Origin: Crocinitomicaceae bacterium
GTDB lineage: Bacteria > Bacteroidota > Bacteroidia > Flavobacteriales_D > Crocinitomicaceae
DNA: 47,580 nt
Assembly: GCA_021740745.1 (NCBI GenBank)
Contig: JAIOZF010000016.1
Coordinates: 1-47,580 of the forward strand
Direction of reading: 5' to 3'
Shown one piece after another: positions 1-47,580 of the stretch. The first letter of the stretch is position 1. Every line of letters starts with the position of its first letter. A program made the position numbers and the translations under genes. The notes beneath the pieces were generated by a model, which made no database searches, was not told the DNA's origin, and saw only the letters and a program-made list of their open reading frames with translations.

Positions 1-297
1 GGATACTTAGCTGTTAAAAATTGTATTCACCAGAATATTTTTCGAAAATATGTCGACCTCAATCGTATTCTCGAGGAAGAAATAGATTTTAAATCGAAAT
101 TGTTTATTTGGTGCCAAAAGAACAAGTTGAAATTGGATTACAGTGTACTGAATGAAACCAATAATAATGGCAATTGGGAATACACTGTTTTGGTAACTAT
201 AAATGAACGTGATTACGGCAAAGGTTCTGGGGCTTCAAAAAAGTTAGCTGAACAAGCAGCATCAAAAGAAACACTTGAATTGATGGGTGAAATCTAA
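1..297 (+). CDS. rnc: Ribonuclease III, C-terminal part (partial gene)
   Basis: The frame is open from base 1 and ends at TAA 295-297, so the 5' part lies outside the window. About 98 residues are visible. The last ~65 match a double-stranded RNA-binding domain: an amphipathic helix, a strand segment around WEYTVLV, then the signature GSGASKKLAEQAA, whose lysines contact the RNA phosphates. RNase III cuts double-stranded RNA in rRNA processing and mRNA decay. The catalytic domain is not visible, so the call rests on the dsRBD plus the preceding helical segment (GYLAVKNCIH...), which fits the end of the RNase III domain. The next gene converges from the other strand only 3 bases away, and no terminator hairpin lies between them. 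Confidence 0.85.
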   Translation, partial: GYLAVKNCIHQNIFRKYVDLNRILEEEIDFKSKLFIWCQKNKLKLDYSVLNETNNNGNWEYTVLVTINERDYGKGSGASKKLAEQAASKETLELMGEI

Positions 298-300
298 ATC

Positions 301-906
301 TTATTCGCCGTTTAAATAATTCAACAATATATTCCATACCTCGTCTGTATCAGAATTCATATCAGAACAGTAGAAACGGGAATATCCACCATCAAGAATT
401 AACCTTCCTCCAAAAAACTCCGAACTCAGAATAACAGGCTCATCTTTTACCCAAGCTTCCACATTAAGTCGAACATCTAAAGGAAACAAAACAATACTAT
501 TTCCTGCTGGAATGGTTGATTTATCATTAAAAATAGATTCACTTAACACATTCGTTGTGGCAATAGATTCATTTGTTTCTCCCCAAAATTCTTTTGAAAA
601 TAAGCGTTTAGTCAACTGTTGAGCTTCGGCTTGCAAGGGCCAATTTTCACAACCGACATAAACACCTTTCCCTTCAGACAAGAAAGATTCAATTCGGTCA
701 AGATCGGTTTCTGACAAAGATGACGTTGCACCAGAAAAAATAAACAACACATCGTATTTTCCCAAAGAATCAATGCTCGATTGCAGTGAGAATTCGTTTG
801 AATCCAAACACAAAGAATGTGTATTTCCAAGCACCAAATAATTATGTTGCGTTTTTCCCGATAAAAAGGAAAGTACAAAAAGAAAGAAAATGAAAATTCT
901 AATCAT
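301..906 (-). CDS. Secreted protein of unknown function, GATase/ThuA-like fold possible
   Basis: About 201 residues if translation starts at the ATG at 906, which places a signal peptide (MIRIFIFFLFVLSFLSGKTQ) at the N-terminus. An in-frame ATG at 1002 would add a 32-residue lysine/isoleucine-rich stretch overlapping the divergent yraN start, so it is unlikely. After cleavage the chain alternates beta strands and helices. The stretch around YDVLFIFSGATSSLSE followed by LSEGKGVYVGCENW resembles the core of class I glutamine-amidotransferase-like or ThuA-like domains, where a strand ends in a G-rich turn. A single Cys sits in VGCENW, but I cannot show a catalytic triad. It is probably periplasmic or extracellular. 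I do not recognise a named family; the fold suggestion is inference. Confidence 0.6.
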   Translation of the reverse strand: MIRIFIFFLFVLSFLSGKTQHNYLVLGNTHSLCLDSNEFSLQSSIDSLGKYDVLFIFSGATSSLSETDLDRIESFLSEGKGVYVGCENWPLQAEAQQLTKRLFSKEFWGETNESIATTNVLSESIFNDKSTIPAGNSIVLFPLDVRLNVEAWVKDEPVILSSEFFGGRLILDGGYSRFYCSDMNSDTDEVWNILLNYLNGE

Positions 907-993
907 ATTTATCAATACACGTACTTTCTTTTCTCGTTCAATAATTTGTATGATTATTTTTCGTAACTTCAAGATAACCACTTTCAATTTTAT

Positions 994-1353
994 ATGAATC
1001 ATACTGAATTAGGACAGTTAGGCGAAACCTTGGCCGAACGTCACCTCAAACAAAAAGGCTATTCCATTCTTGGGCGTAATTATCGTTTCAAAAAACTGGA
1101 AATAGATATCATTGCCGAAATGAACTATCAACTGATTATTGTCGAAGTAAAGACACGTCAAACAGCTGAAATTGGAGAACCTTGGCGCGCTGTAACCAGG
1201 CAAAAGCAACGACAAATTATTCGCGCGGCAAATCAATATATTGTTGAAAACAACATCGATTGGGAAACACGTTTTGACATCGTATCCATCGTTCATAATT
1301 CGTATCGAACGGCGATTGAACACATTGAAGATGCTTTCAACCCTGGACTATGA
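994..1353 (+). CDS. yraN: YraN/UPF0102 family putative endonuclease
   Basis: 119 residues, the usual size for this family. It opens with the family's GQLGETLAERHLKQKGY helix and then carries the PD-(D/E)xK-type core: E36-x-D38 in LEIDIIA and E51-V-K53 in VEVKTR. The family is predicted to cut or process nucleic acid and resembles Holliday-junction resolvases, but its substrate is not established. It is transcribed divergently from the secreted protein upstream and followed at 1388 by a separate promoter-like element for the pseudouridine synthase gene. The ATG at 994 is the only start that keeps the family N-terminus. Confidence 0.9.
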   Translation: MNHTELGQLGETLAERHLKQKGYSILGRNYRFKKLEIDIIAEMNYQLIIVEVKTRQTAEIGEPWRAVTRQKQRQIIRAANQYIVENNIDWETRFDIVSIVHNSYRTAIEHIEDAFNPGL

Positions 1354-1387
1354 AAATTGGACAGTGCGGTAGTTCGCTTTTTTCGCC

Positions 1388-1395
1388 TATCTTTG
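1388..1395 (+). promoter_or_regulatory. Bacteroidota -7 element before the pseudouridine synthase gene
   Basis: TATCTTTG matches the TAnnTTTG element exactly and sits 19 bases before the ATG at 1415. I see no TTG at 17-23 bases upstream; the nearest (1357-1359) is 28 bases away, so the -33 part is weak. Confidence 0.45.
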
Positions 1396-1414
1396 TTTTT
1401 TAATTCTGCTCGTG

Positions 1415-2395
1415 ATGAACACAAAAAATGGAGGAAGACGATCTTCAGGATCTACTTCTTCAAAAGGTAAGATGCCTTTTGCAAAAAAATCTACTGTACC
1501 TGCAAAGAAAGCCGGTCCTGGTGCTAAGAAAGTTTCGCCAGTTAGTAGTACAAGAAAAACAGCTGCTCCAAGCGCTGATTCCACCGCTGCAAAACCAAAG
1601 AAAGAGGTTACAGCGCGTGATAAACGGAAATACATCGATTTTAAAGATAAACAGAAGAAAGGCGATCCACTTCCAAATTTCAATGAAAACGAACAACGAT
1701 TGAACAAGTATTTGTCCAATGCGGGCGTTTGTTCTCGTCGTGAGGCGGATTTGTTAATTGCTACAGGAGTTGTTAGTGTGAACGGTACTATTGTCACCGA
1801 AATGGGTTATAAGTTGAAACCTGGTGATGTTGTGAAGTACGATGGAGGGACGATTAACGCTGAAAAGAAGCGTTATGTGCTCTTAAACAAACCAAAAGGA
1901 TACATTACAACCATGGACGACCCAATGGGGCGCAAAACGGTTATGTCGCTTGTTAAAAAAGCATGCCGTGAACGTATTTACCCAGTTGGACGTATGGAAA
2001 GAGATACAGTTGGATTATTGATGTTTACGAATGATGGTGATTTATTCAAGAAATTGACCCATACAACATTTAAAGCATCGCGCATTTATCAAGTCGAATT
2101 GAATAAGCCAGTTAAAAAGGAAGACCTTGGAAAGTTAACGGATGGAATTGATTTGGAAGATGGTAAAACAGCTTTCGATGAAGCTGAATTCGTTCGCGAT
2201 GGTTCAAGTAGAGAAATTGGTGTTAAATTGCATTCAGGAAAGAACCAAGTGGTTAAAAGAATGTTTGAAGCCTTAGGATATACAGTTGTAAAACTTGATC
2301 GTGTGCAATATGCTGGCTTAGACAAAAAAGATTTACCTCGTGGTATGTTCCGTCATTTAACAGAAAAAGAAGTTGCATTTTTAAAAATGTCTTAA
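1415..2395 (+). CDS. RluB/RsuA-family rRNA pseudouridine synthase with basic N-terminal extension
   Basis: 326 residues from ATG 1415; a GTG at 1412 is directly upstream. Residues 1-90 form a low-complexity Lys/Ser/Ala/Pro extension, probably disordered and RNA-binding. An S4 RNA-binding domain follows (from QRLNKYLSNAGVCSRREAD), then the synthase core with RYVLLNKPKGYITT and the active-site loop. Family members isomerise one uridine in 23S or 16S rRNA. The loop reads GRMERDTVGLL where relatives have GRLDxxTxGLL: the expected catalytic aspartate is glutamate (residue 195, codon GAA at 1997). Everything else in the loop is conserved. The stop overlaps the next ATG by one base, so it is probably translationally coupled to the lipoprotein gene. 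Confidence 0.85.
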   Translation: MNTKNGGRRSSGSTSSKGKMPFAKKSTVPAKKAGPGAKKVSPVSSTRKTAAPSADSTAAKPKKEVTARDKRKYIDFKDKQKKGDPLPNFNENEQRLNKYLSNAGVCSRREADLLIATGVVSVNGTIVTEMGYKLKPGDVVKYDGGTINAEKKRYVLLNKPKGYITTMDDPMGRKTVMSLVKKACRERIYPVGRMERDTVGLLMFTNDGDLFKKLTHTTFKASRIYQVELNKPVKKEDLGKLTDGIDLEDGKTAFDEAEFVRDGSSREIGVKLHSGKNQVVKRMFEALGYTVVKLDRVQYAGLDKKDLPRGMFRHLTEKEVAFLKMS

Positions 2396-3084
2396 TGAAA
2401 AAGTGGTTTTTTTTATTTACACTAGCTGTATTGATAGCATCATGTGGCGAGAAAAATGGTTTTGAATCAAAGAATCCGTATGCTGCTTATTTTTATCCTT
2501 GGGATACGCTTTCTAAGTTTTACCTCTACCGAGATGTAGCAAATGGTTTGGATGAACAATTTCACCGCATCTATTCAATCAAAGATTCTGAGGGTGACCA
2601 TATCGTAGTTGAAGTTTATTCTTCTGATGGTAGAATTATTGAAGCGACCAATTACAATGTCGATTCATTAGATGTGATGGATCACATGGTTGTCAATCGC
2701 AACTTAGAGAAAACAAAGGCGGAAGTTTTTAAAGACAAGGCTTTTCCAATGAATTCATCAGAAGAAACTTGGCTTGCAAGTCGTTTTTCTGGGTTTTTGG
2801 ATTCAACCTTAATTCTCCGTGAAGTTAAGCGTAAGGTCAATAAAGAAATAAGTGACTTTGAGGTTATGGACTCAAAAGCTGATGCAGTTGTAATGTTTGA
2901 TCATATTCGTATGACGAATTTCAATCCATTTACAAAAAAGGAGTTTGTGCAAGAAGGCGATGCCTACACCTATTTCGCCAAAGGATATGGATTGGTTGAA
3001 TGGCATTCTAAAAACAAAAAGGTCCATTACAAATTAGAAAAAATCCTTACCCAAGAAGAGTGGTTAAAGATTATAACGCGCTAA
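2395..3084 (+). CDS. Lipoprotein of unknown function
   Basis: 229 residues. The N-terminus MKKWFFLFTLAVLIASCGEK is a lipoprotein signal with lipobox IASC, so the mature protein should be lipid-anchored in the envelope. The rest is soluble and mixed alpha/beta, with several Asp/Lys/Phe-rich strands and no motif I can assign. Its start codon overlaps the stop of the pseudouridine synthase gene (TAATG), and a barrel-type outer membrane protein gene follows 10 bases downstream, so the three probably form one transcript. The link to rRNA modification is likely only shared transcription. Confidence 0.75.
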   Translation: MKKWFFLFTLAVLIASCGEKNGFESKNPYAAYFYPWDTLSKFYLYRDVANGLDEQFHRIYSIKDSEGDHIVVEVYSSDGRIIEATNYNVDSLDVMDHMVVNRNLEKTKAEVFKDKAFPMNSSEETWLASRFSGFLDSTLILREVKRKVNKEISDFEVMDSKADAVVMFDHIRMTNFNPFTKKEFVQEGDAYTYFAKGYGLVEWHSKNKKVHYKLEKILTQEEWLKIITR

Positions 3085-3094
3085 ATCCTTGCTC

Positions 3095-3961
3095 ATGCGA
3101 ATGTTGATTCTATTGTTGCTCATGCTACCAATCTTAGCATCAGCTCAATCTTACAAAAGGAAACCAAAAAACTCAGTAGCGAAAGGTACTTTTTATGGCT
3201 ATTGGGGATACAATCGAAGCGGTTATACAAAAAGTAATATTCGTTTTGTTGGACCAGGATATGATTTTAATTTAGCCGGAAGTAAAGCACACGATAACCA
3301 AAGTCCATTTAGTTTTGGAACGTATTTTAATCCCAAGAAAATAACTGTGCCTCAATTCAACGCACGAATAGGTTATTATTTTAAAAACCATTGGGCGATT
3401 GATTTCGGTTACGATCATATGAAATACGTCTTTGATGACGGCAACAATGTTTTGTTATCTGGAACTATTAATCCGGGGATTGACACCGTAAATTTTTGGT
3501 CTGGAAATTATACGAATCAACCAATCACAACCAATCGAAATACTTTCCACTATGAAAACTCGAATGGATTGAATTACTTGCGTTTGGGAATTACACGTTC
3601 TGACAATTGGTATAAGCTCGGTAATTGGTTAATCATTTCTTCGAGCGAAAGTATAGGATTAGGTGGAATTCTATCGTTTAATGATTTTAAGTTTGCAGGC
3701 AAAGAGGATTTGGTGACCGTTTCCATGTCAGGATATGCTCTATCCGCACACGCTGGTTTACGTTTCGAATTCTTCAAGCATTTCTTTATTCAACCTTCGT
3801 TAAGCGCAGGATTTATGCATCAAACAAAAGTGCGAACTAGAGCACTAGATCCCAATTCATATGCGCGACAAATGTATGGATATTACATGTTTGACACCTC
3901 TTTTGGGTTCTTCCTTTATATTCGTCCAACAAATGATTGCAACTCCTGTCCAAACTGGTAG
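3095..3961 (+). CDS. Outer membrane beta-barrel-like protein
   Basis: 288 residues from ATG 3095; a TTG at 3089 and an ATG at 3101 are alternatives. The N-terminus MRMLILLLLMLPILASAQS is a signal peptide. The mature chain is rich in Gly, Tyr, Phe and Asn with many alternating strands (ARIGYYFKNHWAIDFGYDHM; LSAHAGLRFEFFKHFFIQPS), the pattern of an 8-12-stranded outer membrane barrel. It ends DTSFGFFLYIRPTNDCNSCPNW, with a short Cys-containing tail after the last aromatic strand. It lies in the same orientation and close behind the lipoprotein gene. The function (porin, adhesin or assembly factor) cannot be told from sequence. The stop is 2 bases from the stop of the convergent TonB receptor gene. 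Confidence 0.7.
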   Translation: MRMLILLLLMLPILASAQSYKRKPKNSVAKGTFYGYWGYNRSGYTKSNIRFVGPGYDFNLAGSKAHDNQSPFSFGTYFNPKKITVPQFNARIGYYFKNHWAIDFGYDHMKYVFDDGNNVLLSGTINPGIDTVNFWSGNYTNQPITTNRNTFHYENSNGLNYLRLGITRSDNWYKLGNWLIISSSESIGLGGILSFNDFKFAGKEDLVTVSMSGYALSAHAGLRFEFFKHFFIQPSLSAGFMHQTKVRTRALDPNSYARQMYGYYMFDTSFGFFLYIRPTNDCNSCPNW

Positions 3962-3963
3962 GC

Positions 3964-6387
3964 TTACTCTTTTAGCTTCGCTCTAAAATCAATTTTGTAA
4001 TAGAAGATAGGTAGAAATCCAAGTTGTTGTTTTTCCGCAAAAGGCGCTGCACTTGGGTCTTTCAAATTCGGAGCATAGGTCAAACTCAGTAAATTCTGTG
4101 TATTGAATATGTTTACCAAATCAAGTCCAATTTCATGTGTCATTTTCTTGGCATTTAATTTCCAACTGATTTTAACATCAGCTCTGAAATAATCTCTGAA
4201 TTGTTGTTCGTTAAATGCCGAATCGATGAAAATAACCTCATTATATTTCTTTGAATTCAAGGTGTCAGGTAAACCATAGCGTTTTCCGCCAGCGTAAGTT
4301 ACCTTAAAACCTAATGAAATGATTTGATTTTCTTTTATTTTAAATTCTTTACCTGCTAATAAATTTGCAACATAACTTCCATTGTATGAAGTATTTCGTT
4401 GAATACCATCACTTCCTGTATATTTCGAATCGTACAATGTTCCTGAGAACATAAAGAAGAATGATTTATCAAAGAACTTTTGCACTGTTAGTTCAATACC
4501 ATAATTATAACCGGTTCCTGTATTTTCAAGCGAATCTGGGAAGAAACGTGCAAATCCACCACCCATGTTGATCAATGAATAGGACGACGGAGCTACGGTA
4601 ACTGGTACGTTATACAAATACTGGTAATATGCCTCACTTCTAATATTCAATTTGTTTTTGAATGCTTTTTCAAATCCAACACCCGTATGTATACTTTTTG
4701 AAAAGTCCATATTTTTATTGTGATAGATTTTATTTCCTTGTGCATCAAACTTATTGTAGGTATAAGTATATAACGGTTGAGTTGAACTATGCAAACCAGC
4801 TCCAGCAAATACAGCTTTGCTATTTTTCATACGCAATTTCCAGCCTAATCTTGGTTCAGCCGGACTTAAACTATTACTCATTGAGAAGTACTGACTGTGA
4901 ATTCCTGCTGTGAAATCCATGTTTTCCGTCATGCGATATTTCCATTGAACAAAGGGTTGAATTAGAAAAGTATTTCCTTTGAAATCCCAGCGTTGAACAA
5001 AATTACTATCCGTCACTACAGCTAAAGCAGAATCTTGTTGGTTAATAAAAAAGGCATCAATATTAATCCCGAATTTAATTAAGTTTCGCTTGTTTGCTTT
5101 ATGATTTACACTTACATATCCTGATGTTTTAGTGGTCCCAAATTTATATCCCATCATTGGATAGATGGAATCAACGCGTATTGTCACTTGATCAGATTCG
5201 AGTCCTCTTAATAAGTAGTTGTGGTTAGCGCGCTGTTCTTCATATGACAGGGATAAGGTTGATGTTATGAACGTTTTTTCATTGATTGATTTCTTGAAGT
5301 TTAAACCAGTTACCCCCATCGTAGTTCCGAAATACTGATCGCGATCTCCTTCACCATAAAATTCTTCTGAATATTCTTTTTGGTCAGAAATCATGATAGC
5401 AATATTGCTCTTTCCACCTATTCCGAAGAAAGAAAGGGCTCCGCCATTTTTTAGTCCCCAGTTGAATTTGAATGCAGCATCACCATATACAGGAACGGCA
5501 TCAGTTCCCAATTGAACACCTATTTTTTGGAACAAACTCAAAGTAGAATAACGCCCCATAACCAAGTAAGATGATTTTTTATTTTTACTCAATGGTCCTT
5601 CAGCCAAAAATTCAGTTCCTAAAAAACCAAATTGTCCAGTGAATTCATGACGATTGTTATTACCATTTCTAAGTTTCAAGTCAAACACCCCTGATGTACT
5701 GTTTCCGTATTCGGCAGGAAAGGCACTCATCAAGAAATCGGAATTACCTAATATTTTATTGTTTAGGATTGAAACGGGCCCACCTGTACTGCCGGAAATA
5801 GCAAAATGCGAAGGGTTTGGAATATCAATTCCCTCAACTTTCCAAACTACACCTAAAGGTGAATTTCCGCGTATTATGATGTCATTTCTAGAGTCATCTG
5901 CACCTTGCACTCCTGCAAAGTTGGAAGCCATTCGAGCAGGATCCATTCGTGATCCGGGGTAACGATTCGTTTCTTCAACGCTAAATTGCTGAGCTGAAAT
6001 CACAGCAAGTTCATTGATAACTTCTCCATTTCTGCGCGCTGTTACAGTGACCTCCTCTTGTTCTTGATAGCTTTCTGATAAAGGTACATTTGCAATTACT
6101 TCTTTCCCTGAGTTGACTTCTATGGTAATTGATTTAGTATCATAGGTCATGAGTTGAACCTCCAGTTGATGTTTTCCAATAGGAACATTCTGAATAACGA
6201 ATTGTCCCTCTGAATCACTTATGGCTCTGAACTGCTTTACAGTATCAGGAGTAAAGATGTTGATTTTGGCTCCAATTAGTGGGTAATTAGTTTCGCTGTC
6301 ATATATTTTTCCACGAACGGTTTGAGATGGTTGCGCAAAGATTAAGCTTGTGGTAAATACAAAAATTAGTAGTAGTGTATTTTTCAT
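3964..6387 (-). CDS. TonB-dependent receptor with carboxypeptidase-regulatory-like N-terminal domain
   Basis: 807 residues from ATG 6387, chosen because it begins a signal peptide (MKNTLLLIFVFTTSLIFAQ); an ATG at 6447 adds 20 residues that do not look like a signal. Residues ~20-110 form a carboxypeptidase-D regulatory-like beta-sandwich (VRGKIYDSETNYPLIGAKI). The plug follows, with EEVTVTAR at its start and NDIIIRGNSPLGVVWKVEGI. The remaining ~570 residues form a barrel ending in the aromatic strand FYYKIDFRAKLKE. Such receptors import large or scarce substrates with energy from TonB-ExbBD. No SusD-like partner is adjacent, so it is not a classic SusCD pair. The substrate is unknown; the neighbouring solute-binding lipoprotein gene on the same strand may be coincidental. 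Confidence 0.85.
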   Translation of the reverse strand: MKNTLLLIFVFTTSLIFAQPSQTVRGKIYDSETNYPLIGAKINIFTPDTVKQFRAISDSEGQFVIQNVPIGKHQLEVQLMTYDTKSITIEVNSGKEVIANVPLSESYQEQEEVTVTARRNGEVINELAVISAQQFSVEETNRYPGSRMDPARMASNFAGVQGADDSRNDIIIRGNSPLGVVWKVEGIDIPNPSHFAISGSTGGPVSILNNKILGNSDFLMSAFPAEYGNSTSGVFDLKLRNGNNNRHEFTGQFGFLGTEFLAEGPLSKNKKSSYLVMGRYSTLSLFQKIGVQLGTDAVPVYGDAAFKFNWGLKNGGALSFFGIGGKSNIAIMISDQKEYSEEFYGEGDRDQYFGTTMGVTGLNFKKSINEKTFITSTLSLSYEEQRANHNYLLRGLESDQVTIRVDSIYPMMGYKFGTTKTSGYVSVNHKANKRNLIKFGINIDAFFINQQDSALAVVTDSNFVQRWDFKGNTFLIQPFVQWKYRMTENMDFTAGIHSQYFSMSNSLSPAEPRLGWKLRMKNSKAVFAGAGLHSSTQPLYTYTYNKFDAQGNKIYHNKNMDFSKSIHTGVGFEKAFKNKLNIRSEAYYQYLYNVPVTVAPSSYSLINMGGGFARFFPDSLENTGTGYNYGIELTVQKFFDKSFFFMFSGTLYDSKYTGSDGIQRNTSYNGSYVANLLAGKEFKIKENQIISLGFKVTYAGGKRYGLPDTLNSKKYNEVIFIDSAFNEQQFRDYFRADVKISWKLNAKKMTHEIGLDLVNIFNTQNLLSLTYAPNLKDPSAAPFAEKQQLGFLPIFYYKIDFRAKLKE

Positions 6388-6402
6388 ATTAAAAAATTTG
6401 TT

Positions 6403-6410
6403 CAAATGTA
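6403..6410 (-). promoter_or_regulatory. -7-like element before the TonB receptor gene
   Basis: Read on the minus strand this is TACATTTG, an exact TAnnTTTG match, 15 bases upstream of the chosen ATG. No convincing -33 TTG is present at the usual distance. Confidence 0.35.
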
Positions 6411-6550
6411 AAAACTCTTTGTTGATTTTTATAATTGAATATTGCAAATTGATTTTTCGAGGTTGTGAATTTCACAAATTTCTACAATGATTAATACCAA
6501 CCTAGATTAAGAGAAACTATTTTAATAATTAAGGATTTAAGAATTTAGTA

Positions 6551-8293
6551 TTAATTGAATTCTTTCAATTGTTTTTGATATTCTTCTGCTGTCAATGGCT
6601 TTTTATAAACTTCTCTAAAAATAAATTGATTAAGAGAGTTAAAATGAAGATTACGCACATCTGAATAAACGATTTGAATATCACCACTATACCAAAGCGG
6701 AATAATGGGTGGATCTTGCATCAGTACTTTTTCTGCTTTGGCATAATAAATCATTGCTTCAGATAATTTGCTGCTATTTTTAGCTTGTTCAAACAATTGA
6801 TCGAACAAAGGGTTTTGATAGCGCGATTGATTAATTTTAGAAGGTTCAGTTTTAGACACGGGAATTGCTTTACCATAGAAATTAGAAAGGAAAGTTTCTG
6901 GATTGGCATAATCACCGGCCCAAGCACTTCTAAAAATATCTCCTTTTGCAATCGAAGCGTCGTTGTCTTTTTGTTCAAAAGTTGATCCGTCAATATTCAC
7001 GTTAATATTTAAAATTTGAAAAATTTGTTGTGCAATTTCGTCAGCAACGGCAGAATGAATATCACCGATGTTGTAACGTAGGTTAACAGAACCAAAACCT
7101 TTACCATCAGGATATCCTGCTTCTGCAAGTAATTTCTTTGCTTTTTCCGGATCAAAAATATAGGATGCATCGCGTACACCAGAAAAGTCGTAACCGCGGA
7201 AACTTGAGGAGATGGGTGGAACAATTCCATAGTATCCCAACTCGTAATATTGATTTCTTAAAACTTCCCTTCCAAGCTTTTCTTTATCAATAGCATAATT
7301 GAATGCCTGTCGCACTTTAATATTGTTAAAACGCGGATCTTGCATATTGAAAAAGTAATAATTGGTTGACAAAAGTGGGTTGTTATGCATTACAAATAAC
7401 GGTGGATTGGAGTTGAAATCTTTGATTCGACCTTCAAGCATTTTTGTAATTCTCCCAGGAGGTAATCCTGTTATTAAGTCCGTTTCCTTATTTTCGAACA
7501 TTTCAAGTTGTTCAAGTTTGCGACTTTGAAATACAAACACTACACTGTCTAAATAAGGGAGTGTATTTCCTTCTGCATCCTTTAAGTAGTAGCCTGTGTT
7601 CTTTAATAAAATGGCTTTTTTCAAGTCACCACTAACATAACCATTAAACATGAACGGCCCGGTTCCAATCATGTCTCCTTCTGTATTATTTTCGATTAGT
7701 TTTGCAGGAGAAATTGCCGCACAGCTGTTGGTTAGTTTGTTTAAAAAGTTGTCGTCTTTTTGAATTAATTCCAAACTAACTACATCTTTGGTAACGCTTA
7801 TTCCACTTATAGTTTTGGCTTTTCCTTCGAAAAAATCATCTGCTCCTTTTAAGTTTCCTTTGTAGAGAAAAGAATAGGCGTGAGGGGCAAGACCCTTTTC
7901 GTTTTTGGTGCAAGCTTTTTCAATTGATTTTTGAATATCATCAACCGATAATTTGCGATCATTATCGTTGGAGAATAATTTATGTGGATGAAAATAGACA
8001 TCTTTACGAATGGTGAAATCATAGCGTAATCCATCTGGACTAACTTTCCATTCAGTTGCGATTTGGGGGTTAACATTTAGGGATTTAGGATCAATTGAAA
8101 CCAATCCTTCCATTACTTGATTTAAGACAGTTGCGGTATAATAATCAGTTACATCTCTTGAAATGTGGGTAGATGGTTCAATGTCGATTGACATAGTAAG
8201 AGTGCCACCAGCATGTTCAAATTGCTTATTGTTTTCTCCAGAACATCCGACAACAAAAAGTGCCAAAATACTAACCGCCCAAAAGTACTTCAT
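6551..8293 (-). CDS. ABC transporter solute-binding lipoprotein, family 5 (peptide type)
   Basis: 580 residues from ATG 8293, chosen because it starts the lipoprotein signal MKYFWAVSILALFVVGCSG (lipidated Cys17); upstream in-frame ATGs give no sensible signal. The mature protein follows the SBP_bac_5 plan of DppA and OppA: an early segment LNQVMEGLVSIDPKSLNVNP, then the middle signature VRQAFNYAIDKEKLG, and a C-terminal lobe with PPIIPLWYSG. It captures peptides or similar solutes for an inner-membrane ABC importer. No permease or ATPase gene lies nearby, so its transporter must be encoded elsewhere or it acts in another role. It is separated from the TonB receptor gene by ~160 bases without an obvious hairpin. 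Confidence 0.85.
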   Translation of the reverse strand: MKYFWAVSILALFVVGCSGENNKQFEHAGGTLTMSIDIEPSTHISRDVTDYYTATVLNQVMEGLVSIDPKSLNVNPQIATEWKVSPDGLRYDFTIRKDVYFHPHKLFSNDNDRKLSVDDIQKSIEKACTKNEKGLAPHAYSFLYKGNLKGADDFFEGKAKTISGISVTKDVVSLELIQKDDNFLNKLTNSCAAISPAKLIENNTEGDMIGTGPFMFNGYVSGDLKKAILLKNTGYYLKDAEGNTLPYLDSVVFVFQSRKLEQLEMFENKETDLITGLPPGRITKMLEGRIKDFNSNPPLFVMHNNPLLSTNYYFFNMQDPRFNNIKVRQAFNYAIDKEKLGREVLRNQYYELGYYGIVPPISSSFRGYDFSGVRDASYIFDPEKAKKLLAEAGYPDGKGFGSVNLRYNIGDIHSAVADEIAQQIFQILNINVNIDGSTFEQKDNDASIAKGDIFRSAWAGDYANPETFLSNFYGKAIPVSKTEPSKINQSRYQNPLFDQLFEQAKNSSKLSEAMIYYAKAEKVLMQDPPIIPLWYSGDIQIVYSDVRNLHFNSLNQFIFREVYKKPLTAEEYQKQLKEFN

Positions 8294-8470
8294 TGTTGAA
8301 TAGTAATTCATTAAGCACAAGAATACTAAAAAAAAATGAAATTTGGAAAAATCCAAGGTAGGCATTGAAAAATTCGCAGATAAACACACAATTTTATTTA
8401 ACAAAATATTAAAAAAATAACATTTACGTTAAAAATACATACAGAATCCATAAAAAAATACGATGTTTTA

Positions 8471-8502
8471 TTTGCTAAAGAAAAAAAAAGCAGTTAATAT
8501 TG
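8471..8502 (+). promoter_or_regulatory. Bacteroidota promoter for the T9SS cargo gene at 8539
   Basis: TTTG at 8471-8474 is followed after 20 bases by TAATATTG at 8495-8502, one mismatch from TAnnTTTG. The ATG at 8539 is 36 bases downstream. The spacing fits the -33/-7 promoters described for Flavobacterium. Confidence 0.5.
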
Positions 8503-8538
8503 CGTAGTTATTTAAAACCCACTGTTACATTGCAGTTC

Positions 8539-9336
8539 ATGAGAAAAATTTTAAGTGTTCTACTTTTTATTCTGATCGCTACCATAAGCTTTGCATCTCT
8601 CTCAATTGAAGGAACTTACCAGGGCAAAAACCTATACATTCAGAATCCGATGGACGATGAAGGCTTCGGTTATTGTGCCACTAAAGTTACAGTTAACGGG
8701 GATATCATGCCAGGAGGAACAAATATGGGCGCTTTTGAAATTGATTTCTCAAATTTTAATATTGCAATTGGTGAACCAGTGTTTATTGTAATCGAACATC
8801 ACGATGGATGTAAACCAAAAATACTTAATCCAGAAGTTTTATTGCCAAGAAGTACTTTTGTTATTTCATCAATTGCTGTAACAACAGGCGGCAAATTAAC
8901 ATGGTCAACGACGTCGGAGCAAGGAAAATTACCTTACATCGTTGAGCAATATCGATGGAACAAGTGGGTAACTGTTGGAGAAGTTCAAGGAAAAGGTACG
9001 ACTGGAGCAAATTCATATGAGTTTCAAGTAACACCGCATTCAGGAGAAAACACCGTTCGTGTTGTTCAAATTGACCATTCTGGTGCTAAAAGAACATCGA
9101 AGGAAGTTAAATTCAAGTCAACAGTTGCAGCAGTTATGAAAAGTCCAGCGAAAGTGAAAGACATCATTAACTTCTCAGCAAATGGAGTTGCTGTTGAAAC
9201 GCGTTATGAGATTTATGACGCTTATGGAAACATTGTTAAGAAGGGCGTTGGATCTTCTGTAAACTGTGAAAATCTTTTAAGAGGAGTATACTACATTAAT
9301 TTTGATAATTTGAACGAGAAGTTTATCAAGAACTAA
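8539..9336 (+). CDS. Secreted protein with probable T9SS type A C-terminal sorting domain
   Basis: 265 residues from ATG 8539; the in-frame start at 8500 lies inside the promoter. The N-terminus MRKILSVLLFILIATISFAS is a signal peptide. A first beta-rich domain (LSIEGTYQGKNLYIQNP) holds two Cys, C45 region (GYCATK) and HDGCKP. A fibronectin-like segment follows (KLTWSTTSEQGKLPYIVEQY). The last ~75 residues (RYEIYDAYGNIVKKG ... LLRGVYYINFDN ... KFIKN) match the Por secretion tail that routes proteins through the type IX system and is removed on export. It is therefore probably a surface or released protein. Its activity is unknown. A strong terminator follows at 9356. Confidence 0.75.
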   Translation: MRKILSVLLFILIATISFASLSIEGTYQGKNLYIQNPMDDEGFGYCATKVTVNGDIMPGGTNMGAFEIDFSNFNIAIGEPVFIVIEHHDGCKPKILNPEVLLPRSTFVISSIAVTTGGKLTWSTTSEQGKLPYIVEQYRWNKWVTVGEVQGKGTTGANSYEFQVTPHSGENTVRVVQIDHSGAKRTSKEVKFKSTVAAVMKSPAKVKDIINFSANGVAVETRYEIYDAYGNIVKKGVGSSVNCENLLRGVYYINFDNLNEKFIKN

Positions 9337-9355
9337 ATTCACATATTTATTTCAT

Positions 9356-9384
9356 AACCTGAGGTTCGCTTCAGGTTTTTTTTT
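9356..9384 (+). terminator. Intrinsic terminator
   Basis: AACCTGA and TCAGGTT arms (9356-9362 and 9371-9377) around an 8-base loop, followed by a run of nine T. It ends the cargo gene just before the epimerase ATG at 9390. Confidence 0.85.
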
Positions 9385-9389
9385 GCCCT

Positions 9390-9797
9390 ATGCTTAGAAA
9401 AATTGAACATTTAGGAATTGCCGTTGCAAACATTGAAGAGTCGCTGATGATGTACGAAACTCTTTTAGGTACAAATTGTTATAAAACAGAATCTGTGGAA
9501 TCAGAAGGTGTGAAAACTGCTTTTCTTCAAGTGGGCGAATCTAAAATTGAATTACTTGAAGCGAGTAATCCATCTTCCCCAATTGCCAAGTTTTTAGAAA
9601 AAAAAGGCCCAGGTATTCATCATATTGCCTTTGATGTTGAGAATATTGAAGCGGAAATAGCACGGCTTACTTCACAGGGATTTGAATTGATACACACCAC
9701 TCCTAAAGATGGAGCAGACAATAAGTTAATCGCTTTTCTTCATCCAAAATCGACCGGAAGCATACTTATTGAGTTGTGTCAAGAAAAGAATTCATAA
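9390..9797 (+). CDS. mce: Methylmalonyl-CoA epimerase
   Basis: 135 residues, the family's normal length. It is a single vicinal-oxygen-chelate protein with two beta-alpha-beta-beta-beta modules: IEHLGIAVANIEESL with metal ligand His7, KIELLEA, GPGIHHIAFDVENIE with the second His, and SILIELCQ with the terminal Glu. It interconverts (R)- and (S)-methylmalonyl-CoA, linking propionyl-CoA carboxylation to methylmalonyl-CoA mutase in the cytoplasm. No mutase gene is in the window. It starts 5 bases after a terminator run, so its promoter must lie in or before that hairpin, or it depends on read-through. Its 3' end overlaps the convergent HAD gene by 19 bases. Confidence 0.93.
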   Translation: MLRKIEHLGIAVANIEESLMMYETLLGTNCYKTESVESEGVKTAFLQVGESKIELLEASNPSSPIAKFLEKKGPGIHHIAFDVENIEAEIARLTSQGFELIHTTPKDGADNKLIAFLHPKSTGSILIELCQEKNS

Positions 9798-10396
9798 AGA
9801 AATTCTGGATTAGTTAAGTGTAACGTTTGCAATCCAATTGATTTTGCACCAACAATATGCTGAAGTGTGTCGTCTATAAAGATGGTTCGCGCTGCTTCTA
9901 AGCCATTTTCTTCGAGCACAAAAGAAAATGCTTGAGTTGTTGGTTTTCGATGCTTTATTTCGTGAGATAAGTACATTTTATGAAACGATTCTTCCATTGC
10001 AGAATCAGTTACTTTTTTCCATTCATCCCGAACCTTTTGAATATGTAGATCATTCGTGTTGCTTAACAAAAATGTCGGTAGTGACTTTTTAAGATCGGCT
10101 AGTAGCGCGATTTTTTTTAACGGGACATCTAATATCATTGCGTTCCATGCCGCTACTACCTTATTAGGGCTAGTTCCAAAAGGTAGGTGAGGAAGCAATA
10201 AATTTATAAAGTGCTGAGTGGATATTTTACCTGTTTCATAAGAATCAAATAAATCGCTCTGTGCCATTTGTGAATAGACTTGTTCAAAATTTGTCATACC
10301 CAATTCATGAAAAGCACTTATTGTTTTCTGATAATCCAAATTAATAATTACGCCACCAAGGTCAAATATTACCGCGTCGAAGGAGTTCATTTTCAT
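9779..10396 (-). CDS. HAD-superfamily hydrolase, subfamily IA (YihX-like)
   Basis: 205 residues from ATG 10396 (10390 also possible). Motif I is AVIFDLGGVIINLDY with nucleophile Asp12. Motif II is FLLSNTND, motif III has Lys in IKHRKPTTQAF, and motif IV is TIFIDDTLQHI. The glycine two residues after the nucleophile is shared with YihX-type enzymes and does not by itself mean loss of activity. The helical cap follows motif I, as in subclass IA. It probably hydrolyses a small phosphate ester in the cytoplasm; the substrate cannot be read from sequence. Its 3' end overlaps mce by 19 bases, with no terminator between them. Confidence 0.85.
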   Translation of the reverse strand: MKMNSFDAVIFDLGGVIINLDYQKTISAFHELGMTNFEQVYSQMAQSDLFDSYETGKISTQHFINLLLPHLPFGTSPNKVVAAWNAMILDVPLKKIALLADLKKSLPTFLLSNTNDLHIQKVRDEWKKVTDSAMEESFHKMYLSHEIKHRKPTTQAFSFVLEENGLEAARTIFIDDTLQHIVGAKSIGLQTLHLTNPEFLYEFFS

Positions 10397-10409
10397 GATG
10401 CAAAGAAAC

Positions 10410-10440
10410 AAAAAAGAGGTGACCTTTTGGACACCTCTTT
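10410..10440 (-). terminator. Intrinsic terminator of the YceI gene
   Basis: Nine-base arms AAAGAGGTG and CACCTCTTT (10413-10421, 10432-10440). On the minus strand they are followed by six T. It lies between the YceI stop and the HAD start. Confidence 0.85.
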
Positions 10441-10459
10441 ACTCATAAACGAGTGAGAA

Positions 10460-11056
10460 TTATTTTTTCAATTGAACATTTAAATCAAATGCAATTGCAG
10501 ATTGAATTTTTTCTCCAGTAGTTGGATCTGCTTGCATTCCTGCCATATTCAAAGAAGCAAAATCAACATCAAATTTACCAACGATTGAAGCTCCGTTTTC
10601 ATCAGCTACCAATTTCGCATCTAAGTCCTGCTCGATATCTTGACCAAGCACGTTAATAGTTGCTGACAACTTACCATTCTCATAACCGTTCAATGTAACT
10701 TTAACAATTGCATTTTTAGCTGTATTGAAGAAATCCTCAGCCATTAAATGTCCAACTAACATTGCTTTTTTATCTTCGGGCAACATTGCGTCAGTATTAG
10801 CAATTGTATTCAAGTCAATTGTAAACGATCCAGCCACTAGAGCATCACCTTCCATTTCAATAGATCCATCTGTAATACTTACAGTACCTTCATGGAAATA
10901 TTCAGCACTCTTGCTACCTTTCCACTTCAAACTAGAAGTCGCAGCATCTAATTTATAGCTAACTTTTTCAACTTTTTCTGCTCCATTTTCACTTGATCCA
11001 CAAGACGCAAAACCAAAAGCAATCGCTCCAACTAAAAGGAAATTTAACATTTTCAT
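10460..11056 (-). CDS. YceI-family lipoprotein
   Basis: 198 residues from ATG 11056, which begins MKMLNFLLVGAIAFGFASCGSS, a lipoprotein signal with lipobox FASC; an ATG at 11122 would add 22 residues across the promoter. The mature part is a YceI-like lipocalin-type barrel: VSYKLDAATSSLKWKGSK, GSIEMEGDALVAGSFTIDLNTI, the helix around LVGHLMAEDFFNTAKN, and the closing strand IAFDLNVQLKK. YceI proteins bind a polyisoprenoid chain and are periplasmic; here it would be lipid-anchored. It is monocistronic, with its own promoter, a nearby palindrome and a terminator. Confidence 0.88.
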   Translation of the reverse strand: MKMLNFLLVGAIAFGFASCGSSENGAEKVEKVSYKLDAATSSLKWKGSKSAEYFHEGTVSITDGSIEMEGDALVAGSFTIDLNTIANTDAMLPEDKKAMLVGHLMAEDFFNTAKNAIVKVTLNGYENGKLSATINVLGQDIEQDLDAKLVADENGASIVGKFDVDFASLNMAGMQADPTTGEKIQSAIAFDLNVQLKK

Positions 11057-11081
11057 ACGTTCATTTTTAAAATTTGTAATG

Positions 11082-11089
11082 CAAATATA
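11082..11089 (-). promoter_or_regulatory. -7 element of the YceI promoter
   Basis: On the minus strand this reads TATATTTG, an exact TAnnTTTG match, 25 bases before ATG 11056. The -33 zone has no TTG and is occupied by the inverted repeat at 11102-11122. Confidence 0.45.
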
Positions 11090-11101
11090 CTTAAATATAA
11101 A

Positions 11102-11122
11102 TACCATGGTATATATTACCAT
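11102..11122. promoter_or_regulatory. Overlapping inverted repeats, possible operator
   Basis: TACCATGGTA (11102-11111) is a perfect palindrome, and ATGGTA-N5-TACCAT (11106-11122) overlaps it. The site is 12-33 bases upstream of the YceI -7 element, where a -33 box should be. That position suggests binding of an activator or repressor; this is inference. Confidence 0.35.
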
Positions 11123-11147
11123 GTATTGTTTAAAATATTTTTTTCAT

Positions 11148-11180
11148 TTGTCGTTGAATAACTGAAATCACTTAACTTCG
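11148..11180 (+). promoter_or_regulatory. Possible promoter of the cyclase-family gene
   Basis: TTG at 11148-11150, then 22 bases, then TAACTTCG at 11173-11180 (one mismatch from TAnnTTTG). The ATG is at 11191, giving a very short leader. Confidence 0.35.
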
Positions 11181-11190
11181 AAAATAAAAA

Positions 11191-11961
11191 ATGAAGCTAT
11201 TTCTTTCTTCTGAGCAGTATATAGATACAAATCATCCATTGGATATTTCACTACCACTTTCCAATACAAGCGAAAATCCGAGAGCATGGTATGTAGATAT
11301 TCCTGAATTTGAACCAGTTAGAGCGAATGGATATATTGGATCCATAAAGGAAGGAGGTTCGGTGAATTTTAGAAATATATTTTTTAATCCTCATGGACAT
11401 GGAACACATACAGAGTGTTTAGGTCATATTACCGAAGAGATTTATTCAATTAATGACACCATGAAAACATTTATGTGTGTCGCCCAACTTGTTTCGATAA
11501 CTCCGAAGAAAAAACTCTTTATGGAAAATGATGAACAAGATGATATGGTTACCATCGACCAGCTGAAATCTCTTGAAATAGCATCAAATGTTGAAGCGCT
11601 TATTTTGCGCACCATGCCGAATGAAGAGTCTAAAAAACACAAAAACTACTCATCAACTAATCCTCCATATTTAGATGTGAAATGCATTGAATTCTTTAAT
11701 AAGCATAAGATAAAACACCTTTTAGTTGATACCCCTTCAGTTGATCGTGAATCGGATGGCGGAGAGTTGGCTTTTCACCATGCTTTTTGGGGTGTGCCAG
11801 ACAATTTGAATTTTGATCGCACAATTACAGAATTAATATTTGTTGAGGATGAAATTGTTGATGGCACTTATATCTTAGATTTGCAAGTTGCTCCATTTGA
11901 AAATGATGCTGCACCTAGTCGACCGGTGTTATACAAAATTCTAGAAACAAAAAAAGGTTGA
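11191..11961 (+). CDS. Cyclase-family (kynurenine formamidase-like) metal hydrolase
   Basis: 256 residues. The family signature HxGTHxD/E appears as HGHGTHTE in NPHGHGTHTECLGH near residue 70. His residues in this motif bind the catalytic metal in bacterial kynurenine formamidase and other cyclase-family amide or ester hydrolases. Further family blocks are LILRTMPN, a segment ending in HLLVDTPSVDRESDGG, and LDLQVAPFENDAAPSRP near the C-terminus. The usual Asp after the second His is Glu here. No kynurenine-pathway gene is nearby, so the substrate is open. Its stop codon lies inside the left arm of the terminator at 11952. Confidence 0.8.
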   Translation: MKLFLSSEQYIDTNHPLDISLPLSNTSENPRAWYVDIPEFEPVRANGYIGSIKEGGSVNFRNIFFNPHGHGTHTECLGHITEEIYSINDTMKTFMCVAQLVSITPKKKLFMENDEQDDMVTIDQLKSLEIASNVEALILRTMPNEESKKHKNYSSTNPPYLDVKCIEFFNKHKIKHLLVDTPSVDRESDGGELAFHHAFWGVPDNLNFDRTITELIFVEDEIVDGTYILDLQVAPFENDAAPSRPVLYKILETKKG

Positions 11962-11983
11962 CCCGCTGATCAACCTTTTGTTT
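11952..11983. terminator. Bidirectional intrinsic terminator
   Basis: Ten-base arms AAAAGGTTGA and TCAACCTTTT (11952-11961, 11970-11979) with an 8-base loop. On the minus strand the stem is followed by a T run reaching seven T; on the plus strand by TTTTGTTT. The TGA stop of the cyclase gene is inside the stem. Confidence 0.75.
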
Positions 11984-12060
11984 AGTAGTAAATTAGTTTT
12001 ATTCGTATTACAACAAACTTTCTAAAGTAGTAAGATAGAAAGTAAAGCGATTATGTACTT

Positions 12061-12243
12061 TAATAAAAACACAGGTTACTTCTTATGGGTAACTAAAGTT
12101 ACCACTCGGAAATAAAAGAGGTGAAAGAACTGTTATACTCTTTAATCAAACTAGAAAATGAAAACTGCCTCTCCAAGCAGCGTACCTCTTTATGCTATTT
12201 CAAAGTTGCCATAAGAAGATAACCTGATTTTTCTCCTTATTTC
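12061..12243 (-). ncRNA. Structured non-coding RNA, 6S-like candidate
   Basis: The minus strand can form a long rod. The outer arms are CAGGTTATCTTCTTATGG (12226 to 12209) and CCATAAGAAGTAACCTG (12088 to 12072): 17 pairs with a one-base bulge. They are extended outward by AAAAA/TTTTT (12228-12232 with 12065-12069). Inside is an open region carrying a small hairpin GGTAACT-AA-AGTTACC (12088-12103) next to the 3' arm. A terminal stem AAAGAGGT/ACCTCTTT follows (12184-12191 with 12115-12122), then a CTGC/GCAG hairpin (12165-12180). A closing stem, central bubble with a 3'-side hairpin, and terminal stem at ~180 nt is the plan of 6S RNA, which binds RNA polymerase. A minus-strand promoter lies at 12250-12278, and a U run follows the stem. 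The structure is solid; the family name is inference. Confidence 0.5.
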
Positions 12244-12249
12244 TTGTAT

Positions 12250-12278
12250 CAAACATACTAAGTTTAATTGTAGCCAAA
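12250..12278 (-). promoter_or_regulatory. Minus-strand promoter in the convergent gap
   Basis: On the minus strand TTTG (12278-12275) and TATGTTTG (12257-12250, exact TAnnTTTG) are separated by 17 bases, within the range known for flavobacterial promoters. The predicted start near 12243 matches the 5' end of the structured RNA. No protein gene begins downstream. Confidence 0.5.
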
Positions 12279-12339
12279 TGGACAAATGAATATTCAGCTA
12301 TCTTAATTGAACAAAACGCTTCTTTGAATTATTTTTACC

Positions 12340-13083
12340 TTAAAGGTTTTCTAAAATTTTGAAGAATACATCTCTTTTTGCAGGACTCAATGGAACTTCA
12401 GAGCCATCTTTCATAACCACGGATCCGCCATTTCCTTTGTCATAACGATCTACATAATCAAGATTAATTAAGTGGGATTGTTGTACACGCAAAAAATTGT
12501 GACTTGTAAGTAATGTTTCATACTCTTTTAGTGTTTTGGAAACTAAAATTTTCTTCCCACCGGCTAGAAAAAACGAAGTGTAATTCCTGTCAGCTTCACA
12601 ACGAATAATAGTATCTAGTTCGACAACATGGACGCTTTCTTGTGTTTTTAAAACAAGTCTTCGTTTTACATTCGGGTTAATATTGTGCTGAAGGGCATCA
12701 AATTGACTCTCTTCTTTCTTTTCGTCAATGGTTTTAATTGCTTTCTCAACAGCATTTTTCAATTCCTCCACATCAATCGGTTTCAGAATGTAATCTAAGG
12801 CACTAAATTTTATGGCTTTAATCGCAAACTCTTCATGAGCTGTAATAAAAATAACTTCAAAGTTTTTGTTTTTGATGCCTTTTATAACATCGAAACCAGT
12901 GCCATCAGGCATTTGAATATCAAGAAAAACAATATCAGGAGAATTATCTTCAATAGATTTTATTCCTGATTCCACGTTGTTTCCACCTTGAAACGCTTGT
13001 ATCTCAAAACCGAAAGAATTAATCATCTTCACAATCAATTCACGAGTTCTATTCTCATCATCTATTACGATTGCCTTTTTCAT
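12340..13083 (-). CDS. LytTR-family response regulator
   Basis: 247 residues. Residues 1-120 are a receiver domain: acidic pair D8-D9, phosphoacceptor D55 in DIVFLDIQMPDG, Thr in FITAHEE and the conserved Lys in DYILKPID. Residues ~145-247 are a LytTR DNA-binding domain (LKTQESVHVVELDTIIRCEADRNYT ... SHNFLRVQQSHLINLDYVD). LytTR proteins bind pairs of short direct repeats upstream of target promoters. The gene follows the sensor kinase gene with a single base between, so the two are cotranscribed and almost certainly partners. A direct repeat at 15333-15360 in front of the kinase gene could be its own site. Confidence 0.92.
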   Translation of the reverse strand: MKKAIVIDDENRTRELIVKMINSFGFEIQAFQGGNNVESGIKSIEDNSPDIVFLDIQMPDGTGFDVIKGIKNKNFEVIFITAHEEFAIKAIKFSALDYILKPIDVEELKNAVEKAIKTIDEKKEESQFDALQHNINPNVKRRLVLKTQESVHVVELDTIIRCEADRNYTSFFLAGGKKILVSKTLKEYETLLTSHNFLRVQQSHLINLDYVDRYDKGNGGSVVMKDGSEVPLSPAKRDVFFKILENL

Positions 13084-13084
13084 G

Positions 13085-15310
13085 TTAAGAGTTTTTAAGA
13101 TTTTCAGCCTTGTATGGAAGCGAAATTAAAACTTTTGTGCCTGTATTCAACTTTTTGTTGAAATCTTCTACAATTAATCGACCTTCCGTACGATACTTTT
13201 TACTCATGTTATCAATTCGATCTTTGGTGATTTTCATCGCCATACTTTTATGATCCTTGCTCTTTTTGTTTAATTCAGCTCCTTTACGACCAATTCCATT
13301 ATCTTCTATGATGACGTTCAGCATGTTATTTTGTTTACTGAATGATATAAGTATGAATCCTCCCTCAATTGTATGAAGCTGGCCATGTTCAATTGCATTT
13401 TCAATAAAAGGTTGTGTAATCATTGGTGGAATTACTGCACCTTCTTCGAATAAAATATCTTCACATTCGATCGAATAATTAAATCGGTCTTCAAATCTCA
13501 ATTTTTGAGTTTCTAAGTACTTTTGAAGGATTTCAATCTCTGTTTCTATCGGGATGAATTCCTTCGGAGAATTTTCCAAAATTAAACGCATCAATCTCGA
13601 AAAGTTCACCAAAAATTTGGAAGAATTCTCCGTATCGTTTTCATAAATATAACTTTGAATTACCGACATGGCGTTAAATACAAAGTGGGGATTCATTTGA
13701 GCCCGCAGAAGGGTTTGCGACATCTCGGCTTCTTTTCTTTCTTGTTTAATTCTTGTTTGGTTCCAACGATAAAAGACAATGATTCCTGCGAGGACACTAA
13801 TAATTAAAAAGCCGATGATAAAGTACATCTGGGAATTATTTCGCAATTGAACGTTTTCCAATTTTGTAGATGTAAAGGCACGTTCCTGACGCTGACGTTC
13901 AATTGAATCTGATTGCATCATAATTAATCGATCTCGCTGCTCAGAGCGATACAACTCACTTAATTCGGCAATTTTAGTGGCTGATTGAATTGTTGTATTA
14001 CTGTCTTGATAGTCCAAGTACATGTCTAAGTATTTCAATGCCTCATTCGTTTTACCGACATCCCGATATACATCTGCAATCTCTCGGAAAGTTGAGTAAA
14101 TCTGATTTTTAGAACCAAATTGCTCTCGAATTTCAATTGATCGTTGCAAATAATTCAAGGCATTCGCATACTTTTTTTGTTTTCGGAATACTGTCCCAAC
14201 ATTATGATAAACACCTGCAATTTTTTCCTTATTTCCAGTTGATTCGTAAAAAACCAATGATTTATTGAAACTACTGGCTGCAAGCGTGTAATCTTTTTGC
14301 TCTCGATAAATCATTCCCAAGATATCGTAAGCTTCACCTAAACCATTGAAGTCATTTAATTCCGATAACAAACGAATGGCTCTTTGGGTGCTTTCAATCG
14401 CTTTTTTGAATTCTTTTCGTCCAAAATAGATAGTTCCTAAATTAGAAAGAGCCAATCCCATCTGGTGATAATCGGCGATTTTTTGAGCATGTTCGTAGGA
14501 TTGCTTGAAATAATATTCAGCATCATTCAAATTGTATATGAGTCGCTGAGATACGCCCAATTCACGATTGTATTTGGCTAAACGAAAACGGTCATTTACT
14601 TCCAACGCCAATTGCAAGCTGATAATGTTTTTTGCTACACTTAGCTCTAATTGACCAAAATAGGCATACACCCTTGCTTGAGTGTTGAAACTTTCAGCAA
14701 GAATACTCTTGTTTGATGTTCGACGGGCAAATTGAATCGACATTTCCGTGTAACGAAGTGCCGAGTCCTTTTTATTGTCGAGCATAAAGTTAAAGGCGAT
14801 TAAGTTCTTCACCTCCGCAATTTTGGCATTTTGCCTTTTCTTCTCAGCAATTTTCTGTGCATTTTTTAAATAGAAATCTGCTGTTTCAAACTCTAATAAA
14901 TTACTGTGATAATTACCAAGATGCTTATAAATCTTAAAAGATACTTCCTCCGTATTTAAACGATTTAAAAACTGCTGACAACCAAGTACATCTCTGAAAT
15001 ACTCTTCTTGTCGCCCCAAAATTTCGTTCACTTCGGCACTGTAAATCAAGGCACTGAACCTTATTGAATCGTCGAAAACACGACTTTTTTGTAACAAAAC
15101 ATCTTTTAAAGAATCGGCGCGGTAAATATTATTCGATTTGTAGTATTCACCAAGAATCAACAAGCGCTTAAAACGTTTCGATTCATCCTTTTCTTTGCGA
15201 ATGGATTCCAATAATTGCTTTTCCCGGGCTGTTTGACTATGACCAACAGTGGGTAATAGGATGAAAAAACTCATCACAATTAAATACAAGATATGTTTGT
15301 TCAATCGCAT
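13085..15310 (-). CDS. TPR-containing sensor histidine kinase (LytS/HisK family)
   Basis: 741 residues. Signal peptide MRLNKHILYLIVMSFFILLPTVGHSQ, then a periplasmic region of about 450 residues of tetratricopeptide repeats (for example ALSNLGTIYFGRKEFKKAIESTQ and GVYHNVGTVFRKQKKYANALNYL). A short coiled segment, one membrane span (~residues 493-512, FIIGFLIISVLAGIIVFY) and a cytoplasmic kinase follow. The phosphoacceptor is His542 in QMNPHFVFNAM of the His_kinase (PF06580) type. The ATPase domain shows QPFIENAIEHGQ and the G-box IEDNGIGRKG. The kinase should autophosphorylate and pass phosphate to the adjacent LytTR regulator. TPR sensors of this plan are common in Bacteroidota; the signal is unknown. 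Confidence 0.92.
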   Translation of the reverse strand: MRLNKHILYLIVMSFFILLPTVGHSQTAREKQLLESIRKEKDESKRFKRLLILGEYYKSNNIYRADSLKDVLLQKSRVFDDSIRFSALIYSAEVNEILGRQEEYFRDVLGCQQFLNRLNTEEVSFKIYKHLGNYHSNLLEFETADFYLKNAQKIAEKKRQNAKIAEVKNLIAFNFMLDNKKDSALRYTEMSIQFARRTSNKSILAESFNTQARVYAYFGQLELSVAKNIISLQLALEVNDRFRLAKYNRELGVSQRLIYNLNDAEYYFKQSYEHAQKIADYHQMGLALSNLGTIYFGRKEFKKAIESTQRAIRLLSELNDFNGLGEAYDILGMIYREQKDYTLAASSFNKSLVFYESTGNKEKIAGVYHNVGTVFRKQKKYANALNYLQRSIEIREQFGSKNQIYSTFREIADVYRDVGKTNEALKYLDMYLDYQDSNTTIQSATKIAELSELYRSEQRDRLIMMQSDSIERQRQERAFTSTKLENVQLRNNSQMYFIIGFLIISVLAGIIVFYRWNQTRIKQERKEAEMSQTLLRAQMNPHFVFNAMSVIQSYIYENDTENSSKFLVNFSRLMRLILENSPKEFIPIETEIEILQKYLETQKLRFEDRFNYSIECEDILFEEGAVIPPMITQPFIENAIEHGQLHTIEGGFILISFSKQNNMLNVIIEDNGIGRKGAELNKKSKDHKSMAMKITKDRIDNMSKKYRTEGRLIVEDFNKKLNTGTKVLISLPYKAENLKNS

Positions 15311-15320
15311 TCTCGAATCT

Positions 15321-15360
15321 AAAGGTAGTATTTTGACTCATAATTTTACTTTGACTCATC
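15321..15360 (-). promoter_or_regulatory. Direct repeat and -7-like element before the kinase/regulator operon
   Basis: TTTGACTCAT occurs twice (15333-15342 and 15351-15360), 18 bases apart start to start. It sits immediately upstream of TACCTTTA (minus strand, 15328 to 15321), one mismatch from TAnnTTTG. Paired direct repeats are the usual LytTR target form, so autoregulation is plausible. Confidence 0.4.
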
Positions 15361-15398
15361 AAATATTCTTGTGGTGATTAATTCTCCTCTTGAATTCC

Positions 15399-15406
15399 TA
15401 TCTTTG
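15399..15406 (+). promoter_or_regulatory. -7 element before leuS
   Basis: TATCTTTG, an exact TAnnTTTG match, 22 bases before ATG 15429. No TTG is present at 17-23 bases upstream. Confidence 0.4.
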
Positions 15407-15428
15407 GAACCTTAAATTCAAGAATAGA

Positions 15429-18206
15429 ATGGAATACAATTTTCGCGAAATAGAAAACAAATGGAGAGGCTTTTGGGCTGAAAACAAGACCTTCAAAGTG
15501 ACTGAAGACCAAACAAAGCCAAAATTCTATGTGTTAGACATGTTTCCTTATCCATCCGGAGCAGGTTTACATGTTGGACATCCACTTGGTTATATTGCCT
15601 CGGATATCTATGCGCGTTACAAACGTTTGCAAGGATTCAACGTCTTGCACCCAATGGGTTACGATTCATTTGGTTTGCCAGCTGAACAGTATGCGATTCA
15701 AACTGGACAACATCCCGCTCTAACGACAGAAGAAAATATTGCGCGTTACCGCGATCAATTAGATAAAATTGGATTCTCGTATGATTGGGATAGAGAAGTG
15801 CGTACTTCATCTCCTGAATACTATAAATGGACGCAGTGGATTTTCAAGCAATTATTCGATTGTTATTACGATAACAAAACAAATAAAGCGGAACGAATTT
15901 CCAATTTGGTTTCAGTATTCGAAGCGAATGGGAATAGTGAAATAAATGCGTGTTCTGATTGCGAAACTATTTTTTCAGCAGCTGAATGGGAAGCCTTCGA
16001 CGAACGTAAAAAAGAAGAAATTTTACAGGAATATCGTTTGGCTTACTTGGCTGACAGTTGGGTAAACTGGTGTCCAGCTTTAGGAACTGTTTTAGCCAAT
16101 GACGAAGTGGTAAATGGCGTTTCTGAGCGAGGCGGTCATCCGGTTGAACAAAAATTAATGCGCCAGTGGTCAATGCGTATCAAAGCGTATGCAGAACGTT
16201 TAATCACTGGATTAGACACTGTTGATTGGACAGAATCCATCAAAGACCAACAGCGCAACTGGATCGGAAAATCTGTCGGCTGTAGCCTTCAATTCCAAAT
16301 TCCAAATTCCAAATTCAGAATTGAAGTCTTCACCACTCGCCCCGATACAGTATACGGTGTTTCGTTCATGGTACTAGCGCCTGAACATCCGTTTGTAGAC
16401 CAAATTACAACAGCAGAATACGCTGAAGCGGTAGCAAATTATAAGAAAGAAGCATCCTTGAAATCAGAACGCGATCGTCAAGCAGATGTGAAAAACATTA
16501 CTGGACAATTTACTGGAGCTTATGCTATTCATCCTTTCAGCGGCGAGAAAGTGCAGATCTGGATTGGAGATTATGTCTTGGCTTCCTACGGAACAGGTGC
16601 GGTAATGGCAGTTCCTTGTGGCGACCAACGCGACTACGATTTTGCGAAACACTTCAACATAGAGATCATTAATATTTTTGCTGATGTTGATATCTCGGAG
16701 GCTGCTTACACCGAAAAAGATGCTGTAATTGCCAATTCAGATTTCTTGAATGGTTTAGACGCGAAAAGCGCTATCAAAAAAGCGATTGAGGTCATCGAAG
16801 CCAAAGGTATTGGAAAAGGAAAAACAAATTACCGTTTGCGCGATGCAGTTTTTAGCCGCCAACGCTATTGGGGAGAACCGTTCCCCGTTTATTATAAAAA
16901 TGAATTGCCGTATTTGGTAGACGATGTGAATTTACCCATCGAATTGCCAGAGGTAGATAAATACTTGCCAACAGAAGATGGTGAACCACCTTTGGCGCGA
17001 GCTGAAAAAAGTGCTTGGAACTTCTCTCAAGGTCATCGTATGGAATACAACACAATGCCTGGTTGGGCAGGAAGTTCATGGTATTTCTTGCGCTATATGG
17101 ATCCGAAAAACGAGCAAGCGTTCGTTTCAAAAGAAAAGGCTGATTACTGGAAACAAGTGGATTTATATATCGGAGGTTCGGAACATGCAACGGGTCACTT
17201 GTTGTACTCACGCTTTTGGACAAAATTCTTGTTCGACCAAGGTTACATTGGCTTTGATGAACCGTTTGCTAAGATGATCAACCAAGGGATGATTTTGGGA
17301 AGAAGTAGTTTCGTTTATCGAGTAAAAGACACCAATAAATTTGTATCGAATTATATGAAAGATCAATTTGAGGTGACGGCATTACACGCTGATATTTCTC
17401 TCGTTGATAACGACAAATTGGATATTGAAGGATTTAAAGCATGGCGATCAGAGTTCGCGAATGCAGAATTCATTTGTGAAGAAGACGGATCATATATCTG
17501 TGGAAACGAAGTCGAGAAAATGTCGAAATCTAAGTACAATGTTCAAACCCCGGACGAACTCGTAGAGAAATTTGGAGCAGATACATTGCGCATGTACGAA
17601 ATGTTCTTAGGTCCATTAGAGCAAAGTAAGCCATGGGATACTAAAGGAATCAATGGAGTGCACAACTTCTTGCGTAAATTATGGCGTTTGTTTAACATCG
17701 ACGAAAGTGGAAAAGCGAATGTATCAGCAGAACAGCCATCAAAAGAAGCCTTGAAAACATTGCACCGTACGATAAAGAAAATGAGTGATGATTTAGATCG
17801 TTATTCATTCAATACGGGTGTTTCGAATTTCATGATTTGTGTGAATGAATTGTCCGACCAAAAATGCAATAATAAGCACATTTTACAGGATGTTATCATC
17901 ATGCTTTCGCCATATGCACCGCACATTTGTGAGGAGTTGTGGATAAAATTGGGCAACAAAGAAGGAGAGATCAATTTTGCGACTTTCCCGAAATTTGATG
18001 AAGCAATGTTGGTAGAAGCGAATATTTCTTACCCAATTTCCTTCAATGGAAAAATGCGTTTGAAAATTGAGTTACCAACTGCCTTTGGTCCAAAAGAAGT
18101 TGAAGAAGCTGTTTTAGCAAATGCCGATGCACAAAAATACTTGGATGGAAACACACCGAAAAAGGTAATTGTTGTCCCTGGTAAGATTGTGAATATTGTG
18201 ATGTAA
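15429..18206 (+). CDS. leuS: Leucyl-tRNA synthetase
   Basis: 925 residues from ATG 15429, which gives the family N-terminus MEYNFREIENKWRGFW. A TTG at 15390 overlaps the promoter. The class I signatures are HVGH (in GLHVGHPLGY, ~residue 48) and KMSKS (~residue 697). The CP1 editing domain lies between, with the threonine-rich motif FTTRPDTVYGVS and the GTGAVMAVPCGDQRD loop that hydrolyses mischarged tRNA. An insert before AYLADSWVNWCPALGT (residues ~155-205) is usual for Bacteroidota LeuRS. The enzyme charges tRNA-Leu in the cytoplasm. Oddity: at the entrance of the editing domain the coding sequence is built from a perfect heptamer repeat (16292-16316), in frame. Confidence 0.97.
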   Translation: MEYNFREIENKWRGFWAENKTFKVTEDQTKPKFYVLDMFPYPSGAGLHVGHPLGYIASDIYARYKRLQGFNVLHPMGYDSFGLPAEQYAIQTGQHPALTTEENIARYRDQLDKIGFSYDWDREVRTSSPEYYKWTQWIFKQLFDCYYDNKTNKAERISNLVSVFEANGNSEINACSDCETIFSAAEWEAFDERKKEEILQEYRLAYLADSWVNWCPALGTVLANDEVVNGVSERGGHPVEQKLMRQWSMRIKAYAERLITGLDTVDWTESIKDQQRNWIGKSVGCSLQFQIPNSKFRIEVFTTRPDTVYGVSFMVLAPEHPFVDQITTAEYAEAVANYKKEASLKSERDRQADVKNITGQFTGAYAIHPFSGEKVQIWIGDYVLASYGTGAVMAVPCGDQRDYDFAKHFNIEIINIFADVDISEAAYTEKDAVIANSDFLNGLDAKSAIKKAIEVIEAKGIGKGKTNYRLRDAVFSRQRYWGEPFPVYYKNELPYLVDDVNLPIELPEVDKYLPTEDGEPPLARAEKSAWNFSQGHRMEYNTMPGWAGSSWYFLRYMDPKNEQAFVSKEKADYWKQVDLYIGGSEHATGHLLYSRFWTKFLFDQGYIGFDEPFAKMINQGMILGRSSFVYRVKDTNKFVSNYMKDQFEVTALHADISLVDNDKLDIEGFKAWRSEFANAEFICEEDGSYICGNEVEKMSKSKYNVQTPDELVEKFGADTLRMYEMFLGPLEQSKPWDTKGINGVHNFLRKLWRLFNIDESGKANVSAEQPSKEALKTLHRTIKKMSDDLDRYSFNTGVSNFMICVNELSDQKCNNKHILQDVIIMLSPYAPHICEELWIKLGNKEGEINFATFPKFDEAMLVEANISYPISFNGKMRLKIELPTAFGPKEVEEAVLANADAQKYLDGNTPKKVIVVPGKIVNIVM
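16292..16316 (+). repeat. ATTCCAA heptamer tandem repeat inside leuS
   Basis: Three complete copies of ATTCCAA plus ATTC. Three heptamers are seven codons, so the reading frame is kept and gives FQIPNSKF. It lies just before the FTTRPDT motif in the editing domain. Confidence 0.8.
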
Positions 18207-18256
18207 ATACTTTCTTCTACTTGTAACTTTCAGCTAAAGTAGTTTGTTTAAGAACT

Positions 18257-18898
18257 ATGTGTAAACACTTTTTAATCATTTGTTTTTTAGGCTTAAGTTC
18301 TTACTGCGTGACTCAAGATACCCTGTACGTTGTTTCTCCAGCGCGCAATACAATTTACGCTGAACTATTCGGTCAATCCTTGTATTACTCCATAAATTAT
18401 GATCGAATTCATCTTGAGTCAAGCAGAAGCAAAACGAGCTTTACACTGGGAGCATGTTTCTTGCCGGTTACTGATTTTTATACCACAGCTGGCTCTGGGA
18501 GTTATAATTATTTACTCGGCAGACGCAATCATTACTTGGAGTTAGGGATTGGGCTTACTGGTATGCAGCTGGTAAGTGGAAACGTAACATCATCTTACAC
18601 AACAACCAATGCCCAAGGGGAAGAAATCACCCAAAGTGCTCTTGGTTCATCCACCAATTATTTTTTGTTTTTAACACCTAAGATTGGTTATAGATTCCAA
18701 CAATTAGACGGCGGATTCTTTGGTCGATTTACCCTTACACCACCGGTAGGATTAATTAGTTATTATGGGCCCTTTCAAGCATACAATAATCCAAATTTCA
18801 ATTCTGGAGGTGAATATATCTTATTATTTCAAGAAGCGGCATTTTTTCCTACCATCATATTTCCATGGGCTGGGATCTCTTTTGGATATACTTTTTAG
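18257..18898 (+). CDS. Secreted/outer membrane beta-barrel-like protein
   Basis: 213 residues. The N-terminus MCKHFLIICFLGLSSYCVTQ is a signal peptide; a Cys at residue 17 is not in a clean lipobox. The mature protein has repeated aromatic strands with Gly/Tyr/Asn turns: TIYAELFGQSLYYSINYDRI, TSFTLGACFLPVTDF, HYLELGIGLTGMQL, and a terminal FPWAGISFGYTF ending in Phe, as expected of an outer membrane barrel substrate of the BAM complex. I do not recognise a named family. It stands between leuS and a DUF3108 gene, same strand, 50 and 92 bases away. Confidence 0.7.
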   Translation: MCKHFLIICFLGLSSYCVTQDTLYVVSPARNTIYAELFGQSLYYSINYDRIHLESSRSKTSFTLGACFLPVTDFYTTAGSGSYNYLLGRRNHYLELGIGLTGMQLVSGNVTSSYTTTNAQGEEITQSALGSSTNYFLFLTPKIGYRFQQLDGGFFGRFTLTPPVGLISYYGPFQAYNNPNFNSGGEYILLFQEAAFFPTIIFPWAGISFGYTF

Positions 18899-18990
18899 CA
18901 ACTAGAGTCGTTATACTTTTAAAATCTTCTGCATCTATTTTACATTTTGGCACATCCTTTGCTTTTGGGCAAGAACTAAAATTCTGCGTT

Positions 18991-19779
18991 ATGAAAAAGT
19001 TAGTTTATTTTACTGGATTAATAGGCTTGTTTATCACAATGACAAGCAGCACTGAAATTACTTATCCGACTGTTACAAATAAGTCCTTCCAAATAGGAGA
19101 AAAATTGCGTTACCGTGTTACTTATGGTTTCATGGATGCTGGTGAAGCAGTAATGGAAGTGAAAACCACAACCAAAAAAGGTGCAAACCGCGAATTGATG
19201 CATGCTGTAGGAACAGGTAAAACGTTGGGAGGATTCAATGCCTTCTTCAAAGTGACCGATACTTACGAATCATACTTAGACAAGAAAGGTGTGTTTCCTT
19301 GGTTTTTTGTGCGAAGAGTTGATGAAGGAGGCTACAAATTGAGTCAAGATTATACATTTAAGCACGATAAGTATAAAGTGGATAATGGAAAAGGAAAAGA
19401 ATTCAAGATTCCGGTTGGAATTCAAGACATGGTTTCTGCCTTCTATTATGCAAGAACTTTGGATTTTAAGGATATGAAAAAAGGCCAAACTTTTGAATTC
19501 AAATGTTTTATGGATGATGAAATTTATAACTTGAAAATAAAGTATGTTGGAGATGAATTGATTCACATTCGTAAAGGAAAATTCAATTGCCACAAATTTG
19601 TTCCAGTTGTACAAACAGGGCGTTATTTCAAAAGTGAAAATGACGTAAACTTTTGGGTTACAAATGATGCAAACAAGATTCCGGTGCTGGTAAGAGCAAA
19701 AATTCCTGTTGGAACCGTTAAAATGCACTTAGTAGAATGGAGTGGATTAAAAAATACATTGACAAGCAAGGTCGAGTAA
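18991..19779 (+). CDS. DUF3108-domain periplasmic protein
   Basis: 262 residues from ATG 18991, which opens the signal-type segment MKKLVYFTGLIGLFITM; an in-frame ATG at 18865 lies inside the preceding gene. The mature part begins FQIGEKLRYRVTYGFMDAGEAVMEV, a hallmark of DUF3108, and continues through VTDTYESYLDKKGVFPWFFVRRVDEGGYK and PVLVRAKIPVGTVKMHLVEW. The domain is a beta-rich periplasmic fold of uncertain function. A clear terminator follows at 19798. Confidence 0.85.
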   Translation: MKKLVYFTGLIGLFITMTSSTEITYPTVTNKSFQIGEKLRYRVTYGFMDAGEAVMEVKTTTKKGANRELMHAVGTGKTLGGFNAFFKVTDTYESYLDKKGVFPWFFVRRVDEGGYKLSQDYTFKHDKYKVDNGKGKEFKIPVGIQDMVSAFYYARTLDFKDMKKGQTFEFKCFMDDEIYNLKIKYVGDELIHIRKGKFNCHKFVPVVQTGRYFKSENDVNFWVTNDANKIPVLVRAKIPVGTVKMHLVEWSGLKNTLTSKVE

Positions 19780-19797
19780 TAACCAGTAAACAAAAAA

Positions 19798-19833
19798 GAA
19801 GCCGTCACTAAGTTCTAGGACGGCTTTCTTTTT
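19798..19833 (+). terminator. Intrinsic terminator after the DUF3108 gene
   Basis: AAGCCGTC and GACGGCTT arms (19799-19806, 19819-19826) with a 12-base loop, followed by TCTTTTT. Confidence 0.8.
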
Positions 19834-19917
19834 GTCCCAATTTTAGGAGATTTTAGAAAATTTTCATTTTTTTTCTGCATTCTTTACTCAAATACTTTCA
19901 AAGTTCATCTTTTCATT

Positions 19918-19925
19918 TATTTTTG
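19918..19925 (+). promoter_or_regulatory. -7 element before the gene at 19940
   Basis: TATTTTTG, an exact TAnnTTTG match, 15 bases before the ATG. No clear -33 element. Confidence 0.4.
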
Positions 19926-19939
19926 CTCAAAATTGTTAA

Positions 19940-20224
19940 ATGGACAGCGCGTTTGAGTTGGTAGAGAAAGAATCTGTGGTTGGATTAAACTTTCCAGCAA
20001 CAGAGGTTTTAAAAAGTGAAGTGGATAGATTGCTGAGATCAAGCGAATTGGAACGAGCAATTGCACTTGGAAACTTAGAACATCAAAAAGTTAAGATTTA
20101 TTTTGAAGATGATATGAAGAAAAAATGTGTTCACACTACCATTTGGGCGGTGACCGCAGATGCAATTGTGTTAAAACAGAATTCAATTATACCGATTAGA
20201 AGAATACATAAACTAGAAATATAA
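19940..20224 (+). CDS. Small conserved protein of unknown function
   Basis: 94 residues with no signal or membrane segment. The first half is helical and charged (ATEVLKSEVDRLLRSSELERAIALGNLEH). The second half has short strands (KVKIYFEDD, VHTTIWAVTADAIVLKQNSIIPIRRIHKLEI). The pattern of HxKVKIxFED and TTIWxVT with IPIxRI resembles a small beta-barrel domain at the end of similar Bacteroidota proteins. An Sm-like or SH3-like fold is possible but not demonstrable here. It is followed 5 bases later by the acidic-tail protein gene, in one transcript ending at the terminator at 20601. Confidence 0.7.
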   Translation: MDSAFELVEKESVVGLNFPATEVLKSEVDRLLRSSELERAIALGNLEHQKVKIYFEDDMKKKCVHTTIWAVTADAIVLKQNSIIPIRRIHKLEI

Positions 20225-20229
20225 AAATC

Positions 20230-20586
20230 ATGACTAAGAGAAGAGCCATAATTAGTTACGATAAGCTAACGATCGATCAAAAAAAGCAAATCCTGAAGGA
20301 CTTTCCAGACGGATACATTAACCACCTTACAACAATTAAAACGCCTACAGGTGAATTGCTGGAGGCCTTGATTTGGGAAACAGATGAGGTAATCTATTTG
20401 GTTAAAATCACGAAAACAAAACCAGTGAAAGCTGCAGTTGTTGAAGATGAAGATGAGGATGATTTCGACGAGGACGAATTGGACAAAGTAGATGACATCA
20501 AAGATGATGAGTTGGATGCTGATGATGACGATGAAGAAGAAGATTATGACAAACCAGATGATGATGCTGGTGAAGAAGAAGATTAA
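20230..20586 (+). CDS. Small protein with extremely acidic C-terminal tail
   Basis: 118 residues. Residues 1-70 are a small alpha/beta domain (YDKLTIDQKKQILKDFPDGY ... LEALIWETDEVIYLVKITK). From about residue 71 the chain is almost entirely Asp and Glu with a few Lys, Ala and Pro. The tail should be disordered and could mimic nucleic acid or bind basic proteins; that is inference. Similar domain-plus-acidic-tail proteins recur in Bacteroidota, without an established role as far as I know. It is cotranscribed with the 94-residue protein upstream. Confidence 0.75.
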   Translation: MTKRRAIISYDKLTIDQKKQILKDFPDGYINHLTTIKTPTGELLEALIWETDEVIYLVKITKTKPVKAAVVEDEDEDDFDEDELDKVDDIKDDELDADDDDEEEDYDKPDDDAGEEED

Positions 20587-20600
20587 TTTGTTGATACAAA

Positions 20601-20628
20601 AAAAGAGCTCCAATTGGAGCTCTTTTTT
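20601..20628. terminator. Bidirectional terminator between convergent genes
   Basis: Perfect eleven-base arms AAAAGAGCTCC and GGAGCTCTTTT around AATT. A T run follows on the plus strand, and on the minus strand the A run at 20598-20604 becomes T. It serves both the acidic-tail gene and lepA. Confidence 0.92.
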
Positions 20629-20642
20629 GTTCGTTATATCTT

Positions 20643-22439
20643 TTAATCGTTCAACTTCAAGACAGCCATGAATGCTTCTTGGGGAACCTCCACACGACCA
20701 ATTTGACGCATACGTTTCTTACCTTCTTTTTGTTTTTCTAACAACTTACGTTTACGTGAGATATCACCACCATAACATTTTGCGGTAACATCTTTACGCA
20801 AAGCTTTGATTGTTTCACGTGCAATTACTTTTGCACCAATTGCTGCCTGAATTGGAATTTCAAATTGTTGACGTGGAATCAATTCTTTTAATTTAACACA
20901 GATTTTCTTTCCTAAATCGTAGGCATTACTTCTGTGAACTAATGCAGAAAGCGCATCTAACTGTTCGCCATTCAACAATAAGTCCATTTTAATTAAGTCA
21001 GAAGCTTTGTAACCAACAGGGTGATAATCGAAAGAAGCATATCCTCTTGAAACTGACTTTAAACGGTCGTAGAAATCAAATACAATCTCTGCCAAGGGCA
21101 TTTCAAATGTTAATTCAACACGATCTTGCGTCAAATAAACTTGGTTTTTTAATTCACCTCGTTTCTCTATACACAAGGTCATAATTTGTCCAATGTATTC
21201 TGATTTTGTTATGACTTGTGCTTTAATATATGGTTCTTCAATACGATCCACTCCTGAAGGATCAGGTAGTTCGGAAGGATTATTAACGATTAATGCTTTG
21301 TCTTTTTCCTTGTTCATGTAACAGAAGTAAGACACGTTGGGAACGGTTGTAATAACCGTCATGTTGAATTCGCGTTCCAAGCGTTCTTGGATAATTTCCA
21401 TGTGCAACATTCCCAAGAATCCACAACGGAAACCAAATCCTAGTGCAGCTGAAGACTCAGGTTCAAATACCAAGGATGAATCATTCAATTGCAATTTTTC
21501 CATTGAATAACGCAGTTCTTCATATTCATCGGTCTCTACAGGATAAATTCCGGCAAAAACCATTGGTTTTACATCCTCAAATCCTTTAATTGCTTCAGTG
21601 GTTGGGTTTGCAGCTAATGTAATGGTATCACCCACCTTGACTTCTTTGGCAGTTTTAATACCTGAAATAATATAACCAACGTCTCCTGCTCGAACTTCTT
21701 GACGCGGACTTAGGTCCATTTTCAAAATTCCAATTTCATCCGCATTGTAATCCTTACCCGTATTCAAGAAACGTACTCTATCACCTTTTTTGATTACGCC
21801 ATTTCTTACACGGAAATAGGCAATAATTCCTCTGAATGAATTGAAAACGGAATCAAAAATCATTGCTTGTAAAGGCGCGTTCTCATCTCCTTTTGGCGCT
21901 GGAATTCGATTAATGACAGCAGAGAGAATTGCATCAACTCCAAGTCCAGTTTTACCAGATGCTTGGATAATATCTTCCATATCGCAACCCAGTAATTCAA
22001 TGATTTGGTCAGACACTTCCTCAGGCATAGCACCTGGAAGGTCCATTTTATTTAAAATAGGTATGATTTCTAAATCGTGTTCAAGAGCAAGGTAAAGATT
22101 CGAAATTGTTTGCGCTTCAATGCCTTGAGAGGCATCAACAATTAACAGAGCCCCTTCACAAGCTGCAATTGAACGAGAAACTTCATATGAAAAATCAACA
22201 TGTCCTGGGGTATCAATCAAATTCAAAACATAATCTTGTCCCTCGAATTTGTAATTCATTTGAATAGCGTGACTCTTAATGGTAATTCCTCTTTCGCGTT
22301 CAAGGTCCATATCGTCCAAGGCTTGCGCTTGCATGTCTCGGTCAGAAATAGTGCCTGTTGTCTGTAAAAGACGATCGGCCAAGGTGCTTTTACCATGGTC
22401 AATGTGTGCGATAATACAGAAATTACGAATGTTTTTCAT
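20643..22439 (-). CDS. lepA: Elongation factor 4 (LepA)
   Basis: 598 residues, full family length. The G domain shows [14 protein letters not shown] (P-loop), the switch region [25 protein letters not shown] and [11 protein letters not shown]-like domains II, III and V follow, then the LepA-specific C-terminal domain with [23 protein letters not shown]. LepA is a ribosome-bound GTPase that promotes back-translocation and affects initiation or 30S assembly. The start gives the standard [19 protein letters not shown]. It is monocistronic and ends at the bidirectional terminator at 20601. Confidence 0.97.
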
Positions 22440-22486
22440 ATGTTGATTTGAATAATAAAAGCCTTAAAATTGGGCTAATAAGAGCG

Positions 22487-22494
22487 CAAAAATA
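22487..22494 (-). promoter_or_regulatory. -7 element before lepA
   Basis: On the minus strand TATTTTTG, an exact TAnnTTTG match, 47 bases before the lepA ATG. Confidence 0.4.
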
Positions 22495-22544
22495 CGTCAA
22501 AAAAATGAAAAAAATGAGTGCGATTAAAGGAGATTGGATTGGTA

Positions 22545-22585
22545 TAAAAAATTAAGAGGAGAAAACTGGCATTTCCTCCCCTTAA
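22545..22585 (-). terminator. Orphan minus-strand terminator-like hairpin
   Basis: TTAAG-A-GGAG (22552-22561) pairs with CTCC-C-CTTAA (22576-22585) with one internal mismatch and a 14-base loop. On the minus strand the stem is followed by six T. No minus-strand gene lies between it and ftsX, so it either insulates lepA or ends an unannotated small transcript. Confidence 0.5.
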
Positions 22586-22592
22586 AACCTAA

Positions 22593-22610
22593 ACTACTAC
22601 TACTACTACT
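22593..22610 (+). repeat. ACT triplet microsatellite (six copies)
   Basis: Six perfect ACT triplets end one base before TATG of an eight-codon ORF (22612-22638). The arrangement resembles the pyrimidine/adenine-rich leader of a gene start whose gene is missing. Confidence 0.85.
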
Positions 22611-22870
22611 TATGAAAACTAACTTTTACTACGATTAAACACTTTTCAAATTGTGTGCCAACTTTTCAGGTATTTAATTTTTGTGTAGTTAATACCATAG
22701 AAACGCAAATGGAACATGTATAGTACAGTTTTGTTGGGGTTTTAACGTTTTTTAAGAAAGTATAGCTGTTCTTTTGTGAAAAATAAGGGACACTTCATAC
22801 ACAATGCATAGTTCGTATTATTTCAAATCGCTCTTTTAGGTTAACAAAGATTTACTTAATTTCGTCTCCG

Positions 22871-23761
22871 ATGAGTACTTCAGTAGAAAAATACAGTAAA
22901 AGAGGCGTGCGCTCCAGTTATATTTCAACGGTGATTGGTATTTCACTCGTATTATTTATGATTGGTTTAGTGCTTGGCGGTGTTTTTGGCTTGGACAATG
23001 TTCAGAAAAAGGCAAAGGAAAGTTTACAAGGTGATTTGTTTTTCAAAGCAGAATTGAATGAGGCTGATATCAAGCAAATCGAACAAGAACTGAAAACGTG
23101 GAATGAATTTTCTGATGTAACGTTTGTTTCTCCGGATAGAGCTATTGAAGAATTTAGCGGAACTAATGGCAATAAAGAGGACATTCTTTCCATTTTTGAA
23201 GGCGAAAATCCACTTCCATCCACGATTAGTTTTAAACCAAAAGCTGATTTCGCGACGAAAGATGGGATGGAAAAAATTAAAACGAAGTTATTATCATCCT
23301 ATCCAGAACAAATTGATGAGGTGAATTATGATCAAAGTAGTGTTGAGTCAGTTAACTTAGGATTCAAACAATTTGTATTTCTTTTCTTGGCGGTAGCTTT
23401 ATTATTGATAATCGTTGCCGTTGCAATGATCAATAATACGATTCGTTTGGCGCTGTATTCAAAACGATTTACGATTAAAACAATGCAACTAGTTGGTGCA
23501 AAACCTTCTTATATTCGCAAACCATTTTTAATGCAATCTATTTTGCAAGGCGCTGTTTCTGCTTTGATTGGGATTGCATTATTGATGACTTTATTTTATG
23601 CTTTAAACAACATGTTGAATAGTTTTGAAATCAGTTACTCCCTAGAAACCTTCCTTTTGTTAGTGGTTTCTTTGATGGGAATTGGGATTATCATTACCTT
23701 CATATCCACGTGGTTCGCACTTAACAAATATTTGCGAATGAAATTGGATGATTTATATTAA
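22871..23761 (+). CDS. ftsX: Cell division protein FtsX
   Basis: 296 residues with the FtsX layout: a cytoplasmic N-tail (MSTSVEKYSKRGVRSSYIST), TM1 (~residues 20-42), a periplasmic domain of ~120 residues (SDVTFVSPDRAIEEF ... LPSTISFKP), then three membrane segments in an FtsX/MacB-type permease domain (FVFLFLAVALLLIIVAVAMINNTIRLALYSKR and onward). The motif MQLVGAKPSYIRKPF is the coupling segment for the FtsE ATPase. FtsEX controls peptidoglycan hydrolases at the septum. ftsE is not adjacent, as is usual in Bacteroidota. It heads the block with DUF3098, uppP and truB. Confidence 0.93.
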   Translation: MSTSVEKYSKRGVRSSYISTVIGISLVLFMIGLVLGGVFGLDNVQKKAKESLQGDLFFKAELNEADIKQIEQELKTWNEFSDVTFVSPDRAIEEFSGTNGNKEDILSIFEGENPLPSTISFKPKADFATKDGMEKIKTKLLSSYPEQIDEVNYDQSSVESVNLGFKQFVFLFLAVALLLIIVAVAMINNTIRLALYSKRFTIKTMQLVGAKPSYIRKPFLMQSILQGAVSALIGIALLMTLFYALNNMLNSFEISYSLETFLLLVVSLMGIGIIITFISTWFALNKYLRMKLDDLY

Positions 23762-23771
23762 TTTTGACTTC

Positions 23772-24014
23772 ATGAGCGACAATAAATCACAATTTGGCTT
23801 TCAGCCAGAGAATTACAAAATACTTTTGATTGGTTTGGCAATCAATGTGCTTGGATTTATCTTAATGATCGGTGGCGCAGCGACTGAAGCAAATGACTTT
23901 GATTCAAACGAGCTTTTTAGCGCACGTCGTATCACTATTGCACCTATTTTAATTGTGCTTGGATACGTAGTAATTCTTTACGCTATCATGAAGCGCAAGT
24001 CGACCAAAGAATAA
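23772..24014 (+). CDS. DUF3098 small membrane protein
   Basis: 80 residues from ATG 23772; an earlier in-frame start at 23748 overlaps the end of ftsX. Two membrane spans (ILLIGLAINVLGFILMIGG and IAPILIVLGYVVILYAIM) are joined by a short acidic loop with the family's FSARRITIAP segment. The N-terminus FGFQPENYKILLIG is characteristic of DUF3098. Its position between ftsX and uppP is conserved in Bacteroidota, which hints at an envelope or division role, but the function is unknown. Confidence 0.85.
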   Translation: MSDNKSQFGFQPENYKILLIGLAINVLGFILMIGGAATEANDFDSNELFSARRITIAPILIVLGYVVILYAIMKRKSTKE

Positions 24015-24024
24015 TTTTTTTTCA

Positions 24025-24837
24025 ATGAATTTTATAGATGCAATAATCCTCGCAATTATCGAGGGTTTAACGGAGTTTTTGCCCGTTTCTTCAACGGCTC
24101 ATATGATCTTTATGAGTTCGATTAATGGAACAAGTGGAGATGAGTTCGTGAAAATGTTTCAAGTTTCCATTCAATTTGGGGCAATACTTTCTGTCGTGGC
24201 TTTGTATTGGAGAAAATTCTTCGATTTCAAATCCCCCATGTTTTATGTCAAATTAGCGCTTGCTGTAGTTCCTGCATTGGTTTTAGGAAAATTGTTTGAT
24301 GACAAAATTGAGGCTGTTCTTGAAAAACCGATTCCAATTGCCATCGTTTTGATAATTGGTGGATTTGTATTGCTTTTTATCGACCGACTTTTTCAACGCC
24401 CAAAAATTCAAAAGGAAGAAAATATCACTATTCAAAAAGCAGTTGTGATTGGTTTTTGGCAATGTTTAGCCATGATGCCAGGGACAAGTCGATCTGCTGC
24501 TTCAATTATTGGAGGAATGCAACAAGGCTTAACGCGAAAATTGGCAGCTGAATTTAGTTTCTTCTTAGCAGTTCCTACTATGTTAGCAGTAACTTGTTAC
24601 TCTATCTTTTTAAAGGATTGGAATTATAAAGGAGTCGAACAAAAGGGCTATGAAATGATTACGTCAAGTTCTGAAAACATAACATTATTTGTAATTGGAA
24701 ATGTCATAGCATTTGTTGTGGCGGCCTTAGCAATCAAATTATTTATTGGCATTATTGACAAGTACGGCTTCAAAATTTGGGGTATTTACCGAATTATTGT
24801 TGGAACAGCTTTGTTGATATATTTTAGTATGGCTTAA
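24025..24837 (+). CDS. uppP: Undecaprenyl-diphosphatase (BacA/UppP)
   Basis: 270 residues, family length, with about seven to eight membrane segments. Both active-site blocks are present: EGLTEFLPVSSTAHM near the N-terminus (Glu and Ser/Thr region) and PGTSRSAASIIGGM in the middle (catalytic Ser/Arg). It dephosphorylates undecaprenyl diphosphate at the inner membrane so that the lipid carrier can be reused for peptidoglycan and surface glycans, and it gives bacitracin tolerance. The stop overlaps the truB ATG by one base, which couples their translation. Confidence 0.96.
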   Translation: MNFIDAIILAIIEGLTEFLPVSSTAHMIFMSSINGTSGDEFVKMFQVSIQFGAILSVVALYWRKFFDFKSPMFYVKLALAVVPALVLGKLFDDKIEAVLEKPIPIAIVLIIGGFVLLFIDRLFQRPKIQKEENITIQKAVVIGFWQCLAMMPGTSRSAASIIGGMQQGLTRKLAAEFSFFLAVPTMLAVTCYSIFLKDWNYKGVEQKGYEMITSSSENITLFVIGNVIAFVVAALAIKLFIGIIDKYGFKIWGIYRIIVGTALLIYFSMA

Positions 24838-25535
24838 TGAATTACGAAGAAGGCGAAACCATTTTAGTCGATAAACCATTGCATTGGACATCATTTGATG
24901 TAGTGAATAAATTGCGTTGGAACATCAAACAAACTTTAGGGGTTAAAAAAATTAAGGTAGGTCACGCTGGAACGCTAGATCCCCTCGCCACCGGATTACT
25001 AATTATTTGTATTGGCAAACACACCAAGCGTATTGATGAATTGATGGTTGGAATGAAAACGTACACTGGGACAATTCTATTGGGCAAAACAACGCCTTCT
25101 TATGATTTGGAAAGTGAGTATGATCAGGAATTTCCTACCGAACATATTACACCCGAATTATTAGATCAAGCACGTTTACAATTTATTGGCACGATTCAGC
25201 AAGTACCGCCTATTTTTTCTGCAAAACAAGTAGATGGGAAAAGAGCGTATGATTTAGCCCGAGCAGGAAAAGCAGTCGAATTGAAAGCCAATACAATTGA
25301 AATTTCATCTTTTGAAATTTCAACAGAGCGTTTTCCAGAAGTTGATTTCATCGTAAGTTGTTCAAAAGGAACCTATATTCGCTCAATTGCGAGTGATTTT
25401 GGAAAAGCCCTTCAATCTGGTGGGACATTAATTTCTTTGCGACGTACTATGTCAGGTGGCTTATCTATTGAAAATGCTAAGTCAGTAGAGGAGTGGATTG
25501 AAGTCATTCGAGGCACTTCTGAAATTACTACTTGA
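24837..25535 (+). CDS. truB: tRNA pseudouridine-55 synthase
   Basis: 232 residues. The catalytic loop GHAGTLDPLATGLL carries Asp48, the same position as in E. coli TruB. Other family blocks are VDKPLHWTSFDVVNKLR, the tRNA-binding QVPPIFSAKQVDGKRAYDLAR and CSKGTYIRSIASDFG. It lacks the C-terminal PUA domain of longer TruB proteins, which is normal for this phylum. It converts U55 in the T-loop of tRNAs. It is the last gene of the ftsX-uppP-truB run before the new promoter for queA. Confidence 0.96.
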   Translation: MNYEEGETILVDKPLHWTSFDVVNKLRWNIKQTLGVKKIKVGHAGTLDPLATGLLIICIGKHTKRIDELMVGMKTYTGTILLGKTTPSYDLESEYDQEFPTEHITPELLDQARLQFIGTIQQVPPIFSAKQVDGKRAYDLARAGKAVELKANTIEISSFEISTERFPEVDFIVSCSKGTYIRSIASDFGKALQSGGTLISLRRTMSGGLSIENAKSVEEWIEVIRGTSEITT

Positions 25536-25562
25536 CAAGGCCTTCTTTATTTTGTATCTTTG
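25532..25562 (+). promoter_or_regulatory. Bacteroidota promoter of queA
   Basis: TTG at 25532-25534 (within CTTGACA) is followed after 20 bases by TATCTTTG at 25555-25562, an exact TAnnTTTG. The -33 part overlaps the truB stop codon. The leader to the queA ATG at 25607 is about 40 bases. This is the best promoter match in the window. Confidence 0.7.
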
Positions 25563-25606
25563 CGCTCCTTTTGTAAAGAACGGTATTAAAAATTAACATT
25601 CCCCTT

Positions 25607-26665
25607 ATGAGTAAAATGAAACTTTCTGAATTTAGTTTTGATCTTCCAAACGAACTAATTGCAGAATATCCAAGCGAAAATCGTGATGAAGCGCGATTGA
25701 TGGTTATCAACCGTGAAAAAAACACAATCGAACATAAATTATTCAAGGATATCGTTAATTATTTCTCAGAAGGAGATGTAATGATCATGAATAACACCAA
25801 AGTTTTCCCAGCTCGTATGTACGGGAACAAAGAAAAAACAGGTGCTAAAATTGAAGTGTTTTTGCTGCGTGAATTGAATCGTGAGAGTTTACTTTGGGAT
25901 GTTTTAGTTGATCCAGCAAGAAAAATAAGAATTGGAAATAAACTGTATTTCGGTGAAGATGATTCATTGGTAGCAGAGGTAATAGATAACACGACGTCAA
26001 GAGGTCGTACTTTGCGTTTCCTTTTTGACGGACCATACGAAGAGTTCAAAGCAAAAATCACTGAATTAGGTGAGACTCCCCTTCCTAAATACATCAAACG
26101 TGAGGTAGAAGCATCAGATGAAGAGCGTTACCAAACTATTTTCGCGAAAGAAGAAGGTGCAGTTGCAGCTCCAACAGCTGGCTTGCATTTTTCACGTGAA
26201 TTGATGAAGCGTTTAGAATTGAAAGGAATCAACTTTGCAGAAGTGACATTACACGTAGGTTTAGGAACTTTTAGACCAGTTGAAGTAGAAGATTTAACGA
26301 AGCACAAAATGGATTCTGAGCAAGTGATTATCTCAGAGAAATGCGCGAATATCGTGAATTCTGCTAAGATTGCTAAAAAGAAAGTGTGTGCCATTGGAAC
26401 AACTTCAATGCGTTCAATTGAAACATCCGTATCGACAGAAGGATTATTGAAACCTTACGATGGTTGGACAAATAAATTCATTTTCCCTCCATATGATTTC
26501 AGTATTGCAGATTGTATGGTAACGAATTTCCACACGCCACTTTCTACCTTATTAATGATGATTTCAGCATTTTGCGGTCATGATTTAATGATGGAAGCAT
26601 ACAAACAAGCTGTTGAAGAGAAATACAAGTTTTATTCATACGGTGACGCTATGTTAATTTTGTAA
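25607..26665 (+). CDS. queA: S-adenosylmethionine:tRNA ribosyltransferase-isomerase
   Basis: 352 residues. Family blocks in order: [19 protein letters not shown], the N-terminal [23 protein letters not shown], and the C-terminal [47 protein letters not shown] and [16 protein letters not shown]. QueA transfers the ribosyl part of SAM to 7-aminomethyl-7-deazaguanine in tRNA, giving epoxyqueuosine. An ATG at 25616 (MKLSEF) is an alternative start that matches many relatives. The gene has its own promoter and terminator, so it is not strictly part of the upstream operon. Confidence 0.96.
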
Positions 26666-26682
26666 GAAAACATATTTTAAGG

Positions 26683-26714
26683 AAGAGCTACTCGAAACAG
26701 TAGCTCTTTTTTTT
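26683..26714 (+). terminator. Intrinsic terminator after queA
   Basis: Ten-base arms AAGAGCTACT and AGTAGCTCTT with a 6-base CGAAAC loop, followed by eight T. Confidence 0.93.
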
Positions 26715-26763
26715 GCAGTCATTTTTTAGAAATACGTAGATTTGACTGTCTAATATTTTTGAA

Positions 26764-27126
26764 ATGAACGAAGTTGACATGTATATTTCAACATTTCCAG
26801 TCGAAACACAAGAGCGATTAGAGCAGATGCGAAAGTTGATAAAGGAAATTACTCCAGAAGCAAAGGAAGTCATCTCTTATGGAATTCCAACCTATGTTTT
26901 ACATGGAAATCTGATTCATTTTGGCGGGTTTAAAAATCATATAGGTTTTTATCCAGGACCAAATGCCATCGTGACTTTTAAGATTGACTTGGTAAATTTT
27001 AAACAAGCAAAAGGCTCTATTCAGTTTCCTTTGAGTCAACCGATACCATTAGATGTCATTCGGAAAATCGTTTTACTTCGTATAGAAGAGAATAAGTTGA
27101 AAGCGGCAAAGAAGAATAAAGCGTAA
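26764..27126 (+). CDS. DUF1801 (YdhG-like) family protein
   Basis: 120 residues. The fold signature is clear: MYISTFPVETQERLEQMRKLIKEITPEAKEVISYGIPTY, then GNLIHFGGFKNHIGFYPGP and a C-terminal helix QPIPLDVIRKIVLLRIEENK, as in DUF1801/YdhG proteins related to bacterial frataxin-fold proteins. Some relatives are called intracellular iron chaperones (Fra/YdhG), but the role is not settled. It is cytoplasmic, with no membrane segment. It lies between the queA terminator and the large membrane protein gene, 12 bases before it. Confidence 0.85.
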   Translation: MNEVDMYISTFPVETQERLEQMRKLIKEITPEAKEVISYGIPTYVLHGNLIHFGGFKNHIGFYPGPNAIVTFKIDLVNFKQAKGSIQFPLSQPIPLDVIRKIVLLRIEENKLKAAKKNKA

Positions 27127-27138
27127 TATTGTATTGTA

Positions 27139-29427
27139 ATGATGAAACGCCAATTTTTAGAACGAATTCCTCTTTTAACAGCTCTAACGGCTATCATTTT
27201 GTTCTATTCTTATTTTTTTGGCGACGCAATCTTATCACCAAATTCCCACATGCATTCAGCAGAGCATGATGGTTTAAAGAATTATTTTACATTCAGTTAT
27301 CATACAGCAAATGATGGTGTTGCAACTGAATTCAGGGGAATGAATTATCCTTTTGGAGAAAACATCATCTATACGGATAGTCAACCTTTCATTGGGTTTT
27401 TAGTTGGATGGTTACCATTTTTAAAAGGTTATGAAGTTGGTTTTTTAAACTTACTGATGTACTTCAGTGTGTTGCTGGCAGGAATCGTGTTGTGGAAAAT
27501 CTTTAAACACCTCAATGTAAAAACCTGGATAGCTGCCGCGGGGATATTTGCCATTATTATTTTAAGTCCCCAATTTTTCAGAATGAAAGCTCATTATGCA
27601 TTGTCATATATGTGGGTGATTCCATCTGTAATATTGTTATTGTTGCGCTTTATTGAAGGTGATAGAAAGATGAAATATTCTATTTTTCTCTTTGTTTTTT
27701 TAGTAATTGTATTTTTTATTCATCCGTATTTGGGATTAATGGCCTTGATTTTTATAGGTATTTCTCTAGGATTGTTTTTCTTGTTTCGGAAATTAAGTTT
27801 TAAGCAAGCGGCAATTGCACTTGGAATGGTGGGTGGGTCAGCTATATTTTTCAAATTATTTTTGTTGCTGACAGATCATCATATGAATCGAACGATACAG
27901 CCATCTGGATTATTTGAAAACTATGCTTTTCTCGAGACAGTTTTTGTTCCATACATTTCGCCCTTTAAAGGCATTCTTTCCGCTATCTTTCCAATTTTAC
28001 ATGAACAGCCTTATGAAGGTTGGGGCTATATAGGTTTTGCAACGATTATAGGATTATTTGCCATCTTCGTGTTTTGGCTAAAAAATGTTCTGTTCAATCG
28101 AAAAAGAGCTTCAGAAATCATAAATCACCCACTCACTATCATTTTTCTGGCATCCATTTTTGTTTTGTTGTTTTCTATGCTTATTCCAATGAAATGGTTT
28201 GAAGAAGAGACGATCTATCAATTAGGATTCTTGAATCAATTTCGCTCCTTGGGGCGCTTTTCTTGGGTTTTTTATTACACTGCAGGAATTGTAGTTGTTT
28301 TAGGTTTAAATTATTTACGAAGACATTTGAAGGCAAAATCGCAAATATTGGCGTGGGCACTAGTCATTGTTTTCCCAATTTTTAATGGAATTGAAGCATT
28401 TGGTGTTTTTGAATTTTTTTCCCCTCAAATAGCAAAAGAAAAAAATTTATTTAGAAGTGAAAATTTAGATGCAGATTTTAGGCACTTAATTTCTGTAGTC
28501 AAAGCACAAGATGTGGATGCGATTATACCATTGCCTTATTATCATGTCGGTTCGGAACACACATTTAGAGTAGGATCAGCCAGTTCTTTATTTAAATCAA
28601 TGGTTTTGAGTTATCACACAGGCTTGCCCTTGATGAGTTCCTTTTTAAGTAGGACATCGATAACTGAAACAATGTCACTCTTTAGTTTATTTACGCCTAA
28701 TTTCTTTAAAAAACCTTCAATTCCAGCACTTAAAGGTAAAACCTTGTTAATTTTTTATACCAAAGAAAGTATTGATCAATATGAATTGGATCTATTATCA
28801 AAAGGAAAATTAGTGTACGAAGACTCAAACTACGCTTTGTATAAAGTAAATTATAATGATTTATCAAAAGTTAACCAAAGTGATGTTCAGATAAAGGTTA
28901 AGGAAATTGAGAAGTTAGGTTTGAAGTTGAATGGGAGCTACGTTTCTGATACAAGTTTATTTTACAGTAATAATTTTGAAGAGTTTAAAAGTCCATATAC
29001 GCATGGTGGAAAGGGTGCTTTGCAATTAGAAAAGTCAAAATTTAATTTTTTGGCTGAGTTAAGAGTTGAAAAAGATACTGATATGATGCTGAGATTTTGG
29101 TATCACAAAGGAAGCGATGGTCTTTATAATGCTATGTTATTTATTGAAGAGACTGATACAGTGAGTAAAACTGGACAGTGGTTGAACTTGACTGATGCGC
29201 ACAATTTTCCGATAATTGATAATGAATGGGTTTTAATTGAAATTCCGTTTCACGCGAAGGCAGGTCCATATCAGTACAAAGCGGTCATAAAGGGTGATGA
29301 CAATGCAAAAGGTTTCTATTACATTGATAATTTAGTTTTAGCACCTGCATCCACTAATTACTTTTCAAGAAATATTTCGAAAGCAAAAAGCAACGATTTA
29401 TTCTTCAATAATATTCCCATTCGTTAA
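27139..29427 (+). CDS. Large polytopic membrane protein, GT-C-like, with C-terminal beta domain
   Basis: 762 residues. Residues ~1-430 hold about ten membrane segments. After TM1 comes an extracytoplasmic loop with acidic residues (SAEHDGLKNYF ... FRGMNYPFGENIIYTDSQPF), the position and character of the catalytic loop in GT-C glycosyltransferases. Residues ~430-580 form a soluble region (DVDAIIPLPYYHVGSEH). Residues ~590-762 look like a beta-sandwich (LRFWYHKGSDGLYNAM ... GFYYIDNLVLAP), similar to carbohydrate-binding modules. A lipid-linked glycosyltransferase acting on surface glycans is the best guess, but no catalytic residue can be proved. The ATG at 27139 is followed at once by a second ATG. 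Confidence 0.65.
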   Translation: MMKRQFLERIPLLTALTAIILFYSYFFGDAILSPNSHMHSAEHDGLKNYFTFSYHTANDGVATEFRGMNYPFGENIIYTDSQPFIGFLVGWLPFLKGYEVGFLNLLMYFSVLLAGIVLWKIFKHLNVKTWIAAAGIFAIIILSPQFFRMKAHYALSYMWVIPSVILLLLRFIEGDRKMKYSIFLFVFLVIVFFIHPYLGLMALIFIGISLGLFFLFRKLSFKQAAIALGMVGGSAIFFKLFLLLTDHHMNRTIQPSGLFENYAFLETVFVPYISPFKGILSAIFPILHEQPYEGWGYIGFATIIGLFAIFVFWLKNVLFNRKRASEIINHPLTIIFLASIFVLLFSMLIPMKWFEEETIYQLGFLNQFRSLGRFSWVFYYTAGIVVVLGLNYLRRHLKAKSQILAWALVIVFPIFNGIEAFGVFEFFSPQIAKEKNLFRSENLDADFRHLISVVKAQDVDAIIPLPYYHVGSEHTFRVGSASSLFKSMVLSYHTGLPLMSSFLSRTSITETMSLFSLFTPNFFKKPSIPALKGKTLLIFYTKESIDQYELDLLSKGKLVYEDSNYALYKVNYNDLSKVNQSDVQIKVKEIEKLGLKLNGSYVSDTSLFYSNNFEEFKSPYTHGGKGALQLEKSKFNFLAELRVEKDTDMMLRFWYHKGSDGLYNAMLFIEETDTVSKTGQWLNLTDAHNFPIIDNEWVLIEIPFHAKAGPYQYKAVIKGDDNAKGFYYIDNLVLAPASTNYFSRNISKAKSNDLFFNNIPIR

Positions 29428-29486
29428 AAGCAATATTGTTTTAGCAAACAAAAGATGTATTGCAGACAATAAGCCATTAAATTGAT

Positions 29487-29494
29487 TATTTTTG
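29487..29494 (+). promoter_or_regulatory. -7 element before the cytochrome oxidase assembly operon
   Basis: TATTTTTG, an exact TAnnTTTG match, 17 bases before the ctaB ATG. The nearest upstream TTG (29460-29462) is 24 bases away, slightly long. Confidence 0.4.
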
Positions 29495-29510
29495 TGGCGC
29501 AATTAACGGA

Positions 29511-30404
29511 ATGGAAGCTCAAGAAGTACATATTAAGGCGCCCAACAAATTTAAAACGTATATCGTTTTTACAAAATTCCGATTGTCATTCCTAGTCGTT
29601 TTATCAGCTCTTTCAGGTTATTTATTTGCAGATGGAACTGATTTATTGGTTATTACTGAATTATTGATTGGAGGAATGTTGGTAACAGCTGCTTCCAATG
29701 GTTCGAACCAAATTTGGGAACGTCACCTCGACAAGCTCATGCATCGAACACACAAACGACCAATTCCTATGGGTCACATGACTGTGCGAGAAGGTTTAAT
29801 TGTCGTAATTGTCTGTTTATTAGTCGGTACATTTTTACTTTATCGCATCAATTTGTATTCAGCTCTATTGGGTTTAGCAGCTTTTGTTTCTTATGTTTTT
29901 ATTTACACTCCATTGAAGCGAGTTACGCCTTGGGCGGTATTCGTCGGTGCATTTCCAGGAGCCATTCCACCAATGTTAGGTGCTATTGCTGCTACAGGGA
30001 ATTTTGGTTTAATGCCAGGCGTTCTATTTTTTGTGCAATTCATGTGGCAATTTCCTCATTTCTGGGCAATTGCATGGGTAGTTTATGATGATTACAAGGC
30101 GGGTGGATTTTCCTTATTGCCTTCAAAAGAAGGAAGAGATAAGAATTCTGCCTTTCAGATTTTGGTTTACTCTCTTGCTATGATTCCTTTTAGTTTATTG
30201 CCTTGGGTGCTGGGTTGGACAGGCACTTCCACTCTTATTATTGCTACAGCGGCCAGCGGATTATTTTTTTGGTATGCATATAGGCTATTTCTTTCGTGTG
30301 AAACGAAGGATGCTAGAAAACTAATGTTCGCCTCATTTGTTTATTTACCAATTATTCAATTCTTATATGTTTTTGACAGAATTGAAGGTGTCATTCCAAA
30401 ATAA
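29511..30404 (+). CDS. ctaB: Protoheme IX farnesyltransferase (heme O synthase)
   Basis: 297 residues, with eight to nine membrane segments of the UbiA superfamily. The first prenyl-diphosphate site is SNQIWERHLDKLMHRTHKRPIP; Glu replaces the usual first Asp of the N-x3-D-x3-D pattern. A later block is VSYVFIYTPLKRVTPWAVFVG, and the second site region is FPHFWAIAWVVYDDYKAGGFSLLPSKEG. It adds a farnesyl group to heme B to make heme O for haem-copper oxidases. Oxidase subunit III, subunit IV and SCO genes follow directly, so it heads the operon. Confidence 0.95.
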   Translation: MEAQEVHIKAPNKFKTYIVFTKFRLSFLVVLSALSGYLFADGTDLLVITELLIGGMLVTAASNGSNQIWERHLDKLMHRTHKRPIPMGHMTVREGLIVVIVCLLVGTFLLYRINLYSALLGLAAFVSYVFIYTPLKRVTPWAVFVGAFPGAIPPMLGAIAATGNFGLMPGVLFFVQFMWQFPHFWAIAWVVYDDYKAGGFSLLPSKEGRDKNSAFQILVYSLAMIPFSLLPWVLGWTGTSTLIIATAASGLFFWYAYRLFLSCETKDARKLMFASFVYLPIIQFLYVFDRIEGVIPK

Positions 30405-30410
30405 AAAGTC

Positions 30411-31775
30411 ATGAGAAAAAAGAATATAAATTTTAATCGAAGTCAATACGCATTGTATTTTGCTATTATTACGCTAATTAGTTTGATTTTTAATGGTTTA
30501 ATGTCAACAGGTCAATTTTTAGGTGCTGGGATATTTTATTTTTTAACTGAATCATCAAATATTAATTTCCTAGTTTCATTTTTACTTTTAGCAATAAATT
30601 ATGCAAGATGTAAGGAATTAGGTTTGAGTCCTTTTTGGATGCTAATTCCAGGTGCACATATCGTATTTCTATTCAAAACTAAAAATGTTTCAGTTTCTTC
30701 CGATGACGAAAATTGGAGAAAAAAAGACTTCAGTGATGAGCTTAGTCCTGAAGTCAGAGAAAAAATGAGAAAAAACCTCGTATATGTAGGTATTTTTAGT
30801 GTTATCATGTTGTTTGCTGGTTTTACATCAGCTTACATCGTTTCTATGGGTGATTCATTTTGGTTGAAATATCCTTTACCTCCTGCATTTTGGATAAGTA
30901 CAGCAATTATTGTTCTGAGCAGTATTTTCTTTGAGTTGGGAATTTTTTACATTAAAAAAGGAAATTCTACTTTATTGAAAGTTTTTGTTGTGTTGACATT
31001 CCTATCAGGAATAGGTTTTGTCGTATTCCAAATGAAAGGCTACAAGCAATTAGTTGATTTTGGTGCACATGCAGTGAATAATCACATTATTGTAACTGAG
31101 GGTCGTTACGGAGATTATTTTGAAGTGAAATACGAAGGTTCATTTATTGAGGTCGATGGCAACAAATATTTACATAAAGGAAAAGAATTACCAGCGGCAC
31201 AAATGAAAGAGTTGCAATCATTTATGAAACAGTTTGTGGAAGTAAAGAGAGACAAGAAATCTGTCCTTCAAAACTCGAATAATAAGTTTGAATTATATTA
31301 TAATAACCAACCGTTAACCTTTTCGGCTGGAAATTTATTGATGCCTGATGGTAAAGAGTTAGAATATGTCGATTTGTTGCGTTTGAGTCAATTATCAGTC
31401 AATGTGAAAGATGGTCGAGGTGATTTCTTTGTGAAAGGAGAAATGGGCAAAGATTTTCAATTATTCTTCAAAGGAAAAGAGCTTCAATACAAAAATCGCG
31501 AACTTCAAATGAATGGGAGAAAGTTGTCGAAATATTTGCAAATTAAAGCTATGGATACGGCAGATTCAGCCACTTCTTATTTATATATCATTACCTTCTT
31601 GCATTTATTACATATTGCGGTAACTTTATTATATATGATAAGAGTCACAATTCATTCATTTTCAGGTAGATTCACTGCTGAAGAGAATCTTACTTTGAGA
31701 GCTAGTGCAATTTTCTGGCATTTTTTAGGACTATTGTGGGTCTATTTGTTGCTTTTTTTACTTTTTATTCACTAA
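30411..31775 (+). CDS. Haem-copper oxidase subunit III-like protein with N-terminal DUF805-like module
   Basis: 454 residues. From about residue 112 it matches subunit III-like proteins: LSPEVREKMRKNLVYVGIFSVIMLFAGFT, SAYIVSMGDSFWLKYPLPPAFWIST, and the terminal FLHLLHIAVTLLYMIRV and FWHFLGLLWVYLLLFLLF. Between the second and third block lies a ~170-residue soluble insert (~residues 220-390) with repeated GKEL motifs and the family's RYGDYFEV opening. Residues 1-100 are extra: membrane segments followed by INYARCKELGLSPFWMLIPGAHIVFLF, similar to DUF805 proteins. It precedes the true subunit III gene by 22 bases. Confidence 0.8.
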   Translation: MRKKNINFNRSQYALYFAIITLISLIFNGLMSTGQFLGAGIFYFLTESSNINFLVSFLLLAINYARCKELGLSPFWMLIPGAHIVFLFKTKNVSVSSDDENWRKKDFSDELSPEVREKMRKNLVYVGIFSVIMLFAGFTSAYIVSMGDSFWLKYPLPPAFWISTAIIVLSSIFFELGIFYIKKGNSTLLKVFVVLTFLSGIGFVVFQMKGYKQLVDFGAHAVNNHIIVTEGRYGDYFEVKYEGSFIEVDGNKYLHKGKELPAAQMKELQSFMKQFVEVKRDKKSVLQNSNNKFELYYNNQPLTFSAGNLLMPDGKELEYVDLLRLSQLSVNVKDGRGDFFVKGEMGKDFQLFFKGKELQYKNRELQMNGRKLSKYLQIKAMDTADSATSYLYIITFLHLLHIAVTLLYMIRVTIHSFSGRFTAEENLTLRASAIFWHFLGLLWVYLLLFLLFIH

Positions 31776-31797
31776 ACTTGCATAAAAATTTTGCATA

Positions 31798-32823
31798 ATG
31801 GCAGGACACGCTACGAAAGAAATTGATGCTGCTACCTTATGGGGTGGGAAAGTTTCCCCGTTCAGCACGAGTTACGGAAAGTTAATGATGTGGTTTTTCT
31901 TGGTATCTGATGCCCTTACTTTTGGTGGGTTATTGGTTGCCTATGGATTTGTCCGTCATGACGCTCAAGACGCATGGCCGATTGGGGAAGAAACATTTAA
32001 TTCACTTCCTTTCTTAGGACATGGATATCCGTTAGTATACGTTGCCTTGATGACATTCATCCTTATCGTTTCATCGGTAACGATGGTATTAGCTGTTGAG
32101 GCTGGACACAGAATGGATCGTAAAGGCGTTACAAAATGGATGATTGCTACCATTATTGGTGGTTTCTTTTTCGTTGGTTCACAGGCGTGGGAGTGGTATC
32201 ACTTCATACATGGATCTGAATTTGGAAAGATTGAATTAGCAGACGGATCTCAAGCTGTTGTTAGCGGTCATTTTGGTGAAATTGAGAATTTCGTAGTTAC
32301 TGAAGCTGGTCATCATCATAAAAAGGGAGAAGTCATCAAAGAAGATTTGATGCACACGTTCCAACATGCTGCTGTTGCTGGACATATCGAAAATGGTATC
32401 ATCGAATTACACGACGGCTCTAAAGCGAAAATCACTAAGAAAAACGACGAGCATTTAACTTTAATCGTTAAGAAAGCTGGTGCTAAGTACAAATTAAATG
32501 ATCGAATTAAGGATAGCAAGGCGGCTAAAGAATACTATAGTGCCTTATACAGCGGAACTGCTAACCGTGTAATTTACGGTGCTAACTTAGAGCAGAATGA
32601 ATATGGTCCTCAACAATACGGACAATTCTTCTTCTTCATTACTGGTTTCCACGGTTTCCACGTATTCTCAGGAGTTATAATCAATATCATCATTTTGATC
32701 GGTGTAATCTTAGGAACTTACCACAAAAGAGGTCATTATGAAATGGTTGAAAAGACTGGACTATACTGGCACTTTGTCGATTTAGTATGGGTTTTTGTAT
32801 TTACCTTCTTTTATTTGGTTTAA
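31798..32823 (+). CDS. ctaE: Cytochrome c oxidase subunit III
   Basis: 341 residues. The core subunit III helices are present: KLMMWFFLVSDALTFGGLLVAYG, LVYVALMTFILIVSSVTMVLAVEAG, FFFVGSQAWEWYHFIHG, and FFFFITGFHGFHVFSGVI with EKTGLYWHFVDLVWVFVFTFFYLV at the end. A hydrophilic insert of ~110 residues rich in His, Lys and Gly (residues ~140-255) sits in the middle loop; inserts here are usual in the phylum. Subunit III stabilises the catalytic subunit I of the aa3/caa3-type oxidase in the inner membrane. Subunit I and II genes are not in the window. Confidence 0.95.
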   Translation: MAGHATKEIDAATLWGGKVSPFSTSYGKLMMWFFLVSDALTFGGLLVAYGFVRHDAQDAWPIGEETFNSLPFLGHGYPLVYVALMTFILIVSSVTMVLAVEAGHRMDRKGVTKWMIATIIGGFFFVGSQAWEWYHFIHGSEFGKIELADGSQAVVSGHFGEIENFVVTEAGHHHKKGEVIKEDLMHTFQHAAVAGHIENGIIELHDGSKAKITKKNDEHLTLIVKKAGAKYKLNDRIKDSKAAKEYYSALYSGTANRVIYGANLEQNEYGPQQYGQFFFFITGFHGFHVFSGVIINIIILIGVILGTYHKRGHYEMVEKTGLYWHFVDLVWVFVFTFFYLV

Positions 32824-32844
32824 TCATTTGAAAAACGCTCGGTT

Positions 32845-33213
32845 ATGTTAAGAGACGATGTTATAGAATATTCATTAGACGGTCACCACAGCGAAGAGGC
32901 TGGTAAAAAGATTCGTGCTAAAATTTGGAAAGTAACTGCATTATTAACTGCGATTACTTTAGTAGAGGTTTTATTAGGTGTTTACATCAAACAAGGTTCA
33001 GGTTTATGGCCTTTTGTAAAATGGACATTCATTGCTTTAACACTTTTAAAAGCAGCTTACATTGTATTAATTTTCATGCACTTAGGTGACGAAAAAAAAT
33101 CATTGAAGTATATTGTTTTAGTACCTTATTTCTTATTCATGCTATACCTCATTTTTATTGCCTTAATGGAAGCACTTGCCGTTGGTGATGCTTGGGCTAC
33201 TTATGGCGGATAG
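32845..33213 (+). CDS. Cytochrome c oxidase subunit IV-family protein
   Basis: 122 residues with three membrane segments: VTALLTAITLVEVLLGVYI, FIALTLLKAAYIVLIFMHLGDE and FMLYLIFIALMEALAV. The middle motif KAAYIVLIFMHLGDEKKSLKYIV is characteristic of prokaryotic COX4-type subunits. It is placed directly after subunit III and before two SCO-like genes, consistent with a small structural subunit of the same oxidase. Confidence 0.92.
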   Translation: MLRDDVIEYSLDGHHSEEAGKKIRAKIWKVTALLTAITLVEVLLGVYIKQGSGLWPFVKWTFIALTLLKAAYIVLIFMHLGDEKKSLKYIVLVPYFLFMLYLIFIALMEALAVGDAWATYGG

Positions 33214-33226
33214 AACATAATTAAAA

Positions 33227-33907
33227 ATGGCAAAAAGAACTAAAGCCGGACGAGTAAAAGTATTCCTTGCATTTCTACTTTTATTTGGACCGGCTCTTTT
33301 ATTGATACTCATTTCTACACGTGGATGTGAGCATAAATTCAAAACACTAGATGATTACGGTGCAGCCGTTAATTACTCCTTTACCGATGCTAGTGGAAAG
33401 AAATACACCTCGAAAGATTTTGAAGGAGAAGTTGTTATTGTCACTACACTTCAAGAAACCTGTCCTGACAGTTGTGCTGTTTCTTTCTGGCATATCGACC
33501 AATCAATTTATCAGCACATTCGCAAGAATAAGCGAAAAAAGTTGAAACAAGTAAGAATCATTTCATTTGCAACAGATGGACAGGGTAAACCAATTACCGA
33601 TCTTTCCACAATTGAATCTGCTCTAAAAGACAATGTAGAAGGTTATGACCCTTCTATATGGCTATTAGCTGCTGGTGATGTTAAATCCGTGTATGATTTC
33701 AAGAATAATGGCGAATCGCTGATTAAGAAGGATTCCACCTATTTTGGAGGAGAATCATTTCAAGAATTAATTCTATTATTAGATAAACAAAATCATCTTC
33801 GAATGGTTTTATCTGGTAAGACAGAAGGCATGATTCGAAGAATGAAAGAACATATTGCCTTGCTTCAAAAACAATACGACAAAGACGCATCGAAAAAAAG
33901 TAAATAA
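33227..33907 (+). CDS. SCO1-like membrane-anchored thioredoxin-fold protein
   Basis: 226 residues. An N-terminal anchor (VFLAFLLLFGPALLLILIST) is followed by a thioredoxin-fold domain: YSFTDASGKKYTSKDFEGEVVIVTT, then CPDSC, a CxxxC pair at the position of the SCO copper motif, then VRIISFATDG. The C-terminal part has FGGESFQELILLLDKQNHLRMV, where true SCO proteins carry a copper-binding His before the LVD-type strand; here the matching stretch lacks it. It is probably a redox or accessory factor rather than a full copper chaperone. The next SCO gene follows immediately. Confidence 0.75.
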   Translation: MAKRTKAGRVKVFLAFLLLFGPALLLILISTRGCEHKFKTLDDYGAAVNYSFTDASGKKYTSKDFEGEVVIVTTLQETCPDSCAVSFWHIDQSIYQHIRKNKRKKLKQVRIISFATDGQGKPITDLSTIESALKDNVEGYDPSIWLLAAGDVKSVYDFKNNGESLIKKDSTYFGGESFQELILLLDKQNHLRMVLSGKTEGMIRRMKEHIALLQKQYDKDASKKSK

Positions 33908-33908
33908 A

Positions 33909-34577
33909 TTGAATTCTCTATATAAATACGGTTCATCAATACTTTTAGCTTTCTTCCTTCTTGCATGTAGTTCCAAACAAGCAAAAAAAGAACGCGTGTT
34001 GCCTTTTATTGGTAATTTTGACATTGAATACAAGTTAATCGATGGAGTAGAAGTTGCCGATACAGTGTTTCCAACAATACCTTACTTTTATTTTTGGAAT
34101 GAGGATTCAGTTAAAGTGACGTCCAAAGATTTGCAAGGAAAAATTTGGGTAACTGATTTCTTTTTTACGACTTGTTCTACCATTTGTCCACGAATGACAG
34201 ATCAAATGAAACGATTAAATGGATTATTATCCGATCTTGAAAGTGAAGTTCAATTCATTTCCTTTTCGATTAATCCTATACATGATACGCCTTCTCAATT
34301 GAAAATGTACCGAAAAAATCATCAGATTAATGCTAAAAATTGGGTGTTTCTAACTGGTGACGAAGCTGAAACCCATCGTTTGGGGATTGAAGATTTCAGG
34401 GTATTTGCTGGTCATGATGATTTAGCAGAAGATGGTTACGCACATTCCGAAGCATTCACATTGGTGGATAAAGAGGGTTATGTGCGAGGAGTATACAATG
34501 TAGCAGATAGTAAACAAGTCGACCAATTAGAAAAAGACATTCGCAAATTATTGAAATATGAATATAACTACAATTGA
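33909..34577 (+). CDS. SCO1/SenC-family copper chaperone lipoprotein
   Basis: About 222 residues. The only start that gives a proper N-terminus is TTG 33909, one base after the TAA of the preceding gene: NSLYKYGSSILLAFFLLACSS, a lipoprotein signal with lipobox LLAC. The next in-frame ATG is deep in the domain. The SCO fold is complete: KIWVTDFFFTTCSTICPRMTDQM (CxxxCP), IHDTPSQLKMY and AHSEAFTLVDKEG with the copper His. It delivers copper to the CuA site of subunit II in the periplasm. The 3' end overlaps the DUF420 gene by 20 bases. Confidence 0.9.
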   Translation: MNSLYKYGSSILLAFFLLACSSKQAKKERVLPFIGNFDIEYKLIDGVEVADTVFPTIPYFYFWNEDSVKVTSKDLQGKIWVTDFFFTTCSTICPRMTDQMKRLNGLLSDLESEVQFISFSINPIHDTPSQLKMYRKNHQINAKNWVFLTGDEAETHRLGIEDFRVFAGHDDLAEDGYAHSEAFTLVDKEGYVRGVYNVADSKQVDQLEKDIRKLLKYEYNYN

Positions 34578-35088
34578 TCCTGAAAAGGTGAAGACATTTC
34601 GCAAATTAATTATTGCTGTATCAATCGTAATTCCGATTGTTGTTGCCATATTATTTGGAGTCAAGATAGAAGGATTTGACCTTACTTTCCTCCCAAAAAT
34701 ATATGCTGGTATTAATGGAATCACAGCGGTTGTGCTTATTTCTGCTTTGATTGCCATTAAAGCAAGAAAGATTCAATTACACCGTGGATTAATTAGATTT
34801 GCATTATTGCTCTCATTATTGTTTCTGGTGTTGTATGTGGCTTATCACATGACATCAGATTCTACACCTTATGGAGGAGAATCACGCATGTTATACTTCA
34901 GTTTACTGATTTCTCACATTTTATTGAGCGTTGCAGTTATACCCGTTGTTTTATTTACCTATCTTTTTGCTTGGGAAGGTAATTTTGTAAGACATAAGAA
35001 ATGGACGAAAATTGCATTTCCTATTTGGTTATATGTAGCAGTAAGTGGCGTGATTGTTTATATTATGATTTCTCCCTTCTACAAATAA
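34558..35088 (+). CDS. DUF420-family membrane protein
   Basis: 176 residues with five predicted membrane segments (LIIAVSIVIPIVVAILFG; GINGITAVVLISALIAIKA; ALLLSLLFLVLYVAYHM; LLISHILLSVAVIPVVLFTYL; FPIWLYVAVSGVIVYIM). DUF420 signatures include the NGITAVVLISALIAI helix, RKIQLHRGLIRFA, the His in YHMTSDSTPYGG and SHILLSV. The domain is found beside cytochrome oxidase genes in many bacteria and probably assists assembly. It starts 20 bases inside the SCO gene and closes the operon. Confidence 0.9.
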   Translation: MNITTIDPEKVKTFRKLIIAVSIVIPIVVAILFGVKIEGFDLTFLPKIYAGINGITAVVLISALIAIKARKIQLHRGLIRFALLLSLLFLVLYVAYHMTSDSTPYGGESRMLYFSLLISHILLSVAVIPVVLFTYLFAWEGNFVRHKKWTKIAFPIWLYVAVSGVIVYIMISPFYK

Positions 35089-35097
35089 CAGAGCAAT

Positions 35098-36216
35098 TTA
35101 AGCGAATTTTTCGATCTGTTTCCAAACAATTTCGGCACTAGTTTCCCAGCTAAATAATTTACTGCGCTCCAATCCACAAACTGAAAGTCTATTTTGAAAG
35201 TCATTATCCTCGGACAAACGAATCATCGCTTTTGCAATATCGTCTACATCAAAAGGATCACAATAAATGGCTGAATCTCCTGCAACTTCCGGCAAAGAAG
35301 TCAGGTTCCCACAAATAATTGGCGTACCGCAATTCATCGCTTCAACCAGTGGAATTCCAAATCCTTCGAAATAGGGGACATACGTCATACAACTTGCAGA
35401 ACCAACCACTAATGCTAAATCATCAAGAGCTAATCGACCTGTAAAATGAATCCGATCTTTAAATGGGCCTGTAAATTTAGTGTAATCGTCCGATTTGTTC
35501 CATAAGGCTTCTCCAACAATTACCAAGTCCCAATCATTTGAAGTGCTCTCACAATATATTTCGAAGGCTTTTAACAAACGCGGAATGTTTTTTCTGGGAT
35601 GCAATGATCCAACAAAAACAAAGTACTGTTTACCATTCGAATACGAATTTCGAATGAGTTGCTTTTGCTTTATTTCAATAGGTTTGAATTGAGTGCTTGC
35701 GGCGTTCCAAGCAACTGTAATTTTTTCGGCTTTAACAGCATATGTTTTTACAATGTCATCTTTTGAATAGTTTGATACTGTAATAATGTGCTGGGCTTTT
35801 TTAGCAAATTTCGGGAAGAAATACCTCAAATAGGTGCGTGCTGCAAAAGGTAGATCTTCGGGAAAATGTTCAAAATTTAAATCGTGAACTGTTCCTATTT
35901 GTGGCACTTTTGTTCCAAGTGACAAGTAACCATCAGGCGAAAAAAACACATCGATTTTGTACTTTTTTAATACACGAGGAATTGCAACATCAAACCAAAG
36001 CATAAACAAAATAGGATGTCGGGCTGGAGGCTGAATTACTACAGGTGTTACATTTGATCCAAAAATAAATTTTTCCGAATAGGGTCTGTCAAAGAAGAAA
36101 ACAAACTCATGCTCAGGATGATTTTGAACTAAACGCTTTGTAATTTCATAGGTATACCAACCAAAACCTTCCATTTTGCCATCTAATAAAAAACGAGCAT
36201 TGATTCCTATTCGCAC
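35098..36216 (-). CDS. Glycosyltransferase family 4 (GT-B)
   Basis: 372 residues, no signal peptide or membrane span. The N-terminal acceptor domain shows GINARFLLDGKMEGFGWYTYEITKRL. The nucleotide-sugar domain has FVFVGSLHPRKNIPRLLKAFE and the GT4 signature EGFGIPLVEAMNCGTPIICGNL (the E-x7-E motif), then LPEVAGDSAIYCDPFDVDDIA. It transfers a sugar from a nucleotide donor, probably in surface glycan synthesis; donor and acceptor are unknown. It follows the MBL hydrolase gene by 9 bases on the same strand, so they share a transcript. Confidence 0.9.
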   Translation of the reverse strand: MRIGINARFLLDGKMEGFGWYTYEITKRLVQNHPEHEFVFFFDRPYSEKFIFGSNVTPVVIQPPARHPILFMLWFDVAIPRVLKKYKIDVFFSPDGYLSLGTKVPQIGTVHDLNFEHFPEDLPFAARTYLRYFFPKFAKKAQHIITVSNYSKDDIVKTYAVKAEKITVAWNAASTQFKPIEIKQKQLIRNSYSNGKQYFVFVGSLHPRKNIPRLLKAFEIYCESTSNDWDLVIVGEALWNKSDDYTKFTGPFKDRIHFTGRLALDDLALVVGSASCMTYVPYFEGFGIPLVEAMNCGTPIICGNLTSLPEVAGDSAIYCDPFDVDDIAKAMIRLSEDNDFQNRLSVCGLERSKLFSWETSAEIVWKQIEKFA

Positions 36217-36225
36217 AGTAATGAA

Positions 36226-36870
36226 TTAAAATTGAAGAATGTAGTTGGAACGTTTTTCTTTTCCTATTGTTGTTTCGGATCCATGTCCACAATAAACAAG
36301 TGTTTCATCTGGAAGCTTAAACATGACATTGAAAATTGAATTTTTCAACGTTTCTAAATCTCCACCAGGTAAATCCACTCGACCAAAACTCCCATTGAAG
36401 AGCACATCGCCATTGATAACAAAATTATTTTCTTCATTGTAAAATACAACATGTCCAGGAGCATGTCCAGGTGTAAACTTTACCTTGAACTTTATGGAGC
36501 CAAACACTAATTCATTACCATCATTTAGAAAATGAGTGGGATGTGGGGATTTTTTGTATGCGCCAAACCCATAAAGATGAGCGTAATTCTCGACTGAATG
36601 TAGTGTGTTTAAATCGTTTTCATGCAAATAAAACGGAATAGAAAATGTTTCAAGAACAAATTGATTTCCCAACACATGATCAATATGGGCATGTGTATTC
36701 AATAAAGCTAATGGTGTAAGGCCATTTTCTTCAATAAAGGAAAGCAGCTCTTGTTCCTCGTGTCGCTCGTAACAACCTGGATCGATGACAACACAATTTT
36801 TCTGTTGATCGAAAACAACATAGGTATTCTCTTGAAAACCGTTGAATGAAAATTTTTGAACTGAGATCAT
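36226..36870 (-). CDS. Metallo-beta-lactamase-fold hydrolase (glyoxalase II-like)
   Basis: 214 residues. Metal site: HAHIDHVLG (HxHxDH), a second His in FTPGHAPGHVVFY, the Asp in INGDVLFNGSFGRVDLPGGD and the last His in VYCGHGSETTIG. The domain is the compact glyoxalase II/YcbL type without the long C-terminal substrate domain. It likely hydrolyses a thioester in the cytoplasm. The promoter element ends only a few bases before the ATG, so the mRNA is probably leaderless. The glycosyltransferase gene follows in the same transcript. Confidence 0.9.
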   Translation of the reverse strand: MISVQKFSFNGFQENTYVVFDQQKNCVVIDPGCYERHEEQELLSFIEENGLTPLALLNTHAHIDHVLGNQFVLETFSIPFYLHENDLNTLHSVENYAHLYGFGAYKKSPHPTHFLNDGNELVFGSIKFKVKFTPGHAPGHVVFYNEENNFVINGDVLFNGSFGRVDLPGGDLETLKNSIFNVMFKLPDETLVYCGHGSETTIGKEKRSNYILQF

Positions 36871-36874
36871 ATGC

Positions 36875-36908
36875 CAAAGTTACATTTCGTAATTGAAATA
36901 TTCATCAA
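36875..36908 (-). promoter_or_regulatory. Promoter of the MBL hydrolase gene, probably leaderless
   Basis: On the minus strand TTG (36908-36906) and TAACTTTG (36882-36875, exact TAnnTTTG) are 23 bases apart. Only four bases separate the element from the ATG at 36870. Confidence 0.5.
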
Positions 36909-36923
36909 TATAGATTTAAGGTA

Positions 36924-36955
36924 TTGTTTTTGATTAGCCGCATTTTATATCTTTG
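36924..36955 (+). promoter_or_regulatory. Promoter of the lipoprotein gene at 36970
   Basis: TTG at 36924-36926, 21 bases, then TATCTTTG at 36948-36955, an exact TAnnTTTG. The ATG is 14 bases further on. Confidence 0.6.
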
Positions 36956-36969
36956 TAAAAAATTTAGTC

Positions 36970-37503
36970 ATGAAAACAACACTATTCATTTTTGCCGTAA
37001 TCCTTTTAGCTTCTTGTGGAGTGAAAGTACCATATACCAATGAGATTCGTGATGAGTTTGGTTTGGACAATGAAAAGGCGGTGAAAAAAGTTCAATTTTA
37101 CACTTCAGCTACCGTTATTTTTGAAAGAAGTAAATCTTCTGGTAACCAAGGCACGTCGGAAAGCGGAGTGCTGGTGACAAACTCAAGTAAAGAACAAGAT
37201 CGAATTATTATACCGATTAACACTAAATGTATTTTTGATAGTTATGGTGAAGATGGAGAGTTAATTATTCGTTTTGAAACAGGGGTAAATAAAACCTTAA
37301 CGTTTATGATGCGTCCGAATGTCCAAAACAGTAAATTCTATCTTGTTGCTGATTGGACTAATCCGAAGGGAGGGAAAATTAACTACGGTAATGAAGAGTA
37401 TACAACTACAGCCTCTTCTGGAAATACGTATTTAAATGTGGTATTGAAAAAATTGCAAAAAACGAAACGAAAAGACCGAATTGTAAAAGGAATGAAAGTC
37501 TAG
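36970..37503 (+). CDS. Lipoprotein of unknown function
   Basis: 177 residues. MKTTLFIFAVILLASCGVK is a lipoprotein signal with lipobox LASC. The mature chain is beta-rich and polar (VQFYTSATVIFERSKSS, DRIIIPINTKCIFDSYGEDGELIIRFE, TYLNVVLKK) and ends with a basic stretch KKLQKTKRKDRIVKGMKV. I recognise no domain. It has its own promoter and a strong terminator, so it is a single-gene transcript. Confidence 0.75.
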   Translation: MKTTLFIFAVILLASCGVKVPYTNEIRDEFGLDNEKAVKKVQFYTSATVIFERSKSSGNQGTSESGVLVTNSSKEQDRIIIPINTKCIFDSYGEDGELIIRFETGVNKTLTFMMRPNVQNSKFYLVADWTNPKGGKINYGNEEYTTTASSGNTYLNVVLKKLQKTKRKDRIVKGMKV

Positions 37504-37524
37504 AATTTAATAGATTAAAAAACT

Positions 37525-37553
37525 AAAAGCTCGAAGAAATTCGAGCTTTTTTT
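37525..37553 (+). terminator. Intrinsic terminator
   Basis: Eleven-base arms AAAAGCTCGAA and TTCGAGCTTTT around GAAA, followed by further T. Confidence 0.93.
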
Positions 37554-37881
37554 ATGAAAATTCTGTCGGAAGTCTATTGAAGTAAATGAAGTCGGTTAAT
37601 TTCAATAGAAAATAGCCTAAAGTGTCAAAAAAAATAGATAAATTAGGGGCAACCTAAAATTAACTTTTTCGTCTTTTTTCAAATTAAACTAACTTCAAAT
37701 AATAACTGTATAACTTATTATAAAACAGCTACTTATATGTAAATTTTTTGACAAATATAATTTTTACTTTATTTATCACCTTCACTGTGCAACCGTTTAT
37801 TCAATATTTTGTCACCAATTTATATTATGTAAAAAAACAGAACTAAAATTGCTTATTTAATCTATTTAAACCTTAATAACC
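37554..37881. other. Intergenic leader before the adhesin locus
   Basis: AT-rich, no ORF I can support. It contains one good inverted repeat, TCTATTGAA (37573-37581) and TTCAATAGA (37601-37609) with a 19-base loop, and a weaker one, TTAGG-N5-CCTAA (37643-37657). No exact TAnnTTTG promoter is present; the closest is TATTTTG near 37804. Confidence 0.5.
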
Positions 37882-38274
37882 ATGAATAAAATTAAACATT
37901 TCGCGCTAATATTATTTTGTTTACCACTGTCAATATATGGCTATACTTCTTTTGAAAACTCCACTGTTGAAAGTAGAATTTTTACTGGTACATGTCAATC
38001 AGCGTTTAATCCAGTTACAAATGAAATAACACTAATCTCTGTTGATGAAAAAAAAGTGTTTGTTTTAATTAGCACGAATGGAATCGTGGACCAAAACCAA
38101 TATTCAACGTCAAAAGAAGTAAACGAACATTTCTTGAAAACAAAAGGTGTTATAGAATGCTCTTATTCTTGGAACAGCAACATGATGAAGTTAACTTTAG
38201 ATAAAACAAACGCTAAAGAAATTCTTATAAACACTTTTGGTTTTGAACCAACAATGATTTCCAATTTATTTTAA
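37882..38274 (+). CDS. Small secreted protein of unknown function
   Basis: 130 residues. MNKIKHFALILFCLPLSIYGYTS is a signal peptide. The mature ~110 residues contain two Cys (TGTCQSAF and GVIECSYSW) that could form a disulfide, and alternating strands and helices (KVFVLISTNGIVDQ; VNEHFLKTKGVIECSYS; MMKLTLDKTNAKEILINTFG). No T9SS sorting tail is visible, so it should stay periplasmic. It lies 18 bases before the giant surface protein gene and is very probably cotranscribed with it. I do not recognise the family. Confidence 0.7.
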   Translation: MNKIKHFALILFCLPLSIYGYTSFENSTVESRIFTGTCQSAFNPVTNEITLISVDEKKVFVLISTNGIVDQNQYSTSKEVNEHFLKTKGVIECSYSWNSNMMKLTLDKTNAKEILINTFGFEPTMISNLF

Positions 38275-38292
38275 TTTTTCAAGTCATTTATA

Positions 38293-41200
38293 ATGAAAAG
38301 AGTTTTATCCTTATTCAGCGTTTTGTTTTTTGTCCTATATTCAACTTATGTTGTGGGTCAAGGGGCTACGTGCGGCGCTGCAAATCAAATTTGTGGAACC
38401 ACCCCCCCTTTTCCTGCAAACACTACGGGCGGAACAAATGTTGGCTCTATTTCTGGTGGCACAGGTAACATTGGGTGCTTAGGGACAACACCCAATGAGT
38501 CGTGGTTTTTCTTTGAAGTCGGTGTGGCTGGTGCTATTTCAGGTTCATTAACGAATTCAAATAACGTTGATGTTGATGGCGCTATCTTTGGTCCATATAC
38601 TAGCACTGCAGTGGCGTGTGCTGCCCTCACTGCTGGTAATATTGTAGCTTGTGACTACTCAGCTTCTGCTACTGTGCCATTTAATTTCAATGCTGTGGTG
38701 GGCACATATATGGTTTTAATCACAAATTTTTCAGGCAGCGCGACAACCATTGACCTCAATTTTACGGCGGCGAGTAATGATTTAATTGATTGTATATCTG
38801 AAAGTGCTAATTACAGTGTTTGTGAAGGCGATGCACCTCAAAATATGTCAGCTACTGTGTTAACACCAAATGCTCTGTGCCCTCCTGCAGTTACAACAAT
38901 TTCTTGTTTAACAAACACGCCGGCCACGACTGGTTCTTATACCACTAATGCTAATGGGTCTGTAAATGCAAGTTGCGTTATATCAGGGGTTCCTGCTGGA
39001 GCAACTATTACTAATATTTCCTATAATATTATTGGGGGTGCTTTGGGTGGCTCCTTTTGTGAAGAATTGGATGTTAATGTTAATGGTCCAGGAACAACTT
39101 ATGATATTACAGGTGGTTCATTGGTGGGAGCAACTGGTTCTTGTACACTTGCTGGTTTAACAGGCATAGGTGGCTGGTCTGGTTCTTCAACAAATACTCC
39201 TAATGGTACTTATACATTTTCATTTTATGAAACTTTTGATGATGGTGGCCAAGATTTTTCTGTAACACAAATACAAGTGGTAGTAACTTACCAATCTGGT
39301 CCTACCCCTGTTTTAACATGGTTTAATACTCAATCCGGAGGTACCCCAATTGGCACAGGATCTCCATTTCAACCAGTAGGCGCAGGCGGTTCAGATGTTC
39401 CGAATACAAATACAGCCGGCGTTTATGATTTCTGGGTTGGGTGTGCTAGCGGTGGTATACGATCTCAAGTTCAAATATTTGTTCATGATGTGCCTACGAT
39501 AACATCTACTAGCGTAGTATGTTCTGGCTCAACATTTACAGCAACAATAAACGCACCGGCAATTTCAACCTCACCTCCAGGCTGTACTTGGCAATATTCT
39601 TTTAATGGCGGCGCAACTTGGGGTGCGTCCAACTCATTAACGGGTATTGCACCAGGCTCTGCAAACCTAACTGTTTTGGTAAGAAATTCTTGTAGAACTC
39701 AATGTGTTTCAGCTTCTCAAACAATTGTTATTCCTCCAAGCATAATACCAACATTTGCTGCCGTAGGTCCTTATTGTAGTGGGGCTGCAATTCCTGCTTT
39801 GCCAACAAGTTCAACAAATTCACCTGCAATAACCGGTGCATGGTCGTCTGCTATAAACAACACAGCAACCACAACCTATACCTTTACTCCAGCAATAAAT
39901 CAATGTGCGACAACCACTACATTAACGATTACTATAAACCCTCGACCGACAGTTACTGTTAATAGTTCTACCGTTTGTGCTGGAACAGCTGCCACAGTAA
40001 CGGCAACGCCAGTCCCTGCGGGTACTTATTCATATGCTTGGACAGTTCCCGGCGGAGTTACGAACCCTGGAAATGTTCCATCGTTTACAACTACCGTGGC
40101 TGGACCCTATAGTGTGGTTATCACAAATACTGCAACCGGCTGTACAAGTTTGAGTGCTTCGGGTACTGTAACAGTAACCCCCTTGCCAATTATTAACCCA
40201 GGAACACCTCCACCAGTTTGCTTAGGGACTCAAGTTACATTGGCCGCAACGGGCGCAACGACCTATTCATGGAACAATGGGGTTACACAAGGTACTGCAT
40301 TTACACCACCACTTGGAACGACAACATATACTGTTTTAGGAACAACTTCGGGTTGTGTTGGTACGGCATCTGTTAACGTAATAGTTAATCCTATTCCGGT
40401 AGTAAGTGCACCTGATGCAACAGTTTGTGCTGGTGGAACAGTAACATTGACTGCGGTAGGAGCAACAACATATTCTTGGTCTCCTGGAGGTCAAACAACA
40501 TCTAGTATTTCTGTTACACCTTTGATTAATACTACATACACCGTAACCGGAACTACTTTAGGATGTTCTTCCTCAGATGCTGTTTTAGTAACAGTTAGTG
40601 GCAGCGCAGCTATTGGTGCCGGATCAGACGTGTCTATATGTATTGGGCAATCAACTACGATAACTGCAACTGGAGGAAGCACATATAATTGGACTATTCC
40701 AGCCTTAGGTGCTAATGCTTCGCAAATAGTTTCACCTACAGTAAACACAACTTATACAGTTGTTGGAACGGATGCTAACGGTTGTACTGGTACAGATGCA
40801 ATTACTGTAACTGTAAATCCTTTACCTACAGTGACCGTAAATAGTTCAACGATTTGTGCTGGAGCAACAGCGACAATAACCGCCACACCAGGAGTGGTTG
40901 CAGGATATTCATATGTTTGGACAGTTCCTGCGGGAGTTCCTGCACCTGGGAATGTTGCATCCTTTACAACGACAATTGCAGGAACCTATAGTGTGGTTAT
41001 CACCAACACAACAACATTATGTGTGAGTGCAAGTGCTTCAGGAACAGTTACGATTAACCCACTCCCAACAGCAACAGTTAACAGTCCTGTGGTTTGTGCT
41101 GGTACGCCAGCAGTAGTAACTGCTTCACCTGGGGTTGCAGGAACATATTCATACGCATGGACAGTTCCTGTTGGTGCATCTGCACCTGGAAACGTTGCAA

Positions 41201-44200
41201 GTTTTTCAACAACAGTTGCAGGCACTTATAGTGTAGTACTTACAAATACAACAACAACTTGTGTAAGTGCAAGTGCTTCAGGTACAGTGACAATTAACCC
41301 ATTACCAACAGCAACGGTGAACAGTCCAACTGTTTGTGCGGGAGCTTCGGCAACTGTAACTGCAACACCGGGAGTAGCTGGAATGTATTCATATGCATGG
41401 ACAGTTCCTGCGGGAGCAACTGCACCAGGAAACGTTGCAAGTTTTTCAACAACAATAGCAGGAACGTACAGCGTAATCCTTACAAATACGACCACATTGT
41501 GTGTGAGCGCAAGTGCTTCTGGTATCGTAACAGTTAATCCAATACCAACCGTTACGGTGAATAGCCCAACAGTTTGTGCTGGAGCAACGGCAACCGTAAC
41601 TGCTACACCTGGTGCAGCAGGCACTTATTCGTATGCTTGGACAGTTCCTGCGGGAGCGCCTGCACCAGGAAACGTATCAACTTTTACAGCTACAGTTGCT
41701 GGAACCTATAGTGTGATTATTACCAACACGGTAACAACGTGTGTAAGTGCAATTGCCTCAGGAACAGTCACAATAAATCCACTTCCAACAGCAACAGTGA
41801 ATAGTCCAGGAATATGTGCTGGAACACCTGCTTCGGTAACTGCTTCTCCGGGAGTTGCAGGAACATATAGCTTTGCTTGGACAGTACCTGCAGGAGCAAC
41901 AAATCCAGGAAGTGTTTCAACATTTACAACTTTGATTGCTGGAACGTATAGTGTAGTTCTTACAAACACAACAACAGGATGTATAGGCGCAAGTGCCTCA
42001 GGAACTGTTACAGTTGATCCACTTCCTACTGCGAACGTGAATAGTCCAACGGTTTGTGCGGGAACACCTGCAGCAGTTGCAGCTACTCCTGGTTCAGTTG
42101 GAACATATTCGTATGCGTGGACAGTACCTGCGGGAGCAACTGCACCCGGCAACGTGCCATCGTTTACAACTACAATTGCAGGAACATACAGCGTTATCCT
42201 AACAAATACAGTTACTGGTTGTATCGGCCTGAGTTATTCGGGTATCGTTACCATTAATCCAGTGCCAACAGTTACAGTGAATAGTCCAACAGTTTGTGCT
42301 GGGACTACAGCAACAGTTACAGCAACACCTGGTGCAGTGGCAAGTTATAGCTACGCTTGGACGGTTCCAGGCGGGGCTGCAAATCCCGGTAACGTTGCGA
42401 CATTTACTGCTACAGTTTCAGGAACATATAGTGTAGTTATTACAAATACGGTAACAACGTGCGTAAGTGCACTTGCCTCAGGAGTTGTTACAATAAACCC
42501 TTTACCAACGGCAACAGTAAATAACCCAAATGTATGTGCTGGAGCAACAGCAACAGTCACAGCAACACCGGGTGTTGCGGGAACATACAGTTATGCATGG
42601 ACAGTTCCTGGTGGAGCAACAAATCCTGGAAACACTTCCAATTTTGCAGCAACAGTTTCAGGAGTTTATAGTGTGATTTTAACCAATACAGTAACGCTTT
42701 GTACTTCTGTATTGGCTTCTGGAACAGTAACTATTAATCCAATACCGGTAATTACATTAACACCAAATGATCCGTCAACTTGTAATGGGACAAACGGTTC
42801 TGTTTTGGTATCCGGAACTGGAACCGGAAATGTTGTTTGGACAGGTACAGCTTCTGGATCTGCAAATTCTGTTGCATTGCCATATACAATTGCCAATCTT
42901 GCTTCAGGAAGTTACAGTGTTACTTTCACAAACACAACTACAACATGTGTGTCCACGACTGTTTCAACAGTATTGAATAATCCTGGAGCACCATCGATCA
43001 ATGCGATGCCAAATCTTGTGACGTGTGCAACACCTATTCAATTATTAGAGACAAGCATAACAGGAACAAATTTGACAGCGGCACTTGGATTTTTCTCTTC
43101 ACCGAATGGTGTTGGCCCAATTGCTGACTTAACAACATACAACTCACCAACTCCAACAACGACAATTTACGTTTACGACCAAAATGGAGTTTGTACAGCA
43201 GAAATTTCATTTACAGTTACGGTAAATCCTTTACCTACAGTTACGGTGAATAGTCCAACTGTTTGTGCGGGTGCGCCAGCAACAGTTACAGCTACACCGG
43301 GTGCCGCTGGAACTTACAGTTATGCATGGACAGTGCCGGCAGGAGCAACTAATCCTGGCAATACTGCTTCGTTTACAACGACAACTGCTGGATCATACAG
43401 TGTTGTGATAACTAACACAGCGACAACTTGTGTAAGTGCAAGTGCTTCGGGTACAGTGACTGTAAATCCATTACCAACGGTGACTGTAAATAGCCCTGTA
43501 ATATGTGCCGGAGCAACGGCAACAGTTACAGCGACACCAGGCACTGCTGCAACGTATTCTTATGCATGGACAGTTCCCGCTGGAGTTACAGCTCCTGGAA
43601 ACGTACCGAACTTTAATACTGCAGTTGCAGGAACATATAGTGTCATTATTACAAATACAACAACAACGTGTATTAGTGCAAGTGCATCAGGAACAGTAAC
43701 AGTGAACCCATTGCCAACAGCAACGGTGAATAATGCAACTGTTTGTGCTGGATTACCGGCAACGGTAACAGCCTCACCTGGCGTTGCAGGATCTTATTCA
43801 TATGTTTGGACCGTTCCGGCAGGAGCATCTGCACCAGGGAACGTTGCCAATTTCACAACCACTGTTGCAGGAACATATAGTGTTGTACTAACAAATACAG
43901 TGACATCATGCGTAAGTGCTAGTGCATCAGGTATCGTTTCAGTAAATGCTCTACCGACTGTTTCAGTAAATAGTCCAACGGTTTGTACAGGTACACTTGC
44001 CACAATAACAGCTACACCGGGAACAGCTGCAACATATAGTTATGCATGGACAGTGCCGGCAGGAGCGTTGTCCCCTGGAAATGTTGCAACATTTACTTCG
44101 GGAATTGCTGGAACCTATAGCGTTATAATAACGAATACAACTACAGGATGTATTAGTGCAAGTTCTTCTGGGATCGTTTCTCTTGATCCATTACCAACGG

Positions 44201-46728
44201 TGACTGTAAATAGCCCTGTAATTTGTGCCGGAACAACGGCAACAGTTACAGCAACACCAGGAACAGCTGCAACGTATTCTTATGTTTGGACAGTTCCTGC
44301 TGGAGTTACAGCTCCTGGAGACGTACCGAACTTTAATACTACAGTTGCAGGAACATATAGTGTCATTATTACAAATACAACAACAACGTGTGTGAGTGCG
44401 AGTGCATCTGGAACGGTAACAGTGAACCCATTACCAACAGCAACGGTGAATAGTCCAACTGTTTGTGCTGGATTACCGGCAACAGTAACAGCCTCACCAG
44501 ACGTTGCAGGATCTTATTCATATGTTTGGACCGTTCCGGCAGGAGCATCTGCACCGGGGAACGTTGCCAATTTCACAACCACTGTTGCAGGAACATATAG
44601 TGTGGTATTAACAAATACAGTGACATCATGCTCAGGAGCGAGTGCATCAGGTATTGTTTCAGTAAATGCTCTACCGACGGTTACAGTAAATAGTCCAACG
44701 GTATGTGCAGGAACACTTGCTACAATAACGGCTACACCGGGAATAGCTGCAACATATAGTTATTCTTGGACGGTGCCCGCCGGAGCAACTGCTCCTGGAA
44801 ATGTAAATTCATTTACTACTTCAATTGCTGGCACTTATAGTGTGGTTATCACCAATACACTAACAGGTTGTGTAAGTGCTAGTGCTTCCGGACTTGCTAC
44901 AATAAACCCAAATCCAACGGTAACTGTGAACAGTTCAACAGTGTGCGGAGGTGCGCCGGCAACGGTTACAGGAAGTCCAGGAAATGCCGATGTATATAAT
45001 TTTGCATGGACAGTCCCAGTGGGAGCAACACCTCCAGGTAACATCCCAACATTCACGACAACAACTGCAGGAACTTATTCAGTTGTGATTACGAACGGTA
45101 CTACAGGATGTTTCAGTACTTCTGCATCAGGAACGGTAACAGTAAATCCGCTGCCAACAGCAACAATCGCAGGAACATTAACTTTATGTCAAAACGAATC
45201 ACAACCAACTGTGACCTTCACGGGTGCGAATGCAACTGCTCCGTATACTTTCACCTATAACCTGAACAATGGGGGTAGCCAAACGGTCACGTCGACAGGA
45301 AATTCAGCAACAATCTCCGTTCCAACGACTACAGCAGGGACATTTAACTACAACCTTGTGAGTGTTCAAGATGCAAGCTCAACAGCTTGTTCTCAGGCTC
45401 AGACTGGAGTAGCAACGATCACAGTTAACCCGCTGCCGACAGCAACAGTTTTAGGTACAGCTCAGGTGTGTGAGGGTGGGGCTTCACAAACGATTACCTT
45501 TGCTGGCGCGAACGGAACAGTACCGTATATATTCTCGTATAACGTTAATAACGGTCCTACACAAACGATCACCTCTACAGGTAATACTGCAACAATCACT
45601 GTTCCTTCATCAATACCAGGTGTGTTTAATTACAACCTGATGAGTGTTGAGGATGCTAGCTCAACCACTTGTTCGCAGAACCAAACAGGAATTGCAACGA
45701 TAACTATCAATCCATTACCAAATGTTTTTGCGGGAAATAACATTACTATATGTGAGGGTCAGACAGTTACTTTGACAGGTTCTGGTGCTGTAAATTATAC
45801 CTGGAACAATGGCGTATTAAATGGAGTACAATTTACGCCAACTTTAGGAACGACAACATATACAGTTACAGGTACTTCTGCGGCTGGATGTATAGCAACT
45901 GATCAGGTAGATGTACTGGTAAATCCAAATCCAGTCATTTCATTTAATCCTGATATTACGAGTGGTTGTGTACCTGTTACAGTGAATTTCACTAATACAA
46001 CTCCGAACTCTAGCAATTGTGTTTGGACGATAAGCAATGGAACTGTCTTAACTGGATGTGGTACCGTTCCTGTTACTTTTAATCAAGGTGGGTGCTATGA
46101 TGTTACCTTGACGACTACAGCAACGAATGGATGTGTTTCTTCTCTTACAGCCAACGATTTGGTGTGTGTTGAAGATTATCCTATTGCTGGCTTCTCAACA
46201 GATAACGTTATAGTTTCAACCTTGGATACTGAAGTAAATTTTACGAATACTTCTTTAGACGCAACAACTTATGAATGGTCGTTCGGTGACGGTTCCGCTG
46301 GATCAACGGACATCGATGCTACCCATACTTATCCGGATTTTGAATCAGGAAATTACGTGGTAACGCTTGTAGCGATGTCACCTTTAGGTTGCGCTGATAC
46401 TGCTTATGCAACAATTATTGTGCAAGAGGAAATATTGTTTTATGTTCCGAATACCTTTACACCAGACGATGATGATTATAATCCTATTTTCCAACCTGTA
46501 TTTACTGCTGGATTTGACCCGTATGATTATACCTTGTTAATTTTTAACCGATGGGGAGAAATTATATTTGAATCACGCAATGCAGCAATTGGATGGAATG
46601 GAACCTATGGATCCAATGGAGAAATTGAAATGTGTCAAGACGGAACATATACGTGGAAAATAGAATTTAAGACCAAAGCCAATGATGAGCGAAAAATGGT
46701 CGTTGGTCATGTGAACTTGATTCGTTAA
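38293..46728 (+). CDS. Giant modular T9SS type B surface protein (adhesin-like)
   Basis: 2811 residues. Signal peptide MKRVLSLFSVLFFVLYSTYVVGQ; an N-terminal beta domain (to ~165); a P-domain-like beta-sandwich (~205-335); then Ig-like modules. An 80-residue module (PTVTVNSPTVCAG ... YSYAWTVPAG ... GTYSVVITNT ... C-SASASGTVT) occurs 17 times: once at residues 551-630, eight times in tandem at 844-1483 and eight at 1647-2286. Each has two Cys, likely a disulfide. Next come two 94-residue modules, a shorter Ig-like module, a PKD domain (TYEWSFGDGS) and the CHU_C/gliding-motility sorting domain (FYVPNTFTPDDDD ... LIFNRWGEIIFES ... DGTYTWKIEF). It is exported by the T9SS to the surface; adhesion or gliding is inferred. 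Composition is Thr/Ala/Val-rich and clearly less AT-rich than its neighbours. Confidence 0.93.
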   Translation: MKRVLSLFSVLFFVLYSTYVVGQGATCGAANQICGTTPPFPANTTGGTNVGSISGGTGNIGCLGTTPNESWFFFEVGVAGAISGSLTNSNNVDVDGAIFGPYTSTAVACAALTAGNIVACDYSASATVPFNFNAVVGTYMVLITNFSGSATTIDLNFTAASNDLIDCISESANYSVCEGDAPQNMSATVLTPNALCPPAVTTISCLTNTPATTGSYTTNANGSVNASCVISGVPAGATITNISYNIIGGALGGSFCEELDVNVNGPGTTYDITGGSLVGATGSCTLAGLTGIGGWSGSSTNTPNGTYTFSFYETFDDGGQDFSVTQIQVVVTYQSGPTPVLTWFNTQSGGTPIGTGSPFQPVGAGGSDVPNTNTAGVYDFWVGCASGGIRSQVQIFVHDVPTITSTSVVCSGSTFTATINAPAISTSPPGCTWQYSFNGGATWGASNSLTGIAPGSANLTVLVRNSCRTQCVSASQTIVIPPSIIPTFAAVGPYCSGAAIPALPTSSTNSPAITGAWSSAINNTATTTYTFTPAINQCATTTTLTITINPRPTVTVNSSTVCAGTAATVTATPVPAGTYSYAWTVPGGVTNPGNVPSFTTTVAGPYSVVITNTATGCTSLSASGTVTVTPLPIINPGTPPPVCLGTQVTLAATGATTYSWNNGVTQGTAFTPPLGTTTYTVLGTTSGCVGTASVNVIVNPIPVVSAPDATVCAGGTVTLTAVGATTYSWSPGGQTTSSISVTPLINTTYTVTGTTLGCSSSDAVLVTVSGSAAIGAGSDVSICIGQSTTITATGGSTYNWTIPALGANASQIVSPTVNTTYTVVGTDANGCTGTDAITVTVNPLPTVTVNSSTICAGATATITATPGVVAGYSYVWTVPAGVPAPGNVASFTTTIAGTYSVVITNTTTLCVSASASGTVTINPLPTATVNSPVVCAGTPAVVTASPGVAGTYSYAWTVPVGASAPGNVASFSTTVAGTYSVVLTNTTTTCVSASASGTVTINPLPTATVNSPTVCAGASATVTATPGVAGMYSYAWTVPAGATAPGNVASFSTTIAGTYSVILTNTTTLCVSASASGIVTVNPIPTVTVNSPTVCAGATATVTATPGAAGTYSYAWTVPAGAPAPGNVSTFTATVAGTYSVIITNTVTTCVSAIASGTVTINPLPTATVNSPGICAGTPASVTASPGVAGTYSFAWTVPAGATNPGSVSTFTTLIAGTYSVVLTNTTTGCIGASASGTVTVDPLPTANVNSPTVCAGTPAAVAATPGSVGTYSYAWTVPAGATAPGNVPSFTTTIAGTYSVILTNTVTGCIGLSYSGIVTINPVPTVTVNSPTVCAGTTATVTATPGAVASYSYAWTVPGGAANPGNVATFTATVSGTYSVVITNTVTTCVSALASGVVTINPLPTATVNNPNVCAGATATVTATPGVAGTYSYAWTVPGGATNPGNTSNFAATVSGVYSVILTNTVTLCTSVLASGTVTINPIPVITLTPNDPSTCNGTNGSVLVSGTGTGNVVWTGTASGSANSVALPYTIANLASGSYSVTFTNTTTTCVSTTVSTVLNNPGAPSINAMPNLVTCATPIQLLETSITGTNLTAALGFFSSPNGVGPIADLTTYNSPTPTTTIYVYDQNGVCTAEISFTVTVNPLPTVTVNSPTVCAGAPATVTATPGAAGTYSYAWTVPAGATNPGNTASFTTTTAGSYSVVITNTATTCVSASASGTVTVNPLPTVTVNSPVICAGATATVTATPGTAATYSYAWTVPAGVTAPGNVPNFNTAVAGTYSVIITNTTTTCISASASGTVTVNPLPTATVNNATVCAGLPATVTASPGVAGSYSYVWTVPAGASAPGNVANFTTTVAGTYSVVLTNTVTSCVSASASGIVSVNALPTVSVNSPTVCTGTLATITATPGTAATYSYAWTVPAGALSPGNVATFTSGIAGTYSVIITNTTTGCISASSSGIVSLDPLPTVTVNSPVICAGTTATVTATPGTAATYSYVWTVPAGVTAPGDVPNFNTTVAGTYSVIITNTTTTCVSASASGTVTVNPLPTATVNSPTVCAGLPATVTASPDVAGSYSYVWTVPAGASAPGNVANFTTTVAGTYSVVLTNTVTSCSGASASGIVSVNALPTVTVNSPTVCAGTLATITATPGIAATYSYSWTVPAGATAPGNVNSFTTSIAGTYSVVITNTLTGCVSASASGLATINPNPTVTVNSSTVCGGAPATVTGSPGNADVYNFAWTVPVGATPPGNIPTFTTTTAGTYSVVITNGTTGCFSTSASGTVTVNPLPTATIAGTLTLCQNESQPTVTFTGANATAPYTFTYNLNNGGSQTVTSTGNSATISVPTTTAGTFNYNLVSVQDASSTACSQAQTGVATITVNPLPTATVLGTAQVCEGGASQTITFAGANGTVPYIFSYNVNNGPTQTITSTGNTATITVPSSIPGVFNYNLMSVEDASSTTCSQNQTGIATITINPLPNVFAGNNITICEGQTVTLTGSGAVNYTWNNGVLNGVQFTPTLGTTTYTVTGTSAAGCIATDQVDVLVNPNPVISFNPDITSGCVPVTVNFTNTTPNSSNCVWTISNGTVLTGCGTVPVTFNQGGCYDVTLTTTATNGCVSSLTANDLVCVEDYPIAGFSTDNVIVSTLDTEVNFTNTSLDATTYEWSFGDGSAGSTDIDATHTYPDFESGNYVVTLVAMSPLGCADTAYATIIVQEEILFYVPNTFTPDDDDYNPIFQPVFTAGFDPYDYTLLIFNRWGEIIFESRNAAIGWNGTYGSNGEIEMCQDGTYTWKIEFKTKANDERKMVVGHVNLIR
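40822..42741 (+). repeat. Tandem array of eight 240-bp coding repeats (block 1)
   Basis: Eight consecutive copies with starts at 40822, 41062, 41302, 41542, 41782, 42022, 42262 and 42502, all exactly 240 bp, each encoding the 80-residue module. Copies differ at many positions, so this block is older than block 2. A single isolated copy precedes it at 39943-40182. Confidence 0.95.
43231..45150 (+). repeat. Tandem array of eight 240-bp coding repeats (block 2)
   Basis: Eight copies at 43231, 43471, 43711, 43951, 44191, 44431, 44671 and 44911, again exactly 240 bp each. A 489-bp spacer (42742-43230) encoding other Ig-like sequence separates it from block 1. Both arrays are 1920 bp. Confidence 0.95.
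43471..44910 (+). repeat. 720-bp tandem duplication of three modules
   Basis: Copies at 43471-44190 and 44191-44910. Module 1 of the first matches module 1 of the second almost base for base, as do modules 2 and 3, while neighbouring modules within one copy differ much more. Both copies begin TTACCAACGGTGACTGTAAA. Confidence 0.93.
45151..45714 (+). repeat. Two tandem 282-bp coding repeats
   Basis: 45151-45432 and 45433-45714 each encode a 94-residue module of another type (LPTATI/V ... FTYNLNNG ... FNYNLVSVQDASST-CSQ-QTG-ATIT-NP). Confidence 0.9.
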
Positions 46729-46766
46729 TAAACAAAAAAGGAGACCTCGGTCTCCTTTTTTGTTTA
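46729..46766. terminator. Perfect bidirectional terminator
   Basis: Eighteen-base arms (46729-46746 and 46749-46766), core AAAAAAGGAGACC and GGTCTCCTTTTTT, with a two-base centre. It separates the convergent giant gene and SprB-repeat gene and gives a T run on both strands. Confidence 0.95.
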
Positions 46767-46779
46767 TGTAGTTGCTAAA

Positions 46780-47454
46780 TTACATGCTTGCCGTATTTAA
46801 ATCTTGCGAAGGAATGTAAAGTTGGTTATCCAAAATGGTAATATGAAGTGTCTTATTAAAAGATGTTTCTATTTCAGAATTTTCATCTTTAGAAGATAAA
46901 AGAGAGAAGTCAATGTTAACTCTTTTTACTAAAACACATTTATTCGCATCTTCAACTGAGAATTCGTATTCGCCATCCTTTAAAGCAGTTGGATTATCAA
47001 AATTGGCTTGGTCGTTTAATCGAATAAAGTAAAAATCAGTATTCTCAAGGTCCCAAGGTGTTCCACCAGTAATCTTAGCATTCATTATACCACTCAATCC
47101 ATCAATAAAGGTTTCTTGATTGCTATTCATTGATAATTGTAAAGGAGAAGGAGATTCAATTTTGATAAATGCGATCGTTTCTTTTCCTCTAGCGTCGCAC
47201 ACTTTTACTGAATAGTCACCACTTCTTAAATCGTTTAATTCAAGTGAAGAAAGACCGTTATCCCAAACAATAATGTATGGTAAAATTCCTCCTGTTACAT
47301 CGATTTCAATTTTTCCGTCCGTTTTTCCAAAACAGGAAACATCCGTTTTTGTGTATTCAATTTTCAAGTCTTCAACTTTTTCTTTTTTAATGTTCGTTGC
47401 ATAAGTGTTTAATGCGAACATTAAGGTAATAGCAGTAATACTAATTGTTTTCAT
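46780..47454 (-). CDS. Secreted SprB-repeat protein
   Basis: 224 residues from ATG 47454, which starts the signal peptide MKTISITAITLMFALNTYA; an ATG at 47487 would add 11 polar residues. Residues ~35-100 form a SprB repeat: YTKTDVSCFGKTDGKIEIDVTGG, ILPYIIVWDNGLSS, LELNDLRSGDYSVKVCDARG, with the usual Cys pair. A second, diverged copy may follow (ITGGTPW ... LKDGEYEFSVEDANKC). SprB repeats occur in the mobile gliding adhesin of Flavobacterium. No clear type A or B sorting tail is visible; the C-terminus ends TLHITILDNQLYIPSQDLNTASM. It may be retained in the periplasm or be a shortened relative. It converges on the giant gene. Confidence 0.75.
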   Translation of the reverse strand: MKTISITAITLMFALNTYATNIKKEKVEDLKIEYTKTDVSCFGKTDGKIEIDVTGGILPYIIVWDNGLSSLELNDLRSGDYSVKVCDARGKETIAFIKIESPSPLQLSMNSNQETFIDGLSGIMNAKITGGTPWDLENTDFYFIRLNDQANFDNPTALKDGEYEFSVEDANKCVLVKRVNIDFSLLSSKDENSEIETSFNKTLHITILDNQLYIPSQDLNTASM

Positions 47455-47580
47455 ATTTATGTTTTTTTTGTTTCTGAAACAAATCAACTACTAATTAATG
47501 TGGTAGCTGCTTGACAACTTTAGATAGATATCAAATTACATTATTGCTATGAGTAAGCTATAAGCATAAATACATAGTTT
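47455..47580. other. Right edge, no feature
   Basis: AT-rich upstream sequence of the SprB-repeat gene. I see no ORF, hairpin or exact promoter element. Confidence 0.5.

Follow-up and report, generated by a model that had tools for sequence, protein, structure and literature searches.

The 378-base gap between two convergent genes of a Crocinitomicaceae bacterium (11962-12339; positions are those of the window, the whole 47,580-nucleotide stretch analysed) is, on comparative sequence evidence, a stand-alone structured RNA gene on the minus strand, running from ~12245 to 12063. Compensatory changes across its homologues indicate that the gap sequence acts as a structured RNA. We consider it likely that this is a trans-acting regulatory RNA of a new family, which would serve as the effector of a LytTR system, perhaps by pairing its loops with mRNAs. 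No Rfam 15 family matches the RNA in the window or its diverse homologues, no description of it was found in the open-access literature, and the family appears to be undescribed so far. The features of the locus are collected in Table 1.

Table 1. Features of the RNA gene and its neighbours, in the 5' to 3' order of the minus strand.
Feature	Positions	Strand	Basis and remarks
TPR-containing sensor histidine kinase gene	13085..15310	-	Pfam His_kinase 1.8e-21 plus TPR repeats; ortholog 5' of the regulator in nearly all loci
LytTR response regulator gene	12340..13083	-	Pfam Response_reg 1e-22, LytTR 2.7e-16; directly 5' of the RNA, same strand
Direct repeat, distal half TTGTTCAA	12307..12314	-	-69 to -62 from the inferred start; period-21 repeat in 44/47 members
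Direct repeat, proximal half ATATTCAT	12286..12293	-	-48 to -41; spacing to the conserved 5' region of the RNA is 42-44 bases in almost every member
TTTG, -33 element of the original prediction	12275..12278	-	Present in the window; not conserved in the homologue alignment
-7 element TATGTTTG (TAnnTTTG)	12250..12257	-	TAnnTT kept in homologues; consensus and spacing from PMC9723704
Conserved RNA 5' sequence GAAAUAAGGAGA	12232..12243	-	Alignment
P1 closing stem, 5' arm	12209..12227	-	Fold; covariation; swap test z -12
P2, 5' arm	12184..12191	-	Fold; swap test z -16
P3 hairpin GCUGCUUGGAGAGGCAGU, GGAG loop, near invariant	12164..12181	-	In the predicted fold of 43/43 members
P4, loop UUUUCUAGUU	12146..12161	-	Conservation and fold of diverse members
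P5, loop UAUAACAG	12124..12143	-	Conservation and fold of diverse members
P2, 3' arm	12115..12122	-	Fold; swap test
P6, 3'-side hairpin GGUAACUUUAGUUACC	12088..12103	-	Fold; sequence variable, weak in some members
P1 closing stem, 3' arm	12072..12088	-	Fold; covariation
U run after P1	12061..12071	-	Weak here (GTGTTTTTATT); distant members have U6-8; a 183-nt form may end at this run
3' module CUUACUACUUUAGAAAGUUUGUUG	12011..12034	-	Kept in genus alignment
3' module, conserved UAACUUACUACUA-like stretch	11983..12000	-	Genus alignment
Intrinsic terminator, strong	11952..11979	-	Common to the RNA and the convergent gene; likely 3' end of a ~300-nt form
Putative cyclase gene (arylformamidase-like), convergent neighbour	11191..11961	+	Pfam Cyclase 6.9e-16; neighbour position conserved

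Results

Promoter and direct repeat

The original prediction had placed a promoter of its own for a minus-strand RNA in this gap between convergent genes, and both the arrangement (regulator gene on the minus strand, cyclase gene on the plus strand) and the promoter are supported, the latter by a conserved -7 element and a repeat with a 21-bp period. The exact TAnnTTTG element then proposed is the -7 element of Table 1, which is conserved in homologues; the TTTG that had been noted 17 bases further upstream is present, but unlike the -7 element and the repeat it is not conserved. In Flavobacterium promoters, TAnnTTTG spans -12 to -5 (PMC9723704), and this rule would place the start of the RNA at ~12245.

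The pattern ATRTTCAT-N13-ATRTTCAT lies upstream of 44 of the 47 non-redundant members of the family (at most two mismatches in 16 positions), whereas repeats of other periods from 16 to 26 occurred in zero to five members and the reversed pattern in none. Its distance from the conserved 5' region of the RNA is nearly constant in these members (42-44 bases), and the repeat, with its exact 21-bp period, stands ~45-65 bp upstream of the inferred start; such a period is typical of LytTR sites. The RNAIII promoter is preceded by direct repeats to which AgrA binds (PMC4227749), and RgaR of C. difficile activates the small RNA spoZ via repeats whose critical positions, G-51 and G-72, are 21 bp apart (PMC10602386). 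We infer that the phosphorylated LytTR regulator binds the putative site here and activates the RNA.

Structure and covariation

In the alignment of homologues, the direct repeat is followed by the TAnnTT of the -7 element, GAAATAAGGAGA, the closing stem and a near-invariant core (CTGCTTGGAGAGGCAG-TTTTCATTTTCTAGTTTGAT-AAGAGTATAACAGTTCTT), and after the core by the second arm, a 3' module (ACTACTTTGGAAGTTTGTTG...TAACTTACTACT) and the terminator. The minus strand of the RNA folds at -57.4 kcal/mol (z = -3.84), and none of 200 shuffled sequences was as stable. The complementary arms of 17-18 bases that had been predicted were recovered in this fold as P1, in which 12227-12209 pairs with 12088-12072 over 17 bp with one bulge. 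The apex is a junction of three hairpins with the loops GGAG, UUUUCUAGUU and UAUAACAG, and it is the most conserved part of the molecule. The hairpin foreseen beside the 3' arm is also present (P6), though variable and weak in some members; since the spacer fold reached a mean z of only -0.67 over the members, P6 was rejected as a conserved hairpin.

Covariation was measured in 32 diverse members. Both sides had changed in 14 of the 19 pairs of P1, and 93% of all cells paired; over the whole structure, 92 cells were counted against 37 expected, a value reached by none of 500 shuffles. For each of the five measures used the observed value was likewise reached by 0 of 500 shuffles, and the signal dropped when the partner was slid. 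Because P2 aligns poorly, an alignment-free swap test was used for it: arms from one genome paired better with each other than with arms taken from another genome (P1, z -12; P2, z -16), whereas two other combinations, serving as controls, gave +0.8 and +2.0. P3-P5 are supported by folding and conservation instead of covariation, since they are almost invariant. Covariation in relatives, the absence of which was to have spoken against the original prediction, is thus strong, but it supports another architecture than the one proposed.

The fold of the plus strand is almost as stable (z = -3.44), so the strand had to be decided by other evidence. When P1 was read on the minus strand across the members, 54 G-U pairs were found against 8 A-C pairs, indicating that the minus strand is the RNA.

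Extent of the transcript

A U run after the closing stem and a length of ~180 nt had both been proposed. The U run is there, and a 183-nt form is possible. The run is weak in this genome, however, and downstream of it lies another conserved module that closes with a strong terminator (11979-11952), so the transcript probably extends beyond 180 nt to this terminator. The module (11983-12034), which carries ACUACU repeats, separates the structured RNA from the terminator shared with the cyclase gene; it may be part of the RNA, or else part of the 3' UTR of the convergent cyclase mRNA. Inspection by eye revealed no conserved small open reading frame in the RNA.

Distribution of the family

A DNA search of 60 relatives detected homologues in the majority of the genus genomes and in some of the family's other genera; in the genus and in two further genera they match most of the RNA at ~77-82% identity. 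The covariance model built for the RNA, R1, matched 133 of 200 Crocinitomicaceae genomes, usually once per genome, in 10 of the 24 genera sampled; no RNA detectable with R1 was found in the remaining 14. Named carriers include Crocinitomicaceae and Fluviicola metagenome assemblies (L065, L072, L078). Among 395 genomes of the class, R1 gave three weak matches outside the family (E 0.004-0.06), which is at chance level for ~385 genomes. In three loci of the genus (L029, L030, L031), only the P3 hairpin and UUUUCUAGUUU are kept and P5 and the usual P1 and P2 sequences are gone, while the direct repeat is perfect.

Linkage to the kinase-regulator operon

Orientation could be established for 25 loci, and in every one the RNA follows an ortholog of the LytTR regulator gene, which is itself preceded by the TPR kinase gene in 24. 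When only the regulator served as the query of an independent search, 49 orthologs (67-88% identity) were returned; the core motif follows in 41 of these and an RNA detected by the model only in one more (L068), giving 42 of 49 loci. The contig ends in L074, and a recognizable RNA is missing after the regulator in six loci (L053, L059, L060, L061, L070, L081), of which L060 keeps a P1-like stem. The cyclase gene is a conserved neighbour with no known role in the kinase-regulator-RNA system.

In one genus, g32, the RNA adjoins the cyclase gene with no operon alongside, and a regulator ortholog (61-65% identity) is encoded elsewhere in the genome, beside its kinase in the genomes inspected. The RNA of this genus often occurs in tandem, as two or three copies with separate terminators beside the cyclase gene (L152:3400-4155, L153, L154, L155). 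Upstream of these copies, repeat-like ATTCA(T) sequences were read by eye and were not scored. The association between regulator and RNA therefore survives the loss of linkage, since in g32 the regulator is encoded in trans and the RNA copies keep the repeat-like sequences.

As the RNA stands ~95 bases after the regulator gene on the same strand in most genomes, and P1 with the U run can serve as a terminator, the element might be no more than the 3' UTR of the kinase-regulator mRNA, or its terminator structure. Two observations argue against this: a conserved -7 element and the 21-bp repeat come after the stop codon and before the RNA, and g32 has copies with no adjoining operon. We regard it as very unlikely. 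A mobile inverted-repeat DNA element, which the long inverted arms and the tandem copies of some genomes might bring to mind, is scarcely credible: the sequence is usually present once and in a fixed place, and its compensatory changes and G-U bias point to selection on an RNA.

Comparison with 6S RNA

The original prediction had identified the element as a 6S-like RNA, which would here be the 6S RNA of Crocinitomicaceae, binding the sigma-A holoenzyme and mimicking an open promoter. The RNA has a similar length, a closing stem and a 3'-side hairpin, a sigma gene is coupled to it via a shared repeat (see below), and a recognized 6S RNA scored above the cut-off in 0 of 150 genomes of the order. 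The identity was nevertheless not borne out. The search with the Rfam model RF00013 that had been proposed as a check gave no match in the window and stayed below threshold in the genome, as did RF01685 (6S-Flavo), and diverse homologues matched neither model. The hallmark of the 6S-Flavo relatives, GGCGUGCCG...CGGAUUACA, is absent from the RNA; searched as a pattern in 30 genomes, it was not found in the RNA's own genome, and five matches elsewhere lacked the full hallmark. Moreover, the central bubble with a 3'-side hairpin, on which the 6S reading had relied, did not hold: in the computed folds, no more than 5 of 43 members had an unpaired run of at least 8 nt on the 5' side, the mark of a long open bubble (the median was 4), and the conserved part is instead the apical three-hairpin junction, which is foreign to 6S RNA. 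The LytTR-type repeat at the promoter and the 14 sampled genera without a detected RNA also count against it. On the Rfam scans, the hallmark search and the bubble size we reject the 6S identity, to which we assign a very low probability.

The resemblance of the RNA to 6S RNA (RF00013), 6S-Flavo (RF01685) and Bacteroidales-1 (RF01693) lies in a ~180-nt rod with a closing stem, and it differs from all three in matching none of the models, in having no open central bubble, in its other conserved sequence and in its multi-hairpin apex. RF01685 itself gave matches, below the cut-off, in only 2 of the 150 genomes of the order (L103, L104).

Repeat sites elsewhere in the genome

With at most one mismatch, the repeat pattern occurs at 1-11 sites per genome in the genus, compared with 0-2 for the reversed control on either strand. 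In each of the five genus genomes checked, one of the two RpoD-like sigma genes has it 94-103 bases upstream, and it also precedes the sigma gene in two g39 genomes out of three and in one g32 genome out of two; in g10, g11 and g35 it is degenerate. In the loci L198:2828-2856 (G000 contig 54), L173, L181, L171 and L209-L238, the repeat lies 80-108 bases before one of two RpoD-like sigma genes; it is half-degenerate in some genera. Another site lies ~55 bases upstream of a gene for a protein of ~93 amino acids with no Pfam match (L199:2393-2674, L206:1835-2116, L208:2023-2304). Judging by these sites, control by the same LytTR regulator probably extends to the small-protein gene and to one of the two RpoD-like sigma genes.

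In L053, from a genome that lacks the RNA, the gene immediately after the regulator is a look-alike of the small-protein gene. Repeat sites also occur ~95-210 bases before genes for large, probably secreted proteins (L202:373-422, L203, L204, L205), with three half-sites in register in L202.

Discussion

We propose that the phosphorylated regulator of the kinase-LytTR system would bind the 21-bp repeat upstream of the -7 element and activate the minus-strand RNA from ~12245. The RNA would then act post-transcriptionally, most likely through pairing of its conserved loops with target mRNAs, as do RNAIII and VR-RNA. The same regulator would also control one RpoD-like sigma gene and the small-protein gene, and the RNA would therefore be one arm of a global switch.

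The pairing step is the weakest part of this explanation, and we hold the chances for and against it to be even. A variable rod that carries near-invariant apical loops points to either mRNA pairing or protein binding. Among 26 genomes, complements of the P4 loop were not enriched over the reversed control, and the apical region paired with the leader of the sigma gene no better than shuffled sequences did, so that neither result favours mRNA pairing. The RNA might instead bind, and titrate, a protein or the ribosomal anti-Shine-Dalgarno sequence through its apical loops, especially the GGAG loop, and its 5' AAGGAGA. The near invariance of the apical hairpins exceeds the apparent need for pairing with a few mRNAs, each RNA has two GGAG motifs, antisense sites are not enriched, and the tandem copies of g32 would fit a dose effect; set against this is the complementarity to the general anti-Shine-Dalgarno, which we take to be a short stretch only. 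We consider such titration rather unlikely, although worth keeping in mind. Because control would be shared with a sigma gene, a regulator directed at RNA polymerase or sigma and with no 6S descent is also conceivable, in which case one LytTR system would switch on both an RpoD-like sigma and a polymerase-modulating RNA. We judge this improbable; if true, the sigma-plus-RNA pair would be a combined switch of global transcription.

LytTR-driven regulatory RNAs are best known from Firmicutes (PMC10602386). Our best reading of the circuit, a LytTR system driving a small RNA, is that it follows a known design, with AgrA-RNAIII, VirR-VR-RNA and RgaR-SpoZ as its analogues, while its sequence, its structure and its phylum are new. 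With AgrA-RNAIII of Staphylococcus aureus it would share a nearby LytTR regulator gene, direct repeats before the RNA promoter and an RNA effector (PMC4227749), whereas here there is no Rfam match, neither adjoining peptide pheromone genes nor a conserved small open reading frame were seen, and the phylum is another one. In VirR-VR-RNA (Clostridium perfringens) and RgaR-SpoZ (Clostridioides difficile) a response regulator likewise activates a small RNA, and the direct repeats of spoZ, 21 bp apart at G-51/G-72 (PMC10602386), have the period found here; the half-site here, ATRTTCAT, and the RNA are different, and here the RNA usually adjoins the operon. Rfp18 of Flavobacterium psychrophilum, a structured small RNA needed for normal protease mRNA levels (PMC9723704), resembles the present RNA as a structured small RNA of Flavobacteriales, a likeness of description and not of directly compared sequences; R1 had no convincing match outside the family in the 395 genomes of the class.

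The structured RNA family reported here is strongly supported and absent from Rfam; within a common family of aquatic Bacteroidota it is linked to a single signalling system and probably also to an RpoD-like sigma gene. If the proposed reading is true, the LytTR-RNA design reaches Bacteroidota with a different RNA; this can be tested directly in cultured Crocinitomicaceae with the help of the R1 model, the repeat and the near-invariant loops.
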